From positions 46,171-110,170 of the forward strand of contig JAUNPS010000013.1 of the NCBI GenBank assembly GCA_030536575.1: 64,000 nucleotides of DNA. The letters are read 5' to 3'. The stretch is from Eubacteriales bacterium. Its GTDB lineage: Bacteria; Bacillota; Clostridia; Lachnospirales; Lachnospiraceae. How positions within the stretch are numbered: position 1 is the first letter of the stretch; each line of letters opens with the position of its first letter. Of this stretch, positions 1 to 64,000 are shown one piece after another. Made by a program: the position numbers and the translations under genes. The notes under the pieces were generated by a model that saw only the letters and a list, made by a program, of their open reading frames with translations, did no database searches and had not been told where the DNA came from.

Positions 1-88
1 CGAGCCGTCCAAAGAGCAGAAAATCACATCACAGTTTGTAAATTTCATAAAATAGCTCAAAATCACAATTTCATAGAAACAAGCACTG

Positions 89-388
89 TTATATACAAGA
101 AACACATCTTTCATATCCAGCCTCCGTATCCCAATGTCCCTCATCGTCATTGAAAAAGTTTGCCAAGCGCATCCATTTCCCGCTCTTTCTTTCCAAGAAT
201 ATAGGCGGTGTTAAATGTGGAAATTGCAAATATTGACATGCTTTCCTCGGATAACAATGCCGAATTCTCCAGCCATCCTCTTTATTACGATTGGGTATAC
301 CACGTTTGATATCGTCTTTATGTATGTAACAATCGAAACAGCCTTCGCTACATTTGCACCAGACACGCCGCGGGCTCCACATTGCCAT
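89..388 (-). CDS. Hypothetical protein, 99 aa
   Basis: I do not recognise this protein. It is a short cysteine- and tryptophan-rich reading frame (six cysteines, with a CKCSEGCFDC cluster near residues 12-21 that could bind metal) and no membrane segment. No good ribosome binding site stands before the first ATG, and it follows a very short frame (391-462) and a broken acetyltransferase gene on the same strand. It may be the remainder of a larger gene whose 5' part lies in another frame, since the surrounding 5 kb is full of damaged genes. Treat as weakly supported. Confidence 0.3.
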   Translation of the reverse strand: MAMWSPRRVWCKCSEGCFDCYIHKDDIKRGIPNRNKEDGWRIRHCYPRKACQYLQFPHLTPPIFLERKSGKWMRLANFFNDDEGHWDTEAGYERCVSCI

Positions 389-390
389 TT

Positions 391-462
391 CTAAAGCCTC
401 GATTTTTCGTAATTGTAGGGAATACTCGTTCCTACATTATCGCAATACACGAAATGCACCAT
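391..462 (-). other. Very short ORF (23 aa) with strong RBS, probable 5' remnant
   Basis: A GGAGG box lies seven bases before an ATG at 462; translation begins MVHFVYC and stops after 23 codons at 391. A good translation start leading to so short a product, directly upstream of the unrecognised 99-aa frame at 89-388, suggests the start of a gene that was later disrupted by frameshift or deletion. It could also be a genuine small protein. Confidence 0.25.
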
Positions 463-490
463 TTTAATATCCTCCTGCACAAACACCAAT

Positions 491-859
491 TTATTTTGAT
501 AATAGTTTCAAAAATCTCTTGTCACTCATCTGCTCATTTGTTAAATACGCTCCATCATAAAACAGCGCATAGGTCGTAATTGGAGTCGGCGCATTTTGCG
601 CTTCTTTTTTGCTCTGCAGATGAATGGAGCAAAATTGCACACCCTGTTCCCTTGCTGTTTCTTCTACAACCGGGACATATTTCGTGTTAAACGGACAAGC
701 ACTTTCCCCGTTCTTCGCTTTTCAGGAAAACAAGCCGTCCTCAAATCGCCCTTTCAGCCACGCCTTTTTGGATGACACCTGAATATCCTTGTTGTTTGAA
801 ATCGCACAGCATATATGCTCTTTGTCTATATTCTCGCTGGTCACTCTGATGTATTTCAT
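491..859 (-). pseudogene. GNAT acetyltransferase with YoaP domain, internally deleted
   Basis: The start at 859 follows a GGAGG box and encodes MKYIRVTSENIDKEHI, the typical beginning of GNAT acetyltransferases carrying a C-terminal YoaP domain. The frame closes at 722 after 45 residues. About 15 bases further, in another frame, the YoaP part appears (ACPFNTKYVPVVEETA, then NAPTPITTYALFYDG) and ends at 491. The family is about 250 residues long; only about 120 codons remain, and the acetyl-CoA-binding core is missing. An internal deletion with frameshift explains this. The reading is based on remembered family sequences, not on a search. Confidence 0.6.
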
Positions 860-975
860 AAAGATACCTCCGCAGCTTCCGCTTTTTCTTTCATATGTAA
901 CCTCCCGTCAATCCCTCTTGTGAAAGAGAGCCGTCTCTGTGCCGCCCCAGCGCATACCTTCTCCTTTTTCCTTTA

Positions 976-1825
976 TTATTTTTTATCCGCCGGCTGCTCC
1001 AATGTCCTGATTTTTCTTGAACAGTAAATGCACGGCGCCAAAATGCACATACAGAAACCACCAACGATAATCAGCAGCGCTGCGCCCCTGCCCGCACCAG
1101 TTCCAATCACCTTTCCTATATTTCCATAAAAAAGGCCGCCTTCCCGCAGCGCCGGGCTAAAAACATAATCCGTAAGGAAACCGACCACGGCATTCGCTGC
1201 CACATATCCCATTTGCGAAATCAGCCCAATCATGCCCCACGCCCTTCCCTGCACTTCATTTGGAATATTCTGCCGCACCAGAATGTCCAGACAGGTATTG
1301 GCAAATGGCAGACACATAAAAACCAGGAAACCGGATACCGTAATCAACAGGATATTCTCTCTTAGTCCAAACAGAATCATAAATACGCCGATGCCGAAAA
1401 ACGCCTTTGCCAGCGTCCTGACATAGCTTCCTTTTATGGAAAAAATACCGATCAACAGGCTGGAAACCAGCATACCCACAGCACAAATCGTCTCTGCTGT
1501 TCCAAGCGCCGCTTCATCTGTAAAGGCCAGAATCATCGGCGTGGCAAGCGTCTGAATAAAGGTCAGGAAAAAGCATACCAGGGCCGCCAGCACTGTAATG
1601 AAGAATGTTCCAATGTCAATCCATAAAATCAGGATAATTCCCGAAAACTTCATCAGTAATCCCGCCAAAAACGGAGCTTACCATTACTCCAATACAGATA
1701 TTGACAAGCCCCGCCTCCCCACGCAGCAGGCAGAGCAGGATATAAAACAATCCCAATGCGGATAATCCGTCTCCAAGAATCATCATCATTCTCCGATCAT
1801 AACGATCCGCAAGAACTCCAGCCAC
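976..1825 (-). pseudogene. MFS transporter, N-terminally truncated and internally deleted
   Basis: The upstream part (frame from 1825) opens with MAGVLADRYDRR, the loop 2-3 signature motif A of major facilitator transporters, so the first two helices are gone. It runs through two helices and goes out of frame near 1660 at VMVSSVF. The other frame (from 1668) carries the second half with about six helices and ends with a charged tail at 976. In intact homologues about 40 residues separate these two pieces, so an internal deletion plus frameshift is inferred. The gene cannot make a working 12-helix transporter. Substrate unknown; drug/proton antiporters are the usual members of this type. Confidence 0.65.
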
Positions 1826-1828
1826 CGG

Positions 1829-1837
1829 CCCCCCCCC
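1829..1837. repeat. Nine-C homopolymer at a gene-fusion scar
   Basis: A run of nine C bases sits exactly where the DUF4097 fragment ends and the truncated MFS fragment begins. It marks a deletion junction and could itself slip. Confidence 0.6.
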
Positions 1838-1838
1838 T

Positions 1839-1944
1839 GGCCATTTTTATTTCCGCACAGCGCAGGGTTTTCACGTCAATATACCCGCTGGTTGTCTCCA
1901 TGTCCGCCTCTGTCTCCTCCAGTCTTCAGGCAAGTACCTTTTCC
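1839..1944 (-). pseudogene. DUF4097-type (putative adhesin) fragment
   Basis: After the pspC stop, the minus strand encodes, across two frames, MEKVLA and then LEETEADMETTSGYIDVKTL. The pattern TTSGYIDVKTLRCAEIKMA is the repeating beta-strand motif of DUF4097 proteins, which in Firmicutes often sit beside PspC genes. Only some 35 residues remain, fused at the C run to the middle of an MFS gene. Recognition is by motif and context only. Confidence 0.4.
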
Positions 1945-1949
1945 ATTTC

Positions 1950-2147
1950 TCATACCCAATCCTCCGGCTGGCTAGGGATGATTATGGCAGCAATGATATA
2001 AGCAAGAAAGCCGCTGCCGCCCAACGCACAGAACAGCACCCACCCCAGACGCACCAGCGTCGGGTCTATCGCAAAATACTCCGCAATCCCGCCGCAAACT
2101 CCCTCCAGCATTTTATTTTCTCTTGATTTATAAAGCCGTTTTTTCAT
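1950..2147 (-). CDS. PspC domain membrane protein, 65 aa
   Basis: This is a near-minimal PspC domain: KRLYKSRENKMLEGVCGGIAEYF followed by the pattern DPTLVRLGWVLFCALGG and a hydrophobic segment to residue 58. PspC proteins are inner-membrane partners of the phage-shock stress response; in Firmicutes the stand-alone form is of unknown detailed role and often sits with DUF4097/DUF1700 genes. Its start lies inside the 3' end of the truncated GNAT frame (2128-2442) and its downstream DUF4097 neighbour is destroyed. The gene itself looks intact. A TGCTGG-rich but weak Shine-Dalgarno (GGGAGGTCAG) precedes the ATG. Confidence 0.8.
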   Translation of the reverse strand: MKKRLYKSRENKMLEGVCGGIAEYFAIDPTLVRLGWVLFCALGGSGFLAYIIAAIIIPSQPEDWV

Positions 2148-2442
2148 ATTTTCTGACCTCCCGATTATTTAATGTCCTTTGTGTTTTGTTTTCCCGGCAA
2201 AGCTGGCGCACCGCTCTAATGCTTCCGACAACAATGCCCTCCACACAGACGGCATAGGCAAAAGTGCTGTTCTCATCGGCGTCCAGCATTACCTTTATGT
2301 ATGCTTCAGTATCAGCCTCCGTATAGGGGTAGGGGATACCGTCCCGCAGGTTTTTCAGAATGTTTGGATTACTGAGCAAATGGGACAGTTCCTGTGCATC
2401 TGCCAGCTTCCATTTTCGCAAAATTACTTCTTTTATCTTCAT
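2128..2442 (-). pseudogene. GNAT acetyltransferase, C-terminally truncated
   Basis: The first 75 residues match RimJ/RimL-type GNAT proteins: MKIKEVILRKWKLADAQEL, then a PYTEADTEAYIKVML helix and AYAVCVEGIVVGSI, the strand before the acetyl-CoA loop. Immediately afterwards the sequence becomes unrelated and the frame ends at 104 residues, running into the start of pspC. The family is about 180 residues, and the Q/RxxGxG/A cofactor loop is missing, so activity is not expected. A deletion joining this gene to the region before pspC is the simplest explanation. Confidence 0.6.
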
Positions 2443-2476
2443 ACTGACCTATTTCTACTGTGGTTAGGGCGATGGG

Positions 2477-3016
2477 TTAGGACGGATAGGTCACTTGCAG
2501 CAAAAATTCCGGCGTCTTTGACCAGTATTTGATTCCCCAATGTTCGAAATCCCATTCCGTCATATAAGCATTGCACTCATAATCTATGTAGTACAGAATC
2601 CCATTCTGCGGAATGAAGTTCGTTGGGAAATAGTCTATGTTCAGTCCTGCCGGATACAGCAGCCTGCACATGTCCTGCACCTGCTCCAGCCAAGTATTTT
2701 CCATCTGGTCGGTGCAAATCAGTTCAAAAATTGTTTTTCCGGCAATATATTCCTTCAAAATACGCTCTTGACCGGAATCCACCGCCAGAAGCCGGGGCAT
2801 AGGAATCCCTATCCTGCGGAGGGTTTCGTAGTCCCTCAGTTCCGCTTCCAGCTTATTGCCAAAGGTATAATAATCGCATGGCTCATGATGGATTTGCTTC
2901 AGGACATACTGCATTGTCCCATCCGTCACCAGATACGAATAGCCGCCTTTTCCTTTTCCAAGCAGTTTGATTACCTGATATTCCAACTTATTTACGATCA
3001 ATGATGTAACAGCCAT
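2477..3016 (-). CDS. Small protein-kinase/APH-fold phosphotransferase, 179 aa
   Basis: The predicted start at 3016 has a GAGGAAAAG box; an upstream in-frame ATG at 3190 is less likely because that stretch is a gene remnant in other frames. Features of the kinase fold: a glycine loop (LGKGKGGYSYLV, about residues 18-29), the lysine strand YVLKQIH (about 36-42), and a shortened catalytic segment NIDYFPTNFIPQNG followed by IDYE, giving the D...N and D residues. The protein is much shorter than typical eukaryotic-like kinases, resembling the compact RIO/aminoglycoside-kinase-like proteins of Firmicutes whose substrates are unknown. The first residues after the ATG match the family start well. Confidence 0.6.
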   Translation of the reverse strand: MAVTSLIVNKLEYQVIKLLGKGKGGYSYLVTDGTMQYVLKQIHHEPCDYYTFGNKLEAELRDYETLRRIGIPMPRLLAVDSGQERILKEYIAGKTIFELICTDQMENTWLEQVQDMCRLLYPAGLNIDYFPTNFIPQNGILYYIDYECNAYMTEWDFEHWGIKYWSKTPEFLLQVTYPS

Positions 3017-3037
3017 CTTCCATCTTTTCCTCTTTTC

Positions 3038-3165
3038 TAAATAAACTGATTTTTCTGAATCTCTACGGTCCGGGAGAGACCCGCATGACCTCTGCATAAA
3101 GGCTATAGGCAGCCAGGGATACAGCGCAGACCGCCACAGCCGCCCATTTGTGGAGCCGCATCCAT
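3038..3165 (-). pseudogene. Isoprenylcysteine methyltransferase (ICMT) fragment
   Basis: Two frames together encode KWAAVAVCAVSLAAYSLYA + EVMR, then LSRTVEIQKNQFI and stop. This matches residues about 110-155 of the intact gene at 5404-6072 (AYGLYAEVMRENAYLSRTVEVQENQ), so it is a decayed paralogue lying just upstream of the kinase-like gene. Seen directly by comparing the two segments. Confidence 0.6.
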
Positions 3166-3201
3166 TCTTCAATATGTGGGTGTTTGGCACATTCTTCGAA
3201 T

Positions 3202-3858
3202 TTAGAATTGCTTATGGATTTTATTTTCGATTCGAATGCTCGCTTCAATGTGCATGATCCAATGACGTGAAAAGGGCATCTGAACCAACCCACGGATATT
3301 TTTTCCACACCAGAAGTCGATGAGCCAGCAAGCGCTTTCTTCCGGACTTACCACCTGCAAAGACCGCAATCTTGCTTTATCCGCATCCTCAAATCTTCTG
3401 TTCAAATCCCGGTAGGATAGCTGCTTTAGCAGTACATCGGTACTGAACTTGACCGCAGCGGCATAGGCATACAAGGCATCTAAATCCAACTCTTTGGAAA
3501 AATCCACGATCTGCTGATCGGCCAGTTCGTTGCCGGTTGTGATGATTGGTGCGCCGATTTTCTCTTGAAAGGTGTCAAGCACTTCTTTTTCCTGCCTGAT
3601 CAGACTGTTGGCAACAATATCTTCTATTCTAAAAATGTGCCAAATTGAGTAGGCAATGGTCTTGCTGTGATACCCATTTGCTTTTGGAAAAGGCATAACA
3701 CAAAACTCGGCTCCGCTTAATTCCTCTTTCATGCGGAGCAGCTCGTCCATAAGGGCTTGCCGCAGAGTGAGCAGCGTTTCGATGCCTTGTACAAAGGTTG
3801 CCTCTTTCTTAAGCTGCGTCTGAACTGCTTTATTTAATTCCGACCATTCTTGATTCAT
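3202..3858 (-). CDS. DinB-like four-helix protein, 218 aa
   Basis: A helical soluble protein with the DinB-family feature of a conserved histidine at the end of a helix (AYSIWHIFRIEDI, about residues 71-83) and a later YRDLNRRF segment; the C-terminal HWIMHIE is the expected second metal-ligand region. DinB-like proteins bind a divalent metal and are linked to thiol-dependent transfer or damage/stress functions; the specific role here is unknown. Some databases call close relatives 'phage head-tail adapter', which has no contextual support here. An AGAGAGGTATCTGTTT leader places a usable ribosome binding site before the ATG. Confidence 0.65.
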   Translation of the reverse strand: MNQEWSELNKAVQTQLKKEATFVQGIETLLTLRQALMDELLRMKEELSGAEFCVMPFPKANGYHSKTIAYSIWHIFRIEDIVANSLIRQEKEVLDTFQEKIGAPIITTGNELADQQIVDFSKELDLDALYAYAAAVKFSTDVLLKQLSYRDLNRRFEDADKARLRSLQVVSPEESACWLIDFWCGKNIRGLVQMPFSRHWIMHIEASIRIENKIHKQF

Positions 3859-4045
3859 AAACAGATACCTCTCTTTTCAAGCAGCGTCCGTATATCCGCT
3901 TCCACGAATAATCGAACTGTTGTTTCCCATGCATAATATTTGAACTTCGTCCGATGTTCCTGCATCCGTCCGGCGCGGTCTTCGCCGCCAAATCAGGAAC
4001 CGCCTGCCCAAGCCAATCAGAATCGTGGAAGGAGAGCGGTGAAGA

Positions 4046-4629
4046 TTATTGCTGATTCCCGTTTACGATCTGTGCGTAGGTTTCTTCCGGGATCATAGGT
4101 GAGCCGATCTCCTCCATCAGTTCGGCGTCAATGCTGCCGCTTTCCGCATACTGCCGCCCGGCCTGTTTTACCAGTTCCAGCCGCGGCTCTGTGACGGACG
4201 CCGCCTCCGGCGCGTTGAACATAGGGCTTTCCGGGACGGTGATGATCGGGAGTAATCCGCCTGACCCACATGCTCATAGCGGTCGCCCACCTTCGTCATG
4301 GCCATAGAACTGAGGGGGAGGGTGCGGTCAATGAGGTTTTTCAGCGCCGCAGGCATCCCATAGCCATAAAGCGGGAAACTGAACAGCAGCAGATCGCTGT
4401 CCAGAATTTCTTCCAAAATCCCGCGCATATCATCGTTATGGACGCATGTGCCGCCGTTATATTTGCAGGCAAAGCAGCCCTGACAGAACGCAATCTTCCG
4501 GTCGATGACGTTGATAATGTGTATCTCCTGGGGCGCCGCTTCGTTCATCCCGTTAAGAAACGCACGGGTAATGTGCATGGTGTCGCTCTTCTCTTTTTTC
4601 GGACTGCCGTTAAAAACAAGTATCTTCAT
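4046..4629 (-). pseudogene. Flavodoxin-family NAD(P)H oxidoreductase, internally deleted and frameshifted
   Basis: From the ATG at 4629 the sequence is a clear flavodoxin-fold reductase: MKILVFNGSPKKEKSDTM (FMN phosphate loop), then FCQGCFACKYNGGTC, and LLLFSFPLYGYGMPAALKNL. At about 4262, after HVGQADYS, the frame shifts; the proper C-terminus continues in another frame as LLPIITVPESPMFNAPEA and ends NGNQQ at 4046. About 50-60 residues expected between these pieces are missing and the total length is not a multiple of three. The start codon overlaps the stop of the membrane gene at 4629 (TAATG), so the pair was co-translated. Confidence 0.75.
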
Positions 4630-5195
4630 TATTCGTTCTCCTTTTGCTTTATTCCCGTTTTTTCCTGTTCCAGCTCTGCCGCATACCGGCACACCAGCGC
4701 CAGCACCAGGAACATAATCCCCAGAGAAACTAAGCCGCCATTGTCCACATCGAACTTCCATGTATTCGATAAGAACTCCGCCAGAATTCCGTTGATGATA
4801 GCCGCCAGGATGTTCGCACCCAGAGGCAGGACAATGGTGAGGATGCCAAGCCGGGTCAGTTCCTTTGCCCCTTCCTGTGTAAAAGGCGTCCCCGCGGTCA
4901 ATTCCCGCTTGAAATAGGTTTTTGCGAACCATGCCAACACCGCCTCTGCTGCAATTACAACCAGCCAGACAGCGATTGCGGAAATCATCTGATCGGTGGT
5001 CATACCGCCCTTATTGGCCACGATGCCGTGAATCGTCACGCCGCCAATCTTAAAAACTTTTTCCGCACCCGCCGCAAGACAGACGAGCCCCACCAGGCTC
5101 AGCGAGGCAGCAACTATCGAGCAGACAAATGCAATCGTACTCAGAATTTTTCCGAGTTTGAATAAAATTTGAATCGTAGACAGTGTTTTTTTCAT
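4629..5195 (-). CDS. DUF2975-type four-helix membrane protein, 188 aa
   Basis: The chosen ATG (5195) follows an AAGGAGAATAAT ribosome binding site; an upstream ATG at 5273 lacks one. The protein has a short basic N-terminus, and four hydrophobic segments (about residues 13-45, 65-92, 115-140 and 155-175) with the pattern of DUF2975, a family of small integral membrane proteins often next to short Cro/C1-like regulators. Function unknown. Its stop overlaps the start of the broken flavodoxin-family gene by TAATG, so these formed an operon. Confidence 0.65.
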   Translation of the reverse strand: MKKTLSTIQILFKLGKILSTIAFVCSIVAASLSLVGLVCLAAGAEKVFKIGGVTIHGIVANKGGMTTDQMISAIAVWLVVIAAEAVLAWFAKTYFKRELTAGTPFTQEGAKELTRLGILTIVLPLGANILAAIINGILAEFLSNTWKFDVDNGGLVSLGIMFLVLALVCRYAAELEQEKTGIKQKENE

Positions 5196-5403
5196 TGTAT
5201 TATTCTCCTTTTCATTGGGTTCATAGAGCTTTGTTCCAATTCGTTTTACAGCTTTTCTGCAATATGCCCGCACAGAATTTCATAAATCCTACCGGCATTC
5301 TGTGTCGCTTGATCAACGGAACTCCGCCGCCTTCGCAATTCGTCGGGCCAGGAGCTGACGCCATGGCAGTCAACGTGCCGCAGCCTGCGGAGGATTCTGC
5401 CGC

Positions 5404-6072
5404 CTACCAAATAAACGGAATCAGCCTGTACTTCACTTTCTTTTCATACTCTAAATACCCTGAAAGCCCTTCCTCCAAAACTGATTCTTCATTCCGGATT
5501 CGCTTCACCAGCAGCAAGGGAAAGGGCAGCATCACAAGAAATGCGGTCAGCGACCCCAGGACGAAGGGCATCGCCCAGAACAACAGAACCACCGCGAAAT
5601 ACATAGGGTGTCTGACGATCCCATACAGCCCGGTTGAGATAACCTTCTGATTTTCCTGGACTTCCACCGTTCGGGAAAGGTAAGCGTTTTCCCGCATGAC
5701 CTCCGCATAAAGGCCATAGGCGACGAGAAACACAGCGCAGGCCGCCGCGATCACCCATCCGGGGAGCTGCGTCCAGCCAAAGCGGAAATCGAATCCCGCC
5801 AGAACAAAGCAGGCGATAAACTCCAGACTGGACAGTGCAATCACCATTTTCTGCTCGGATTCACCCTCCTTGTCATTGAGGCGTTTCCGCAGCAGTTCCG
5901 GCGCCTTTTTCATCAAGACGATTCCGACAATCAGCATCGGAACAAACAGAAGCACGATCAGCCTCCATGCACCGGCATAACGGATGGTTCCCGCTGGCCA
6001 AAACAGCAGGAGACCTATCAGCAGCAAACCGCTGAAAAATTTTATGGTTGCCTGACCAGCGAGTTTTAACAT
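5404..6072 (-). CDS. Isoprenylcysteine carboxyl methyltransferase-family membrane protein, 222 aa
   Basis: The start at 6072 has GGAGG at the right distance. The protein has five to six hydrophobic segments and the conserved ICMT/PEMT C-terminal region: LYGIVRHPMYFAVVLLFWA (the RHPMY methyl-donor motif, about residues 150-157), PLLLVKRIRNEESVLEE and YLEYEKKVKYRLIPFIW. Bacterial members are thought to methylate small substrates using S-adenosylmethionine at the membrane; bacteria have no isoprenylated CaaX proteins, so the substrate is unknown. A decayed copy of its middle part lies at 3038-3165, showing a past duplication. Confidence 0.8.
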   Translation of the reverse strand: MLKLAGQATIKFFSGLLLIGLLLFWPAGTIRYAGAWRLIVLLFVPMLIVGIVLMKKAPELLRKRLNDKEGESEQKMVIALSSLEFIACFVLAGFDFRFGWTQLPGWVIAAACAVFLVAYGLYAEVMRENAYLSRTVEVQENQKVISTGLYGIVRHPMYFAVVLLFWAMPFVLGSLTAFLVMLPFPLLLVKRIRNEESVLEEGLSGYLEYEKKVKYRLIPFIW

Positions 6073-6141
6073 TGTGGTATCCTCCAATTCTTTTCGTTAT
6101 CGTCCTATACAACAGACTCGCGAAAATGCCAACGCATTTTC

Positions 6142-6669
6142 TCATAGCTTATATTCCAACTGCACATCGCAAGGCTCCTTCTCCGCAAGCGTTTCGTTTA
6201 TCTCTGCCGCCAAGACACAGCCAAACGCCCTGTATGCCGCTTGTGATTCTTTCGAGGAATGCGCGGAAATATACAGCTTTTCCGCGCCAAGCCTCACAGC
6301 CTCCTGGCAGGCCAGCGCAAAGAGGTGTTTGCCAATTCCCTGATTCCGGTACGGTTCCGACACCTGAAAGCAGACGAGTTCCGCATAGCGTGCCGTACTG
6401 CCGAACATGCGGTGTGATACGGTAATAAAACCAACCAGCTTAGAGCCGTCAAACGCACCGAAAGCGGTTTGATCCTTGTTCATATGACGGGCAATATCCC
6501 CTGCAGTCTCCCTGCACTCCTGTAAAGGCCAGTTTTCTTCAAATACATTGGGAACGAGCTGCCATTCGCCGTCAATCTTTCTCCAGCACTCTTTCACCTC
6601 TTGATGACGGATAAAGCCATCCAATGTATTTTGATTAAAATTGCTGTCGTCTAATTTTCGATATTCCAT
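6142..6669 (-). CDS. GNAT family N-acetyltransferase, 175 aa
   Basis: The start at 6669 follows GGGGAGAAAAAAGC. The acetyl-CoA loop is present: ELVCFQVSEPYRNQGIGKHLF with the R/QxxGxG/A core (YRNQGIGKHL, about residues 117-126), followed by the usual AVRLGAEKLYISAHSSKES and YRAFGC. The N-terminal 45 residues (KECWRKIDGEWQLVPNVFEE) are typical of a Lachnospiraceae subgroup. Substrate unknown. It follows the DUF2087 gene by 37 bases on the same strand and probably shares the promoter at 7049-7078. Confidence 0.8.
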   Translation of the reverse strand: MEYRKLDDSNFNQNTLDGFIRHQEVKECWRKIDGEWQLVPNVFEENWPLQECRETAGDIARHMNKDQTAFGAFDGSKLVGFITVSHRMFGSTARYAELVCFQVSEPYRNQGIGKHLFALACQEAVRLGAEKLYISAHSSKESQAAYRAFGCVLAAEINETLAEKEPCDVQLEYKL

Positions 6670-6705
6670 GCTTTTTTCTCCCCTGGAACAATGATCCAAT
6701 CGTTA

Positions 6706-7017
6706 CTAACAAAGGTTCTTCATCAGAAAATCCCCCAATGCTGGGATTTCTGGTTCCCTCCAGTAAAATTTACCGTCCGCCGTCCGATTCAGCAGGCGTT
6801 TGTTATACAGTTCTCGCCGCAGGGTTGCGTGGTCGTGAAATACCGCCCATTCATCCAGCAGGTCATTGATCTCCGATTCGGTATATTGCCGTCCTGGTTC
6901 GATTTTCCCGGACAGATACCAGAGTGCGGTCAGCTTTTTCTTATATTTCGCCGGCATTTGTGTCAAACGCCCATCGCCGTCCAAAAACGGCATTAAGTTC
7001 GATAATTCTTTCTCCAT
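6706..7017 (-). CDS. DUF2087 domain protein, 103 aa
   Basis: The protein fits the DUF2087 pattern: an N-terminal FLDGDGRLTQMPAKYKKKL, a winged-helix-like YTESEINDLLDEWAVFHDH, then LRRELYNKRLLNRTADG and YWRE. DUF2087 is probably a small nucleic-acid-binding (MarR-like winged helix) domain, often fused to or next to GNAT proteins, as here. The start at 7017 is preceded by CAAGCA and only a weak Shine-Dalgarno; the upstream in-frame ATG at 7050 overlaps the predicted -10 box and is therefore unlikely. Confidence 0.75.
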   Translation of the reverse strand: MEKELSNLMPFLDGDGRLTQMPAKYKKKLTALWYLSGKIEPGRQYTESEINDLLDEWAVFHDHATLRRELYNKRLLNRTADGKFYWREPEIPALGDFLMKNLC

Positions 7018-7048
7018 TGCTTGATCCTCAACACGCTTCCCTTTTTGC

Positions 7049-7078
7049 ATTATATGTTACGCATTATTTGTTTTGCAA
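7049..7078 (-). promoter_or_regulatory. Sigma-A-type promoter for the DUF2087-GNAT pair
   Basis: On the minus strand, TTGCAA (7073-7078) and TATAAT (7049-7054) are separated by 18 bases, about 30 bases upstream of the DUF2087 start. Confidence 0.6.
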
Positions 7079-7273
7079 CCTACGTTTTTATTATACGCAT
7101 CCCCAGACCTGCTGTCAATCCCTCTGGCTCCAAATTCATAAATTCATTTCAAACCGCCAAGATCCGCCCTTTCCGCCGCGCCGCCGGAAAACATCGCAAC
7201 CGGAATCTCAACGCTTCCAACATGCATAGTTTCTGCCTACTTGGGTATCCTTCCGAATAGAAGCCCCGTGGAA

Positions 7274-7307
7274 ATGCGGCTGTCTGGCTCATTGCCCGCG
7301 GGAATAA
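7274..7307 (+). repeat. 34-nt dispersed repeat, copy 1
   Basis: This stretch (ATGCGGCTGTCTGGCTCATT...CGCGGGAATAA) matches 30 of 34 bases of 42520-42553. It lies in the untranslated leader of the gene at 7325. The origin is unknown; it may be a small mobile or structural element of the genome. Confidence 0.6.
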
Positions 7308-7324
7308 AAATGGAGGTATGCCCT

Positions 7325-7759
7325 ATGAACTATCACGATACCGTCTCTCTTCTTCGCGAATGCGACGCCGGAACCAAAATGGCCGTCTCTTCCATCGACG
7401 AAGTCCTCTCCAAAGTCAGCAGCCCCGACCTGAAACAGCTCCTGACCGAAAGCAAAAAGCACCACGAAAAGCTCGGCAACGACATCCACTCCCTTCTGGA
7501 AAAGCACAAAAGCGACGAAAAAGAGCCGGAACCCATCGCCAAAGGGATGGCCTGGCTGAAAACAAACGTCAAGATCACCCTAGACGACAGCGACGCGGCC
7601 ATCGCCGACCTGCTCACCGACGGCTGCAACATGGGAACCAAGTCCCTTCACAAATACCTGAACCAATATAACGAAGCCGACCACTCAGCCAAACAGCTCT
7701 GTAACCGCCTGGTAGACCTCGAAGAACAATTATGTAAAGACCTGCACAGCTATCTGTAA
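7325..7759 (+). CDS. DUF2383-like ferritin-type helical protein, 144 aa
   Basis: An all-helical soluble protein. Features: an opening MNYHDTVSLLRECDAGTKMA, then SPDLKQLLTESKKHHEKLGNDIH, a lysine/glutamate-rich linker, and SDAAIADLLTDGCNMGTKSL. Order and spacing resemble DUF2383/ferritin-like four-helix proteins associated with stress or spore function in Firmicutes. The function is not established. The start was set at 7325 because GGAGG stands eight bases before it; a longer frame from 7241 has no such signal. A perfect 12-bp hairpin follows the stop. Confidence 0.6.
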   Translation: MNYHDTVSLLRECDAGTKMAVSSIDEVLSKVSSPDLKQLLTESKKHHEKLGNDIHSLLEKHKSDEKEPEPIAKGMAWLKTNVKITLDDSDAAIADLLTDGCNMGTKSLHKYLNQYNEADHSAKQLCNRLVDLEEQLCKDLHSYL

Positions 7760-7779
7760 ATTTCCCCTCCGTGTCCGGG

Positions 7780-7823
7780 AAAAGAGAAAAGTTTTGAAAA
7801 AAATTGCGAACCTTTTCTCTTTT
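7780..7823 (+). terminator. AT-rich hairpin after the ferritin-like gene
   Basis: A perfect 12-bp inverted repeat (AAAAGAGAAAAG / CTTTTCTCTTTT) with a 20-base loop, 20 bases after the stop codon. Its descending arm ends in pyrimidines, so it could act as a weak terminator; it also overlaps the promoter of the sigma factor gene. Confidence 0.45.
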
Positions 7824-7832
7824 CATTACAAT
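7804..7832 (+). promoter_or_regulatory. Promoter of the ECF sigma operon
   Basis: TTGCGA (7804-7809) and TACAAT (7827-7832) are 17 bases apart, 62 bases before the sigma factor start. The GCGAACC at the -35 side also resembles the AAC core of ECF-type promoters, so self-regulation is possible. Confidence 0.45.
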
Positions 7833-7894
7833 ATAGGATTGAAAGGCAAAACCTTTCTCAGACGTCTGGAATCCCGAAACACGGAGGAACTTAC

Positions 7895-8431
7895 ATGAAT
7901 GACACAGAGCTGGAAGCTTGTATCCATGCCTATGGAAAAGATCTTTATTCCTTCCTATATCAATTAACCGGAAACCGCCAGGAAGCGGACGACCTCTATC
8001 AGGACACTTTTTTAAAGCTCCTGGAGCTGGACCAGCGCCCGGATTTCACCCGGAATCCCAAAAGCTGGCTTCTGACCATTGCCGTCCAACTCTGGAAAAA
8101 CCGCCGGCGCAAGTACGGCTGGCGGCAGCGGATTGCCGGGGCCCCGGTTTCCATGGACGAGCCGCTTTCGGAGATTCCTTCCAATGAGGCCTCTCCGGAA
8201 CAGCAGGTCATTTCCGCGGAAGAAGCGGTTCTGGTGCGGGAAGCTGTCCGCCGCCTGCCGGATCGTTACCGGCTTCCGGTCGTCCTGTTTTATATGGAGG
8301 AACTGAAGATTGCGGAAATCGGCCAAATCCTGCATATTCCACAGGGCACGGTAAAAAGCCGGCTGCATCAGGCAAAGAAAATCCTGGAAAAGGAACTGGA
8401 GGTTGCGTTTGATGAAAAGAAACATGGATGA
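7895..8431 (+). CDS. ECF-type RNA polymerase sigma factor, 178 aa
   Basis: Region 2 is present at about residues 8-70 (YGKDLYSFLYQLTGNRQEAD, then DLYQDTFLKLLE and SWLLTIAVQLWKNRRRK) and region 4 at about 115-170 (LPDRYRLPVVLFYMEELKIA, then EIGQILHIPQGTVKSRLHQA with the helix-turn-helix). It should direct RNA polymerase to a small stress regulon. An ACGGAGGAAC ribosome binding site precedes the ATG. The gene overlaps the next gene by 20 bases, the usual arrangement of a sigma factor with its anti-sigma partner, so translation is coupled. Confidence 0.9.
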   Translation: MNDTELEACIHAYGKDLYSFLYQLTGNRQEADDLYQDTFLKLLELDQRPDFTRNPKSWLLTIAVQLWKNRRRKYGWRQRIAGAPVSMDEPLSEIPSNEASPEQQVISAEEAVLVREAVRRLPDRYRLPVVLFYMEELKIAEIGQILHIPQGTVKSRLHQAKKILEKELEVAFDEKKHG

Positions 8432-9584
8432 GCTGTTAAAACAGTCTCTCACTCCCGCCCAGTCGCCAGACCCCTGGCTGAATCAGCATATCCTGTGTCA
8501 GGCAAAGGAGATGGAGACAATGACAAAAAAAACGAAGCGAATCCCCGCCGCCGCGGCCGGAATCTGCATTCTGCTGCTGGGTTCCGTGACTGCCCTTGCG
8601 GCCTGGGAACATTTAAACCCCGCACAGGTGGCGGAACATCTGGAAGATACGGAACTCGCAGAAGCTTTTCAGAGGGAAGACGCCCTGTATCTGGATGAAA
8701 CGCAGGCGTTTTCCGACTATAAAGTGACGCTCCTGGGCGCGGCTGCCGGGAAAGATTTAAGTTCTTTTCTGGCCGAAGACGATCAGGGAAAAACTCTGGA
8801 TGATATGCTGTATACCGTCGTGGCCATTGAAAAGACCGATGGAACGCCCATGCCCGCCGCTGGAGATGCCGGCTATGAACCATTTTTCGTGTCGTCTTAC
8901 ATAAGCGGCCTGAATCCGGCCCAGTATAACGCCATGACGATGGGCGGCGTCTACCAGGAATTTGTCCAGGAGGGCATTCTCTACCGCCTGTTTGAAATTT
9001 CAAACCTGGAAATTTTCGCCGACCGCACGGTCTATGTAGGCGTCAGCACCGGAACTTTCTATGATTCGGAGGCCTATTCTTATGATGAGGCGTCCGGACT
9101 GCTCAGCCGGAACGAATCTTATGACGGTGTCAATGCATTGTTTACCCTTCCGCTGGATACCGCAAAGGCTGACGCGGAAGCGGCCAACGCTTTCCTTGAA
9201 AATCTGGAAGCTTCCTGGCATTCGTCAGACAGCGTGACGGAAATCGAAGAAGATGCGGAAATTACCCAGTGGTACGCAAAAGTGTCCACCGGAAATCTTA
9301 CGGATTACGCACAGCTTGTAGAGTCCACTGTACAGGAGTGTACGGCGGATGAAGACGGCGTTTATGCTTACTCCTGGGAATATGAAGGCGCTTCCGGTTC
9401 CGGAACATTCACAGAGGAGTTTCTAAATGACGCCGTTCCCGGCGAGCCCATGATGCTCGGCTATTCCTACAGCGACGGCCTGGAGGATCTGGTGCTTGAA
9501 ACCTGCACCCGAAACGAAGACAGCAGCGTAACCTTCGCCCTGTATACGCCGCTCCTCGTTATCCTGGAAACTTCTGCCGAGTAA
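8412..9584 (+). CDS. Membrane-anchored anti-sigma factor-like protein, 390 aa
   Basis: The start at 8412 is set by GGAGG nine bases upstream; a TTG at 8403 is possible but less favourable. Residues 1-40 form a short cytoplasmic part, a single membrane helix follows at about residues 48-65 (IPAAAAGICILLLGSVTALA), and the remaining 320 residues are outside, acidic and without cysteines. This single-pass layout beside an ECF sigma gene is that of an anti-sigma/sensor protein (RsgI/DUF4179-like). The extracellular part is not a domain I recognise. Role inferred from context and topology. Confidence 0.65.
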   Translation: MKRNMDELLKQSLTPAQSPDPWLNQHILCQAKEMETMTKKTKRIPAAAAGICILLLGSVTALAAWEHLNPAQVAEHLEDTELAEAFQREDALYLDETQAFSDYKVTLLGAAAGKDLSSFLAEDDQGKTLDDMLYTVVAIEKTDGTPMPAAGDAGYEPFFVSSYISGLNPAQYNAMTMGGVYQEFVQEGILYRLFEISNLEIFADRTVYVGVSTGTFYDSEAYSYDEASGLLSRNESYDGVNALFTLPLDTAKADAEAANAFLENLEASWHSSDSVTEIEEDAEITQWYAKVSTGNLTDYAQLVESTVQECTADEDGVYAYSWEYEGASGSGTFTEEFLNDAVPGEPMMLGYSYSDGLEDLVLETCTRNEDSSVTFALYTPLLVILETSAE

Positions 9585-9624
9585 ACGCGCGCCGCGCTGG
9601 CGCATCGCCAACCCACACCACACT

Positions 9625-9655
9625 CATCCGGGGCTTTCCGCCCCGGATTTCTCTC
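9625..9655 (+). terminator. Terminator of the sigma/anti-sigma operon
   Basis: GC-rich perfect stem ATCCGGGGC / GCCCCGGAT with a six-base loop, followed by a pyrimidine tract TTCTCTC, 40 bases after the stop. It lies between convergent genes. Confidence 0.6.
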
Positions 9656-10826
9656 ACCCTATCTCCCTCTCTCTCGTCTTCGAAAACGCCATCCCCACCA
9701 ACACAATCGCCGCCGCGAACAGCACCTGAATCCCATACCCCTTATAAATCTCCGCCAACTGCTCCCCACTAAACGCCGCATGCTCCGCCAGCATCTCATT
9801 CACCGTCTCATACCAATACACCGGCAAAAACTGCGCCACTCTTCGCACCCCGCTGCTCAATATCTCCATCGGCACAAAAACCCCGCACGAGAAACACATT
9901 CCAAGGGAAATCACATTGACGGCCCCATTCACCATCGTATCCGCCGAATCCCCCTGCGGAATCAAGCACCCCAGCGTGAACGCAATCGATAGGGAAACCA
10001 GCATCAGCACAAAACTGTTCACAAGATAATACCCGGCATTCGCATCCCCCCAAAACGCCTTTCCATACATTACCACCGGAATCAGCATACAAAACGCCCA
10101 AAGTCCGATCCCTGCTACTAAAAATCCCAGCAAGATCTGCACATTCTGACTGCGCAGCGACACCGCCGAACACAGCATCCGCCGCCTGATATCCCCCTGC
10201 CGGAACTCTATCAAAATGAAGCACATACTATAGCAGATCGCAGCCAGCATCAGATACGGCAAATACTGAAACAGGTACGAAAACGCCGGGCGCTCTCCCC
10301 CATGGCCATTCTGATCCAAAAGCTCCACCACCGGCTCCGTCTTGGCCGCTGCCAGCAGTTCCTGCACCGTTTCTTCCGTCGAAAATCCCGCATTCGTCAT
10401 CATCCGCGCACCGTTTAAGTACGTATTGATCTGCTGATCCACATAATAGGTACTCATTGTCCCCGGAACAGTCGTTACAGCCAGTTTTTCCCCCTGTTCC
10501 AAAACCTTTTCCTCAAATCCTTCCGGAATCGTCACCACATAGTAGAGGTTCCGGTAAAATAATTCCTCCTGGATCACCGCCGGGTCGTCCTCCACGTCCA
10601 CCAGATCATGATAGTTTCCCAGATACTCGGCAAGTCCCTTCGCCAAAACCCCCTGATCCCGGTCAATCACCGCAATGTTCAGCCGCTCGGCCTCAAACCG
10701 CACAAGCTCCTTCCCGCCCGCCAGCGTCTGGATCATAACCAAAATCGTCAGGAAAATCGCCAGATACATCACAACCACATGCAGGTTCCGCTTCAGCATC
10801 ATCAAAAACCCTTTAAATACTTTCAT
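9654..10826 (-). CDS. ABC-2 type permease (exporter), 390 aa
   Basis: One helix near the N-terminus (about residues 15-35), a long extracellular region of about 150 residues, then five helices in the C-terminal half (about 185-380), the classical YhgE/ABC2_membrane_3 architecture. With the second permease and the ATPase it should form a type V ABC exporter; such sets flanked by LiaRS/DesKR-like two-component systems commonly confer resistance to antimicrobial or lipid-active compounds. Its start overlaps the end of the upstream permease by 14 bases, showing coupled translation. Confidence 0.8.
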   Translation of the reverse strand: MKVFKGFLMMLKRNLHVVVMYLAIFLTILVMIQTLAGGKELVRFEAERLNIAVIDRDQGVLAKGLAEYLGNYHDLVDVEDDPAVIQEELFYRNLYYVVTIPEGFEEKVLEQGEKLAVTTVPGTMSTYYVDQQINTYLNGARMMTNAGFSTEETVQELLAAAKTEPVVELLDQNGHGGERPAFSYLFQYLPYLMLAAICYSMCFILIEFRQGDIRRRMLCSAVSLRSQNVQILLGFLVAGIGLWAFCMLIPVVMYGKAFWGDANAGYYLVNSFVLMLVSLSIAFTLGCLIPQGDSADTMVNGAVNVISLGMCFSCGVFVPMEILSSGVRRVAQFLPVYWYETVNEMLAEHAAFSGEQLAEIYKGYGIQVLFAAAIVLVGMAFSKTREREIG

Positions 10827-11928
10827 AGCGTTCCCTCCTTATTCCGAAAAATGCCAGCGCCAGCAGCCCGGCACTCATAACTCCAAGAATGACCAGACAT
10901 CTGGCAAGGCGCGCCGGATTGTCATAGATTCCAAGGCAATAATAAGCGTCGCTTAAAACCGCCGCCGGATTGATCCGGTTCAAAAGCGGGCAGGCATGCT
11001 CCACGATATCCTTCATATTTCCAAACATCAGCCCGGCTAAAAACGACAGAAACAGCGTCGCTCCGATCACCGCGCCCATTTTCACCGACTCGCTGGCACG
11101 CAGCAGGCTCCCGATGGCAATTCCCAGCGAAACACCGATCGCGCTTCCCGCCAGATTGACCAGCAGGATCCCGCCCAGATTCGACCCCACAGCCACACCC
11201 AGCACAAAATGCACATAGGCTGTCAGCAGATTGACATTCAGAAAATGAATGCACAGCAGCGCAATCAGGTCAATGAGAATCATTTTCAGCCGGTGCGTCG
11301 GAATCACACTCCGGCGCGCCCCCAAAGGCGACAGGTTCGCCTGGCTGTCAAAGCTCGCCTGCAGTCCCAGAAAAGCGCCTGACATACAAGCATAGGCAAT
11401 CAATGCAAAATAATAGACAATATTCGGATCCGTAACCTCCGACCCCATTGACAGAGTTTCCGTCATTTCCTGATAATCCTGAAGGCTCTGCACGGCCGCC
11501 GCCAGCCCCTCCGGACGCTCCCTGACAATCTTCTCCACCAGCGCCGCATTTTTCTGGTAGGTATCCAGCAGCATGGTCAGAATGCTCTCCTGAAGCCCGG
11601 AACCCGCCACCTTCAGATACGGCTTGGCCGTTCCGTAAAAAATGCCGACAATCTCCCCGGTTTCCAGCGCTTTTTCCGCCTCTTCCTCACTGAAATCGTA
11701 AAGTTCCAAGATTCTCCCATCCATTTCTTCCATATAAGAGGCAAAGACCGTTCCCTCCGTCTCCTGCACCACCGCAGCCGGAATCAATTCCATTTCTTCC
11801 CCGGACATCCCATTGCCAAAAGAAATCCGGAACATGGTTCCCAGAATCAGCGGAAAAGCAAGGGCCCAGAACATACTCTGATGGTTCCGGGTAATCTGAA
11901 GCACCCGGTAATAAAGTAAATGCAGCAT
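10813..11928 (-). CDS. ABC-2 type permease (exporter), 371 aa
   Basis: Second permease of the exporter, paralogous in layout to its neighbour: N-terminal helix at about residues 18-35 (SMFWALAFPLILGTMF), an extracellular domain to about 165, then six hydrophobic segments to residue 362. A GGAGGGGACGCT ribosome binding site precedes the ATG. It follows the ATPase gene by 12 bases and overlaps the next permease gene, so the three form one minus-strand operon. Substrate unknown; the pairing of two homologous half-transporters with one ATPase implies a heterodimeric membrane part. Confidence 0.8.
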   Translation of the reverse strand: MLHLLYYRVLQITRNHQSMFWALAFPLILGTMFRISFGNGMSGEEMELIPAAVVQETEGTVFASYMEEMDGRILELYDFSEEEAEKALETGEIVGIFYGTAKPYLKVAGSGLQESILTMLLDTYQKNAALVEKIVRERPEGLAAAVQSLQDYQEMTETLSMGSEVTDPNIVYYFALIAYACMSGAFLGLQASFDSQANLSPLGARRSVIPTHRLKMILIDLIALLCIHFLNVNLLTAYVHFVLGVAVGSNLGGILLVNLAGSAIGVSLGIAIGSLLRASESVKMGAVIGATLFLSFLAGLMFGNMKDIVEHACPLLNRINPAAVLSDAYYCLGIYDNPARLARCLVILGVMSAGLLALAFFGIRRERYESI

Positions 11929-11940
11929 AGCGTCCCCTCC

Positions 11941-12870
11941 TTAATCCCGCAGCCCGGTTCCCGTGATTTCCAGGAACACGTCGTTGAGCGTCGGCATTTC
12001 CGAAAATACCCGTCCAAATTGGAGATCCTGCTCCTGTAAATAGGTGAGAATCCGCACAAGATTATGCCGGGCGCTGCTTAACCGGAGCGTCAGCCGCTGT
12101 TCCTCATAGGTCAGCTCAAACACATGGGGCAGCTCCCGAATCTCCGCAAGCTGCCTTTCGTCCAGGCTGATGGCGTCAATGGTAATGATTTCCCCGGTTT
12201 TGATCATGCCTTTCAGCTCCTCGGTAGTCCCGGTGGCCAAAATGCGCCCGTGATCCAGAATTGCAATCCGGGTGCAGATCTGCTCCACCTCTTCCATATA
12301 ATGGGACGTGTAAATAACCGTGGAACCCTGCCGGTTCAGCTCCTGAATCCCCTCCAGAATCTTGTTCCGGCTCTGGGGATCGACCGCCACAGTCGGCTCA
12401 TCCAAAATAATCAGCTTCGGCTTATGGGCAATTCCGCATGCAATGTTCAGCCTGCGCAGCAAACCGCCTGACAATTTTCCAGGCTTCGTTTTTGCAAACT
12501 GCTCCAGCCCCACAAACGAAATCGCTTCCTCCACCAGCCGTTTGCGCTCCTTTTTCTCCGGCACGTACAGCCCGCAGAAATAGTCAATATTTTCATAGAC
12601 GGTCAACTGCTTAAAAACCGCTACATTCTGCATCACAACGCCGATATTCCGCTTAATCTCATAGCTGTCCGGCGCCATTTCCTTTCCAAAAATCCGAATC
12701 GAGCCCTTGTCATATTTCAAAAGAGCCAGCAGACAATTGATCGTCGTGGTTTTCCCACAGCCGTTTGGCCCCAGCAGACCGAAAATTTCCCCTTCCCGGA
12801 TCTCCAGATTCAGGTGATCCACCGCCACCAGTTCCCCATAGCGTTTTACCAGATTTTCGATTTGAATCAT
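11941..12870 (-). CDS. ABC transporter ATP-binding protein (exporter), 309 aa
   Basis: Walker A (GLLGPNGCGKTTTINC, about residues 33-48), signature KLSGGLLRRLNIACG (about 134-148), Walker B with catalytic glutamate LIILDEPTVAVDPQ (about 156-169), and the H-loop YTSHYMEE. The remaining 90 residues form the C-terminal extension typical of drug/antibiotic exporters (DUF4162-like). It energises the two permeases encoded just downstream. The promoter region is shared with the divergent two-component system. Confidence 0.9.
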   Translation of the reverse strand: MIQIENLVKRYGELVAVDHLNLEIREGEIFGLLGPNGCGKTTTINCLLALLKYDKGSIRIFGKEMAPDSYEIKRNIGVVMQNVAVFKQLTVYENIDYFCGLYVPEKKERKRLVEEAISFVGLEQFAKTKPGKLSGGLLRRLNIACGIAHKPKLIILDEPTVAVDPQSRNKILEGIQELNRQGSTVIYTSHYMEEVEQICTRIAILDHGRILATGTTEELKGMIKTGEIITIDAISLDERQLAEIRELPHVFELTYEEQRLTLRLSSARHNLVRILTYLQEQDLQFGRVFSEMPTLNDVFLEITGTGLRD

Positions 12871-12893
12871 AAACGTCCCCTCCTTTTTTCTAC

Positions 12894-12922
12894 TTGTAGT
12901 ATAGCCCTCCCTCCGCTATAAT
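12894..12922 (+). promoter_or_regulatory. Promoter of the two-component operon, overlapping a divergent promoter
   Basis: TTGTAG (12894-12899) and TATAAT (12917-12922) are 17 bases apart. On the opposite strand TATACT (12898-12903) could serve as the -10 of the ABC operon, with a weak TATCAT -35; the two promoters would then overlap. Confidence 0.6.
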
Positions 12923-12948
12923 GATAGTGTCGCAAGTCAAAACCTGAG

Positions 12949-12962
12949 ATGACAAATGTCAT
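12949..12962. promoter_or_regulatory. Palindromic operator candidate ATGACAAATGTCAT
   Basis: A perfect 6-2-6 palindrome lies about 30 bases after the -10 box and 18 bases before the histidine kinase start. Palindromes of this size are typical binding sites of NarL/LiaR-type response regulators, so self-regulation is likely. Confidence 0.5.
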
Positions 12963-12980
12963 ATGACACGAAAGGAAACC

Positions 12981-14063
12981 ATGAAACGCATTCTCGACCA
13001 GGCAGTCCTGCTGCTCCTTTGCCTCTTCACCCTCCAATACGCCGCCCCAGCCCAGGGGCTTTCCAACTCCGTCATTGCCCTCCTCCTGGCGCTGAGCCTC
13101 TGCTCCCTCAGCTTCCAGAGCCTCCCATCCCCGGCCTGGCACGCCCTGTCCGCCTGCTACCTCTGCGGCTCTTTCTGGCTTCCGGAGCTGCTTTTCTTCG
13201 CCCCAATGGTCTTTTACTGCCAGCTTTTCCGAAAAAACATACCCTTCCTTTTCCTGGCATGCGCCCTGGCACTCTGGCAATTCCTGCCGGATTCCCCAGC
13301 CCTGGCCCTGTACCTTTTCGCAGTCACCCTGGCCGCCCTGCTCTTGCAGGAACACACCGCCTCCTACGGCCGCCTGCTGGACACCTTCCACAAAAATCAG
13401 GACGCCTCCACCGAAAGCGCCCTTCTCCTGGAAGAAAAAAATAAAGCCCTGTTGGCCAAACAGGACTCTGAAATCTACGCCGCCACCTTGCAGGAACGAA
13501 ACCGCATTGCACGGGAAATCCATGACAATGTGGGCCACATGCTCTCCCGCTCCATCTTAATGACCGGCGCTCTGAAAACCGCCAACCAAACCCCCGCCCT
13601 GGCCCAGCCCCTGGATCTGTTGGAAGAAACCCTCAGCCAGGCCATGACCAGCATCCGCACCAGCGTCCACGACCTCCGCGACGAATCCATTCGTCTGCAA
13701 TCTGCCCTGGAAAGCCTGGCCGAAACCTTCACCTTCTGCCCCGTGACCCTGCGCTACGACCTGGGCTTTGAAGTGCCGAAAGAAGTCAAATACGCCTTCA
13801 TCACCATCTGCAAAGAAGCCCTCCACAACGTCCTGCGCCACAGCAACGCCACCGCCGTCACCATCACCGTCCGCGAACACCCGGCCTTCTATCAGCTCCT
13901 GTTCGAAGACAACGGCACCCGCATCTCGCCCCCGTCCGGCACAGGCTGCGGCCTTGCAAACATGAAAGAACGCGTCGCCGCCCTGCACGGAACCTTTAAA
14001 ATCCGCACAGAGAACGGCTTCCGCATTTTCATCACCATCCCAAAGGAGGACAATGACCCATGA
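12981..14063 (+). CDS. Sensor histidine kinase, HisKA_3 (NarL/DesK/LiaS) type, 360 aa
   Basis: The start at 12981 has AAAGGAAACC upstream, better than the in-frame ATG at 12963. Six or so hydrophobic segments fill residues 8-135 with no large extracellular loop, a DesK/LiaS-like intramembrane sensor. The phosphorylation helix is ERNRIAREIHDNVGHML with His181. The ATPase domain shows the N box KEALHNVLRHSNA and the G box GTGCGLANMKERV. It should phosphorylate the response regulator encoded immediately downstream (4-base overlap). Divergent ABC exporter genes are the likely target, as in cell-envelope stress modules. Confidence 0.9.
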   Translation: MKRILDQAVLLLLCLFTLQYAAPAQGLSNSVIALLLALSLCSLSFQSLPSPAWHALSACYLCGSFWLPELLFFAPMVFYCQLFRKNIPFLFLACALALWQFLPDSPALALYLFAVTLAALLLQEHTASYGRLLDTFHKNQDASTESALLLEEKNKALLAKQDSEIYAATLQERNRIAREIHDNVGHMLSRSILMTGALKTANQTPALAQPLDLLEETLSQAMTSIRTSVHDLRDESIRLQSALESLAETFTFCPVTLRYDLGFEVPKEVKYAFITICKEALHNVLRHSNATAVTITVREHPAFYQLLFEDNGTRISPPSGTGCGLANMKERVAALHGTFKIRTENGFRIFITIPKEDNDP

Positions 14064-14680
14064 GAATTGTAATTATTGATGATGACATCCTGGTCGTAAA
14101 CGCCCTGAAAATCATTCTGGAAGCCGCCGACCAGGTCGAAGTGGCAGGCGTCGGAACCGACGGCGCAGAGGCCGTTTCCCTCTACCGGACGCTGAAACCC
14201 GACGTCCTTTTGATGGATATCCGCATGAAAGGCTTAAACGGGCTGGACGCCGCCAAAGAAATTTTGCGGGAAGACCCCCAGGCCAAAATCCTGCTGCTGA
14301 CCACCTTCTCGGACGACGAGTACATTGTCAAAGCCCTGAATTTCGGCGTAAAAGGCTACCTCTTAAAGCAGGACTACGCCAGCATTGTCCCGGCCCTGAT
14401 GGCCGTCTGCACCGGACAGACCGTTTTCGGGACAGAGATCATCTCGAAAATCCCGCACCTTTTGCAGAAAGAACAATCCTTTGACTACGAAGCCTATGAT
14501 ATCACGCCCAAGGAATACGAGCTTATAACGCTGGTCGCCCAGGGCCTCAGCAACCGTGAAATCGCCGGCCGGATGTTCCTAAGCGAAGGAACCGTGCGAA
14601 ATTATCTCAGCAATGTCCTCGAAAAACTGGGACTGCGCGACCGGACACAGCTTGCCGTCTTCTACTACCAGCACAGCTAA
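14060..14680 (+). CDS. Response regulator, NarL/LuxR type, 206 aa
   Basis: The receiver domain has the acidic pocket IIDDD (residues 5-9), phosphoacceptor Asp53 in DVLLMDIRM, Thr81 and Lys103 in YLLKQDY. The C-terminal LuxR-type helix-turn-helix (about residues 140-200) reads ITPKEYELITLVAQGLSNRE then IAGRMFLSEGTVRNYLSNVL. The start overlaps the kinase stop (ATGA). It is expected to bind the palindrome in front of this operon and to regulate the divergent ABC exporter. Its stop lies only three bases from the convergent yaaH stop. Confidence 0.92.
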   Translation: MRIVIIDDDILVVNALKIILEAADQVEVAGVGTDGAEAVSLYRTLKPDVLLMDIRMKGLNGLDAAKEILREDPQAKILLLTTFSDDEYIVKALNFGVKGYLLKQDYASIVPALMAVCTGQTVFGTEIISKIPHLLQKEQSFDYEAYDITPKEYELITLVAQGLSNREIAGRMFLSEGTVRNYLSNVLEKLGLRDRTQLAVFYYQHS

Positions 14681-14683
14681 CCG

Positions 14684-15820
14684 TCAGCCCTTCTCAATAT
14701 AAAACCAGTCGCGCAGAAGCAGCCAGTTCGCCCGGAAAAGCTGCATGATCTGCCAATACCCCGCTCCCCGCAGCCCAAACTCCCGGATCAGCCCGAACTT
14801 CCCTTCCAGGCTCCGCACATCCTCAAACCACACCTCATGGGCGACGCCCTCCCGCTCATACCGGAAAAACGGGGACTGCGCCCGCTCGTCAAACTGGATC
14901 GCCGCGCCGTTTTCGATGGCAATGCGCACGGCCTCGATGTTTCCGATGGTCTGCGCCTTCGTCACGCCCCGCTCATAGGGAAGGGGCCAGTCGTAGCCGT
15001 AATTAGGGATGCCAAGGCTGATCTTTTCCGGAGGGATTTCGGTGACGGCGTATTCGACGACGCGGCGCACCTGGTCTAAAGGGGCGACGGCCATCGGAGG
15101 GCCGTAGGTATATCCCCACTCATACGTCATCAGCAGCACATGATCCGCCGCCTCCCCAATCGCCCGATAATCCTTCCCCTCATACAGCAGTCCTGCCTGC
15201 CCCGCCTCGGTCTTCGGTGCCAGCGCCACCGACACCTGATACCCCTCCGGCCTCAGCGTCTCCGCCATCACCCGCACAAACTCTGAAAACGCATCCCGGT
15301 CTTCCGCCAAAATGTACTCAAAATCAATATCCACGCCCCCATATCCCTTTTCCGGCAGCACCCAGAGCAGTTCCCCGATCAGCCGCTCCCGGTAGGCCGG
15401 ATTCTGGACGACGGAATGAATCAGCATATTGTTAAAATTTCCGTCCAGCCCGAAGGGCGTCAGCGTCAGAATCGGAACCGTCCCAAACCGCCAGGCTTCC
15501 GCGATCATCCAGGTATCGTCCAGCACGGGCGGGATCAGTTCTCCTTCGAAGGTAAAACCGTAGGAAAAGACGGACAATTCGCTAAGAAAGGGCAGGGTCT
15601 GCTCCAGAACCCAGGGACTGATAAACGGGTAGGCGTAGCCATTGCTCCGGATACTGCGGACGGCGTTTCGGCCCCCGGTGGGAATCAGAAGGGCCTGCCC
15701 CACCGCCAGTTCATAGGGGTAGATGAGCTGATTCGCAAAAATGACGGCCTCCGGATCTGCTCCGTAAGCCGCCGCAATCTGATCAATATTGTCCCCATTC
15801 TGCACAACATAAATTTCCAT
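14684..15820 (-). CDS. yaaH: LysM/GH18 spore-germination protein (YaaH/SleL-like), 378 aa
   Basis: One LysM domain occupies residues 1-48 (MEIYVVQNGDNIDQIAAAYG, then AVGQALLIPTG), followed by a GH18 barrel. The GH18 active-site motif is GYGGVDIDFEYIL (DxxDxDxE form, catalytic Glu near residue 170). There is no signal peptide, as in YaaH/SleL, which reach the spore coat and hydrolyse cortex fragments during germination. Most relatives have two LysM domains; only one is seen here. The leader before the ATG contains alternative pairings around CCTGCAT/ATGCAGG (about 15845-15862). It indicates a spore former. Confidence 0.85.
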   Translation of the reverse strand: MEIYVVQNGDNIDQIAAAYGADPEAVIFANQLIYPYELAVGQALLIPTGGRNAVRSIRSNGYAYPFISPWVLEQTLPFLSELSVFSYGFTFEGELIPPVLDDTWMIAEAWRFGTVPILTLTPFGLDGNFNNMLIHSVVQNPAYRERLIGELLWVLPEKGYGGVDIDFEYILAEDRDAFSEFVRVMAETLRPEGYQVSVALAPKTEAGQAGLLYEGKDYRAIGEAADHVLLMTYEWGYTYGPPMAVAPLDQVRRVVEYAVTEIPPEKISLGIPNYGYDWPLPYERGVTKAQTIGNIEAVRIAIENGAAIQFDERAQSPFFRYEREGVAHEVWFEDVRSLEGKFGLIREFGLRGAGYWQIMQLFRANWLLLRDWFYIEKG

Positions 15821-15891
15821 GGAAGCCCCCGCATGGCTTTTCCTGCATTTTATGCAGGGGCAGTTCTTTTTATGCCATTAGCCGAATCTTT

Positions 15892-16986
15892 TCATTCCAG
15901 AATTCCCAGCCTCTCCGCCTCCTGCAAAAGTCCCCGGTTCCTTTCATTCATCGTACCAAATTCCCTCGTGCACGCAATCACCCGTCTGCATTCCCGCAGA
16001 ACCTGAAGCGCCTGCGAAAAATGCTCCTCACTCACCGCCTCAAACGCCTCCTCCGCAATCACCTGCACAGCCAGCGCCTTCGCCACCTCAAAATCAATGT
16101 CATTCCGGTGCAGGACTCCCGCCGCGAACGGCACGCCCTGCCTTTGCAGCTTCCGGAAAACCGGAATCCCGCTCCCATTCCCCGCAATCACAAAGACCTG
16201 CGGCTTCCCTTTCGCAGGCTCCATCTCCAGACAGCCGAAATCCGCATTGTAGCTCCCATTCGTAACCCCGTACAGTTCCCGGATATATTCGGACGTAAAA
16301 ATTTCCTCCGGCGTGCCGTACCGGTCAATGGTATCCCCATGGACGCAGACCACAAAATCCGAAATCTTCTGCGCCAGATCCAGTTCATGTAAAGACATGA
16401 TTACCGCCATCTGGTTTTCCAGCACCATGCGCTTCAGAATGGTCAGAAGCTCCAGTTTGTGACGGATATCCAGAAAGGACGTGGGCTCATCCAGGATGAT
16501 GATCTCCGGTTCCTGGCAGATTGCCCGGGCGAGCAGAATCCGCTGCCGCTGGCCGTCGCTGATCGCCGTGAAATCCCGGTCGGCAAGATCCAGGGCATGT
16601 ACCATTTCCATCGCCTGATGCACTTTCTCCCAGTCCTCCGGCTGCAAAATCCCCAGGGTTCCGGTGTAGGGATAACGCCCCGTAGCCACAATGTCCTCGC
16701 AGGTCATCAAATCCGAATGCATCCGCTCCGTCATCACCACCGAAAGCCGTTTGGAAAGCTCCTTATTCGACAGGTTCTGCATCGGATCCCGATCCAGATA
16801 GACCGTCCCGCCTACCAGCCTGAGTTGTCTCGTCATGCTTTTTAAAATCGTGGATTTCCCGGCCCCGTTCGGCCCGATCAGCGTCAGGATCTGGCCCTTG
16901 TTCAGCCTGATTTCGATATCCCGAATCAGGGGCTTTCCGTCGTATCCCACGGTCATATGATCCGTATAGACAAAATAATTCTCCAT
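15892..16986 (-). CDS. FecE/BtuD-type ABC ATPase with extra C-terminal domain, 364 aa
   Basis: Residues 1-255 are a complete importer ATPase: Walker A LTLIGPNGAGKSTIL (about 35-49), signature ISDGQRQRILLARAI (about 143-157), Walker B IIILDEPTSFLD (about 163-174) and H-loop MSLHELDLA. It is the last gene of the cobalamin-riboswitch operon and should power the permease encoded two bases upstream. Unusually, about 110 residues follow (after MEPAKGK), beginning QVFVIAGNGSGIPVFRKLQR and resembling a small Rossmann-like alpha/beta domain; classic BtuD/FecE proteins end near 250-260. The added domain may sense ligand or redox state. Confidence 0.85.
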   Translation of the reverse strand: MENYFVYTDHMTVGYDGKPLIRDIEIRLNKGQILTLIGPNGAGKSTILKSMTRQLRLVGGTVYLDRDPMQNLSNKELSKRLSVVMTERMHSDLMTCEDIVATGRYPYTGTLGILQPEDWEKVHQAMEMVHALDLADRDFTAISDGQRQRILLARAICQEPEIIILDEPTSFLDIRHKLELLTILKRMVLENQMAVIMSLHELDLAQKISDFVVCVHGDTIDRYGTPEEIFTSEYIRELYGVTNGSYNADFGCLEMEPAKGKPQVFVIAGNGSGIPVFRKLQRQGVPFAAGVLHRNDIDFEVAKALAVQVIAEEAFEAVSEEHFSQALQVLRECRRVIACTREFGTMNERNRGLLQEAERLGILE

Positions 16987-16987
16987 G

Positions 16988-18004
16988 TCACGCCTTCCTC
17001 TGCCGCTTTATCATAATGTAAAGAACCACCGGCGCGCCGAAAACGGCCGTCACCGAACTGATGCTTAATTCCACCGGGGCGAACACCGTCCGGGCAATCA
17101 GATCGCAGAACAGGCAGAACACCGCCCCTCCCAGGAAGCACCCCGGAATGACCAGAAGCGGCTTCGCCGTCTTCAAAAGACTCTTGACCAGGTGCGGAAC
17201 CGCAATTCCCACAAAGGAAATCGGCCCGGCAAAAGCCGTCACGCAGGCGGACAAAATGCTGGAAAGCAGGATCAGCGCCACCCGGAACAGCCGGATATTC
17301 ACGCCCATATTCTGTGCGTAAACCTCCCCAAGCTGGTAGGCGCTGATGGGTTTCGACATGAGAAAGGTGAGAATCAGGGTCACAAAGACGACCACGGCCA
17401 TGACTTTCACATTGCCCCAGCTCATCCCGGAAAAGCTTCCCAAAGACCAGTTGTGCAGGTTTACAATATTTGAATCATCGGCAAAGGTCACCACGAAATC
17501 CGTCACCGCCGAACAGATATAGCCAATCATGACGCCGCTGATCACCAGCATGGACATCTGCTTGACCTTTCTGGAAACGGCCAGCACGAAGCCCATGGAA
17601 ATCAGCGAACCCACGAACGCCGAAAGGATCAGCACTGCCGAATTGGCCGACATGCCCCTTCCCAAAAGCCAGATCATCGAAAGGGCCACCACCAGCTTCG
17701 CCCCGGAAGAAATCCCCAGCACGAAAGGCCCGGCGATGGGATTGTTAAAAAAGGTCTGAAGCAGGAAGCCGGACACGGACAATGCGCCGCCCAGGATCAC
17801 CGCCGCGCAGATACGCGGAAGGCGGATCGACCAGATAATCTGATAGGAAGTTTCCTCCCCTTCGCGCAGGAACAGAATCCGCAGGATATCCCCCACCGAC
17901 ACGTGAATGCTTCCGGAATTGATATTCCAGACCACGAGTACAAAAAGAAGAACCAGCAGGATCACAAAGGATCCGATATAGCGCAGCTTTGTTTTGGATT
18001 TCAT
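16988..18004 (-). CDS. FecCD/BtuC-family ABC permease, 338 aa
   Basis: The protein has about ten hydrophobic segments and the family landmarks: GDILRILFLR, IRLPRICAAVILGGALSVSG + FLLQTFFNNPIAGPF (residues about 60-95) and FVGIAVPHLVK near residue 275, the region that contacts the ATPase. This is the permease of an importer for cobalamin, other corrinoids, heme or siderophores. Position between the binding protein (13 bases upstream) and the ATPase (two bases downstream), under a cobalamin riboswitch, favours a corrinoid or tetrapyrrole substrate. Confidence 0.9.
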   Translation of the reverse strand: MKSKTKLRYIGSFVILLVLLFVLVVWNINSGSIHVSVGDILRILFLREGEETSYQIIWSIRLPRICAAVILGGALSVSGFLLQTFFNNPIAGPFVLGISSGAKLVVALSMIWLLGRGMSANSAVLILSAFVGSLISMGFVLAVSRKVKQMSMLVISGVMIGYICSAVTDFVVTFADDSNIVNLHNWSLGSFSGMSWGNVKVMAVVVFVTLILTFLMSKPISAYQLGEVYAQNMGVNIRLFRVALILLSSILSACVTAFAGPISFVGIAVPHLVKSLLKTAKPLLVIPGCFLGGAVFCLFCDLIARTVFAPVELSISSVTAVFGAPVVLYIMIKRQRKA

Positions 18005-18016
18005 AAATCAGGCTCC

Positions 18017-19162
18017 TTATTCCAGACAGTAGAGATATTCCAAATGATCCTCCGGATGCTCTTCCGTCAGGATGCTGTGAATATCCAGGATCACATTGCC
18101 AAGGCTTGAGGTGTCCTGGAACATGCTTTTGCTTAAACACCAAACGTTCCCTTCTTTTACGGCCTTAAAGTCTGCAAGCAATGCGCTTTTGTCCAGAAAG
18201 GCGTCCAGGGACTTCAATTCCCCGTCGATGGTACTGTTATAAATCACATAATCCGCGTCTTTGGCTTTCGCGTAAAATTCCTCCATCTGCATGTTCATCG
18301 TGGACAGGGCGTTGTCGTCCCCGGTATCCAGGTTGGAAAAAATGTAGGTTCCTCCGGCCATCTCGATCATTTTCGACACGTAGTCCCCCGGTTTTCGGAC
18401 ATTGGCGTAGCCGGATGAGGTAATGTAGAAAAAGGCGACGGTTTTTCCGGTGTTTTCTTCGCTTTCCAGGGCTTCCACCTGCGCGGCCTGCTTCTGGAAC
18501 AGCTCCTCCGCCAGGTCTTCTTTTCCAAGCAGGACGGAATAAAGCTTCATCCACTCGATCCGGCCCAACGGATTCGGTTCATAACTGGAATAATCCACCA
18601 GAACCGGAATACCGAATTCCATCAGCTTTTCTTTCACTTCCGGCGTATGGTAAATCATCGTGGATTCAATGGCCAGCTTGCAGCTTTTCGACAGGATCAA
18701 TTCATAATCCGGGGCGCTGTATTTTCCGGCGTAAATCATTTCTCCGTTTTCCATGGCTTCTTTCGCTTCTTCCACGTACCAGCCGTCCGCATTCGTGCCG
18801 GACAGCGTGATCGCGTCGCAGGCGTCCAGGGCGGCGAAATAGTCCATCACGGCCGTGGCCGCCAGATAAATATCCGTAACCGGCTGCTGCAAAATGACAA
18901 TGTCCGAATCGACCTCTTCCGGAACTTCTTCGCCTTCCGGCACTACCAGAAAACGGCTTCCTTCCGAAATCTGAATCAGGGCACAATCATTTTCGTAATA
19001 ATCCACCGAAAATTCCTGTGCGTAGGAAAGTTCCATGCTGTGATCCACTTTCATTTCCGGAAAGGAAAGCGTCTCAGCGCAGCCGGTACTTTTTACAGAA
19101 AATAGACAGACAGCCAGGAAGAACATTTTGGCTGTCCTCCTGGCAAAATTCGTTTTCTTCAT
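18017..19162 (-). CDS. Periplasmic-type substrate-binding protein (BtuF/FepB family), 381 aa
   Basis: A signal peptide with the sequence KMFFLAVCLFSVKSTGC ends in a cysteine (residue 28), possibly a lipobox-like anchor although the -3/-1 residues (STG) are weak. The mature part has the PF01497 layout: an N-terminal lobe with SDIVILQQPVTDIYLAATAV, a linking helix, and the second lobe with AFFYITSSGYANVRKPGDYV then SKMIEMAGG. It should hand substrate to the permease encoded next. It starts five bases after the secreted two-domain protein gene. Confidence 0.85.
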   Translation of the reverse strand: MKKTNFARRTAKMFFLAVCLFSVKSTGCAETLSFPEMKVDHSMELSYAQEFSVDYYENDCALIQISEGSRFLVVPEGEEVPEEVDSDIVILQQPVTDIYLAATAVMDYFAALDACDAITLSGTNADGWYVEEAKEAMENGEMIYAGKYSAPDYELILSKSCKLAIESTMIYHTPEVKEKLMEFGIPVLVDYSSYEPNPLGRIEWMKLYSVLLGKEDLAEELFQKQAAQVEALESEENTGKTVAFFYITSSGYANVRKPGDYVSKMIEMAGGTYIFSNLDTGDDNALSTMNMQMEEFYAKAKDADYVIYNSTIDGELKSLDAFLDKSALLADFKAVKEGNVWCLSKSMFQDTSSLGNVILDIHSILTEEHPEDHLEYLYCLE

Positions 19163-19167
19163 GCGCT

Positions 19168-20211
19168 TTATTCCTGTGTCATACTTGCGGAATCAAAGGT
19201 CAGCGTGTAGTCGATTTCATGAGGTTCGCTCATGGCAGTCGTATCGGCAGTCACCGCAAGCTCCTCATCCAGGGCGGAAACCGGGATTTCAAATACGGAG
19301 TTGCCTTCCGTGTTCACCGGCTCATATTTTTCGCCGTCCACCAGCATGTAGTCGTAGTAAGGGCTGCTCCACTCGATGGTCGCCGTCATCACACCGTCTT
19401 TAACTTCCAGTTTACAGGGAGAGGTGACGGTGGATTTCCCGGAACCGCCGCCCAGGGTGACTGCGATGGTATACGTTCCGTCGGATACTGCCGCTTCTTC
19501 GGACGGCGTTTCGGTGCCGTCGGATGCCGCCGCGTCTTCGGCTGTGGCTTCGGTTTCCTTCGCTTCGGTTTCTTCGGAGCCTCCGCCGACAGTCAGCACT
19601 TTCTTTTCGCTTTTCTTGGGAAGAGAAGCCTGAATTTCCTCATATTTCGCTTCTTCCGCGAAGGCTTCCTTTGGCAGGTCATTGCCCTCGAAAATCAGGA
19701 TGCGGTCGTACCACATTTCTTTTTTCTTGCTGAATGCGGCGCAGTCTGTCTTCGCATTTAATTCTTCAATGGATACCGTGTAGACATAGGCTCCGTTTTC
19801 GTCTTCTTCGAAACCAATGTAATCTTCTTCCGGCGCTGCGGCCGCTTCTTCTCCGGTTCCCATATACACATACAGATAGCCGGTTCCGCCGAGGGTCATG
19901 GCCGCGGTCATTTCCCCGTCTTTGACTTCCAGGCTGCATGCCGTGATTTTAAACATGGAGGAGCTGGAATCCACGGAAATCTCGTAGGTTCCGTCGTTTA
20001 AATCCGCTGCGGTCAGCGCCACCAGATTCGAGTCGTCCAGTTCCTCCGCCGGAGCCATATCGCTTGCGGACGCTACCGCCGCGCTGCTTTCCCCTTCAGC
20101 AGCAGAAGCAGCTTCGGTTGAAGCTGCTTCCGTCTCTTCTGCGTATGTGCTGAATGGGAAAACAGCAGAAAGTACCATTGCCATTGTAACTGCTGCTATT
20201 TTCCTGTACAT
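19168..20211 (-). CDS. Secreted protein with two repeated beta-rich domains, 347 aa
   Basis: The ATG at 20211 follows GAGAGGAAAAAG. A clear signal peptide (MYRKIAAVTMAMVLSAVF to TYA, about residue 24) is followed by an acidic low-complexity stretch. Two related domains follow: A (about 73-178) with LNDGTYEISV ... CSLEVKDGEMTAAMTLGGTG + YLYVYMG, and B (about 244-342) with VSDGTYTIAV ... CKLEVKDGVMTATIEWSSPY + YDYMLV. The repeated scheme DGTY-strand-C-LEVKDG-M-TA and tyrosine-rich strand recalls the NEAT heme-binding fold; this is an inference. No LPXTG or membrane anchor was seen. Its place between an exported chelatase and an importer suggests a tetrapyrrole- or metal-binding role. Confidence 0.7.
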   Translation of the reverse strand: MYRKIAAVTMAMVLSAVFPFSTYAEETEAASTEAASAAEGESSAAVASASDMAPAEELDDSNLVALTAADLNDGTYEISVDSSSSMFKITACSLEVKDGEMTAAMTLGGTGYLYVYMGTGEEAAAAPEEDYIGFEEDENGAYVYTVSIEELNAKTDCAAFSKKKEMWYDRILIFEGNDLPKEAFAEEAKYEEIQASLPKKSEKKVLTVGGGSEETEAKETEATAEDAAASDGTETPSEEAAVSDGTYTIAVTLGGGSGKSTVTSPCKLEVKDGVMTATIEWSSPYYDYMLVDGEKYEPVNTEGNSVFEIPVSALDEELAVTADTTAMSEPHEIDYTLTFDSASMTQE

Positions 20212-20275
20212 ATCTTTTTCCTCTCTTTTCTCAGTGCTTGTGCACGTGGACGTTCCGCAATGCTTCCGGCGCGTT

Positions 20276-21220
20276 TTATTCAGCCAGAAGATCCATGGCT
20301 TCCTGGGTATGCGCCACGTAAAGCTGCTGGATCTCTTCGATCTCGCCAAGGCCGGTCAGGATGCATTCCACTTCGTATCCCGCTGCTTCGAACTGGGATT
20401 TCCAGGAATCTTCCTCATCGCCTGCCATGTCGTTATGGGCGTGGTCGCCTGCTACGACCATCAGGTCTTCCAGGACAACTTTCGTATAATCGCCTTCCGC
20501 TACCAGCGCCAGAACGTCTTCCAGGCTCGGTTCGGCTTCTACCGTACCGATGAAGTAGTTTTCGAATCCGGCTTCGGTCAGGGTTTCCTGCATCTTCGCG
20601 TAAACGCTGTTCGAGTCTGCCTCGGTGCCGTGGCCCATGAAGACGATAGCGGTTTCCCCGTCGTCATATTCCTTCGTCGCGTCGGTGATGGCCGTGGCGA
20701 CGGCCTGGAAATCTTCGTCGGTGGTCAGAAGCGGATTCGCCAGGACAACCTGGTCAAACTGGTCTACATAGGTTTCCAGTTCGTCTTTCAGATCCGTGTA
20801 TTCGTAGCCGTTCATCAGATGGGTGGGCTGTACGACAAGGGTCTTTACGCCGTTTTCGACCGCACGGTCCAGGGCTTCGCCTACGTTGTCGAATTTCTTT
20901 CCGTCGCGCTCAGCCACTTTGTCGATGATGATCTGGCTGGTGAAGCCTCTGCGCACGGAATATTCCGGGAACGCGGCGGCTTCTGCGTCTTCGATGGCGC
21001 CGATGGTGGCCTGACGGTTGTCGTTGTAGCTGGTGCCGAAGCTGACGATCAGGAGTTCTTTTTCGCCGATGTCGTCGCCGTTTTTCGTGTCTTCGTCTGA
21101 GCAGTCGCCGGTGTATTCTTCGGTTTCGGTTTCCTCTGCGAATGTGCCGATGCTTCCCATGGTGAATAAGGTCGCCATCGCGGTGCTGATTGCCAGTGCT
21201 TTGAACAGTTTTCTTCTCAT
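20276..21220 (-). CDS. cbiK: Exported CbiK-type sirohydrochlorin cobaltochelatase, 314 aa
   Basis: First gene of the riboswitch operon; start chosen at 21220 after AAAAGGAGGATTTC. Residues 1-28 are a signal peptide (RRKLFKALAISTAMATLFTM to TFA), so the enzyme acts outside the membrane. The chelatase part begins at about residue 54 with ELLIVSFGTSYNDNRQATIG, the CbiK start, and has VQPTHLMNGYEY (Glu140), FMGHGTEADSNSVY (His197) and VVAGDHAHNDMAGD (His260/262), spaced like the metal-binding His pair and Glu of known CbiK. CbiK inserts cobalt into sirohydrochlorin in the cytoplasm; exported versions are known from Desulfovibrio. Here an uptake or metal-exchange role is more likely than de novo synthesis. 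Confidence 0.88.
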   Translation of the reverse strand: MRRKLFKALAISTAMATLFTMGSIGTFAEETETEEYTGDCSDEDTKNGDDIGEKELLIVSFGTSYNDNRQATIGAIEDAEAAAFPEYSVRRGFTSQIIIDKVAERDGKKFDNVGEALDRAVENGVKTLVVQPTHLMNGYEYTDLKDELETYVDQFDQVVLANPLLTTDEDFQAVATAITDATKEYDDGETAIVFMGHGTEADSNSVYAKMQETLTEAGFENYFIGTVEAEPSLEDVLALVAEGDYTKVVLEDLMVVAGDHAHNDMAGDEEDSWKSQFEAAGYEVECILTGLGEIEEIQQLYVAHTQEAMDLLAE

Positions 21221-21341
21221 AATGAAATCCTCCTTTTGGTTGGGACGTACCTGTGCACGCTCCCCTGATGTATCTGTGAATCTTCCATCAGCAATTTTAA
21301 TGTACGCAGAATATCCGCCCAATCTGCCCAGAAGAAGGAAC

Positions 21342-21375
21342 AAAAAAAATCCTTCTTTTGGCCAAGAAGGATTTT
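21342..21375 (-). terminator. Intrinsic terminator of the cobalamin riboswitch
   Basis: On the minus strand a 10-bp stem (AATCCTTCTT / AAGAAGGATT) with a short GGCCAA-containing loop is followed by eight T bases. It lies 60 bases after the aptamer and 120 bases before cbiK, so ligand binding probably controls transcription read-through. Confidence 0.85.
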
Positions 21376-21424
21376 ATTATCATACATGAATGCTTTGTAC
21401 AACCAATTCCTCGTGGCTCGGAGA

Positions 21425-21605
21425 AGCTCCGCGTACACGACAGGCAGGTTTCCTGGCTTATAGATCAACGCTTGGGCCGCCTTCCCGGATTCCTCCAGTG
21501 GCGTGCGTGGCCCTCGCTCTCTAAATACAGTGACGGGATCGTGCAGGATTCGCACCTGCTTCCCTTTTAACCGGTACGGATGGCGTATCGGCACCTATCG
21601 TTCTT
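21425..21605 (-). ncRNA. Cobalamin riboswitch (B12 aptamer)
   Basis: The minus strand carries the conserved elements in order: ATAGGTGCC, GGTTAAAAGGGAAGCAGGTG + CGAATCCTGC, then CCCGTCACTGT, GCCACTGG, GGGAAGGC, and the B12 box AAGCCAGGAAACCTGCC. Order and spacing are diagnostic. It controls the cbiK-btuFCD-type operon, so the operon responds to cobalamin. Confidence 0.95.
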
Positions 21606-21616
21606 ATTTTGTGAAA

Positions 21617-21645
21617 ATTATATCACATACGCGCGGAAAACACAA
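21617..21645 (-). promoter_or_regulatory. Promoter of the cobalamin-riboswitch operon
   Basis: TTGTGT (21640-21645) and TATAAT (21617-21622) on the minus strand are 17 bases apart; transcription would start at about 21610, just before the aptamer. Confidence 0.8.
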
Positions 21646-21691
21646 GGCTTTTATGACACAGGCCTGGCTGGCCCACCCCGGCGGTGGGTGG

Positions 21692-23236
<1,545 letters not shown>

Positions 23237-24955
23237 TTATTCATAGGCCGACACAAACCGGAGAGCCTTTTTCCAGGCATTCTGGTAGAAGGTTTCCACC
23301 TGCTCCATGCCAAGCTCCTCCGCCTGCGCCTGCATACTTTTCCACAGGGAATCGAATTCCTCTTCGTCTTCTGCGTAGACCATTCTCCAGGAAATGTCCC
23401 GCACGATTTCGCCGATAGCCTCGGCTTTGCTCTTCAGTTCATCGGAAACCACCGGCATCATATTGACCGCCATCGTGGATTTCGCAACCATATCGTTCTG
23501 GTACAGATATTCGGCAATCGTGTCCGTTCCCATCATTTCTCCCACTTCCTGCTGCAAGAGCGTCGTGTCGCTCTCCTGGGTGGACGGCCAGTAGCGGTAG
23601 CTGATCGTATAGCCGTCTTCCATGACCGCCGACGCCTGCAATCCGATGGCATTCAGCAGATCCACCGAATCCTGAAAGCATCCGCCGCCCACTTCTTCCG
23701 GCATCAGATCCTCGCTTTTATTGTTTATGATTTCCCAGCCTTCCTCGGTCACATAAGGTTCCCCATTCGCGTCGTATTCCCAGGTAACGCCTTCCGGCCC
23801 GTTATACAGATAGGCTTCCACCTCCGGGTCGTAGAGCCAGTTCAGGAATTCGCAGGCTTTTTCCGGGTATTTCGTGTTGCTGCTGACGGCGAAGTACCAG
23901 TTTCTTCCGATGGTCTGGTCGGGCGCTTCGTAGATTTTCATATCATCCGCCAGGACGCAGGCGAAGCCGTCCGGGGCCTCGGCATTGTTCACATGGCCGG
24001 AGGAGACGTCGTTATACGTCCCGGTGAGCCAGGAAAACCAGGAAAACAGAATGCGGCCTTCGCTGTATTTTTTCTCCATATTGCTGTAGGTCTGGGTGCG
24101 GGAATCCGGGTCGAGGAGCCCCCGCTGGTTTGCCTCGAAATAAAAATGGAGCGCCCGCCGGTAAAAGCTGTCGTCTTCCAGAATCGACTGCATGGTCAGG
24201 GTGATCACATTCGTCTCCATCAGCGGGGACACATATTCCGTGTCAATCCCATAAAAGAAGGACAGCGTGGCAACTTCCATCGCAGAATACTTATCCCAGT
24301 CGGAAAACAGCGAAAATCCATACACTTTTTCTCCGTTTTCCGTATAGGGCTTCACTTCTATCATCTGTTCTGCCACGTCCAGATAGTCTTCCAGGGTGGT
24401 AATCTGCGGGGAACCCGCTTTTTTGTAGGCGTCCCACTGAAGCATTGGCAGCCAGTTGTAGGCATTGTACGAAACCGGACCAATGGAAACCGGCATCATA
24501 TATAAATGCCCGCTCCCGCCGCTGGCCTGTTCCCTGGTATAGGACACCGCTTTCTTATATTCTTCCGTTTCAAAAATGGACGGCAACAGCTCCTGATACT
24601 CGTTCAGCGGCAGCAGAAGCCCCGCGTCCATCGCCATCTGTGCCTGATCCAGATTCCGGAAGCCCAGAATATCGGGCAATGTCCCGGCTGCAATGTATTG
24701 CTTCAGCTTCTGTTCCACTTCTGACCCGGTAGGCTGAAAATCGATCTGAATCCCGGTATCCTCATAAAGCTTCTGCGCCGCCCAGCCCTCCCAGATTCCG
24801 GAATCCGTGGTCACGGCCTGCTGGATATAGGCCTGGATCATGACCTCCTCTTTCCCGCCTTCGTCCTCGGACGAAGTGGTGCGGCCGCAGCCGGCCAGCA
24901 GGAAGGCGGACAGGAAGAGCAGGGCCGCAGATGCTTGTTTCTTGCTTTTTTTCAA
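23237..24955 (-). CDS. Sugar ABC transporter solute-binding lipoprotein, 572 aa
   Basis: The likely start is TTG at 24955, eight bases after a perfect AAGGAGG; the longer ATG-start frame from 25039 gives an unlikely charged N-terminus before the signal peptide. The signal peptide LKKSKKQASAALLFLSAFLL is followed by the lipobox LLAGC. The mature protein is a large family-1 extracellular binding protein (LplA-like), with DILGFRNLDQAQMAMDAGLL and AFSFQ-free acidic C-terminus. No permease genes adjoin it; GH51 follows and a YesM-type kinase is divergent. It probably uses the permeases encoded at 37-39 kb or elsewhere. Confidence 0.85.
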   Translation of the reverse strand: MKKSKKQASAALLFLSAFLLAGCGRTTSSEDEGGKEEVMIQAYIQQAVTTDSGIWEGWAAQKLYEDTGIQIDFQPTGSEVEQKLKQYIAAGTLPDILGFRNLDQAQMAMDAGLLLPLNEYQELLPSIFETEEYKKAVSYTREQASGGSGHLYMMPVSIGPVSYNAYNWLPMLQWDAYKKAGSPQITTLEDYLDVAEQMIEVKPYTENGEKVYGFSLFSDWDKYSAMEVATLSFFYGIDTEYVSPLMETNVITLTMQSILEDDSFYRRALHFYFEANQRGLLDPDSRTQTYSNMEKKYSEGRILFSWFSWLTGTYNDVSSGHVNNAEAPDGFACVLADDMKIYEAPDQTIGRNWYFAVSSNTKYPEKACEFLNWLYDPEVEAYLYNGPEGVTWEYDANGEPYVTEEGWEIINNKSEDLMPEEVGGGCFQDSVDLLNAIGLQASAVMEDGYTISYRYWPSTQESDTTLLQQEVGEMMGTDTIAEYLYQNDMVAKSTMAVNMMPVVSDELKSKAEAIGEIVRDISWRMVYAEDEEEFDSLWKSMQAQAEELGMEQVETFYQNAWKKALRFVSAYE

Positions 24956-25000
24956 TTGTGCAGCCTCCTTGCTTTTTCGTTTCTCCTCTGCTATACTTTT

Positions 25001-25142
25001 GTTACTGTTCACTCGTACCTCGTTCCAGTAACAATTCACAGGCTCATTTTAAGTTTTGCTTCGCAAAAGAGCCTGCTCACACCTGAATCCCGTTCTTACG
25101 TACCTGAGCAGCTAAGTGCTCAGGTACTGTCTGAACAGTAAC
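25001..25142. promoter_or_regulatory. Nested inverted repeats between divergent binding protein and kinase genes
   Basis: GTTACTGTTCA (25001-25011) is the exact inverse of TGAACAGTAAC (25132-25142), and between them lies a perfect 11-bp hairpin, GTACCTGAGCA (25100-25110) with TGCTCAGGTAC (25117-25127). A further CAGTAAC (25026-25032) pairs with the first arm. These are good candidates for operators in the divergent control region. Confidence 0.5.
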
Positions 25143-25198
25143 ATACTTTTTACATTATAGCAGATACCTTGGAGTTTTCCTACCAAAGAGGCGTATTT

Positions 25199-26995
25199 AT
25201 GATAAAAAAAATAATTTCCGGCTATTATTCGCGGATGCTTCTGCTGTGCATCGCCATTGTCTGTACCGTAACCATTACTTTATTCATCCTCTGCAACAGC
25301 TTAATTGAACAGCGGCAGCGCGCCGAATACCTCAAAAGCTACGACATCGAACTGAATAACCTCGCTTCGATCCTGTCTTCCAAAGAAGATGCCCTGGCCA
25401 ATACCCTGACGCCCGTATTTTCCAGTACCTCCCGCTACCAAACCCTCTGCCGCCTGTACAAAGACCGGAATCTGTCCGTGTCCTCGGTCAGCTATTCGAT
25501 CATCCAGATGATGCGTGAAATCTGCCAGTACGATTCCCATTGCCGCGGCATCCTGCTGCGCACAGGAAACGGCCGGCTCTTCCAGTACAGTCCGGTCTAC
25601 GATACGCTGGTGTCCATCCCTCTGACCCTTACCACCGGGTTTACCTTTACGCCCTACCAGCTTCAGGTGCTTTCCGACGCGCAGTTAGAGGCCCTCAGTC
25701 CCGAATACGAGAAACCATCTGACCATGTTTACGGGCTTTGCAGCACGCTTTTCGACTATCAGGGAACGTCCATGCTGCCGCTGGGCCAGTTGATTGTGCT
25801 TTACACGACTTCCGAATTTGCGAATTCCGTCGCCTCGGCCTATTTGGCGGAAGACGCGCTCTTTACGATTACGGACAAGGATCAGAATATCCTTTATTCT
25901 TCAGATGGGAATTATGAGAGCCTGGAGCACCGGATTTTGCCGAACCTCTCGGAGGGTCTTACGGTTTCCGGAAGTCAGAATCTCGATGGGACGAAACATT
26001 TTTACGCTTCTGTCTGGAATGTGGAATACGATTATCAGACAAGCTATCAGATTCCCGCATCCGGGGTTGCCCAGAGTTCTTCCCGGTTTATCCTGGCGGC
26101 TCTGGCGTCGCTGATCTGCTTTGCCTCGATCCTGCTTTACGTGGTGACGCTGCAGCGCTCCGACCGGAAAATCAAGACCATTCAAACCGGTATGGGCCGG
26201 GTCGGCCAGAACAATCTGGACTACCGCCTTCCCGTCCCCAAGAGCAACGACGAATTCACGCAGATCATCCTGAGCTTTAACCGCATGTGCGACGAACTCC
26301 AGCAAAATGTCGAAAAAGCGTACCTCTACGAAATTTCCCAGAAAAAAGCGGAGCTTTACGCCATGCAGACCAGCATTAACCCGCATTTTCTCTACAATAC
26401 GCTGGAGCAGATCCGCGTTCAGATCATGCAGCGGCGCTACGGGGATGCTTCCCAGATGATCCTTCTGCTCTCCAAAATGTACCGGAACCAGACCCGGCGG
26501 AACCTATACGTTTCCATCGGGGAAGAGCTGAATCTCTGCGAAAACCTGATTAATCTGTATATGTACCGTTTTGGGAATTTTGAGTATGAATTTGTCATCG
26601 ACCATTCGATCAAGATTTACGGGATTCCGAAGAATACGCTGCACCCGCTGATCGAGAATTATTTTACCCACGGGCTAGTACCTGAGCGGGACGATAACCT
26701 TCTGACCGTGTCCGTCCATGCGGTTTGGGAAGGAGAACAGGAATGGCTGGAATTTTCCATAGACGATAACGGCGCTTCGATCTCCGAAGAAGACCTGGCC
26801 GTCCTGGAAGAAAAATTGTCCCAGCCGGTACTGGATCGGAAGGAGGACAATGGATTTGCGCTTTCGAATGTGAATGCCAGGCTGAAGCTGGTGTTTGGGG
26901 AGGCGTCGCGGATTTATCCGTCCAGGGGGACGGATGGGTGCGGGTTCCGGGTGAGGTTCCGGATTCCGCCGGTTTTGCCGGAGAATTTGCAGTAG
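25199..26995 (+). CDS. Sensor histidine kinase, YesM (HPK7) family, 598 aa
   Basis: Start at 25199 (MIKKIISGYYSRML) with a GAGG-type signal. Layout: membrane helix at about residues 12-32, extracellular sensor domain to about 290, second helix (FILAALASLICFASILLYVV, about 295-315), HAMP region (about 320-375), phosphoacceptor His396 in the family signature QTSINPHFLYNTLEQIR, and a C-terminal HATPase (N box HPLIENYFTHG, G2 region NGFALSNVNARL). YesM kinases work with AraC-type YesN regulators to induce carbohydrate transporters. No regulator gene adjoins; the orphan AraC-type regulator at 50848 is a possible partner. Confidence 0.9.
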   Translation: MIKKIISGYYSRMLLLCIAIVCTVTITLFILCNSLIEQRQRAEYLKSYDIELNNLASILSSKEDALANTLTPVFSSTSRYQTLCRLYKDRNLSVSSVSYSIIQMMREICQYDSHCRGILLRTGNGRLFQYSPVYDTLVSIPLTLTTGFTFTPYQLQVLSDAQLEALSPEYEKPSDHVYGLCSTLFDYQGTSMLPLGQLIVLYTTSEFANSVASAYLAEDALFTITDKDQNILYSSDGNYESLEHRILPNLSEGLTVSGSQNLDGTKHFYASVWNVEYDYQTSYQIPASGVAQSSSRFILAALASLICFASILLYVVTLQRSDRKIKTIQTGMGRVGQNNLDYRLPVPKSNDEFTQIILSFNRMCDELQQNVEKAYLYEISQKKAELYAMQTSINPHFLYNTLEQIRVQIMQRRYGDASQMILLLSKMYRNQTRRNLYVSIGEELNLCENLINLYMYRFGNFEYEFVIDHSIKIYGIPKNTLHPLIENYFTHGLVPERDDNLLTVSVHAVWEGEQEWLEFSIDDNGASISEEDLAVLEEKLSQPVLDRKEDNGFALSNVNARLKLVFGEASRIYPSRGTDGCGFRVRFRIPPVLPENLQ

Positions 26996-27020
26996 GGGCG
27001 GCCAGGGCCGCCCCTTTTTC
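26995..27020 (+). terminator. Terminator after the YesM-type kinase
   Basis: GC-rich stem GGGGCGGCC / GGCCGCCCC with a three-base loop followed by TTTTT, starting at the kinase stop codon. It separates convergent genes. Confidence 0.85.
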
Positions 27021-27030
27021 TTGGAACTTT

Positions 27031-29331
27031 TTAATTCAGCGAAAGTGTAACCTCCCGCCCTTCATAATCAACTTCAACCGTCTTCTCGCTTCCATCCTTC
27101 CGGAAGAATTTCACCAGATAATGCGTCGGATAAGAATACTTTCCTTCCGCCGCCCCGATCACCAGCTCCTTCTTCCCGTCGTCGTACCGCACCGGCACCG
27201 CCGCATATTCCCCATCCTGGTAAGCATAATCTTTCCCATTATCGAAATAGCAGGCAAAGGCCCCGTCGGCCCCCTCATAGACCTCCAGCGTATCCGCCGT
27301 CCCGCTCTTTTCACCAGCCATCGAAAGCGGCAGGATCGCCCCGGCCCGCACGAACACCGGCTGCCAGGAGATCGGCGCATCCACGGTCACATACTGTCCG
27401 CCCTGGAAATACATTTTCGTATTTTCCTGATACCAGTCCGCGCCTTTTGGCAGGTAAACCGTCCAGGTCTGCGGCTTGCCAAGATAGGTATCTTCCGGGC
27501 CGTACTCCATAGCTTCCGTCACCGGGCACACCAGGTAGGACGGGCCGTACAGGAATTCCCCGGACAGCTCTTTGACATTGGCATCCGCCGCGAAATCAAA
27601 CATCAAGCTTCGCAGGATCGTATAGTCCTCCGTCTCCACTTTCCGCGCAAGAGAATAGGTATAAGGCAACATTTGATAACGCTTCTGGATATAATTTACA
27701 ATGGTATCGTAGTAGACCGTGCCTTTTTCTCCGAAATTCCACGGCTCCCTGGGCGTGTCCGTCCCATGCGAACGCATTACAGGCAGATACGTTCCAAACT
27801 GCAGCCACCGGGTATACAGCTCCCGGTATCCCTGATCCGCCGTGCCCCGCTCAAACAGCCCGCGCCAGAACCAGGGCGACTCGGCATTCGGATTCCCGCT
27901 CATTCTCCGGTATCCTTGCGTATGCCCCGTAAAGAACGCGCCAATGTCCAGCGTCCAGTACGGAATGCCCGCCATGCACATGCTCTGCCCTTCCGCTACC
28001 TGCTGCCGGAAAACCTCCCAGGTCGCCATAATATCCCCCGACCACAGAACCACGCCGTACTGCTGGATGGAAAGGGAGCCCGACCGGGTCAGGTTCACGA
28101 CCCGCTTTTCCCTGCTCGCCGCAGTCTGATTCTCATAAATGCCTTTCGCATGGGCCAGCGCATAGTTATTCGCTATCCGCGCGTCAAAATACCGGGTCAG
28201 GTTCTCTTTCGCCAGTTCGTACCGGTCTTCCTCGGCCCGCTTTTCCAGCCCGTTCCAGTCCGGCGTGAAGGGTTCCGTGGAATCACACCACCAGGCGTCG
28301 CAGCCGCCGGCTACAAGTTCCCGTTCACATTGCTTCCAGTACAGATCGCGTCCCTTCTCATTAAACGCATCATAAGTCGAAAGATTCGCCAGAAGCGTAC
28401 CCGCTTCCATCATCTCCTGATTATTTTCACAGCCTTTATTCATATTCGGCCAAATCGAGATCATAAACGCAATGTCCTCCGCATGGAGGGCGTCGGTCAT
28501 GCCCTTCAGATCCGGGAACCGCTCTTTATCCACGATCTTATTTCCCCACTTGCCGGACTCCCAGGACTGCCAGTCCAGCACCAGGCAGGAAACCGGAATC
28601 TCCCGCTTTTGAAACTCTCCGGCCGTCTGTAAGATATCCTCCTGGGATACATAGCGCTCCTTGGACTGCACATAGCCGAAGGCCCATCTGGGAAGCATCA
28701 CCGCTTTTCCGGTCAATGTCCGGATTCCGTGGATCAGCTCGTCAAAATTCGCGCCCGTGATCAGGTAATACGCAATCTGATCCACCGCGTCAAACGTCAC
28801 CGTCATCCGGTTGTCTTTTTCCTCGTAAGTCATCAGACAGCCCGCGTCAAACAGGATGGCATACCCTTTTGAGGACAACAGAACCGGCATCGGGATTTTC
28901 ATATTGTTCTGATACAGGTATTCTTTCACATTCCGGTAATTGAATACCCCGTTTTCCTGCTGTCCAAGGCCGTAAATGGCTTCGTCACTGGTGATTTCGA
29001 AAGTAATCGCTGCGGAAAATGCCTCCCCTGTTTTGACCGTAGACGCATTCTCCACAAAGGAACGCTCGCCGTCAATGGTCTTCCGGGTGACAATCTTCGC
29101 TTTTCCGCCCTCAATCTCATATTTAAAAATCTCTCTGGTTTCGAACGCATAGCCAACTTGGCTCAGCAGTTCCTTCCCATCCTTTTCGAAGGTCAGGCGC
29201 TCCGTCTCCTGACCTTGTATACAAAGTACTTCCGGATACGTTTCTTTGTTCACAATGCACATGCCGGGTTCTCTCTTCACACCGTCCGGCGTGCAGACCA
29301 CCCGCGTGATAAATCCTGCTTCTCTTCTCAT
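27031..29331 (-). CDS. Alpha-xylosidase/alpha-glucosidase, GH31 (YicI-like), 766 aa
   Basis: An N-terminal beta-sandwich (to about residue 215) precedes the barrel. Family 31 landmarks: AIYGLGQQENG, VSCLVLDWQSWE, WPNMNKGCENNQEM, the nucleophile Asp in AWWCDSTEPFTPDW, and the acid/base Asp in VLWSGDIMATWEVFRQQV. The WWCDSTEP form is closest to alpha-xylosidases, which remove xylose from xyloglucan oligosaccharides; alpha-glucosidase activity cannot be excluded. No signal peptide. It is the last gene of the minus-strand operon and overlaps the GH42 gene by four bases (ATGA). Confidence 0.88.
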   Translation of the reverse strand: MRREAGFITRVVCTPDGVKREPGMCIVNKETYPEVLCIQGQETERLTFEKDGKELLSQVGYAFETREIFKYEIEGGKAKIVTRKTIDGERSFVENASTVKTGEAFSAAITFEITSDEAIYGLGQQENGVFNYRNVKEYLYQNNMKIPMPVLLSSKGYAILFDAGCLMTYEEKDNRMTVTFDAVDQIAYYLITGANFDELIHGIRTLTGKAVMLPRWAFGYVQSKERYVSQEDILQTAGEFQKREIPVSCLVLDWQSWESGKWGNKIVDKERFPDLKGMTDALHAEDIAFMISIWPNMNKGCENNQEMMEAGTLLANLSTYDAFNEKGRDLYWKQCERELVAGGCDAWWCDSTEPFTPDWNGLEKRAEEDRYELAKENLTRYFDARIANNYALAHAKGIYENQTAASREKRVVNLTRSGSLSIQQYGVVLWSGDIMATWEVFRQQVAEGQSMCMAGIPYWTLDIGAFFTGHTQGYRRMSGNPNAESPWFWRGLFERGTADQGYRELYTRWLQFGTYLPVMRSHGTDTPREPWNFGEKGTVYYDTIVNYIQKRYQMLPYTYSLARKVETEDYTILRSLMFDFAADANVKELSGEFLYGPSYLVCPVTEAMEYGPEDTYLGKPQTWTVYLPKGADWYQENTKMYFQGGQYVTVDAPISWQPVFVRAGAILPLSMAGEKSGTADTLEVYEGADGAFACYFDNGKDYAYQDGEYAAVPVRYDDGKKELVIGAAEGKYSYPTHYLVKFFRKDGSEKTVEVDYEGREVTLSLN

Positions 29332-31346
29332 GATGTCCTCCGCAATACTGCAAAACCATTCCGCTTCATCGGAATTTCTTTTTCATAAACACACCCTGTC
29401 AGATAGTCGTACATGGGCGCTTCCGTCCTCACAACCGTATCCTCAGCCGTGAAATTGAATACAAAATAATACTCTTCGCCTTCCAGCACCCGACGCACCA
29501 CTTCCAGACGGCTTCCGGCCTTCACCGCATTTTTCCGGATTCCGCTCTTTTGGCACAGATAACGCAGCAGCGCTCCCATTGCTTCCTCTTCCAGGTCGGT
29601 TCCCAGGTAGCAGGCCGTTCCTTTTTCGTAATGATTTTCGCTGATGATCATGGAATCCTTTTTGTAATCCGTCACATAGGTTCCAAGAGCCTTCGCCGTC
29701 CCGCCAAGCAGGTCGCACCACATGCCGTCGGCGCTTAAGAACTCTTCGCCGTCCAGATTTAAGCGGATCTGATTGCGGTTCTGCGCGAAAATCGGTTCCA
29801 CCTCTTCGACCGTGACGCCGAAGACGTCGGTCAGTCCGGCCGGGAGCGTGTCGGTATAACCCACATTGTCCCCGTTTTTCACGGAGGTCAGGAAGGTCGC
29901 CAGGAGGGTGCCGCCCTCTGCCACGAAATTCCGGAATTTTTCCCGTTTGCTCTCCTCCAGGACAAAGGCGGAGGGGAGCACCAGGACTTTATATTTCGAG
30001 AAATCGGCGTCGTAACCGATCACGTCGGCATTGTAACCCTGTTCTTCCAAAATCCGGTACAGCCTGCCCGCATAGTCCAGATATTTGAAATCCGGGTCGT
30101 TCACCGGTTTGATGCGGAGGGCCCAGTGCACTGCATAGTCCACGCAGATGGCCACCTGATTGTCAAATCCGGCCTTCTCAAGGGGTTCCAATTTCTTTAA
30201 CAGGGCCGCGGTGTCTTTCATTTCATAATATCTGCGCCGCGGTACGCCGTCCATATCCACGATGGCATAGTTTAACTGCTCGGCCCCGAAGGGGAATGTC
30301 CGGAACTGGAAATGCAGCATCATCTCCGCGCCGTGGGCCAGAGACTGGACGACTGCCTGCTGCAATGCCCCCGGATTTGGCTGCACGCGTCCCGTCCCGC
30401 CGAACTTGTGGCCGCCGCCGGACATGAATTCCATCACCCAGAAGGGCGCGCCCTCTTTGATTCCGCGGGCGAACGCATACGGGAAGGAATCCACGCATGC
30501 GTCCCGCAGTCCCGGATAGAAATCGAATCCGTAGCAGTCCAGATCTTTCGTGCTCTCGTAATAATCAATGCTGTTGGTGGCCAGGCCTGTGCCGTTCGTG
30601 GTCACGGGCTGGTCGGTGCAGCGGTGCAGGATTTCTTCCTGAATTTTCTGATATTCAATCTGGGACTCGCTGGCGAAGCGCTCGAATTCCATCCGCAGGG
30701 TCGGGTTCTCGAAGTACACCGGGAGGGCCTGGACGGCGCTCACCTCGATGGTGTTTACCGGAATGCGGATCTGGTCGAAGCTTTCGTAGTCCTGGCCCCA
30801 GAAGATGTTGCCGCTGCGGCGGTTGTAGGCTTCGATGGTGCCGTATTTTTTCTGAAGCCATTTGCCGAATTTTTCCTGGCAGGCCGGACAGTGGCAGCGG
30901 CCGGAGGCTTCCTGGGCAGGCTCGTTGTCGATCTGGAAGCCGGAGACGTAGGGGTTTTTGCCGAAGCGTTTTCCGATCTCTTCGGTGATTTTGGCGGAAT
31001 AGTCCCGGTAAACGGCGTTGTTATAGCAGTAGAAGCGGCGGCCGCCGAAGGGGCGTTTTTCGCCGCGGTTGTCGACGTAGAGGACTTCCGGGTGCCTGTA
31101 GACCAGCCAGGAGGGCGGGCAGGCTGTGGGGGTGCAGAGAATGCTTTTGATGCCGGCCTGGCCGAGGCGGTTGACGGCGTATTCGAGCCAGGCGAAGTCG
31201 TAGACGCCTTCCTGGGGTTCCATGCGGCACCAGGCGAATTCGCCCATGCGGACGGTGTTGATGCCGGAGTTGATTAAAAGTTCCAGATCGTGTTCTAGGT
31301 CTTCCGGAGTTTTGTGCTCCGGGTAATAAGCGACTCCATAGCGCAT
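29328..31346 (-). CDS. Beta-galactosidase, GH42, 672 aa
   Basis: A complete family 42 enzyme: RYGVAYYPEHKTPEDLEHDL start, acid/base Glu142 in GFQIDNEPAQEA, nucleophile Glu306 in PFWVMEFMSGGG, and the zinc cluster cysteines (Cys107 in RFYCYNN and the CHCPAC group at 151-156). The trimerisation domain and C-terminal beta-sandwich follow. It would remove terminal galactose from imported oligosaccharides in the cytoplasm. Flanked by GH29 (eight bases upstream) and GH31 (four-base overlap), so translation of the three is coupled. A GGAAGGAG ribosome binding site is present. Confidence 0.95.
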   Translation of the reverse strand: MRYGVAYYPEHKTPEDLEHDLELLINSGINTVRMGEFAWCRMEPQEGVYDFAWLEYAVNRLGQAGIKSILCTPTACPPSWLVYRHPEVLYVDNRGEKRPFGGRRFYCYNNAVYRDYSAKITEEIGKRFGKNPYVSGFQIDNEPAQEASGRCHCPACQEKFGKWLQKKYGTIEAYNRRSGNIFWGQDYESFDQIRIPVNTIEVSAVQALPVYFENPTLRMEFERFASESQIEYQKIQEEILHRCTDQPVTTNGTGLATNSIDYYESTKDLDCYGFDFYPGLRDACVDSFPYAFARGIKEGAPFWVMEFMSGGGHKFGGTGRVQPNPGALQQAVVQSLAHGAEMMLHFQFRTFPFGAEQLNYAIVDMDGVPRRRYYEMKDTAALLKKLEPLEKAGFDNQVAICVDYAVHWALRIKPVNDPDFKYLDYAGRLYRILEEQGYNADVIGYDADFSKYKVLVLPSAFVLEESKREKFRNFVAEGGTLLATFLTSVKNGDNVGYTDTLPAGLTDVFGVTVEEVEPIFAQNRNQIRLNLDGEEFLSADGMWCDLLGGTAKALGTYVTDYKKDSMIISENHYEKGTACYLGTDLEEEAMGALLRYLCQKSGIRKNAVKAGSRLEVVRRVLEGEEYYFVFNFTAEDTVVRTEAPMYDYLTGCVYEKEIPMKRNGFAVLRRTS

Positions 31347-31353
31347 AAATAGA

Positions 31354-32700
31354 TTACTCCTTCCCTGTAAAATAAACCTCCGCCGCCTGGCTCTTTTCCA
31401 CCTCCCGATCCAGCGTCACCACCAGGATCGTATCCGGCGCCTTCCCATCGAACCCTTCCAGATTCACCGAAAAACCCTCCTCCGTCTGCACAAACGGAAC
31501 CGGCTCCCCGTGGAACGCCGTCACATTCTGTATTCTGTATCCAGTAAGCGGAATCTGCTGTCCGGAGCATTCCTTCACATCCAGCACATGCAGATAAATC
31601 TTATTCTCTTTCGAGGTGGTTCCGTATACATTGTCCACAGGCTCGATGGGGCCGCCTCTGGTGCCGTAAACCGCCTCACCGTACTCGGCAAGCCACGCGC
31701 CAATCTCCCGCATCCGGTTCTTCACCTCATCCGACAGCTTCCCATTCCGGTCCGGCCCCACATTCACCAGCCAGTTCCCATCCCGGCAGACCACATTCAC
31801 CATCATCCGGATCAGCCAGTCAAAATCCGACACCGGGTCGTCCGCCATCCATCCCCAGGAGCATCCGCTGCACACGCACATATTCTTCTCCCAGGGCACC
31901 GGCAGAATCTTCCCGGTAATCTCATGGGAACCTTCGTCACAGTAAAAGTCCCCTTCATAGCCCGAACGGGGATTCAGAAGCGTCTTCGGGTTATAGCTGC
32001 GCACAATCTTATTTAACTTCACCGGCTCCCAGAACCAGGCGCTGGACGTATCGCTTCCCTTATGGGCCAGCCACCCGCCGTCATACCACAGAATGTCGAT
32101 GGGGCCGTATTTGCTGCAAAGCTCTTCCACCTGTCCATAACACTGATCCTTCATCAGCTTCGCATTGTCCGGAAGCCCTTCCGGGTCAAAATATCCCGGA
32201 AAACGCCAGTCCATGGGCGAATAGTAAAGCCCTACTTTCATCCCCGCCTTTCTGGCCGCTTCCACATATTCCTTCACGAAATCGCGCTTCGCGCCGTGGT
32301 TAAAGCTGTTAAAGCCTTCATAGCTTGCCGGGCTGTCCCACAGGGCAAACCCGTCGTGATGGCGCGTCACCATCACCATATACTTCGCCCCGAAATCCTT
32401 CGCCAGCTCCGTCCATTCCTCCATGGAAAAATCCTGCGGGATGAACTCGTCCGCCAGCGCCTCATACTCCTCCTTGGGAATCTGCTCGTTAAACCTGGCC
32501 CATTCGCCCCTTCCTAAAATCGAATACAGGCCCCAGTGGATAAACATTCCCACCTTAGCATCCCGCCACCATTTCAGATCCTCCGGCGGAAGCTTCAGTT
32601 CCGGGCATTTCACGCCGCCCAGACTCTTTAAGTTAATGCTGCTTTTCAGCATGGATTTCAATTCTGCACCTGTCATTTCTCTTGGTAATTTCGTTGCCAT
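31354..32700 (-). CDS. Alpha-L-fucosidase, GH29, 448 aa
   Basis: Typical GH29 motifs: FIHWGLYSILGRGEW, the substrate-binding RHHDGFALWDSPAS (about residues 113-126), the WGLYS stretch, and the nucleophile Asp207 in IDILWYDGGWL. The C-terminus is a short beta-sandwich. No signal peptide, so it acts on imported fucosylated oligosaccharides. A GGAGGACGATC signal precedes the ATG. It sits between the 905-aa glycosidase-like gene (19 bases) and GH42 (eight bases). Two GH95 fucosidases occur elsewhere in the window, giving cleavage of different fucose linkages. Confidence 0.95.
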   Translation of the reverse strand: MATKLPREMTGAELKSMLKSSINLKSLGGVKCPELKLPPEDLKWWRDAKVGMFIHWGLYSILGRGEWARFNEQIPKEEYEALADEFIPQDFSMEEWTELAKDFGAKYMVMVTRHHDGFALWDSPASYEGFNSFNHGAKRDFVKEYVEAARKAGMKVGLYYSPMDWRFPGYFDPEGLPDNAKLMKDQCYGQVEELCSKYGPIDILWYDGGWLAHKGSDTSSAWFWEPVKLNKIVRSYNPKTLLNPRSGYEGDFYCDEGSHEITGKILPVPWEKNMCVCSGCSWGWMADDPVSDFDWLIRMMVNVVCRDGNWLVNVGPDRNGKLSDEVKNRMREIGAWLAEYGEAVYGTRGGPIEPVDNVYGTTSKENKIYLHVLDVKECSGQQIPLTGYRIQNVTAFHGEPVPFVQTEEGFSVNLEGFDGKAPDTILVVTLDREVEKSQAAEVYFTGKE

Positions 32701-32718
32701 GATCGTCCTCCTCGCTCG

Positions 32719-35436
32719 TTATTCCTCGTACAGCCAGTCCAGCGTTTCCAGTCCCTCGCCGCCCAGGTTCGCATTTCTGGGCTTCAATTCCGTCTCTGCG
32801 CTCACCACTCCGGCAATCAGAAACGCCCCTGTACCAAAATAAATTTCATGGGTTCCCTTTTCATAACGGTATGCATGGATGTTCACCGGCGGGCAGCTCT
32901 CCGCTTTGATCGCATTGGCATAAACCACTGTCAGCCCTCCCCGGTCGTCCGCGTGGGTATTCGTCTCCAGATCCGGAAGCTGGAGCCACTCTACACCCTT
33001 CGCGTTCATGTAGCCGACCAGCACATAGGAATCCTGGGGCAATGTGATTTTTACCGTTACCCCTTCTTCAATGGCCGCCCCAAGTCCCATCCGCACCGCT
33101 TTCAGTTTCGAAAGCTCCGGCGCCAGATTGAGCACCTTGCAGGAGCAGTCCGAGAAGACGCTTTTGCCTTTCGCCAGTTCATACGTCTCGCAGCTCTTGT
33201 CGCCCAACAGCTCATATTCCGCCGGAATCAGCGGTTCCGCCGTCACATCCGCCGTATGGTCCGTGGGTAAGATTCCCTGTTTCAGCTCCTCCAGATGTTT
33301 CCGGAAATTCTGGTATTCTTTTTCGTATTCCGGCAGGCAGGCTGTCCAGTGGCCGTAAGTCTCCCCGTTCGGGAACGGAATTTTCCGCTGAGGCGTCTGC
33401 ATGCTGTTCGCGTAAAGGTACGTTTCTTCGGTCAATGCTGCCAGCTTCCGGTATTCTTCCAGCCCCTCGGCCATCAGCCCTTCCGCTTTTTCCAGATGGG
33501 AAAGCTCGCCCCGGCATTTTTCATCCATCGTATACTTATAGTACAGGATTTCCATGGCCGCTTCAATCTTTTTTCCATAATTTTCCGTCATATGGTAAAT
33601 GGCCTGGGCGTCTGTATACAGACGAAGAAGCTCCGGATTTTTCCGACCTTCCTCACCCATCACCTCCCCGACAAGCTCCAGGGCTTTTCCGGCATGGCTC
33701 CTCACTTCTTCCACACAGTCGTAGGGCGTCTCGCCAATGTGGGCTTCTCCGGCCAATTCCTTCCTTATATAATCATCCGGCTGTTCGCCTTTTCTGGCAA
33801 CCGAATTCCACAATTCTTTGTTTGGCCGGAACCGGGTCACATTCGTAAACTGGCTCATGCTCATGCCAAGGCTCATGGTCTGCCGGTTTCCTTCGGTGAT
33901 ACCCACACGGCCCAGAATCTTCGGTGCACATTGCGCGGCATGTTCTTCGGCGTCCAAAAGCTTCGCGGCTGATTCCAGGCTGATTTGATAATGTTTGGCG
34001 AATACATGAATCCAATGTTCCCGTTCCGTCTTCTCCTCCCTGTCGGGATTCCACGCGTAGCGGAACCAGGCCGCGAACCAGATATAGTCCCGATCCATCT
34101 GCAAAAGCCTGGGCGATACCTTGTCCGGCGTGTAGGGCCAATCCCAATAAAACAGCGGGTACAGATGCAGGCCATTGCAGCCCAGACGGTTCTGTCCGGC
34201 CTGAACGCATTTCTGGATAAAAAGCGGCGCATTGAACTGGAACGGCTCCAGATCCGCCAGAATGTGGATGTTCATGATATGCGTTGTCCCCATATCCGCC
34301 AGCGCCCGGTGAGTGTCCTGCCATTTTCCTCTGGGATAATAGGTGGTCAGGCTCTCCCCGTTATATTTCCACATGGTATACAGGTTCGAATAAATCTTTT
34401 TCGCCTCGGTCATAGCGCCAATCGGGTCGCAGTCGTGGCCCCGCAGGATGATCGGCGGCTCCTCGGTCAGGTGCGCTTCCGAAATCCCCTCTTTCACCGC
34501 CGGAATGATCGTCTGGATAAACCAGTCCGTTTTATTCTGGGTGCCGCGCAGGGCTTCTCCCAGACACACCATCAAACCGATATGAGGGAATGATTTGATG
34601 AATTCTTTGATGGATTTCCGGGTGTAATCCGCCACCAGCGGATCGATTTTACTCTGAAGAAGCTCCAGCCCGTGGGCCTCTGCAAACGGAAGCGGGATAT
34701 GGATGTTATAAAATTTCAGCACCACCCAGATGCCGCGCTTGTCGCTCTCCGCGGTGAGCCAGCCAAAAAGCTCCTGATTTTTCTGGAATTCTTCTTCGGT
34801 CACTTCCAGCGCTTCAGGGGAATCGGGCACCTTCACCAGGGAGGAGAAGGGGTGTCCGCTCCAGATGTACAGGACATTGCAGCGCATATCCAGCAGCATA
34901 TCCAGGAATTTCAGCCACATTTCTTTATCGTAAAACCATGGAAAACGGCTGGGCGTAATGGGATATTCATAGGTAAGCCGGGGCGCTTCCACCTTCGTCT
35001 TCTGAAGGCCCACGGCCGGGCCGCGCAGCTTGAACACCGGCGCGTCCCCGAAGGTGATCTCCTCCGGAAGTTCGCCGCTTTCGCGCACCCTGTCCGCCAG
35101 CTCCATACAGCCGTACAAGGCTCCCGTATCGCTTCCGCCGCAGACAACGGTCAGCTTCCCTGGGCAGGACTCTAAGTAAAAGCCCTCTCCCTGCGGCGCT
35201 TTCGTGTGATAGAGCAGCACTTCCTGCTCTTCCAGCCAGGAGAGGAAGGAATCCTCCCCGCGGACGCCAACGTAGATCTTCTTTCCCGGAATCAGGCGGT
35301 ATTCGGCGGCTTCTTTGCTCCACGCTTCGGTGTGCGCGTCATAGCCGGCATTGGCCAGCGCCTGTTCCAGTTTCCGGATTCCAAACTGTATCCGGTCATT
35401 TTCTGTCTGCATTGTTAAAATCGTGATTTTTTCCAT
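32719..35436 (-). CDS. Large glycosidase-like protein, family not resolved, 905 aa
   Basis: Residues 1-125 resemble the GH20/GH67-type N-terminal alpha/beta domain, ending with CGGSDTGALYGCMELADRV, the hallmark before the barrel in those families. A barrel-like region follows (about 130-480): WLKFLDMLLDMRCNVLYIWS, GLMVCLGEALRGTQNK with a candidate catalytic Glu, and PPIILRGHDCDP. The region 520-700 is helical, and the last 200 residues look like a beta-sandwich. This layout recalls GH67/GH115 glucuronidases, but I cannot assign a family. No signal peptide. It is the first glycosidase gene after the transporter genes, following a terminator. Confidence 0.6.
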   Translation of the reverse strand: MEKITILTMQTENDRIQFGIRKLEQALANAGYDAHTEAWSKEAAEYRLIPGKKIYVGVRGEDSFLSWLEEQEVLLYHTKAPQGEGFYLESCPGKLTVVCGGSDTGALYGCMELADRVRESGELPEEITFGDAPVFKLRGPAVGLQKTKVEAPRLTYEYPITPSRFPWFYDKEMWLKFLDMLLDMRCNVLYIWSGHPFSSLVKVPDSPEALEVTEEEFQKNQELFGWLTAESDKRGIWVVLKFYNIHIPLPFAEAHGLELLQSKIDPLVADYTRKSIKEFIKSFPHIGLMVCLGEALRGTQNKTDWFIQTIIPAVKEGISEAHLTEEPPIILRGHDCDPIGAMTEAKKIYSNLYTMWKYNGESLTTYYPRGKWQDTHRALADMGTTHIMNIHILADLEPFQFNAPLFIQKCVQAGQNRLGCNGLHLYPLFYWDWPYTPDKVSPRLLQMDRDYIWFAAWFRYAWNPDREEKTEREHWIHVFAKHYQISLESAAKLLDAEEHAAQCAPKILGRVGITEGNRQTMSLGMSMSQFTNVTRFRPNKELWNSVARKGEQPDDYIRKELAGEAHIGETPYDCVEEVRSHAGKALELVGEVMGEEGRKNPELLRLYTDAQAIYHMTENYGKKIEAAMEILYYKYTMDEKCRGELSHLEKAEGLMAEGLEEYRKLAALTEETYLYANSMQTPQRKIPFPNGETYGHWTACLPEYEKEYQNFRKHLEELKQGILPTDHTADVTAEPLIPAEYELLGDKSCETYELAKGKSVFSDCSCKVLNLAPELSKLKAVRMGLGAAIEEGVTVKITLPQDSYVLVGYMNAKGVEWLQLPDLETNTHADDRGGLTVVYANAIKAESCPPVNIHAYRYEKGTHEIYFGTGAFLIAGVVSAETELKPRNANLGGEGLETLDWLYEE

Positions 35437-35465
35437 AATGTCCTCCGATATCTGTCGTCTTGCAA

Positions 35466-35518
35466 AAAAACGGCCCTTTCCGCTACAACACGTTTGAATG
35501 AGTTGTCAGAAAGGGCCT
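35466..35518 (-). terminator. Terminator between binding protein and glycosidase genes
   Basis: On the minus strand GGCCCTTTC (35509-35517 strand-reversed) pairs with GAAAGGGCC, extended by an inner ACAAC/GTTGT pairing, and a T7 run follows. It lies after the solute-binding gene and before the glycosidase genes, so partial read-through would make much more transporter than enzyme. Confidence 0.8.
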
Positions 35519-35550
35519 TTGTCTCACTTCAGGAGACAGTCATTACCATT

Positions 35551-37143
35551 TTACTGAGCAGATGCTTTGAACTCTTCCTGGATTGCCTTGTAATCAGCGG
35601 AATCTTTGATTCCCTGTACAAATGCCGTCCACTCTGCTTCACCAATCTGGCCCATGACGTACTGTGTGCACATTGCGTTCACATCATCGGAAATGATACT
35701 CCACTGGGTATCATAGGTCGTAGACTGAAGCTTCTGGATCTCCTGCTTTAAGCCTGCTTCTTCCGGATAGGTGTAAATGAATTCTTTGATTTCCTGCACT
35801 TTTTCGATGCTTTCATCCGAAGCACGTTTTGCGCCGTCTCTCATGAATTTATCTTTGATCTGATCCTGGTCGGTTTTCAGGAAAATCTGGTTCCATGCGC
35901 CTACGTAGCCGTCCTGTCTTGCCTGTTTCATTGCGTCGTCGCTGGTGTCTTTCGTACCGTCTTCCAGCAGGGTGTAGTGGATACCTTCTACGCCGTCGGT
36001 CATCATCAGGTTATAACCCGGATAAGCTTCTTCGGTTCCGTTGAAGACTTCCATGATCTTTGCAATCTTTTCTTCGGAGCAGCTTGCGCTGATGGCGATA
36101 CAGGAATCAATGTCCGTGTAGTTCGGGTATACGGAGTAAGCCTCGTCGCCTTCTACCGGCATCAGGCACCATGCTTCCAGGTCGTCAGCCGTGCTTGCGT
36201 CGAAGATCTTGTTGCTGGTCAGGTCTGCGGACTGGTTCCAGTTGTACCAGGTTCCAAGGTAAGCTACGGAATTGCCGCCTTTCCACTTGGAAGTATCGGA
36301 GTTATTCAGTGCGAATTCCGGATCCAGGGCGCCTGCATCATACAGATCTTTCATCCAGTTCAGGAAGTTGATGTATTTGTCATTGAACTGAATATACTGG
36401 TAATCGCCGTTCTCATCCTGGCTCCAGTCTGTCTGTCCGGTAAAGGCTACCGCAAAGGCTTTCGTATGGGAATCCATGAAGTCGTCTCCGTAGAATTCCA
36501 GGCCGTAAACTTTCTGGCCTTCTCCTTCGGTTGCTGCCTGGGACAGGCCGATCAGCCAGTCTTTCAGCTCGTCCATCGTGGTCGGCTCTTCTTCATAGCC
36601 GTATTTCTTCATCAGGTCTCTTCTGACCATGATACCGGAGTTCTGTGCGCTTTCTGCTTTACATCTTGGCAGAATGTAGATGCCGTCGTTGTAAGTTGCC
36701 TGCTCCCAAAAGCTCTCATCCCAGTTTTTCATAACAGCGTTCGTCTCTGCAATGCCGTTTCCGTCTGCAAACAGGTAATCCGTCATGTCAACGAACAGTC
36801 CGGCGTCGATGGCCTGGGCGAAGATCGGGTAATAGTAGCGGCCGTTTCCTTCTTTATTGATCTGGATTACGTCCGGGGTGCTGCCTGCGGCGATCAGGGT
36901 GTTGACTTTCTGGTCGTAGTCCTGATAGTTTACCCATTCAATTTCCAGGTTTACGTCGAACAGGTCTTCCCATGCCCGTTCCATTTCGCTGTCCTGCTGC
37001 GGGCCATACCCCCAGTCAATTCCCATGACGGTGATCGTCATGCGCTCCTCTGCGGCTGCGCCGATTCCCGGTACGGCTGACACGGCCATAGCCGCTGCCA
37101 GTGCGAACGCGCCTGATTTTCTGAACATTTTTTTCATCTTCAT
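35551..37143 (-). CDS. LplA-type sugar ABC transporter binding protein, 530 aa
   Basis: A signal peptide (MKMKKMFRKSGAFALAAAMA to AAA, about residue 31) has no lipobox cysteine, unusual for a Gram-positive binding protein, which normally is a lipoprotein. The mature protein has the extracellular solute-binding type-1 fold with DLFDVNLEIEWVNYQDYDQK, STPDVIQINKEGNGRYY and MKNWDESFWEQA. It belongs with the two permeases transcribed just before it (28 bases). Substrate: probably an oligosaccharide. A GGAGG box precedes the ATG. Confidence 0.9.
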   Translation of the reverse strand: MKMKKMFRKSGAFALAAAMAVSAVPGIGAAAEERMTITVMGIDWGYGPQQDSEMERAWEDLFDVNLEIEWVNYQDYDQKVNTLIAAGSTPDVIQINKEGNGRYYYPIFAQAIDAGLFVDMTDYLFADGNGIAETNAVMKNWDESFWEQATYNDGIYILPRCKAESAQNSGIMVRRDLMKKYGYEEEPTTMDELKDWLIGLSQAATEGEGQKVYGLEFYGDDFMDSHTKAFAVAFTGQTDWSQDENGDYQYIQFNDKYINFLNWMKDLYDAGALDPEFALNNSDTSKWKGGNSVAYLGTWYNWNQSADLTSNKIFDASTADDLEAWCLMPVEGDEAYSVYPNYTDIDSCIAISASCSEEKIAKIMEVFNGTEEAYPGYNLMMTDGVEGIHYTLLEDGTKDTSDDAMKQARQDGYVGAWNQIFLKTDQDQIKDKFMRDGAKRASDESIEKVQEIKEFIYTYPEEAGLKQEIQKLQSTTYDTQWSIISDDVNAMCTQYVMGQIGEAEWTAFVQGIKDSADYKAIQEEFKASAQ

Positions 37144-37170
37144 ATCCTCCTTTTGGTTTTTACGTTTATA

Positions 37171-38064
37171 TCATCCTTTTACCGCACCTACCATCATACC
37201 TGCCTGGAAATACTTCTGCAGGAACGGATAGATGATCAGTATCGGAAGGATAACCACTACTACGGCTGCCATACGCATAACTTCCTGCGGTACGGCGTTT
37301 TGTACAACGGATTGAATATCCACCATGTCCGAGCTGCTTGCGCCGGATGCGAGTACGACCTTCTGCACGTAAACCTGCAGGGTGGATTTGGATGTGGTCG
37401 TCATGTACATGATCGAGTTAAAGTAGGTGTTCCAATAGCTTACAAATGAAAACAGGGTCATGGACGCCAGCATCGCTTTCGACAGGGGCAGCACGATCGT
37501 TCCGAAAATACGGAGCTGGCCGCAGCCGTCGATTTTTGCCGCCTCCTCCAGTTCGATCGGCAGGGACTGGAAGAAGGAACGCATGACCATGATCGTCCAG
37601 GCTCCGCAGGCGGAGGGCAGGATGCAGGCAAAGTAATTGTCCAGAAGGCCCAATGCCTTGATGTTCATGAAGTTCGGCACCATACCTGCGGAAAACAGCA
37701 TGGTAAACATGACGTATTTGTTTAAGATGCCTTTTCCCGGAATCGGTTTGGACAGGCAGTAGGCCAGTCCGGCGTTCAGGCAGAGGCTTAACGGCGTACC
37801 AATGGCTGTAATGATCAGCGTGGATTTCAATGCGTTCAGGAATCCGGAGCCTTTCAGGATCAGTTCATAGGCTGCCAGGGACCATTTTTTCGGCCAGAGG
37901 TTAAACGCACCCGCTACATAGGCGGTGGAATCCGTGAAGGACAGCATCAATACGTAGAGGAAGGGCACCAGCATGGTGGCTGCCAGAAGCAGCAGGATGA
38001 TCCACAGGATTGCCTGATAAATGTTTTCTTTGAGGCGCATCCCCATTTTATTTTTTTGTTTCAT
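37171..38064 (-). CDS. LplC/YtcP-type sugar ABC permease, 297 aa
   Basis: Six membrane segments and the permease signature EEAAKIDGCGQLRIFGTIVL + PLSKAM (the EAA loop contacting the ATPase, about residue 190). It pairs with the LplB-type permease encoded 24 bases upstream. These permeases share a general ATPase (MsmX type), which explains the absence of an ATPase gene here. The start has GAAAGGAGAATCCG upstream. Confidence 0.93.
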   Translation of the reverse strand: MKQKNKMGMRLKENIYQAILWIILLLLAATMLVPFLYVLMLSFTDSTAYVAGAFNLWPKKWSLAAYELILKGSGFLNALKSTLIITAIGTPLSLCLNAGLAYCLSKPIPGKGILNKYVMFTMLFSAGMVPNFMNIKALGLLDNYFACILPSACGAWTIMVMRSFFQSLPIELEEAAKIDGCGQLRIFGTIVLPLSKAMLASMTLFSFVSYWNTYFNSIMYMTTTSKSTLQVYVQKVVLASGASSSDMVDIQSVVQNAVPQEVMRMAAVVVVILPILIIYPFLQKYFQAGMMVGAVKG

Positions 38065-38088
38065 TTTTCGGATTCTCCTTTCTTCCGG

Positions 38089-39018
38089 CTACATAACGCC
38101 TTCGTAGCCCTTGCGGCTGGTGATCCAGTTCGTCAGGCAGACCAGGGTGGTGTTGATGACGGACTTAAACAGACCGATGGCCGTCGTGTAGGAATACTGG
38201 GTACTTCCGGTGGCGATACTGTTGTTGTAGATGAAGATTTCGAAAACTTCCAGTTTGGATTTTACCAATGGGTTGTTCATCAGGAAGGTCTGTTCAAAAT
38301 CTACGGAAATAATGCTTCCCATTTTCAGGATCAGCATAACGATGACGGTGGGCATGATACTTGGCAATGTGATTTTCATCATACACTGGAAGCGGTTTGC
38401 GCCGTCCATCTTGGCTGCTTCGTAAAGGCTCTGGTCGATGCCGGAGATGGCCGCCAGGTAAACAATGGAGTTCCAACCCACGCTTTTCCAGAGAGACTGC
38501 ACGACCAGAATCAGGTAAATCCATTTCTGGCTGAACAGGAAGGCATAGGGTTCGCCGCCTGCCATGGTGATCAGTTTATTGACAACGCCCTGTTCGGTGG
38601 AGAGCAGGAAGAAGGTCAGGCTGACAACGATCGCCCAGGACATGAAGTGGGGCAGGTAGATCGAGGTCTGGATGAATTTCTTGAATTTTGCGTTGCGGAC
38701 TTCGTTCAGCAGCATGGCCAGGAAGATCGGCACGGGGAAGGTCAGCAGGTTCAGGCCGCTGATGATCAGCGTGTTCTTTAACATGTTGTAAAACTTGGCG
38801 TCTGAGAACAGTGTTTTGAAGTGTTTCAGGCCTACCCAGGGGCTGCCGAGGATTCCCAGATGGGGGTTGTAGTCCTGGAATGCCATCAGGATTCCGCGCA
38901 GAGGCATGTAGTACATCAGGAACATGACGACCAGTCCGGGGATGCCCAGCAGGTAGATCCAGCGGTATTCCCAGATTTGCTTGCGAAGGGTTTTGTTGGT
39001 TCCTTTCTTTCCTTTCAT
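38089..39018 (-). CDS. LplB/YtcQ-partner sugar ABC permease, 309 aa
   Basis: Start set at 39018 after GAGGAAAACC; an upstream in-frame ATG at 39099 lies over the promoter. The protein has six membrane segments, an N-terminal WIYLLGIPGLVVMFLMYYMP and the EAA loop YEAAKMDGANRFQCMMKITL + PSIMPT. It is the first gene of the transporter operon, whose promoter and a palindromic operator lie just upstream. Together with LplC and the binding protein it imports oligosaccharides that the downstream glycosidases trim. Confidence 0.93.
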   Translation of the reverse strand: MKGKKGTNKTLRKQIWEYRWIYLLGIPGLVVMFLMYYMPLRGILMAFQDYNPHLGILGSPWVGLKHFKTLFSDAKFYNMLKNTLIISGLNLLTFPVPIFLAMLLNEVRNAKFKKFIQTSIYLPHFMSWAIVVSLTFFLLSTEQGVVNKLITMAGGEPYAFLFSQKWIYLILVVQSLWKSVGWNSIVYLAAISGIDQSLYEAAKMDGANRFQCMMKITLPSIMPTVIVMLILKMGSIISVDFEQTFLMNNPLVKSKLEVFEIFIYNNSIATGSTQYSYTTAIGLFKSVINTTLVCLTNWITSRKGYEGVM

Positions 39019-39070
39019 ATGGTTTTCCTCTTTTCGACGATTTTGCGGCCACGGCCGCTTGATGATTTTA

Positions 39071-39100
39071 CTATAGCAGGATTCGAAAAGGGTTTTCAAT
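39071..39100 (-). promoter_or_regulatory. Promoter of the LplB-LplC-binding protein operon
   Basis: Minus strand TTGAAA (39095-39100) and TATAGT (39071-39076), 18 bases apart, about 50 bases before the lplB-like start. Confidence 0.6.
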
Positions 39101-39167
39101 TGTACTAATTCAATATTTTTGCACTTTTTTCATATTTTGTTCTGTTTTTTTATGATTTTTTTCGAAG

Positions 39168-39181
39168 TGTAAGGGCTTACA
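39168..39181. promoter_or_regulatory. Palindromic operator TGTAAGGGCTTACA, site 1
   Basis: A perfect 6-2-6 palindrome of the catabolite-responsive-element/LacI type, about 68 bases upstream of the -35 box of the sugar transporter operon. The same motif occurs at 54508 and 54626. Confidence 0.6.
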
Positions 39182-39203
39182 GTGGAAATGTTGCACAAAG
39201 GAG

Positions 39204-39230
39204 AAGCAGGCGGCTGGGGGCTGCCTGCTT
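39204..39230. terminator. GC-rich hairpin in the intergenic region
   Basis: AAGCAGGC (39204-39211) pairs with GCCTGCTT (39223-39230); no T run on either side. Could be a weak terminator or a structural element between two minus-strand transcription units. Confidence 0.35.
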
Positions 39231-39305
39231 TGGGGATTATGAGGATGATGCGCCGGGACGGGGAGGTCTAAGAGCGTCAGTTTTTGAAATCCAGCGATTT
39301 CTCCG

Positions 39306-39634
39306 TCAATGCGTGTAAGTTAAAATATGAATCTCTTCTCCGACCGCCTCCCGCACAATGTTTTCCATACGCTTCGCAAATGGACAGGCATAACCAATCG
39401 GCGTTCCTTTCTGGATACAGGAAGCGAACGCAATCGTATCCGCGCCTCTCTTTACCAGTTCTTTTGCACGAAGCACCGCCTTTTTCCCCAGACAGCCGCC
39501 GCAGTTGATAAAGCCAACAATTTTAATCTCTTCATCGATCTCCGCAAATGCGCCGATTTTCTCCCGAACGGCTAATCGGTTGTGCCGGGGCAAAAATCCT
39601 CTGTCTGCATACAACGAATAATTCCCACTTTCAT
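39306..39634 (-). pseudogene. CGGC domain protein with a one-base frameshift
   Basis: From the ATG at 39634 the frame reads MKVGIIRCMQTEDFCPGTTD and stops. One base out of frame, near 39573, the family continues with VREKIGAFAEIDEEIKIVGF, INCGGCLGKKAVLRAKELVK and FASCIQKGTPIG, ending at 39306. CGGC proteins (about 120 residues) are small cysteine-rich, probably metal-binding proteins. A single missing base near GATTAGCC separates the two parts; it is either a recent null mutation or a sequencing error. The start overlaps the stop of the upstream gene (ATGA). Confidence 0.75.
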
Positions 39635-40143
39635 TTTGATTCCTCCCAATTCTTCTTATTTTTCATAATCGACAAGATCGCTTTGTCCATGTGTCTCATT
39701 CCATCTGCTCCAATTCCCGCAATATCAGCAATACACTCCTCCTGGGAGACAGTCACCAGCTTCAAAGCGCAGCCTGCCTTCCCTTCATCGCAAAGCATTC
39801 CGGTAATATTTCCCGTCATATTGCGTAGTGCAAAGCCAATCTGCTCGTCAGCGGCGCCCATCAGCCAGGTTACCGCCGATGCCCGTGCTGCGGCATAGTC
39901 CGGGCCGACGCGGTCAAATCCGGCAATTACTCTGACAGCCAAATCACCGGGAGTATAAACATGATCCCTGATCTGCAGCGTGACCGCCGCAATCACTTCC
40001 CCGGTTTCCTTATCCTCAAGCCGCCACATTTTTACCATGCCTTCCGGCGGTATGTCGCTGACCTCAATCTCCATTCCGCTTTCATGGAACAATACGGACA
40101 GCGGATAATATTCATCTGTTTCTTTCAACTCGAACAAGTCCAT
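39631..40143 (-). CDS. Hypothetical protein, 170 aa, divergent from tetR
   Basis: Not recognised. The start at 40143 follows GGGAGAGGGGAGTTT. The predicted protein is soluble, with an N-terminal EFMDLFELKETDEYYPLSVL-like opening, a segment resembling the beta core of an N-acetyltransferase or cytidine-deaminase-like fold (VIAAVTLQIRDHVYTPGDLA), and a helix-rich C-terminal half with AARASAVTWLMGAADEQIGF. It is co-transcribed with the CGGC gene (four-base overlap) and divided from tetR by a shared operator region, so it is a likely member of the TetR regulon. Confidence 0.55.
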   Translation of the reverse strand: MDLFELKETDEYYPLSVLFHESGMEIEVSDIPPEGMVKMWRLEDKETGEVIAAVTLQIRDHVYTPGDLAVRVIAGFDRVGPDYAAARASAVTWLMGAADEQIGFALRNMTGNITGMLCDEGKAGCALKLVTVSQEECIADIAGIGADGMRHMDKAILSIMKNKKNWEESK

Positions 40144-40162
40144 AAACTCCCCTCTCCCTGTT

Positions 40163-40206
40163 AAAACACATACAGTTGTAAAAATCTTGACATGTGTATG
40201 TGTTTT
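40163..40206. promoter_or_regulatory. Operator palindrome of the TetR regulator
   Basis: A perfect 11-bp inverted repeat, AAAACACATAC (40163-40173) and GTATGTGTTTT (40196-40206), separated by 22 bases. It overlaps the -35 box of the tetR promoter and lies just after the start point of the divergent promoter, so one bound regulator can repress both. Confidence 0.7.
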
Positions 40207-40215
40207 TGTTATTAT
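40187..40215 (+). promoter_or_regulatory. Promoter of tetR
   Basis: TTGACA (40187-40192), 17 bases, TATTAT (40210-40215): near-consensus sigma-A promoter, overlapping the operator palindrome. Confidence 0.7.
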
Positions 40216-40242
40216 TATAACCAGAGAGACGTGTGAAGTCAA
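40214..40242 (-). promoter_or_regulatory. Divergent promoter of the 170-aa/CGGC operon
   Basis: Minus strand TTGACT (40237-40242), 17 bases, TATAAT (40214-40219): strong promoter whose -10 overlaps the -10 of tetR. Confidence 0.75.
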
Positions 40243-40331
40243 TGTCTTGCATTTAAGTCATACAGAATGCATAATATGTCGTACTTTCCATTCTCTTTTC
40301 CATAATGACACCCTTAAAAGGAGACGCGGCT

Positions 40332-40882
40332 ATGTATACTGGCACGAATCCGTCCGCTTTGCGGTCCCGCAAGGAAATTGTTCAGGCATTTTTAAGTCTA
40401 TTATCCGATTATTCCTTTGAAGAAATCACGATTAAACAGATCATGGACGCGACCGGTCTTTCCCGCCAGACGTTTTATCAAATTTTTTCGGACAAAGAAG
40501 AAATACTGGAATATTATTTAGACACCATATTTGAAGAATTTATTACGCATACAGAGCAGCATGAAGTCAGAAATCTGTGCGACGCAGCAAAGCTTTTTTT
40601 GTATTTTTTCAAGAATATAAGCAAATCTTCGGTTTGATTATTCAAAACGGAAAGAGCTGCGTCATGCAGCGAAAATGCAGGGAGTATTTACAAAAAAGCC
40701 AGTATATCCATTATGATTTGCATGGAGTTCAGACGGAACAGGAACGGGAATACGCCACCACGTTTGTAATCAGCGGCATGGTCGCTATGTTAGAACAGTG
40801 GGTGCGTTCTCCTGAATCGGTTCAGGCAGGAGCGCAGGAGCTGGCTCTGCTTGTTTGTCGGATAACTGGAACAGAATCATAG
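40332..40882 (+). pseudogene. TetR/AcrR-family regulator with a frameshift in a T7 run
   Basis: Start at 40332 after AAAAGGAGACGCGG. The N-terminal helix-turn-helix is intact: SRKEIVQAFLSLLSDYSFEE, ITIKQIMDATGLSRQTFYQI, FSDKEEI. After CDAAKLF the frame leaves the family sequence at a run of seven T (40594-40600) and ends; inserting one T would continue into FFVFFQEYKQIFGLIIQNGK and the typical TetR ligand domain to 40882. Either the gene is inactive, or the run slips during replication, transcription or translation, or the base was lost in sequencing. The divergent operator suggests that the regulator was recently functional. Confidence 0.8.
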
Positions 40883-41000
40883 ATAAGGCCAGCGGACGTC
40901 CATACGTCCATTCGCCGCCCTGTCCCTGGCGGCTTCATGCACAACTACTTTTTAATAAACTCATTCCGCCTGGGAGTGGTAAGCTCCGTAAAATCAGGCA

Positions 41001-41046
41001 ACTCCCGACTGTCAGAATGAACACCGACAGTCGGGAGTCTTTTTAT
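41001..41046 (+). terminator. Strong intrinsic terminator after tetR
   Basis: A perfect 13-bp stem ACTCCCGACTGTC / GACAGTCGGGAGT with a 12-base loop followed by CTTTTTATG. Confidence 0.9.
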
Positions 41047-41157
41047 GTTGCCTCATCAAATATGCGTTTTTAAACTTTAAAATAATTCTGCAGATTAAGC
41101 CCCAAATTTTCGGTATATCTGCGCTTTTTTTCTGTCAATTCCGCAGCATTATTCTCT

Positions 41158-42330
41158 TTAAAATGCGGCATCTTCCTCCGCATCCAACAATTTTTTCAAA
41201 TCTTCAATATCCGGCAGCGCTTTCCGCAGCTCTTCAGACATATCCTTTGATGTTTTATAGGTGGCTACTCCCATCGGTTTGGTATAATCCTGAATCACGT
41301 AATCCACAAAAGACTTGTTCATATCTTTGCATAGAATAATTCCTATCGCAGGATTTTCATGAGGCTTTCGCTCAAATCCATCAAGGACACTCAAATATCC
41401 TTGTAGCTGTCCCAGATAGGATGTTTTGAATTTTCCTCTCTTTAATTCTACAGCAACAAGGCAGTTTAATTCCCGATTAAAGAATAAAAGGTCAATATAC
41501 TGATCCTCCCCAAAGGCATCCAAGTGATACTGATTACGGATAAATGCAAAATCTTTTCCAAAAGTCAGAATGAAATTTTTTACATTATGAATGATAGCGT
41601 TTTCCACGACTTTTTCATCAACATCAGCTTTTTCTCTGGCATCCAACTCCTCTACATTGATATAGTCAAGCAGATATTCGTCTTTGAATGTTCCTATGGC
41701 TTTCAATGCCTGCTGTCCCGCAGGAAGAGTCCGCGCAAAATTGTTCGGCAGACTTCCCTGATGATGGTAATCATCTGCGGCGAGACTACTTTTCAATTCC
41801 TCCACCGTAAAATGCTCATCAGCACACCGTTTGATGTAAAAAAGACGTTCTTCCAAATTTTTTATTTTTCCAAGAATTACCCTGTGGTGAGTGAACCCTA
41901 TATGTAGAAATGCGTCCATCGGAAAATCTTGGTAATTTGGAACTTGCAAATTCCAAATTACCTTAATTGCAGTTTTTTCTGTTTTGGAATCCATAAGTTC
42001 CAAATTATCGGAGACATTTTCTGCAATCATCTCGGACTGTCCAACAGAATCCAGCATTTCCCATTCTTCGTAAAACGTCCGCATATACCGAAGATTTCGG
42101 GATGTAAATCCGCGAAGTCCGGGTAACTCTTTATCCAATTGCTCACTAATGGCATCAACCGCTCCTTTACCCCAGAACCCGTTTCGGGAATTTAAAGATA
42201 TGTATTTGCCAATGCCGTAATAGAGCATCAACTGTTTCGCGTTCACGGTTCTTGCAGCATCATATTGACTTTGCAATATCGCTGTTTTTATTGCCTTGAC
42301 AGCTTCAGCATAATTCTGTTGCTCACTCAT
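41158..42330 (-). CDS. DUF1016/YhcG-type PDDEXK nuclease-domain protein, 390 aa
   Basis: The N-terminal DUF1016_N part (residues about 10-150) has AKQLMLYYGIGKYISLNSRN, GLRGFTSRNLRYMRTFYEEW and IWNLQVPNYQDFPMDAFLHI. The C-terminal nuclease part (about 225-360) shows the restriction-endonuclease-like core: LDAFGEDQYIDLLFFNRELN with the Asp, then VAVELKRGKF (ExK), and YLGQLQGYLSVLD. Family members are found in defence islands, next to restriction-modification genes and mobile elements; function is not established. The gene is clearly more AT-rich than its surroundings and stands alone, a sign of transfer. Confidence 0.85.
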   Translation of the reverse strand: MSEQQNYAEAVKAIKTAILQSQYDAARTVNAKQLMLYYGIGKYISLNSRNGFWGKGAVDAISEQLDKELPGLRGFTSRNLRYMRTFYEEWEMLDSVGQSEMIAENVSDNLELMDSKTEKTAIKVIWNLQVPNYQDFPMDAFLHIGFTHHRVILGKIKNLEERLFYIKRCADEHFTVEELKSSLAADDYHHQGSLPNNFARTLPAGQQALKAIGTFKDEYLLDYINVEELDAREKADVDEKVVENAIIHNVKNFILTFGKDFAFIRNQYHLDAFGEDQYIDLLFFNRELNCLVAVELKRGKFKTSYLGQLQGYLSVLDGFERKPHENPAIGIILCKDMNKSFVDYVIQDYTKPMGVATYKTSKDMSEELRKALPDIEDLKKLLDAEEDAAF

Positions 42331-42519
42331 AGTTTATACCCCTTGAAGTCAAAATTTGTGATTTCAAAAAACTATTTTCAGTTTACCTGCCGAATTCAGC
42401 CTTGCCCCCTCTGCTTATGAAATGCCTCCTTAAAGTGGATTTGCACCTTTCAAAGCCCCCGCTGCGGCCGGTACTAAATGTGTACCACCGATACACAGCA
42501 CCACCAAATATCCGCATAT

Positions 42520-42553
42520 ATGCGGCTGCTTGGCTCACTGCTCGCGGGAATAA
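42520..42553 (+). repeat. 34-nt dispersed repeat, copy 2
   Basis: Matches 30 of 34 bases of 7274-7307. Here it follows directly on a CCGCATATATGCGG palindrome (42512-42525). Confidence 0.6.
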
Positions 42554-42560
42554 TATGCTG

Positions 42561-42598
42561 ACTGCCGCATAGAAAAATTTTCTATACGGCAGTTTTTT
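42561..42598 (+). terminator. Orphan terminator hairpin
   Basis: Fifteen-base arms (ACTGCCGCATAGAAA / TTTCTATACGGCAGT, one G-T pair) followed by TTTTTTAT on the plus strand. No plus-strand gene precedes it within 1.5 kb, so it marks a lost gene or a small RNA. Confidence 0.65.
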
Positions 42599-42691
42599 AT
42601 GCTCGCTTTAATCCGCGCCTGGCGCGTTGTTTCAATCCACGCCCGGTAATTTAACAGAGTACGACTTACGGAATAAATCCGCGTGATTTCT

Positions 42692-45049
42692 TTAAAATGA
42701 AACCTCCGTGCGTTTCCCTTTTTTCAGGAACACGGTTTGCCGCTGATTTCCGTATACGAATTCCTGGGGGCCGTCTTCGGCTGCCGTTACCGCGAAGGAA
42801 CAAAGTTTCCCGTTTTCCCAGCGCATGTCTGCCGTCATGCCGCCGCGCAGGCCCACACCCCGCAGCGCCCCCTGCTCCCACGCCTTCGGCAACGCCGGAA
42901 GAACTCGGATATAACCCGCATGGGACTGAATCAGCGCTTCCAAAATCGCTTCTGCAATGCCGAAATTTCCGTCGATCTGGTAAGGCGGATGAATCGTCAG
43001 CATGTTATCCTGGACAGACCGCTTGAGAAGTTCCCGGATATTCTGCTCCACGGCTTCTCCTTTGCCGATCCGCGCATAGAAGCAGGTGATCCAGGCTTTG
43101 CTCCAGCCGGTGTGGCCGCCGCCGTGGCTCAGGCGGTAATCCAGCGTTTTTTCCGCCGCCGCGAAGAGCTCCGGCTTTTCCGGAGTAATCTCATTCCCCG
43201 GATGCAAACCGAACAGATGGGAAATGTGCCGATGTCCCGGCTCCGTCTCCTCATAGTCTTCGGCCCATTCCATAATTCTGCCGTCTGCGGAAATCTGAAG
43301 AGGCGGAAGTTTTTTCAAAATCGTTTCCAGGTTCGTCCGCTCTTCTGCCGGAAGGACCGTCCCGGCGATTTCCTTCCCTTCCAGATACCAAGTGATGAGC
43401 TGGCGCAGGATGGTCGTGTCCATGGTAGGGCCCATGCAGAGGGCGCCGCGCTGACCTGCCTTTGAGACGTAGGTATTTTCCGGAGATACGGCCGGGCCGG
43501 TCACCAGATGGCCGTTCGCATCTTCGGATAAGTAGCCTTCGAAAAAGCGAATGGCTTCCCGCATGATCGGGAGTGCCTGGGTTTTCAAAAATTCTGTGTC
43601 TTTTGTATACAGGTAATGTTCATACAGATGCAGGGAAAGCCATGCGCCGCCTGTCACCCAGAAGGGGGAGGCGTCGAAAATGCCTTCTAGGTCGGTGTTG
43701 GCCCAGAGGTTTGTGTTGTGGTGGACGACAAAGCCGTCGCAGCCGTAAAGTTCTCTGGCGGTCTCTTTCCCGTTTTCCGCCAGACGGTTGAGCAGGCGGA
43801 AGAGGGGTTTGTGGCATTCGGAGAGGCCGCTTTTTTCGGCGAACCAGTAGTTCATTTCGGTGTTGATGTTGACTGTAAATTCGCATTGCCATGGGGGTTC
43901 GAAGCTGCCGTTCCAGAGGCCCTGGAGGTTGGCTGGGAGGCGGCAGTCGGTGGAGCTGGAGATCAGCAGGCAGCGGGCGTAGCGAAGGAGGAGCATGGTG
44001 AGCGCCGGAAGGTAGGTGGGGTCGCCGGATTTTACGCTGGCGAGCATGGCAGCGGTGTCGATGGGGGCAGGTGCGCTGGCCGCAGAGCCTGCGCCAGTCC
44101 GGGTTCCCGCCGAGATGGATTCTCCTATGCCCTGCGCCATGTCCGTGCTCGTCGTGGCTCCCGCAGCGGCCTCACCTGGCTCTTCCGGCCCAATCTGAAT
44201 ATCCATCCGATTATACAGCTCACCGTATTCTTCCAGATGCCGCGCCCGAATCTTCTCGATTCCCGCCGCCTCCGCGCTCCTTAAGCGCTCCAGGCATACC
44301 TCCCGGAACCTTTCCTCTCGTCCACCATCTTCCCGGAAATCCGTCTCGCAGTCCACAAACAGCACTACTTCCTTCGCATTCTCCGTATATACAAAATCTC
44401 CCAGCGTCCGCACCTTGGCATCCGCCGTCATCCGCACCGCCGAAAAATACCGCACGCCATCCACACCATTCTGTCCCCAGTTTCCAACCGTCCGCTCTTC
44501 CACGCGCCCGGTCTCCTGCTCGAACGGCTTCCGCCCGATATTCGCGCACACCGTCAGATTTCCTTTCGGATCTTCCGTCCAAAGCCGAACCACGCCCACC
44601 TGCCAGGCATGGCTCACAAACATTTCCCGTTTATACAGAATCCCGTCAATGGAATATTCCTGAAAAACCCGTCCGGTCGGCAGGTGCAGCATCCTTCGGT
44701 AGTCCGCCGACTTCCCCTGATGCCCCACCACATAAATCCGCAGATCCCCGGCAGGCTGGTACGGATTATTGTACTTCGGCGTCCCGGTCATCGACATCTT
44801 CGCCAAAAACGCCGCCTGCTCCGTCTGTCCTTCCCGCAAAAGCTTTCGGATTTCCTCCACATGCGCCTTTCCGTCCGGATTTCTCCGGTTCCTGGCCGGG
44901 CCATACCAGAGCGTTTCCTCATTTAAAACAATCATTTCCTCGCCGACCCTGCCCCAGGGCATCATACCCAGACGCCCGTTTCCGAGCGGGAGCCCGTCTT
45001 CCCATTTGTGGGCCGGGTGGGTCAATAAAATCGTGTCTGCTTTTCCCAT
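42692..45049 (-). CDS. Alpha-L-fucosidase, GH95, 785 aa
   Basis: Family 95 from end to end: LPLGNGRLGMMPWGRVG, LNEETLWYGPARNR, PYQPAGDLRIY, then the (alpha/alpha)6 domain with LQGLWNGSFEPPWQCEFTVN, INTEMNYWFA, FVVHHNTNLWANTD, the acid AVSPENTYVS, HRHISHLFGLHPG and QIDGNFGIAEA with the basic Asp. Known members cleave alpha-1,2-fucose, as in xyloglucan and host glycans. An unusual flexible insert rich in G, A, S and T (about residues 305-345) separates the first domain from the catalytic part. No signal peptide. Last gene of the MATE-GH2-CE15-GH95 operon, 19 bases after CE15. Confidence 0.93.
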   Translation of the reverse strand: MGKADTILLTHPAHKWEDGLPLGNGRLGMMPWGRVGEEMIVLNEETLWYGPARNRRNPDGKAHVEEIRKLLREGQTEQAAFLAKMSMTGTPKYNNPYQPAGDLRIYVVGHQGKSADYRRMLHLPTGRVFQEYSIDGILYKREMFVSHAWQVGVVRLWTEDPKGNLTVCANIGRKPFEQETGRVEERTVGNWGQNGVDGVRYFSAVRMTADAKVRTLGDFVYTENAKEVVLFVDCETDFREDGGREERFREVCLERLRSAEAAGIEKIRARHLEEYGELYNRMDIQIGPEEPGEAAAGATTSTDMAQGIGESISAGTRTGAGSAASAPAPIDTAAMLASVKSGDPTYLPALTMLLLRYARCLLISSSTDCRLPANLQGLWNGSFEPPWQCEFTVNINTEMNYWFAEKSGLSECHKPLFRLLNRLAENGKETARELYGCDGFVVHHNTNLWANTDLEGIFDASPFWVTGGAWLSLHLYEHYLYTKDTEFLKTQALPIMREAIRFFEGYLSEDANGHLVTGPAVSPENTYVSKAGQRGALCMGPTMDTTILRQLITWYLEGKEIAGTVLPAEERTNLETILKKLPPLQISADGRIMEWAEDYEETEPGHRHISHLFGLHPGNEITPEKPELFAAAEKTLDYRLSHGGGHTGWSKAWITCFYARIGKGEAVEQNIRELLKRSVQDNMLTIHPPYQIDGNFGIAEAILEALIQSHAGYIRVLPALPKAWEQGALRGVGLRGGMTADMRWENGKLCSFAVTAAEDGPQEFVYGNQRQTVFLKKGKRTEVSF

Positions 45050-45068
45050 TTCCGTTCAATCCTCCTTT

Positions 45069-46127
45069 TTACACATCATGCATTCTCCGGTACACAAAGA
45101 ACTGCTTCCAATCCTCCCGCCCCATATAATGCGTCCCCTTCCGCAAATGATACCCAATCCTCCCGTCCAGAAACGCCTCTCCCGGCTCCGGGAACCGATC
45201 CGGCGCAGCCAGCCCGTTCACGCCATAGCTCTCATAGGCCTCCCCCGCCGCCACACAGCACAAAAACTCCGCCTTCGGGTCCGCCCAATCATCTTCCGAC
45301 GCGCTCGCCACATACAAATGCCGCGGAGCCACTAATCCCGCCAGAAAATGAGCATCAAACGGGAGCTCCTCTTCTTTTTTCACATACTTTTCCATGTTTC
45401 CGCAGAACCAGAACCGGGAGCCTTTCATGGCCAGGTTCTCGATTTTCTCTCCGGTTTTTCCGCGGAGGAGGGCTGCGCCGCCGGCTCCGGAATCATTGCT
45501 GATCACCAGGGAAAAACGCTCGTCCATGGCCCCGGCAAACAGCGCCGTCTTCCCAAGCCTGGAATGGCCCACGACAGCGACGCGCTTCTCGTCGCACAGG
45601 CCGCTTCTCAGCAGAAAATCCAGCAGGCGGGAACCCGCCCAGGCCCAGATCGCGATCTTCCCCCAGGAATCATAGGGATTCCGGCGGCAGAACCGCCCGG
45701 CCCCGTTTGCAAACTGGTCATCTTTATCCGGCGCAATGCCCTCGTAATACAGGCTCGCCACCGCATACCCATTGTCCAGAATCTCCTCGCCAAGCCCATC
45801 CGCAATCGTCGGCGTAAACGTATAGCACAGGAAAACCGGGGGCTTTTCCATCCCCTTGGGCACCGTAAGCGTCGCCGGAAACGACGTGTACGCGAAAGGC
45901 GAACGCACCCGCACCTCGATCTCATAGGTCGTCCCCTTCCCGCCGAAACTATTTTCTTCTGTCCGCACAATCTCCGACTCATCCGTCAGCGGAAATTCCG
46001 GCGCGAATCCGTAAAATTCCCGGCGCAGGATCTGCCGGATCTCCTCCCGGCGCGCCTCTCTTTCCGGTTCCTGCATAGGGAGGCCAATCTTTGGAATCCC
46101 CCTTCTCTCTAATTCTTCCTGTAACAT
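45069..46127 (-). CDS. Glucuronoyl/acetyl esterase-like alpha/beta hydrolase, CE15 type, 352 aa
   Basis: Start at 46127 after AAGGAGGAACGCA. An alpha/beta hydrolase with the CE15-like nucleophile elbow VAVVGHSRLGKTALFAG (GxSRxGK form, Ser about 213), a PAWA-like region SWGKIAIWAWAGSRLLDFLL, SNDSGAGGAALLRG and a C-terminal His in YHLRKGTHYMGREDW. CE15 enzymes split ester bonds between 4-O-methylglucuronic acid and lignin alcohols. The absence of a signal peptide means that it would work on small imported esters, which is less usual for the family. It lies between GH2 and GH95 in the operon. Confidence 0.8.
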   Translation of the reverse strand: MLQEELERRGIPKIGLPMQEPEREARREEIRQILRREFYGFAPEFPLTDESEIVRTEENSFGGKGTTYEIEVRVRSPFAYTSFPATLTVPKGMEKPPVFLCYTFTPTIADGLGEEILDNGYAVASLYYEGIAPDKDDQFANGAGRFCRRNPYDSWGKIAIWAWAGSRLLDFLLRSGLCDEKRVAVVGHSRLGKTALFAGAMDERFSLVISNDSGAGGAALLRGKTGEKIENLAMKGSRFWFCGNMEKYVKKEEELPFDAHFLAGLVAPRHLYVASASEDDWADPKAEFLCCVAAGEAYESYGVNGLAAPDRFPEPGEAFLDGRIGYHLRKGTHYMGREDWKQFFVYRRMHDV

Positions 46128-46256
46128 TGCGTTCCTCCTTTCCCGCAAAACGCGGCCCCGGCGGCCAGGACGGGCCACTCCCAAATTTCCTTATCTGGGC
46201 ACCGAAACCGCGCGCCGCCTGGGGCCGTGCCCGGCCACCGCATCCCGCTCCATTTC

Positions 46257-49200
46257 CTACCTCACCAAATCCGCAACCAGCGCATCCAAATTCGGGTTCA
46301 CCCCAACGCGCCCCTCCATCAGCAAACTCACCATCACAATCCCCTCCTCCTCAAACACCTTCACAAACGGCAGCCTCGGCTTCCTCCCCGCACTCCCCAC
46401 AAATCCATTCTTCGCATAGGAATAAACCACATCCCGCCCTCCCTGGCACACAATGCTGTTCCTTCCCACAAAATCAATGTAATCCGCATCCCGGTTATAC
46501 AGCATATTCAAATGGTACTTCCGATCCTCCTCTTCCGCCGCGGCAAAGAACACCTCCGGACACTTCTTCAAGCCAATCTCCAGTCCGCAGACCTCCGTCT
46601 CAAATCCCGGCTCATCCGGCAGCAGCAATACCAGCTTCTTCCCACACGCATGAAGCTGTTGCACCTTTGCAAGACTCTCCGCCGAATAATCGCTCACAAG
46701 CACCGCGTCGCACTCGGCCGCATCCGCATCCTGCGCAGCCTCCAGCCCAATCGCCCGCGCATAAACCGCCGCCTGCTTCCCAATCACCGCCACCGGCTCC
46801 TGTCCACAAACCCTCGGATACGCCAAAAACTCCCACTTCTCCGCATTCAGGCACACCCCGTCCGCATCCAAAATGCAAATCTCCACCCGCACCGCCGTCT
46901 CCGTCTCCACCTGCGGCGCCGTCACCGGAATCAGCCCAACGCATTTCGCATAAGCCGCCTCAATCCGCGCTTCCTTTTCCCAGCACGAAACAATCCTTCC
47001 ATTAACCCGCACCGCCGCACACACATGTACAGTCCGTTCCTCGCCCGTATCATTCAGCAGCCAACTTTCCACCGAAATCCGCTCCCCGGCATACGCATAA
47101 TTCCGGTCGCACCACAGATGCGCCCGCAGCGGAACCAGGCAGTCCTGATAAGCAAAATACGCCCGTTTCGGCTCCCGCTCGCAGTCCAGCAGCGTCTTCA
47201 TCCATCCGGACGGCCACGCATCAATCAACAGATGGATCGCCGTATGATTAATCACATCCGCCCTCCGCCGAAACGCATCCGTCATCAGCCTGGTGGCATG
47301 CGCCTGATGAATCTGGCTCTCCCGAATCCAGTCCTCCACCGTCTCCTGCTCCTGATACCAGTCGCCCTGCACCGAATGGGTCTGCGCCCGCACGATCCGG
47401 TCCGGAAACCAGCTTCCGTCCTCCCGCTTCTCCATCCATTCCTTCGGATAATACTTCTCCATCACGGGAAGATTGTCCAGGCCTTCCGCGCCGTACTCGC
47501 CGCATCCGGCCATCCACCCGCTCTTAATCGGCGGCAGATACCCCTTCAGCAGCCTTCCAATCGGCTCCCCGTGATTCGAATACCACATCGTATAGGTGTG
47601 GAAATCCGGCATGCCCTCTTTCGTCGGCGCATCGTAATCCCCTTCCACATTTTTGATCACCCGATCCGGATTCTCCGTATAAATGGCCTTCCTGGCCGCC
47701 GCGAAAAAGGCCTCCAGCTCATCCCGCAGCAGATTCCGGTGGCCCTTTACCGCGTACCGCTTCGAATATTTGTCATTCGGGTCGTTCGTCTTCCGGATGC
47801 ACATCGGCTCATTGATAAACGTCACCATGACCGAAGACACATGGCTGCGGATCAGATGCTCCATCTCCACGGTCTGGCGCACCGCCTCCGCAAACTGGTT
47901 TCGCCTAAGGAACCCAAACAGCGGGAAATCGCACTGATGGAAGATTCCAAGCATGTCAAAATACTCGTAAATCTCCTCCTGCACCGGCCGCTGGGTCATC
48001 CGGTAATAATTCATGTGGCACATTTTTGCAATGAGAATATCGTCCACAAGCTGATCCATGTCGCCTTTCATCACACATTGCTGCAAATGCCCCATCTCAT
48101 TGGCTCCGCGCAGGATGCATGGCTTATTGTTCAGGTAAAACTTGCCCTTCGGAGAAACGCTCTCGTCGCTGACAAACTTTTTCATCCCAAAAGCCGTCAC
48201 ACGTTGGGAAATCACATCCTCCCCGCAGGTCAGCTTCACCGCCGCCCCATACAGCCAGGGCGTGTCCGGCTCCCACAGGCGGTAACCCGTCAGCCGGATC
48301 TTATAGCGGTATTCATTTTTTCCAACGCCGATATAGTCGGCCTTCGCCGTCAGGCTTCCGATTTCTTCCCCCTGGAAATTCCGCGGCAATGCATGAATCT
48401 CCAGCATACAGCCCTCTTTGACCTCTTCCGTGTAATTCTGCACCCCGATGCGGATCTCCGAATACTCCGAATCAATGTCCGGCCGCACGAAAATATCCGT
48501 CACAAAGATCTCCGGCCTGCATTCCACGGTCACTTTCCCGAAAATACCGGCTCCTGCCGGGCAATGATGCCATCCCGTCCTGGGGTCATCCCAGCCTGGC
48601 CCGGTTGCCCCATAGAGCTTATCCCCGTCCAGCACCGCGCCGATTCCCAGGGTCGGCAAATCATTGATACACTCAATGTACAGCTCATTGTCCTGTTCCA
48701 GGTAGTCCGTGATATCAAACTCAAACGGCGCAAAAAATCCCTCGTGGCTTCCGACAAAATTTCCGTTCAGGTAAACTTTGGCAATGTAATCCACGCATTG
48801 GAACCGCAGGATAATCCGCTCGTCCGCCTCATGGGCCACCTCGTCAAACCACGTCCGGTAATAGCCGCGCCAACGTCCATTTTCTTCCGCCGGGCCCCGG
48901 TAATCCGGGATCTCCACCGCTTCCCATTCTTCTTCCTCTTCGTAGCGGTTGGAGAAAATTTCATGCTTTTTCAGATAGCGGAACTCAAACTGCCGAAGCT
49001 CCAAACATCCGTGCAATGGATTCGCCTCCGGCAAATAATTTTCCATAAACGGACGGTACTGCGCCCGCATGTCTTCAAGCTGCCGCCTAAATGCTTTCCG
49101 CTTCTCCTCAAACGGAACATCCTGTGAAAAAGCGATCCCCTCCGGAAACGTATCCGTTTCTTCGAAAAAGCTCCGGCACGCTTCCCTGGGTTCTACCTCC

Positions 49201-49265
49201 TTGTCGCTGTCCCCTACCGGGTGTTTTGTCATTGCAATCTCCTGGAAAAAATCTTCTGCTGCCAT
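46257..49265 (-). CDS. GH2-family glycosidase (beta-galactosidase/glucuronidase type), 1002 aa
   Basis: The N-terminal jelly roll (about residues 100-250: GRWRGYYRTWFDEVAHEADE, AKVYLNGNFVGSHEGFFAPF), an immunoglobulin-like domain, and the TIM barrel follow the GH2 scheme. Acid/base Glu in SVMVTFINEPMCIRK (about residue 490), nucleophile Glu in WMAGCGEYGAEGL (about 590). The last 350 residues include beta-sandwiches and a segment resembling a glutamine-amidotransferase-like fold (AVLVSDYSAESLAKV, KKLVLLLPD), seen in some GH2 and GH42 enzymes. Specificity cannot be decided by eye. No signal peptide. It follows the MATE gene by 17 bases. Confidence 0.85.
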   Translation of the reverse strand: MAAEDFFQEIAMTKHPVGDSDKEVEPREACRSFFEETDTFPEGIAFSQDVPFEEKRKAFRRQLEDMRAQYRPFMENYLPEANPLHGCLELRQFEFRYLKKHEIFSNRYEEEEEWEAVEIPDYRGPAEENGRWRGYYRTWFDEVAHEADERIILRFQCVDYIAKVYLNGNFVGSHEGFFAPFEFDITDYLEQDNELYIECINDLPTLGIGAVLDGDKLYGATGPGWDDPRTGWHHCPAGAGIFGKVTVECRPEIFVTDIFVRPDIDSEYSEIRIGVQNYTEEVKEGCMLEIHALPRNFQGEEIGSLTAKADYIGVGKNEYRYKIRLTGYRLWEPDTPWLYGAAVKLTCGEDVISQRVTAFGMKKFVSDESVSPKGKFYLNNKPCILRGANEMGHLQQCVMKGDMDQLVDDILIAKMCHMNYYRMTQRPVQEEIYEYFDMLGIFHQCDFPLFGFLRRNQFAEAVRQTVEMEHLIRSHVSSVMVTFINEPMCIRKTNDPNDKYSKRYAVKGHRNLLRDELEAFFAAARKAIYTENPDRVIKNVEGDYDAPTKEGMPDFHTYTMWYSNHGEPIGRLLKGYLPPIKSGWMAGCGEYGAEGLDNLPVMEKYYPKEWMEKREDGSWFPDRIVRAQTHSVQGDWYQEQETVEDWIRESQIHQAHATRLMTDAFRRRADVINHTAIHLLIDAWPSGWMKTLLDCEREPKRAYFAYQDCLVPLRAHLWCDRNYAYAGERISVESWLLNDTGEERTVHVCAAVRVNGRIVSCWEKEARIEAAYAKCVGLIPVTAPQVETETAVRVEICILDADGVCLNAEKWEFLAYPRVCGQEPVAVIGKQAAVYARAIGLEAAQDADAAECDAVLVSDYSAESLAKVQQLHACGKKLVLLLPDEPGFETEVCGLEIGLKKCPEVFFAAAEEEDRKYHLNMLYNRDADYIDFVGRNSIVCQGGRDVVYSYAKNGFVGSAGRKPRLPFVKVFEEEGIVMVSLLMEGRVGVNPNLDALVADLVR

Positions 49266-49282
49266 CTTGCTCCCTTTCTTCT

Positions 49283-50665
49283 CTATAAATTTCTCTTTTT
49301 CTTTTCATGCCGTACTACCAAGATTCCGGCGATAATCGCTACTACTGCAACGGAAACATTGCTGACCATCATCACAATTCCCACGCTTTCCTGGCCCACC
49401 TGCGTAAAGTTCTGTAAGAACCACAGCACCGGAACGCGGAATACAAAGACCCGGCTCATGCTGATCAGCATCGCCACTTTCGTCTCGCCAAGGCCATAGA
49501 GCAGAGCCATCACGGACGCATTGATTCCCAAAGGCACAAAGCCTCTGGCCTCATACCGGAAAATCGTCTCGATCATGGCCTGGAATTCCAGGTCGCCGTT
49601 GGCAAAGGCTGCGCTGATCTGGGGCAGGAAACCAATTGCGATCAGGTAGCCGATCAGGCCTGCCGCCACATTGTACACCAGGACTGCACGGAAAGCTTCC
49701 AATGCCCGCTTCATATTGCCCGCGCCCATATTCTGGCTGATGACCGAAGCGGCTCCTTCCTGAAACCCGTTCTGGGGCGCGGCCGCAAACCCGCCCAGGT
49801 TATTCGAAATTCCAAGGGCCCCCACGGTCAGGACTCCGTACACGGCGCTCATGGCGCTTACCATCAGTTTCCCGACGGAAAACAGGGCACGCTCCGCGAT
49901 CAGCGGAATGGACTGCCGGATCATCGGAACCGTGATTTCTTTTTTCAGTGTGATGTATTTCAGGGAAAATCCAAACGCATTGTGCTCATGGCGCAGCCGG
50001 TAAATGGCGATCACCATCAACAGCGACTGTGCCAGCAGGGTTGCCACGGACATCATCACAACGTCTCCGTGCAGCACATACACAAACAGGGCCGTCAGCG
50101 ACGTCTTCGTTAAAATTACCACAATGTTCAGCTTCATGATCAGCTTTGTTTCGCCGCGCGCACGCTCGATCGCGATAAATACATTGTTAAAAAACGTCAC
50201 AACCAGACTCAAAAGCTGCACCCGGAAATACATGCTTCCTTCCTGGATCAGCTCCTGCGGGGTCTGGGCCGCCGCCAGGATTAAGTCCGCGAACGGGATC
50301 ATCAGCAGGATGATCGCCGACAGGATTCCGCACATTGCGTAAAGTGTGTTGATCCTGCGTTTCAGCAGTTCGAAGTCGCCCTGCCCGTAGGCCTCGCTGA
50401 CCTTCAGGCTGGAACCTACGGCCATTCCAAGGCCAATCGCGGAAATCACCGAGTTAATCTGTGCCAGATAAGATACCGCAGACACCGTATTGGAGCTGAT
50501 GTGGGACGCCATCATGGTGTCCAGCACGCCGAACACCTGTCCCAGGCACTGGTACAGGCAGAGCGGAAGCGCCACCTGCCAGACTACTTTCCACATATTC
50601 GCGTTCAGGGTAAACTCCCGAAACTCCTCATCCTTCGCGGATAGCTGCGTTTCTTTGCCATTCAT
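49283..50665 (-). CDS. MATE-family transporter, 460 aa
   Basis: Twelve hydrophobic segments in two related halves, with MATE landmarks: QVALPLCLYQCLGQVFGVLD, VSAVSYLAQINSVISAIGLG, the P-loop-like RGETKLIMKLN, and in the second half GAASVISQNMGAGNMKRALE. The start at 50665 has a GGGAGA box; a second possible start at 50695 exists. These proteins exchange sodium or protons for drugs or metabolites. It is the first gene of an operon with glycosidases, so it may exchange a carbohydrate-pathway product or plant aglycone rather than a drug. Divergent to the AraC-type regulator. Confidence 0.9.
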   Translation of the reverse strand: MNGKETQLSAKDEEFREFTLNANMWKVVWQVALPLCLYQCLGQVFGVLDTMMASHISSNTVSAVSYLAQINSVISAIGLGMAVGSSLKVSEAYGQGDFELLKRRINTLYAMCGILSAIILLMIPFADLILAAAQTPQELIQEGSMYFRVQLLSLVVTFFNNVFIAIERARGETKLIMKLNIVVILTKTSLTALFVYVLHGDVVMMSVATLLAQSLLMVIAIYRLRHEHNAFGFSLKYITLKKEITVPMIRQSIPLIAERALFSVGKLMVSAMSAVYGVLTVGALGISNNLGGFAAAPQNGFQEGAASVISQNMGAGNMKRALEAFRAVLVYNVAAGLIGYLIAIGFLPQISAAFANGDLEFQAMIETIFRYEARGFVPLGINASVMALLYGLGETKVAMLISMSRVFVFRVPVLWFLQNFTQVGQESVGIVMMVSNVSVAVVAIIAGILVVRHEKKKRNL

Positions 50666-50750
50666 CTTTTTCCATCTCCCTTGCAATTTTTCCATTCTGT
50701 GTTATGCTAATCTGAAAGTAAAACGAATTTCCCATTATTGAAAGGATGCA

Positions 50751-50810
50751 ATGGTTCCGTACCGGCCGGATCACTTTGCTGATGAAGCCGTGAGTTTCTC
50801 CGGAGCGTGA
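50751..50810 (+). other. 19-aa upstream ORF within a structured leader
   Basis: An AAAGGA box lies five bases before an ATG that opens a 19-residue frame (MVPYRPDHFADEAVSFSGA). The same RNA has a nine-base stem TTCCGTACC (50754-50762) with GGTACGGAA (50817-50825), enclosing the frame, and the response regulator starts 37 bases later. The combination is typical of a translated leader controlling the next gene; unproven. Confidence 0.35.
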
Positions 50811-50847
50811 CCAGGAAGGTACGGAATCATTACGAAAGGATTTTTTT

Positions 50848-52368
50848 ATGTATCAAGCTGTCATTGTCGACGATGAATCCTTCGTTGTGGAAGGAATCAA
50901 AGGGGCCATCGACTGGCCCGGATTTCATTTTGAACTCTGTCTTTGCACCACGGACCCCCTGCAGGCCCTGGCCTACTGCGAAAGCCATCCGGTGGATCTT
51001 CTGGTGACGGACATTTCCATGCCCCGCCTGGATGGAATCGAGCTCATCCGCCGGGTGAAGGAGGCGAATCCGCTGACCTCCATTCTGGTGCTTTCCGCCT
51101 ACGACAACTTCGAGTATGTCCGGTCTGCCATGCGCCACGGCGCGGAAAATTATCTGTTAAAACCACTGGATCCTGACGAACTGATGGACTCTATCAGCCG
51201 CATTGCCGGGCATATCCACGAGCGGCTGGCCCTGTCCGGGGCTTACGGCTCCACCATGCTCACCTTCCGGAGCAACTTTATCGAAAACTGGGTAAAAGGC
51301 TCTTTAAGCGAGGATGAATTCCTCACCCGCGCCCAGATGCTCGGCGTAAACCTCTACCTGGACAACTACACCGTCGTGATCTTCTCTGTCCCGCCCTCTT
51401 TTTACCAGGGCAAGGAGAAGATGGCTTCCCTGTTCGACTACCTGCTGTCCCTCCTGGTCGGGAATTACATCAGCCATTTTTACTTCGAATCGCCTACCAC
51501 GCTGGTCTGCATCGTCAGCAGCGCGGATCAGGGACGCTCGGTAACGGCGCTGCTTTCCAGGCTGGAGAATGCCCGCAGGAAGCTGGATTTTCCTTTTTTC
51601 ACTTCCACCGGCCCTATGGCGACGAACTACGAGGATGTCAGCGCCAGCTACCGCAGCGCCGCAAAATTCCTCTTCCTGCAATACAGTTCCCTGCCCGGCA
51701 TCAATACCTGTGACCTGGGGCTGACTATGGCGGCTTCCAGCGTCATTGAGCGTGACTTTTCGGAGGTTTCCGAAGACGTCTACCAGGCACAGGTTTCCCG
51801 GCTGTTCCTCTCCCTGCCGAAGTCCAGGCACCGGGCGTTTCTTCTGCAGACCCTCGGCTGGGGAATTTCCCAGTCTTCGCCGGAAGGGTGTCCGGATGAG
51901 ACGCTGCTTGGATTTTTGCGTGAGCTTCCGGCCCTTTCGGGGGAAAATCCGGAAAACCTTCTGGACTATCTGACCCGGTTTCTCACCGCCTGTTTCGCGA
52001 TCCGTGAAAAAAAGCAGGCGGCACAGGCGGCCGCCTACCCTTATGTGGATACTGTCATTGCTGCCGTCCACGATTTTTCGGATAAAGATGTTTCCCTGAA
52101 GAGGCTGGCTGCAAAGCTGAACCTGAATCCTTCTTACCTGGGTACGGTCTTTCATCAGCAGACCGGCTATTATTTCAGCGATTATCTGAATGAAGAGCGC
52201 TTAAAATATGCGGTTTCCCTGATGAAGGACACGGACATGAAGCTGAAGGAAATCGTGGATCAGGCCGGATTTTCCAGCCAGGCTTACTTTAACCGGCAGT
52301 TTCGCAGGAAATATGGGGTTTCGCCGAATGCTTACCGGGTGGAGATCAAGCTGAAATCGCCCGGATGA
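50848..52368 (+). CDS. Response regulator with AraC-type output (YesN family), 506 aa
   Basis: Receiver domain at 1-120 with Asp55 in LLVTDISMPRLDG, the acidic pocket VDDES and Lys105 in NYLLKPLDPDE. The middle part (about 135-390) is a helix-rich domain of the YesN type. The C-terminal AraC domain (about 400-500) has LKRLAAKLNLNPSYLGTVFH + QQTGYYFSDYLNEERL and LKEIVDQAGFSSQAYFNRQF + RRKYGVSPNAYR. YesN regulators are partnered by YesM kinases; none adjoins, but one is at 25199. The divergent MATE-GH2-CE15-GH95 operon is the likely target. AGGATTTTTTT precedes the ATG. Confidence 0.92.
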   Translation: MYQAVIVDDESFVVEGIKGAIDWPGFHFELCLCTTDPLQALAYCESHPVDLLVTDISMPRLDGIELIRRVKEANPLTSILVLSAYDNFEYVRSAMRHGAENYLLKPLDPDELMDSISRIAGHIHERLALSGAYGSTMLTFRSNFIENWVKGSLSEDEFLTRAQMLGVNLYLDNYTVVIFSVPPSFYQGKEKMASLFDYLLSLLVGNYISHFYFESPTTLVCIVSSADQGRSVTALLSRLENARRKLDFPFFTSTGPMATNYEDVSASYRSAAKFLFLQYSSLPGINTCDLGLTMAASSVIERDFSEVSEDVYQAQVSRLFLSLPKSRHRAFLLQTLGWGISQSSPEGCPDETLLGFLRELPALSGENPENLLDYLTRFLTACFAIREKKQAAQAAAYPYVDTVIAAVHDFSDKDVSLKRLAAKLNLNPSYLGTVFHQQTGYYFSDYLNEERLKYAVSLMKDTDMKLKEIVDQAGFSSQAYFNRQFRRKYGVSPNAYRVEIKLKSPG

Positions 52369-52371
52369 GGG

Positions 52372-52400
52372 GCGGCCGGGCGGATTTTTATCCGCCCCGG
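52372..52400. terminator. Hairpin between the response regulator and UroD-like gene
   Basis: GGGCGGAT / ATCCGCCC with a TTTT loop, just after the regulator stop, between convergent genes. No T run follows, so efficiency is uncertain. Confidence 0.45.
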
Positions 52401-52411
52401 CGGCGTCCGCC

Positions 52412-53524
52412 TCAGAACGTTCCCTTCACATCGCTCCAGTTCTTCTCCGCATACTCCATCAGCTCCTGCGCCTGCTCCAACGGCATATCATTGAAGAACA
52501 GATACAGCCCCTTCGAACCGTATTTCTTCACGATCCGGTCCGTATTGCGCAGCCAGTCCTTAAACTCTCCGGAGTACACCTTCACCCAGAGCTGTTTCCC
52601 CGCCGCACGCGCCTTATCATAAATCACATCCCACTCTTCCAGCGTACCATCCGGGCCCGCATCCCCGCTCGTCCACTGAAGCGCATCGATTCCGTCCACT
52701 TCCATCAGCGCATCCATATGCTTAATCGCATCCGGCCCATCCAGATGATACAGCACATGATCCAGCGGCTCCGTCGCCTGCTTCAGCGAATCCAGCACAA
52801 ACGTCCGGAAATAGTCCGGCGACAGCAGCGCCGAGAAATCGCACTGCAGCTTCTGCGTCTTCCCGCTTCCGAAAATCTGGAACACCGTGTAAGCGCTTCC
52901 GCCTTCATACTGCGCATATTTATAAAACGCATCATAATACTGCTGATAGCAATTCGTCACCTGCTGCACCCGCTTCAGGATCTCGTCCTCGTCGTCCAGC
53001 ATATCGTACAGCAGATCCATCGCCCCGCGCAGCGAAGCCAGCACGTCCACATTTTCCATCAAATCCGGGATCGCAATCGGGAAATCATCCCCGATCAGCT
53101 TCTTGCACTTATCAAAAATCGAAATATGCATTTTAAACCACTTATTCTCCGGGTCAAACTTCAGCTCCGGAAACGTCGCCCAGTCGTCCACGCAGGACTC
53201 AAACCACACCGTATTCGGCTGCCACTGAATCTCGCTTCCCAGATAAGCCGCCACCGATCCCGGCCCGAAATCCGCGTTCAGGTTCGGGAAACTCTCGCCC
53301 AAAAACTCGTGGGTATCGCAGTAATAACGGTATCTGCGCACAATGCTCTCCGGATCCGTATATTTTTCCTCCAGGGATTTAGATTTAATATCCGGCGGCA
53401 GTTGGAAGGGATAATAGCCGGGCTTCACGCCGGTTACCCGCATAATCGGCCTTCCGGTATTCTCCCCTTTCCAATAATCCTCAAACCTCTGTTTCGTCGC
53501 TTCCCAGTCTTTCTTGTACTGCAT
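52412..53524 (-). CDS. Uroporphyrinogen-decarboxylase-fold protein (URO-D/methyltransferase-like), 370 aa
   Basis: A single-domain URO-D-like barrel: GENTGRPIMRVTGVKPGYYP, IAIPDLMENVDVLASLRGAM, QCDFSALLSPDYFRTFVLDS + LKQATEP, HLDGPDAIKHMDAL and DALQWTSGDAGPDGTLEEWD. Members in gut Firmicutes outside heme synthesis are corrinoid- or cobamide-dependent methyltransferase components or enzymes of unknown substrate. The C-X-H zinc motif of MtbA-type methyltransferases is not evident. It is co-transcribed with the nucleoside hydrolase gene 22 bases upstream. No signal peptide. Confidence 0.75.
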   Translation of the reverse strand: MQYKKDWEATKQRFEDYWKGENTGRPIMRVTGVKPGYYPFQLPPDIKSKSLEEKYTDPESIVRRYRYYCDTHEFLGESFPNLNADFGPGSVAAYLGSEIQWQPNTVWFESCVDDWATFPELKFDPENKWFKMHISIFDKCKKLIGDDFPIAIPDLMENVDVLASLRGAMDLLYDMLDDEDEILKRVQQVTNCYQQYYDAFYKYAQYEGGSAYTVFQIFGSGKTQKLQCDFSALLSPDYFRTFVLDSLKQATEPLDHVLYHLDGPDAIKHMDALMEVDGIDALQWTSGDAGPDGTLEEWDVIYDKARAAGKQLWVKVYSGEFKDWLRNTDRIVKKYGSKGLYLFFNDMPLEQAQELMEYAEKNWSDVKGTF

Positions 53525-53545
53525 GTCATACCTCCATGATTTCTT

Positions 53546-54466
53546 TTATCTTTTTCCTTTTTTTGCAAACAGTTCCAACTTCGCGTACAAATCTTCCAGA
53601 ATCAGCCTGGAATCGATCTTCCGGTACACCCGGATCGGCCGGAACCGTTTTGTGTGAATGTAATTCATATCCGCTCCCACGGCCGGGGCCTGTACCCAGT
53701 CAAAGGAGAAACGGTCTTCGTATAAAATCAGCCCAATGGCCGGAGAATCCCCCAGCACCCAGCTTTCTCCGCTGCGGAACGCGCTTTTTCGCGGAATATC
53801 CGTCATCGCGTGCTCCATAAGCTGGTCGCAGAGATAGGCTCCGATCTCGCCCCAGGGCCGTACCCGGCATTCCAGTTCCGCCATGGTCACCGGCATCATT
53901 TCATAAACATTCTTCGGAACCTGCCACAGCTCGATATTCGAACCGAATACCACATTCGCCGCAGCAATGTCATTTCCCAGGTTAAATTCTTCCCCACCGT
54001 CCGGATACAGCCCTCCGCCGATCCAGATCGCCGTCAGCCGTTTCGCAATGCGCGGCTCCATCAGATACGCGCTGGCCAAATCCGTCAGCGGCCCCAGAAA
54101 TACCGCGTAAAGCGGCCGGTCATCCGCCTTCATCGCCTCCTCGACGATCAGCCTGGCTCCTTCGCTGTCCACGGGCGTGGAAGTGTTTGGCAGCCCATGC
54201 GCCGCCCCATGGAAAACCGGCATTTTTCCCGTAAATCCCATCTTCTCCACCACCGTTTCCAGTTCCCGGTAGCTTCGTTCCATGCTGTCCGCGTCCCGCC
54301 CGGTTCCGTAGTGGGCCGCAACCAGTCCCACATTTTCAATTTTCGGACTGAGCAGCGCATGCACCACGGCAAAATCGTCGTCCGCCTCGTTTTTCGCATC
54401 CGTGTCGGTAATCAGGCGCACGATTTTTTCCTCCGGCACCTGAAAGATGTAATCCTGATATCGCAT
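53546..54466 (-). CDS. Inosine/uridine-preferring nucleoside hydrolase, 306 aa
   Basis: The calcium-binding signature of the family is slightly changed: RLITDTDAKNEADDDFAVVH (DxDxxxxxDD, about residues 19-33, the usual DPGxDDA form is not kept). Other markers: LPNTSTPVDSEGARLIVEEA, YAVFLGPLTDLASAYL, TAIWIGGG and FNLGNDIAAANVVF. The family splits ribonucleosides into base and ribose. The NEADDD variant is frequent in related proteins of plant-polysaccharide loci. First gene of a two-gene operon; a regulatory palindrome lies at its start point. AGGAAAGAATC precedes the ATG. Confidence 0.85.
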   Translation of the reverse strand: MRYQDYIFQVPEEKIVRLITDTDAKNEADDDFAVVHALLSPKIENVGLVAAHYGTGRDADSMERSYRELETVVEKMGFTGKMPVFHGAAHGLPNTSTPVDSEGARLIVEEAMKADDRPLYAVFLGPLTDLASAYLMEPRIAKRLTAIWIGGGLYPDGGEEFNLGNDIAAANVVFGSNIELWQVPKNVYEMMPVTMAELECRVRPWGEIGAYLCDQLMEHAMTDIPRKSAFRSGESWVLGDSPAIGLILYEDRFSFDWVQAPAVGADMNYIHTKRFRPIRVYRKIDSRLILEDLYAKLELFAKKGKR

Positions 54467-54507
54467 GATTCTTTCCTCCCGAATGGTACTCCTTTCTTTG
54501 CAATGAA

Positions 54508-54521
54508 TGTAAGTGCTTTCA
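54508..54521. promoter_or_regulatory. Palindromic operator TGTAAGTGCTTTCA, site 2
   Basis: One mismatch from a perfect 6-2-6 palindrome. It lies just after the -10 box of the nucleoside hydrolase promoter (site of transcription start), ideal for repression; CRE-like. Confidence 0.6.
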
Positions 54522-54525
54522 TAAA

Positions 54526-54554
54526 TAACTACACCATTTTCAGGGATTTGTCAA
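54526..54554 (-). promoter_or_regulatory. Promoter of the nucleoside hydrolase operon
   Basis: Minus strand TTGACA (54549-54554) and TAGTTA (54526-54531), 17 bases apart. Confidence 0.65.
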
Positions 54555-54625
54555 TGATTTTTCAAAATTTTGCCAAAAATTCGCCAGATTGTCCGAAAGA
54601 ACTTATGCTTTTTGTTCAACTTTTA

Positions 54626-54639
54626 TGTAAGAGCTTACA
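54626..54639. promoter_or_regulatory. Palindromic operator TGTAAGAGCTTACA, site 3
   Basis: Perfect 6-2-6 palindrome, about 20 bases upstream of the -35 box of the AfsR-like gene; same motif as sites at 39168 and 54508. Confidence 0.65.
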
Positions 54640-54657
54640 GCGGCGGCGTTCTTTCCC

Positions 54658-54686
54658 TTGTATCTTTCCCGGAAATCGGTTATACT
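54658..54686 (+). promoter_or_regulatory. Promoter of the AfsR-like regulator gene
   Basis: TTGTAT (54658-54663), 17 bases, TATACT (54681-54686), 36 bases before the start codon. Confidence 0.65.
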
Positions 54687-54721
54687 CACACCAGAAATGT
54701 TCTTTCGAAAGGAGACTTCCC

Positions 54722-57700
54722 ATGCCTGTTCTTACTTTTCGGCTCCTCCAAACGCCCCAGGTGCTGCTTGACGGGATTCCCGTGACCTTTCCCTTCAAAA
54801 AAGCGGAAGCCCTTCTCTACTGCCTTGCCATAAAAAAATGCGTCTCCCGCGAGGAAGCCGCCGCCCTTCTCTGGGCGGACTGCGATGAAACTGCCGCAAA
54901 AAAGAACCTCCGCCATTCCCTGTACATTATCCGGAAATCGTTCGGCGCTGACGTGCTGATCTCCCCGCAGAAATCCCTCATTTCCCTGAACCCGGATTTT
55001 ACATACGAAAATGATTACGACGCCTTCCGGGAGCAGAAAGAACTTTCGGCTTACCAGGGAGAACTGCTCCGGGGCTTTTCCGTTAAAAACGGCGAGGCAT
55101 TCGAGTCCTGGCTTTCCATCGAGCGCGCCGCCCTGCGGGAAGAGTACCTCCATCGGCTCTCCCAGGCCATTCAGGAGACGTCTGCCGAACATCTGGCGGA
55201 AATCGAAACGCTTTTCCACAAATACATTGCCGAAGAGCCCTTCGATGAGCCCGTCTATCTCCGGATGATGCAGGTTTATCAGAAAAACGGGCTGTTCCAC
55301 AAAGGGATCAAGCTTTATCAGGAGCTTTCGCGCCTGTTAAACGCCGAACTGCAGATCAGTCCGGGCAAAGAGCTTTCCGCCCTTCACCGGAGCCTGCTGC
55401 ACAGTTGGAATCAGGCGGCGTCCCAGCCCGTCTCCGAAGAATTTCTTGCGGACAGCCGGGAAGCGGAGCTGCGGTTTTTGCAGGAGCATTATCGCCGGTT
55501 TCTGACCGGAACGCCTGGGGCCATTCTCATTTCCGGCGGAAGCGGAGTCGGCAAAACCTGGCTTCTGAACCGGTTTCTGGACAGCCTGGACGACGGTTTT
55601 TCCCTGACACTGCACGCGGTCTGCTTTCCGAAAGAGGAAGCGTTTTCCTTTCAGCCCTGGAACCTGATCCTGCGCCAGCTCGACCGGGCTGTCACCGAAC
55701 GGAATCTGACGGTTCCGGAAAAATACATCAGCGCCATGAATCCGGTCTTTCCGCTTTTTCAGAATCAGGATCCGGCTTTTGGCCTTCCTGCCGATATCTC
55801 AGTCTCCTATAGTTACCGGGCGGCCTGCAACGGCATTTTGAAACTCTTTTCCTGGATCAGTAAGGAGCTCCCGCTTGTGCTGGTTTTCGACAACCTCCAT
55901 CACATGGATCCCCAGAGCCTGGAGCTCTTTTCCCTGATGATCCGGGAGAAAAACCCGAATATTCTGCTCATTGGAACCCATCTGGATACCCTTTCGCCCG
56001 ATCTTCGGGCCGCCGCAGGCAGTCTGGTGCGGGAAGGGCTGGCTGACCGTCTGGCCCTCGCGCCTTTTTCCCTTGCGGAGACCGCCCGGTTTGTGTGTAA
56101 AAAAACAGGCGCTGCGTCGCTCTCCCCTTCGCTTGCCGACCGGATTTACCAGGAAACGGCGGGCAATGCTTTTTTCCTCGAACTGCTGACCAGGCACGTC
56201 ACAAAAGACGACCTGGAACAGGGGGTGCTTCCTCCTCTGCCGTTTCAGGATGCGTTGACCGGGCGGCTGGCGGATTTGACACCCCAGGCCAGGCAGCTTC
56301 TGGATGTGATCAGTCTCTTTCCGGACTACGCGTCCCTGGAAATGCTGGAATCCATTTTGAATAAAGATAATCTGGAATTGCTTTATCTCCTGGATGAGTT
56401 AAAAGAACACGGGTTTACGTCGGAGACAACGCAGGATGCGGAAATCCGGATTTCCTTTCGCACCGATACCGCGCGGGCATTTGTGCATGAACAGCTTTCG
56501 CCGACGAAGCTGCGGATTCTGCACAGCCGGGCGGCTGCTGCCTATGAGGAGCTCCCGGCGGAGCTTCACACGTACCGCTGGCATCAGAATTTAATTTATC
56601 ATTATGGGATGTGTCAGAATGAGCCAAAGGTGCTTCAGTATCAGATTCTTCAGTTGGAGCAGTCTTCCGCGGTGCATCTGGAATTATATCCGATTCTGCC
56701 GCGGTCTTCCGACAGCGCGTGGGAGGCTCCGGGAAAGCTTACGGAATATCTGGAAAAGCTGGCAAAGAAGCTTTATCGGCTGAATGAGTCGCAGCCGGGC
56801 GTGATCGATTACTCGGAAGCGGAGGCGCGGCTTTTGTATCTGACCGGGAAATATCACATTGCGCGCGGGAATTATGCGGAGGGCGTTCCGGTCATGGAAA
56901 AGCTGCTGGCTGAAAATCAGTATATCAAGGGACAGCCGCAGTTTCACATTCTCTGTCTGCGGCAAATGACGTTTTATGGAATTCAGACCTGGAAAACGGA
57001 TTTGATGCGGGAGCACATCGAGAAAGGGATTGCGCTTTGTAAAGAATATGGACTGACGACGGATTTGGCCGTGGAGTATCGCTTATCCGGGCTCCTCTGT
57101 TCCATGGAAGGCGATTATCCGAAAGCGCAGAATTTTTTGGAAGAAGCGATTCGGCTTTTTCAGAGCGCGCAGTTAAAGGCGCACAGCTTTACGCTGAATC
57201 TGGCGGCGTGCTACAGTTATTTTGGAGAGCTTGAGCGGCGGCAGCGGCATTTTTCTGCGTCTGTAGATTTCTGTCAGAAAGCGATTGATACCTGTATTTC
57301 CAGAAATTGTGCGGTAAATGCGACTTTTTATGTGAATGAAGCGAGATCGCTTCTGGCGGATGGGCGAAAGGATCTGGCGGCGGAAAGGATCATGGCTGCA
57401 AACCGCGCTTATGACGATACGCTGACGCTGATGGGGCGCTCGATTGCGCGGGGCAGCGGAGCGGTTTTGTGTGCGCAGAGAAATGAGTTTGCGCAGGCTG
57501 CCAAATATCTTGCAGATGCGTGCGAATGCGCGGAAAGGCTTGGATCGCCGCAGGAGACGGGGCTTCTCTATCTTGTGAAATATCTTTTGCTTACTTGGTA
57601 TCCGGGGCAATTTTCTGGGTTGATTCCGGAGACGGCGGGAGCGTGTAAGGAGAAGGCGGGGGCGTGCCTTGCGCCCCTGCCGGGGGTGTGGGAGTTGGAG

Positions 57701-57724
57701 CTTATGGACTTGGAGGGGGATTGA
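54722..57724 (+). CDS. AfsR/SARP-like transcriptional regulator with BTAD, ATPase and TPR parts, 1000 aa
   Basis: Start at 54722 after GAAAGGAGACTTCCC; the open frame continues far upstream but only as the shadow of the hydrolase gene. Domains: winged-helix DNA-binding domain (about 1-90: FRLLQTPQVLLDGIPVTFPF, LLWADCDETAAKKNLRHSLY), BTAD (about 95-240: YQGELLRGFSVKNGEAFESW), STAND-type ATPase with Walker A AILISGGSGVGKTWLL (about 271-286) and Walker B LVLVFDNLHHMD, then tetratricopeptide-like helices (about 640-1000). Such proteins are well known in actinomycete antibiotic control and in Firmicutes as sensors of unknown ligand. Neighbouring nucleoside hydrolase and GH95 genes are possible targets. 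Confidence 0.88.
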   Translation: MPVLTFRLLQTPQVLLDGIPVTFPFKKAEALLYCLAIKKCVSREEAAALLWADCDETAAKKNLRHSLYIIRKSFGADVLISPQKSLISLNPDFTYENDYDAFREQKELSAYQGELLRGFSVKNGEAFESWLSIERAALREEYLHRLSQAIQETSAEHLAEIETLFHKYIAEEPFDEPVYLRMMQVYQKNGLFHKGIKLYQELSRLLNAELQISPGKELSALHRSLLHSWNQAASQPVSEEFLADSREAELRFLQEHYRRFLTGTPGAILISGGSGVGKTWLLNRFLDSLDDGFSLTLHAVCFPKEEAFSFQPWNLILRQLDRAVTERNLTVPEKYISAMNPVFPLFQNQDPAFGLPADISVSYSYRAACNGILKLFSWISKELPLVLVFDNLHHMDPQSLELFSLMIREKNPNILLIGTHLDTLSPDLRAAAGSLVREGLADRLALAPFSLAETARFVCKKTGAASLSPSLADRIYQETAGNAFFLELLTRHVTKDDLEQGVLPPLPFQDALTGRLADLTPQARQLLDVISLFPDYASLEMLESILNKDNLELLYLLDELKEHGFTSETTQDAEIRISFRTDTARAFVHEQLSPTKLRILHSRAAAAYEELPAELHTYRWHQNLIYHYGMCQNEPKVLQYQILQLEQSSAVHLELYPILPRSSDSAWEAPGKLTEYLEKLAKKLYRLNESQPGVIDYSEAEARLLYLTGKYHIARGNYAEGVPVMEKLLAENQYIKGQPQFHILCLRQMTFYGIQTWKTDLMREHIEKGIALCKEYGLTTDLAVEYRLSGLLCSMEGDYPKAQNFLEEAIRLFQSAQLKAHSFTLNLAACYSYFGELERRQRHFSASVDFCQKAIDTCISRNCAVNATFYVNEARSLLADGRKDLAAERIMAANRAYDDTLTLMGRSIARGSGAVLCAQRNEFAQAAKYLADACECAERLGSPQETGLLYLVKYLLLTWYPGQFSGLIPETAGACKEKAGACLAPLPGVWELELMDLEGD

Positions 57725-57730
57725 GTTCCG

Positions 57731-57780
57731 GGGCCGGGCGAGGACTGAGTTCCAAGGCCGGGCGGAAAAGTGTCCGGCCT
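57731..57780. repeat. Short direct repeat after the AfsR-like gene
   Basis: GAGTTCC-GGGCCGGGCG-like units occur twice in tandem (about 57724 and 57748), immediately before the 35-36-nt array. Confidence 0.4.
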
Positions 57781-57787
57781 GGAAGGG

Positions 57788-57927
57788 CAGCTCACCGTCG
57801 ATGGCTGTCCCGGCCGGGCTGCACAGTTCGCCGCTAATGGCTCTCCGGTTCGGCGGCGTCAGCTCACCACTGATGGCTCCCCGGTTGGCTGCGTCAGCTC
57901 ACCACCGATAGTTCCCCTCGGCGTCAA
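57788..57927. repeat. 35-36-nt degenerate tandem array at the 3' end of the GH95 gene
   Basis: Four units begin at 57788, 57824, 57860 and 57895 (CAGCTCACC-/CAGTTCGCC-type starts, each with an ATGGCT or similar core). The last unit contains the stop codon and final codons of the GH95 gene, so the array grew from, or into, the gene end. Confidence 0.75.
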
Positions 57928-60583
57928 ACGTCGCTTTTCGTTCTTCCGTTCCATAACGAATCGAAACTTTCTGGCCGGGTCTGCCTTTCAGCACCGCGGA
58001 ATTCAGTTTTCCATCCTTCCAGCCTATCATCACTTCGATGCCGCCTCGTGCCCGGAGTCCGCGCACTTCTCCGTCTTTCCACGCTGGCGGCAGCGCCGGG
58101 AGCAGCACAACCTCTCCACCATGGCTCTGCACCAGCGCCTCCGCCACTCCGGCCGTATACCCGAAATTTCCATCGATCTGAAACGGCGGATGGGCGCAGA
58201 ATAAATTCGGATACAAGCCTCCGCTCGTGGGCGTTCCCACCGCCGGAACCTGCGTAAACAGTTGTTCCATCACTTTCTGCACATGCGCACCGTCCTCCTG
58301 GCGCGCCCACATGGACAGTTTCCAGGCCAGGCTCCAGCCAGTGCCCGAATCCCCGCGCTCTATCAAGCTTTCGCGAACCGCACCATATAGTTCTTTTTCC
58401 TTCCTCGTAATCTCATCTCCCGGATGAAATGCATACAAGTGCGACAGATGGCGGTGGTGCGGCTCCGCTTCCTCATACTCCTGCTCCCATTCCAGGATCT
58501 GTCCCCTGCTTCCAATCTTCGGGCGCACAATCAGCGGAAGGAGTTTCCGCACTTTCTGATAAAGTGCTCTCTGTTCAAATTCACCATGCTCAGACCCACA
58601 CGATTCATGCACATCTCGCCCAAATTTGTCATACGCTGACCCACACGATTCATGTACATCTCGTTTGGACTCGCCTTGCCCTGGCCCGCATTGTTTAAGC
58701 CCATCTCGCCCAGGCTCGCCTTGTTCTGGCCTGCCCTGCTTCCCCAGCGCCTCGCACGCCCTCAGATAATCCCGAAACAGCCCGCGAATCGTCGCATTCG
58801 CATTCTCCGAATACACCGCCACGGATACCTTTTTCCCCTCCAGAAGATATTCATTTTCCGGCGAAGAACAAAGCGGCATCGTATACCCCTCATCCGTTTC
58901 TTCCAACATCCCGCACACAAAGCGCACACTCTCTTCCAACACCGGAAAAATCCGTTCCAGATACTCCAAATCCTCCGTGAACAAAAACTGATCAAACAGA
59001 TTCCGGCACAGCCATGCCAGCCCCAAAGGCCAGTAAGCCCACATCGCCCGTCCGTTCGCCGGCGTCGTCTTCCGCCAAAGATCCGTGTTATGGAAGCACA
59101 CCGCTCCCTCACACCCATACAGCTCCCTTGCCGTCTTCTTCCCGGCCTCGGTCAGTTCCCTGCACAGCTCCACCAGCGGCTCCGAAAGCTCCGGCAGATT
59201 GCAGACCCCGGTCATCCAGTAATTCATCTGCAAATTAATATTCACCGTATAATCACAGAACCAGGCCGGGATCAGATCTTGATTCCAGATCCCCTGTAAA
59301 TTCGCCGCCTGCGTCCCCGGCCTGGAACAGGAAATCAGCAAATACCGCCCATAGTCAAATATTGCTTTACTAAGGTCATTTTTTGGTGGATTTTCTTCCG
59401 GGAAGACCTCATTTTGCGTCCCCAGCTTCAAAGCCACGCGTCCAAACAGCTCCCGATAGTCTCTCTCATGCGCCTGCTGCAATTCTGCAAAAAATTTCAG
59501 CTCAGCCTCGCGCCCATCCCGCGGCGAGACCTCCGCGTCCGATTTCAGCCCGTTTTCGGCACCATCCCGCGTTTCCGCATCGCACTTCAGCCCAGCTTCG
59601 CACCCTTTCTGCGCTTTCGCATCGCATTTCATCCCACTTTCGGCTTCGGCCTGCGCTCCTGCGGCGCATTTCAGTCCGTTTTCGCGCCCTTTCTGTGCTT
59701 CCGCATCGCATTTCAGCCCATTTTCGGCTCCGGCCCGCGCTCCCGCGCCACATCTCAGCCTATTCTCATCCCGCGCCAGCTCCTCCTCCACATTCTTCCC
59801 TTCCAAAAACGGATGCCTGTCATACCCATGAAAACTCGTCCGCACTAGGAAAACCAACGTCAGCTCCCGAACCTCCTGGCACCTCACACCCTCTTCCCCA
59901 GCCAGCGTCCGACCGCTCTGAGCCTGCACCAACACCTTTCCTTCAAAAAAAATCCCCTTCTCTTCATCCTTTTCCGAAAAAACATGCGCCGCGCCCGCCC
60001 CGCTGTTCCCCACGGTCAGGCCGCTTCTCCCCGGACATTGCCCGCGCAAGATCACCCGATCCTTCTCATAAACAAAGGTCACCGGAAGTTCACTCTTCCC
60101 CGAAATCGTACAGGAAAACGCCTCCTCCGCCTGAATCTGATACACCAGGCACTGATCCGGATAACTTGCAAACGCCGTATGCCGGTAAGCAACTCCATTC
60201 TTCTTGTAATCCGCCCGGACAATCCCGCGCTCCAAATCCAGCCCTCTCCGGTAATCCGTCACCTCCGCGTCCCCGTCAAACCGAATCTCCAGCTCGCCCA
60301 GCGGCAAATACATCTGCACATCCTCCGCCTCCAGCAGCTCCGTTTCCAACGTCTCCATCGCCGCGGCATTCCTCCCATCCCGCACCTGCTCCTTCGCCTT
60401 CCGGCACGTCTCCCCGGTAAGCCCCCGATACGTCCCCGCCGGATACCCGCTCCACAGCGTATCCTCATTCATTCCAATGGTTTCCACCTTCGTCCCGCCG
60501 TAAACCATCCCCCCGATTCTTCCATTTCCAATCGGAAGCGCCTCCAGCCATGCCTCGGCCGGTTTTCGATAACAAATCTCCAT
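57899..60583 (-). CDS. Alpha-L-fucosidase, GH95, with two tandem-repeat insertions, 894 aa
   Basis: Start at 60583 after GAGGAGACAAG. Family motifs: [53 protein letters not shown] + [51 protein letters not shown] (acid), [16 protein letters not shown] and [17 protein letters not shown] (base Asp). At about residues 272-365 lie six 14-residue repeats of the type [14 protein letters not shown], and at about 613-669 three to four 15-residue repeats of the type RDVHESCGS. These loops make it about 110 residues longer than the other GH95. No signal peptide. Operon with MFS and AraC genes. Confidence 0.9.
58596..58745. repeat. 45-nt tandem repeat inside the GH95 gene
   Basis: Units start at 58596, 58641 and 58686 with exact 45-base spacing, with a partial fourth at 58731; the first two begin CCACACGATTCATG. 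In frame (15 residues per unit). Confidence 0.9.
59525..59775. repeat. 42-nt tandem repeat inside the GH95 gene
   Basis: The core TTCAGCCC (or a close variant) recurs at 59544, 59586, 59628, 59670, 59712 and 59754, exactly 42 bases apart, encoding six 14-residue units with one Lys-Cys pair each (one has Lys-Ser, one Arg-Cys). Confidence 0.95.
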
Positions 60584-60629
60584 CTTGTCTCCTCTTTTCT
60601 GTCTATTTTTGCAATGTATATTCCGGCGC

Positions 60630-60735
60630 GACGCCGCCCGGCATCTCACCTCTTCTGCCCGCACGAGCCGCCCGGCACACCGCATCTTCCGCCCGAACCG
60701 TTCGCCCGGCGCATCGCATCTTTCACCTGCGTCGT
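60630..60735. repeat. 34-nt tandem repeat upstream of the GH95 gene
   Basis: CGCCCG followed by GC-rich CGCATCT-like sequence recurs at 60635, 60669 and 60703, exactly 34 bases apart, in the spacer between the MFS stop and the GH95 start. Confidence 0.75.
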
Positions 60736-61886
60736 CACGCCCCCGCGCCCTTCGCCTTCTGCATCCTCACCATACACAACCCCAAAATCAAAATCCCCGC
60801 ACACGGCACCAAATTACAAAACATCCCCGCCTTTAAACCAACGCCGTCTGCAACCTTCCCAATCACCCAGGGCATCAAAATCGCCCCAATCCCCCCAATC
60901 GGCAGCATAATCCCCATACTCTCCTGACTCATCTCCCGTCCAACGCCAGCCACCGCCACCGGATTCACCCCGGCCATCGAAAACGCAAACGCAAACAGCA
61001 GCACCACCGCGCTCACCGGCCGTCCCGCAAAAATCATTGCCCCATACAGCACCGTACACCCGGCCCCCATCACCGACAGCGCTTTAAACGTATCCTTCAC
61101 CGGGAACACGAACGCGATCAGCAGCCTTGCAATCAACGTCGCTCCCCACATAATCGTCACCGTATAATTCCCAAACACTCCCGTCAAAATCCCCTGATCC
61201 TTATAATACGTCACCAGCCATCCCGTCACACTCGTCTCCGCCGCATTCTGGCAGAACAGCAGCGCCGTCAGAATCCAGAACTTCTTCTGCCGCAGAAACC
61301 CATAGGACACCTTCTCCTTCCGGCCGCCCGCATTGCCCTTCTTCCCCGGCAGCCCCGCGCCAAAAAAGACGCCCCACAGCACCAGCCCGGTAAGCGCCAC
61401 CGCAATCATCGGAAGATTCGCACTCCCCCGCGCCATCGCCGCCGCCAAAAACGGGCAGAGCAGCGCCCCGCTGGCATAGCAGGCATGCATCACATTCATC
61501 CCTTTGGTGCGGTCAGCACTGTTATTCCCCACCAGCACCGTACAACTGTTCAGCGCGCACCCCTTCGCAATCCCCACCATCAGGAACGCCAGAATCAGAA
61601 GACCAACCGCCCCTGACACCGTCATAAGCAGATACCCAAGAAAATATCCGCTGCATAAAATCAGCACCGTGTTCCGCATCCCAATCCGCCCCGGCAGCAG
61701 CCCGGAAGCAAAAGACGCCGCCATATTCCCAATACTCATACAGGAAAGCAGCGTCCCCGTAATCCCGTAGGAAAACCCATACTTTTCCTGCAAAAGGCTG
61801 ACAATAATCCCGCTGGAGATCGCGCACAGCCCGCTTAAGAAAAACGTCAGATACCCGGTCATACAAAGCTTTTTCGATTTGTTCAT
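60735..61886 (-). CDS. MFS transporter (sugar/FucP-like), 383 aa
   Basis: About twelve hydrophobic segments in two halves of six. Features: [40 protein letters not shown] (loop 2-3 motif-like), a long central charged loop around residues 185-200 ([17 protein letters not shown]), and [20 protein letters not shown]. The FHS/FucP-like class fits a sugar/proton symporter. Between an AraC regulator (overlap ATGA) and GH95, it probably imports fucose-containing oligosaccharides or exports product. The long C-terminal helices are typical. Confidence 0.85.
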
Positions 61887-62791
61887 AACTCATTCCCATC
61901 CTTTGTCACGTTATTTTGCTGCCGCCGGTATTCCCGCGGCGTACATTTCATATAGCGCTTAAAAATCTGCCCGTAATACGCCGGGCTTGCAAATCCCACC
62001 ATATCCGCAATCCTGGTGATGCTCTCCCCCTGCTTCAGAAGCGGCAGGCTGTTCTGAATCCGCAGAAACATCAGATACTCAAAGATCGTCATATTCATAT
62101 ATTTCTTAAAAAACCGGCAGCATTCACTCTTACAGAGATTCACCGCCTCCGCCACATCGTCCAGCGTAATATTCTGGCGGTAATTCTCCTGCAAATAGGC
62201 GATCATCTCCCTAAGCCTCTGAATATTCTTCCGCGGCTGCGCATGCTTCTCCGGCAGCGCATAAAAATACCGGAACAATTTCTGCCAGATCTGCATCAGC
62301 AAAATGTGCACCTGCAATTCGTAATCAATCGGTTCCTCCCTGGAAAGTTGGAAAATCTCCTGCATCTGCGCAAGGATCTCCTGATGCCAGCCCACGTCCC
62401 GTTCCAGCTTTAATGCCGGCCAGTTCTCATTCTCCGTGATGAAATTCACATATTTCGTCTGCAATTCGCTGCTCTCATACCCGTAGAGGAACCGCGGATG
62501 AAACGTAATGGACAGGTACGTACATTCCTTCCCGTCCTTCCGGAACCCGGAATGCATCGTATTGCTGTTTCCAAACATCCCCTCCCCCTCCGCCAGCTCG
62601 TAGCAGTCATCGTTCACATGGTATTCCATTTCCCCGGACATAATCCACGTCAGCTCGATCTCCGGGTGCCAATGCCATAAAAAAATCCCGCGCTCGTAGG
62701 CCTGGATGCGCTCCACGCTGACGTTCACGGGGAACTCATAATTCCCGTGTTCCTTGATCTCTTTGTTGTTTTCCCCAATCTGAATCTGCAT
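61883..62791 (-). CDS. AraC-family regulator with cupin domain, 302 aa
   Basis: Start at 62791 because AAGGATATTGAG lies at better distance than for the TTG at 62800. The N-terminal cupin-like domain (about 15-110) has IFLWHWHPEIELTWIMSGEM and LAEGEGMFGNSNTMHSGF; the C-terminal double helix-turn-helix (about 200-295) has ITLDDVAEAVNLCKSECCRF + FKKYMNMTIFEYLMFLRI and ITRIADMVGFASPAYYGQIF + KRYMKCTPREYRRQ. It likely activates the MFS-GH95 operon when a sugar binds. Four-base overlap with the MFS gene start. Confidence 0.9.
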   Translation of the reverse strand: MQIQIGENNKEIKEHGNYEFPVNVSVERIQAYERGIFLWHWHPEIELTWIMSGEMEYHVNDDCYELAEGEGMFGNSNTMHSGFRKDGKECTYLSITFHPRFLYGYESSELQTKYVNFITENENWPALKLERDVGWHQEILAQMQEIFQLSREEPIDYELQVHILLMQIWQKLFRYFYALPEKHAQPRKNIQRLREMIAYLQENYRQNITLDDVAEAVNLCKSECCRFFKKYMNMTIFEYLMFLRIQNSLPLLKQGESITRIADMVGFASPAYYGQIFKRYMKCTPREYRRQQNNVTKDGNEL

Positions 62792-62829
62792 TTTTCTCAA
62801 TATCCTTATAAAAATGAATAATATGCTTA

Positions 62830-62858
62830 TTGCTTTTATCCGGACTTCTCATTATGAT
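62830..62858 (+). promoter_or_regulatory. Promoter of galE
   Basis: TTGCTT (62830-62835), 17 bases, TATGAT (62853-62858), about 60 bases before the galE start. Confidence 0.6.
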
Positions 62859-62921
62859 TATTGATAGGATAAATCAAAATCCTGCGAATTGCAAGCACAA
62901 ATAGGTATGGAGGACGAAAAC

Positions 62922-63944
62922 ATGGCGAAAATTTTAATCACCGGCGGCGCCGGATATATCGGCAGCCACACGGCTCTCGAACTTTTAAACGCAGGCTATC
63001 AGGTCGTCGTCTACGACAACCTCTCCAATTCATCCAGCGAATCCCTGCGTCGGGTAGAAGAACTCACCGGAAAGACTGTCACCTTCTACGAAGGCGATGT
63101 GCGCGACGCCGCATCCTTAAAAGACATGTTCGAAAAAGAATCCGTTGACGCCGTGATTCACTGCGCAGCCTTAAAGGCCGTCGGCGAATCCGTCCGGAAA
63201 CCCTTGGAATATTATGAGAACAATATTACCGGCACCCTGACCCTGATGGACGTGATGCGCACGGTCGGCGTAAAAAACATCGTCTTCAGCTCATCCGCCA
63301 CCGTCTACGGCAGCCCCGAAGTCATGCCGATCACCGAAGACTGCCCGAAAGGCCAGTGCACGAACCCCTACGGCTGGACGAAATCCATGATGGAGCAGAT
63401 CATGACCGACTTACAGAAAGCCGACCCGGAATGGAACGTCATCCTTCTGCGCTACTTTAACCCCGTAGGCGCCCACGAAAGCGGCCGCATCGGCGAAGAC
63501 CCGAAAGGCATCCCGAACAACCTGATGCCCTACATTTCCCAGGTCGCGGTCGGCAAGCTGGAAAAATTGGGCGTTTTTGGCAATGACTACGACACCCCGG
63601 ACGGAACCGGCGTGCGCGACTATATCCACGTAGTCGACCTGGCCATCGGCCATGTAAAAGCCATCGACTACATCCTGACAAATCCGGGCCTGGATATCAT
63701 CAACCTGGGAACCGGCGTAGGCTACTCCGTTCTGGACATGGTAAAAGCTTTCTCGAAAGCCTGCGGAAAAGACATTCCTTACGAGATCAAACCGCGGCGG
63801 GCCGGCGATGTGGCGATGTGCTACGCGGATCCCGCGAAGGCCGCGAAAGTCCTTGGCTGGAAAGCCGAGCGCGGACTGGATGAAATGTGCGCGGATACCT
63901 GGAGATGGCAGTCCCAGAATCCGAACGGCTACGCGGCAGAATAA
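62922..63944 (+). CDS. galE: UDP-glucose 4-epimerase, 340 aa
   Basis: Start at 62922 after GGAGGACGAAAAC. NAD-binding loop [17 protein letters not shown], the catalytic Ser/Tyr/Lys of the extended SDR type (FSSSATVYG and [11 protein letters not shown], YxxxK), and the C-terminal [20 protein letters not shown] and [13 protein letters not shown]. Complete length. It interconverts UDP-galactose and UDP-glucose, so galactose released by the GH42 enzyme can enter glycolysis, and UDP-galactose can be made for surface glycans. Monocistronic with its own promoter and terminator. Confidence 0.95.
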
Positions 63945-63988
63945 AAGAAGGGGCTGTTGCACTAAAAGAGGTGCTTCAGCTCCTTTTC
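63945..63988 (+). terminator. Terminator after galE
   Basis: AAGGGGCTG (one mismatch) pairs with CAGCTCCTT, with an inner GCAC/GTGC helix separated by TT/TT bulges, followed by TTTTCC. It begins just after the galE stop. Confidence 0.6.
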
Positions 63989-64000
63989 CGGGTAAAGAAA

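Follow-up and report, generated by a model that had tools for sequence, protein, structure and literature searches.

A clostridial operon with a cobalamin riboswitch encodes a putative exported CbiK-type chelatase, a NEAT-domain protein and a BtuCD-like importer

The CbiK protein of Salmonella is cytoplasmic and biosynthetic, and the CbiKP protein of Desulfovibrio is an exported cobaltochelatase, which Lobo and others are said to have described in 2017 as a haem-binding protein. Exported CbiK proteins are on record, but to our knowledge no role has been settled for them. A protein of Porphyromonas gingivalis goes under two names, FetB and IhtB, which we take to denote the same molecule. NEAT domains are known for haem, and their haem-ligand tyrosine, which binds the haem iron, sits in a YxxxY motif. 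An exported CbiK linked to a riboswitch is already known, in that a cobalamin riboswitch is placed near cbiKP of O. alaskensis (PMC11124144), and one B12 element governs both cbiK-cbiL and btuCDF in Desulfovibrio (PMC545781). A review presents the FetB protein as a chelatase able to swap the metal of porphyrins (PMC13402209), and IhtB is treated as a putative ferrochelatase in PMC13227078. The accessible portion of a review of C. difficile riboswitches (PMC11477304) makes no mention of CbiK. In the literature searched, outside which most subscription journals lie, we found no report of a partnership between CbiK and a NEAT protein, of a NEAT domain associated with a cobalamin riboswitch, of the anchoring of CbiK as a lipoprotein or to the S-layer, or of the spread of such proteins in Clostridia.

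The locus considered here lies in the window, by which we mean the whole 64 kb stretch of DNA that was analysed. A riboswitch and a terminator are followed by five co-directional genes on the minus strand, which specify a CbiK-type chelatase, a NEAT protein, a substrate-binding protein, a permease and an ATPase (Table 1). An AGG-containing stretch is found a few bases 5' of each of the five starts. The first three of the five products carry export signals and the other two make up the membrane importer. The arrangement of an exported CbiK, a NEAT protein and a corrinoid-type importer under a B12 riboswitch recurs across many clostridia.

Table 1. Features of the riboswitch-linked operon, in window coordinates and in the order of transcription.
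Feature	Position	Strand	Evidence and remarks
Promoter	21617..21645	-	TTGTGT (21645-21640), 17-nt spacer, TATAAT (21622-21617), TG ahead of the -10; sigma-70-like, picked by eye
Cobalamin riboswitch aptamer (RF00174)	21426..21613	-	cmscan 112.6 bits, E 2e-27
Predicted antiterminator 5' arm, GCCACGAGGA	21408..21417	-	pairs with TCCTTCTTGGC (21371-21361); leader folded without the terminator 3' arm
Intrinsic terminator of the expression platform	21346..21375	-	scan and folds; 12-bp stem (3 G-C pairs), then T run
Exported CbiK-family chelatase P0001, 314 aa	20276..21220	-	Pfam CbiK; signal peptide about residues 1-28, CbiK domain 54-309
Secreted NEAT-domain protein P0002, 347 aa	19168..20211	-	Pfam NEAT; NEAT residues 242-340 and a related N-terminal domain
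Substrate-binding protein P0003, 381 aa	18017..19162	-	Pfam Peripla_BP_2 97.4 bits
BtuC-like permease, FecCD family, P0004, 338 aa	16988..18004	-	Pfam FecCD 271 bits
BtuD-like ATPase P0005, 364 aa, C-terminal extension	15892..16986	-	NCBIfam PRK09536

The initial annotation of this DNA had read an aptamer, a promoter and a terminator from the letters, and all three can be placed in the leader. The aptamer is full length (model positions 1-189 of 189), exceeds the RF00174 gathering score of 31.5 and is the only match at that score across the window; with the score and E value given in Table 1, a chance RNA match was rejected. It extends to 21613, eight bases beyond the end at 21605 that had been assigned to it. 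The promoter is missing from the output of the promoter scan because its -35 hexamer fits the consensus at only 3 of 6 positions. A terminator scan over 6.3 kb returned 13 terminator-like sites when 7.2 were expected, so that the scan by itself is weak evidence for the terminator, and its location just behind the aptamer carries more weight. In the computed fold the candidate antiterminator pairing (21417-21408 with 21371-21361) overlaps the 5' arm of the terminator, and on/off switching of this leader by antitermination is therefore plausible. The antiterminator candidate did not figure in the initial annotation.

The first gene runs from an ATG at 21220, preceded by AGGAGG, to a stop at 20276; a TTG start at 21343 that appears in the list of open reading frames was rejected, since the ATG has a good ribosome-binding site. 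Its product had been called CbiK-like, with a signal peptide and conserved His and Glu residues, and each of these points holds. P0001 matches Pfam CbiK (PF06180) with 276.6 bits against a cut-off of 26.2 (E 2.5e-82, positions 1-261 of 262), and stands below the NCBIfam equivalog cut-off for sirohydrochlorin cobaltochelatase NF047852 (231.1 against 400 bits). Judged by eye, the first residues, MRRKLFKALAISTAMATLFTMGSIGTFAEE, are typical of a Sec signal, and the stretch MRRKLFKALAISTAMATLFTMGSIGTFA-EE at the N-terminus looks like a Sec signal peptide; an acidic linker comes next and the CbiK domain begins at residue 54. Glu140, His197 and His260 align with residues 89, 145 and 207 of Salmonella CbiK and do not vary across the 50 rows of an alignment in which P0001 and its paralogue without a signal are joined by 48 of the 79 usable loci. 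Relatives of P0001 in the PDB are FetB (9b86), which is the best match when the single sequence is used (E 6.7e-45), CbiK (1qgo) and a putative chelatase (2xvx), which is presumably the Desulfovibrio CbiKP; when a family profile is used, Salmonella CbiK 1qgo is best and ranks above 9b86. In the alignment, Thr142 of P0001 stands opposite residue 96 of the 2xvx chain, a histidine that we assume to be the haem-binding residue of CbiKP.

The second product matches Pfam NEAT (PF05031) with 35.0 bits as a whole protein, the cut-off being 32.8, and with 27.3 bits, below the cut-off, in a six-frame search. Thirty-nine of 45 aligned members of its family match NEAT at E values up to 0.01, and the two domains of P0002 are weakly alike. 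The family profile found 3sik and 3sz6, which we take to be NEAT structures, at non-significant E values of 0.19 and 0.35. At the presumed place of the haem ligand P0002 has H331-x3-Y335, the motif having been placed by eye rather than by alignment to a known NEAT domain. With the same placement by eye, this position is His in 65 of 76 rows and Tyr in 8, and Tyr335 is kept in 71. A histidine ligand would suit the cobalt of a corrinoid as well as the iron of haem. By BLAST to the window protein, segments like P0002 are found fused to CbiK (for instance in L039, L062 and L067-L070) and to the binding protein (for instance in L040, L044, L048, L059 and L074). Because only two of the eight fusion proteins submitted to Pfam gave a NEAT match, in each case under the cut-off, the NEAT label on the fusions rests on their likeness to P0002. 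The fusion of these segments to each of the two proteins suggests that the NEAT-type protein may be a physical partner of CbiK and of the binding protein.

For the importer, corrinoid models rank first and fall short of their cut-offs. The best NCBIfam model of the permease P0004 is BtuC PRK03784 (210.5 bits, cut-off 334), and that of the ATPase P0005 is the corrinoid ABC transporter ATPase PRK09536 (210.3 bits over residues 10-345, cut-off 537). In the PDB, FhuB and HmuU score above BtuC for P0004, and caution on the ligand is called for on this account. A phmmer search of P0003 against the PDB gave no match to solved BtuF and nothing useful otherwise; its match to the IsdE model is weak, 18.5 bits against a cut-off of 298.65.

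Of 80 related loci, 62 contain all five parts; among the 57 loci with more than 5.5 kb of sequence downstream, the number is 51. A cobalamin riboswitch was likewise found within 1.2 kb upstream of the homologous cbiK in 62 of the 80. In the genome-wide riboswitch searches not every candidate was scored (150 of 431, for example) or stricter filters were used, and the loci left without a match were for this reason scanned directly; eight riboswitch loci re-checked directly against Rfam were all confirmed. The count takes L094 from its direct scan and leaves out L093, where a riboswitch lies about 1.2 kb upstream, just beyond the limit. No riboswitch was found upstream in the other 18 loci, 17 of which were scanned directly and gave none at the Rfam gathering score within the limit; the remaining one, L015, has a contig that ends just upstream of the frame. 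In L015, L042, L065 and L092 the sequence is cut off close to the gene. Eleven of the 18 (L038, L040, L041, L044, L048, L072, L073, L075, L076, L089 and L090) offer plenty of upstream sequence, and nothing in it reaches the gathering score, which indicates that riboswitch control is common but not universal.

A hydrophobicity script detected an export-type N-terminal segment ahead of the CbiK domain in 77 of 80 homologues, a count in which a few segments may precede the true start since each frame was read from its first start codon. The three loci outside it are L015, cut by the contig end, L086, which has a broken frame, and L093, which has no signal. A loose lipobox pattern is present in 66 of the 77, and the CbiK proteins of L073 and L076, the two examined with Pfam, carry S-layer homology domains. 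These results provide good comparative evidence that the CbiK domain would work outside the membrane. An orphan or decaying cbiK was considered and rejected, the active site and the synteny being conserved. In a tree of 93 CbiK domains, with a midpoint root used for drawing only, the exported proteins form one well supported group (97/98), and 10 of the 13 signal-less second copies fall outside it; the window protein pairs with that of L015 (100/96). Four signal-less rows (L093, L116, L120 and L122) are nested within the exported group, although L093 and L116, together with L117, L109, L125, L123 and L121, have long branches and are unsurely placed. This topology suggests that exported CbiK is probably an old lineage, some members of which later lost the signal.

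The genome of the window (4.8 Mb, 90.7% complete) has CbiD on another contig, C38; inspection of the neighbouring frames by eye suggests CbiL, F, G, H, J/E/T, A, B and CobD, and cbiK is absent from this apparent cbi operon (L095). A signal-less CbiK is on contig C47 and two CobN are on contig C100. At least nine cobalamin riboswitches exceed the gathering score, with 150 of 431 candidates scored. The initial annotation had linked this cbiK to uptake rather than to synthesis genes, and the importer genes in the operon and the separate CbiD operon agree with it. It had also called for a genome search and asked whether a complete anaerobic pathway might use this protein as its only chelatase; since the signal-less CbiK and two CobN are present as well, the exported CbiK is not the sole chelatase of this genome. 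A cytoplasmic, biosynthetic CbiK was rejected for the window, since the protein has a signal peptide, a paralogue without one is encoded separately and CbiD lies elsewhere.

The relatives present a different picture. Fifty genomes, mostly metagenome-assembled and perhaps incomplete, were chosen from the 80 loci, and CbiD was found in 49 of them, compared with 120 of 200 in the window's family (Fisher p 1.3e-8, uncorrected for kinship and with the two sets differing in taxonomic range). Thirteen of the 50 have two CbiK proteins; in G011 both are exported, and in the other 12 the second was judged by eye to be signal-less. In 37 genomes CbiD is accompanied by the exported CbiK as the only CbiK found. 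No CobN was found among the 50 genomes, and G062, the genome that lacks CbiD, is alone in having a CbiX outside any CbiK frame. Of the 37, 21 encode a Met8/CysG-type protein that exceeds the TIGR01470 cut-off and might insert cobalt, and 16 do not, with the proviso that this model could miss divergent precorrin-2 dehydrogenases/ferrochelatases. Two members of the 37 are C. asparagiforme, with a finished genome and one CbiK, which has the Met8/CysG match, and A. butyriciproducens, also with one CbiK, which has none. Because 37 of 50 genomes combine CbiD with an exported CbiK alone, these relatives leave room for a biosynthetic role of the protein.

As a whole, we lean, with somewhat better than even confidence, toward the interpretation that the operon is a B12-repressed surface acquisition system for a corrinoid-type tetrapyrrole. 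When cobalamin is sufficient, the aptamer would favor the terminator and the operon would be off. When B12 is short, the NEAT and CbiK-type proteins would be placed on the outer face of the membrane, where they may bind a corrinoid-type tetrapyrrole and hand it over to the binding protein and the BtuCD-like importer. In this scheme the surface CbiK would most likely load cobalt into cobalt-free tetrapyrroles, or swap the metal in them, and such loading or exchange would ensure that only useful cobalt tetrapyrrole is imported. The parts of this interpretation are not equally firm. That the ligand belongs to the corrinoid pathway we regard as fairly probable; as to whether the surface CbiK inserts or exchanges metal instead of only capturing the ring, we are about evenly divided, the intact active site suggesting that it does more than bind. 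Several observations stand against the interpretation. A pure salvage system would be expected in auxotrophs too, and CbiD is nonetheless enriched in operon genomes as described above. Eighteen of the 80 loci gave no riboswitch upstream, and the NEAT label on the fusions depends on likeness to P0002. In addition, NEAT domains are known for haem, the corrinoid models are matched far under their cut-offs, FhuB and HmuU outscore BtuC, and FetB is the best single-sequence match of P0001, though Salmonella CbiK is best by profile.

These last results lead to the possibility that the operon acquires haem or another porphyrin, with the NEAT protein taking up haem, the CbiK-type protein binding it or swapping its metal, and a haem-type importer carrying it inward; control by B12 would then serve tetrapyrrole supply generally. 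Such a role would account for the Pfam NEAT match of P0002 and its non-significant profile matches to 3sik and 3sz6, for the likeness of P0001 to FetB, which is itself described as exchanging porphyrin metal (PMC13402209), for a permease nearer to FhuB and HmuU than to BtuC by PDB score, and for the weak IsdE match of P0003. We nevertheless consider it unlikely. A cobalamin riboswitch is present at 62 of 80 loci, the presumed tyrosine of the NEAT domain (with the motif placed by eye) is usually a histidine, and P0001 has Thr142 where CbiKP has what we take to be its haem-binding histidine. The riboswitch in particular makes haem seem a less likely ligand than a corrinoid.

The genomes of the relatives bear on another alternative, namely that in many of them the exported CbiK is the pathway chelatase, which would act beyond the membrane to insert cobalt into sirohydrochlorin or another ring related to it, after which the product would be re-imported by the operon's own importer. 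The 37 genomes with CbiD and only an exported CbiK, the lack of CobN among the 50, the confinement of an additional CbiX to the one genome without CbiD, the 16 genomes that also lack a TIGR01470 match over the cut-off, and the excess of CbiD in operon genomes (kinship uncorrected) are all in keeping with it. Against this, the window's genome possesses a signal-less CbiK and two CobN, 12 of the 50 relatives have a signal-less second CbiK, and the missing enzymes may be divergent ones that TIGR01470 overlooks or may have been lost from incomplete assemblies; moreover, we know of no export of sirohydrochlorin. We judge this alternative improbable, and give as little credence to its fullest form, in which the exported CbiK of many B12-making clostridia would be their pathway cobaltochelatase, with cobalt insertion or a metal check taking place outside and NEAT domains altered from Tyr to His carrying the cobalt tetrapyrrole back to the BtuCD-like importer. 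Nor do we think it at all likely that the main task of the exported chelatase and the NEAT protein is to capture Co(II) for the B12 pathway, with the ring as carrier. The riboswitch, the co-occurrence of the operon with CbiD and the intact catalytic His and Glu would fit such scavenging, but the importer is of the corrinoid/siderophore class and not of a known cobalt transporter class.

The initial annotation had proposed an extracellular chelatase acting in corrinoid or heme salvage. The predicted export, the link to an importer, the riboswitch and the conserved active site support this proposal; the salvage part needs qualifying for the relatives, since a biosynthetic role is possible in 37 of 50. 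The conserved module, consisting of a B12 riboswitch, a NEAT protein and a corrinoid-type importer, offers a clear place to test the purpose of an extracellular chelatase, and its value for such a test is raised by the 37 genomes in which CbiD is present and no other CbiK was found. The question is relevant to the ways in which corrinoids are acquired and shared by gut bacteria. The data further suggest a class of corrinoid-related surface proteins in Gram-positive bacteria and a subgroup of NEAT domains with an altered metal ligand.

The operon can be compared with several described systems. Like CbiKP of Desulfovibrio and Oleidesulfovibrio, P0001 belongs to the CbiK family, is predicted to be exported and is linked to a riboswitch, and 2xvx is among its sequence relatives; unlike that system, the window operon has no cbiL and has a NEAT partner, lipoprotein or S-layer anchoring is predicted for many of its homologues, and His96 of 2xvx is replaced by Thr142. 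With FetB the likeness consists in the best single-sequence match in the PDB, an entry named 'Heme-binding protein FetB' (9b86) and presumably the P. gingivalis protein, whereas riboswitch control, the NEAT partner and the BtuCD-like importer set the window operon apart, as does the precedence of 1qgo over 9b86 by profile. Salmonella CbiK shares the family and the aligned Glu89, His145 and His207, and is the best profile match, yet the window protein is predicted to act after export. The importer has the same set of binding protein, FecCD permease and ATPase as BtuFCD and ranks corrinoid models first, although its permease and ATPase fall below the curated cut-offs and its binding protein has no phmmer match to solved BtuF. 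Finally, the operon shares with NEAT haem uptake of the Isd type a NEAT domain on an exported protein encoded beside an ABC importer, and differs from it in that the presumed ligand position, with the motif placed by eye, is occupied by His instead of Tyr in most members of the family (65 of 76 rows).

Four CbiK proteins without a signal (at loci L116, L120, L122 and L093) are nested within the exported group of the CbiK tree, and some of these have long branches. It is possible that these proteins represent returns to the cytoplasm. The signal-less CbiK frames of L119 and L121 are about twice the usual length, and they are therefore probably fused to another part.

The signal-less CbiK of the window's own genome (L096) is remote from the B12 genes and is flanked by a sensor-kinase-like and a response-regulator-like frame, both read by eye. 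Among the genome-wide matches, in which 150 of 431 candidates were scored, no cobalamin riboswitch fell on its contig.

Coordinates and descriptions of the features discussed
Feature	Location	Strand	Remarks
Signal-less CbiK frame	L119:6654-8117		487 aa
Signal-less CbiK frame	L121:4946-6592		548 aa
Signal-less CbiK, window's genome	L096:8771-9565
LysM and glycoside-hydrolase frame	window 14684-15820		spore-hydrolase-like; read by eye
Carbohydrate genes	window 21692-31346	mostly minus	read by eye only
Lipoprotein-like frame	C100 locus		without NCBIfam match
ATPase	C100 locus		corrinoid model ranks first
ChlD- and ChlI-like chelatase subunits	C100 locus
Radical SAM protein	C100 locus
Two CobN-like proteins	C100 locus		consecutive

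The LysM frame lies directly beyond the end of the window's operon. The carbohydrate genes, upstream of the riboswitch, include by-eye readings of an arabinofuranosidase-like gene, an extracellular binding protein and glycosidases. In one relative (G011) the operon of exported CbiK, NEAT protein and importer is present twice, on contigs C36 (L118) and C31 (L025), and a cobalamin riboswitch lies immediately upstream of each copy.

A second cobalamin-riboswitch locus is found in the window's genome at about C100:108436-125551, taken in by L099 (G000:C100:117000-136500) and L111 (G000:C100:105000-118000). It constitutes a further chelatase set, separate from the cbi genes of this genome.
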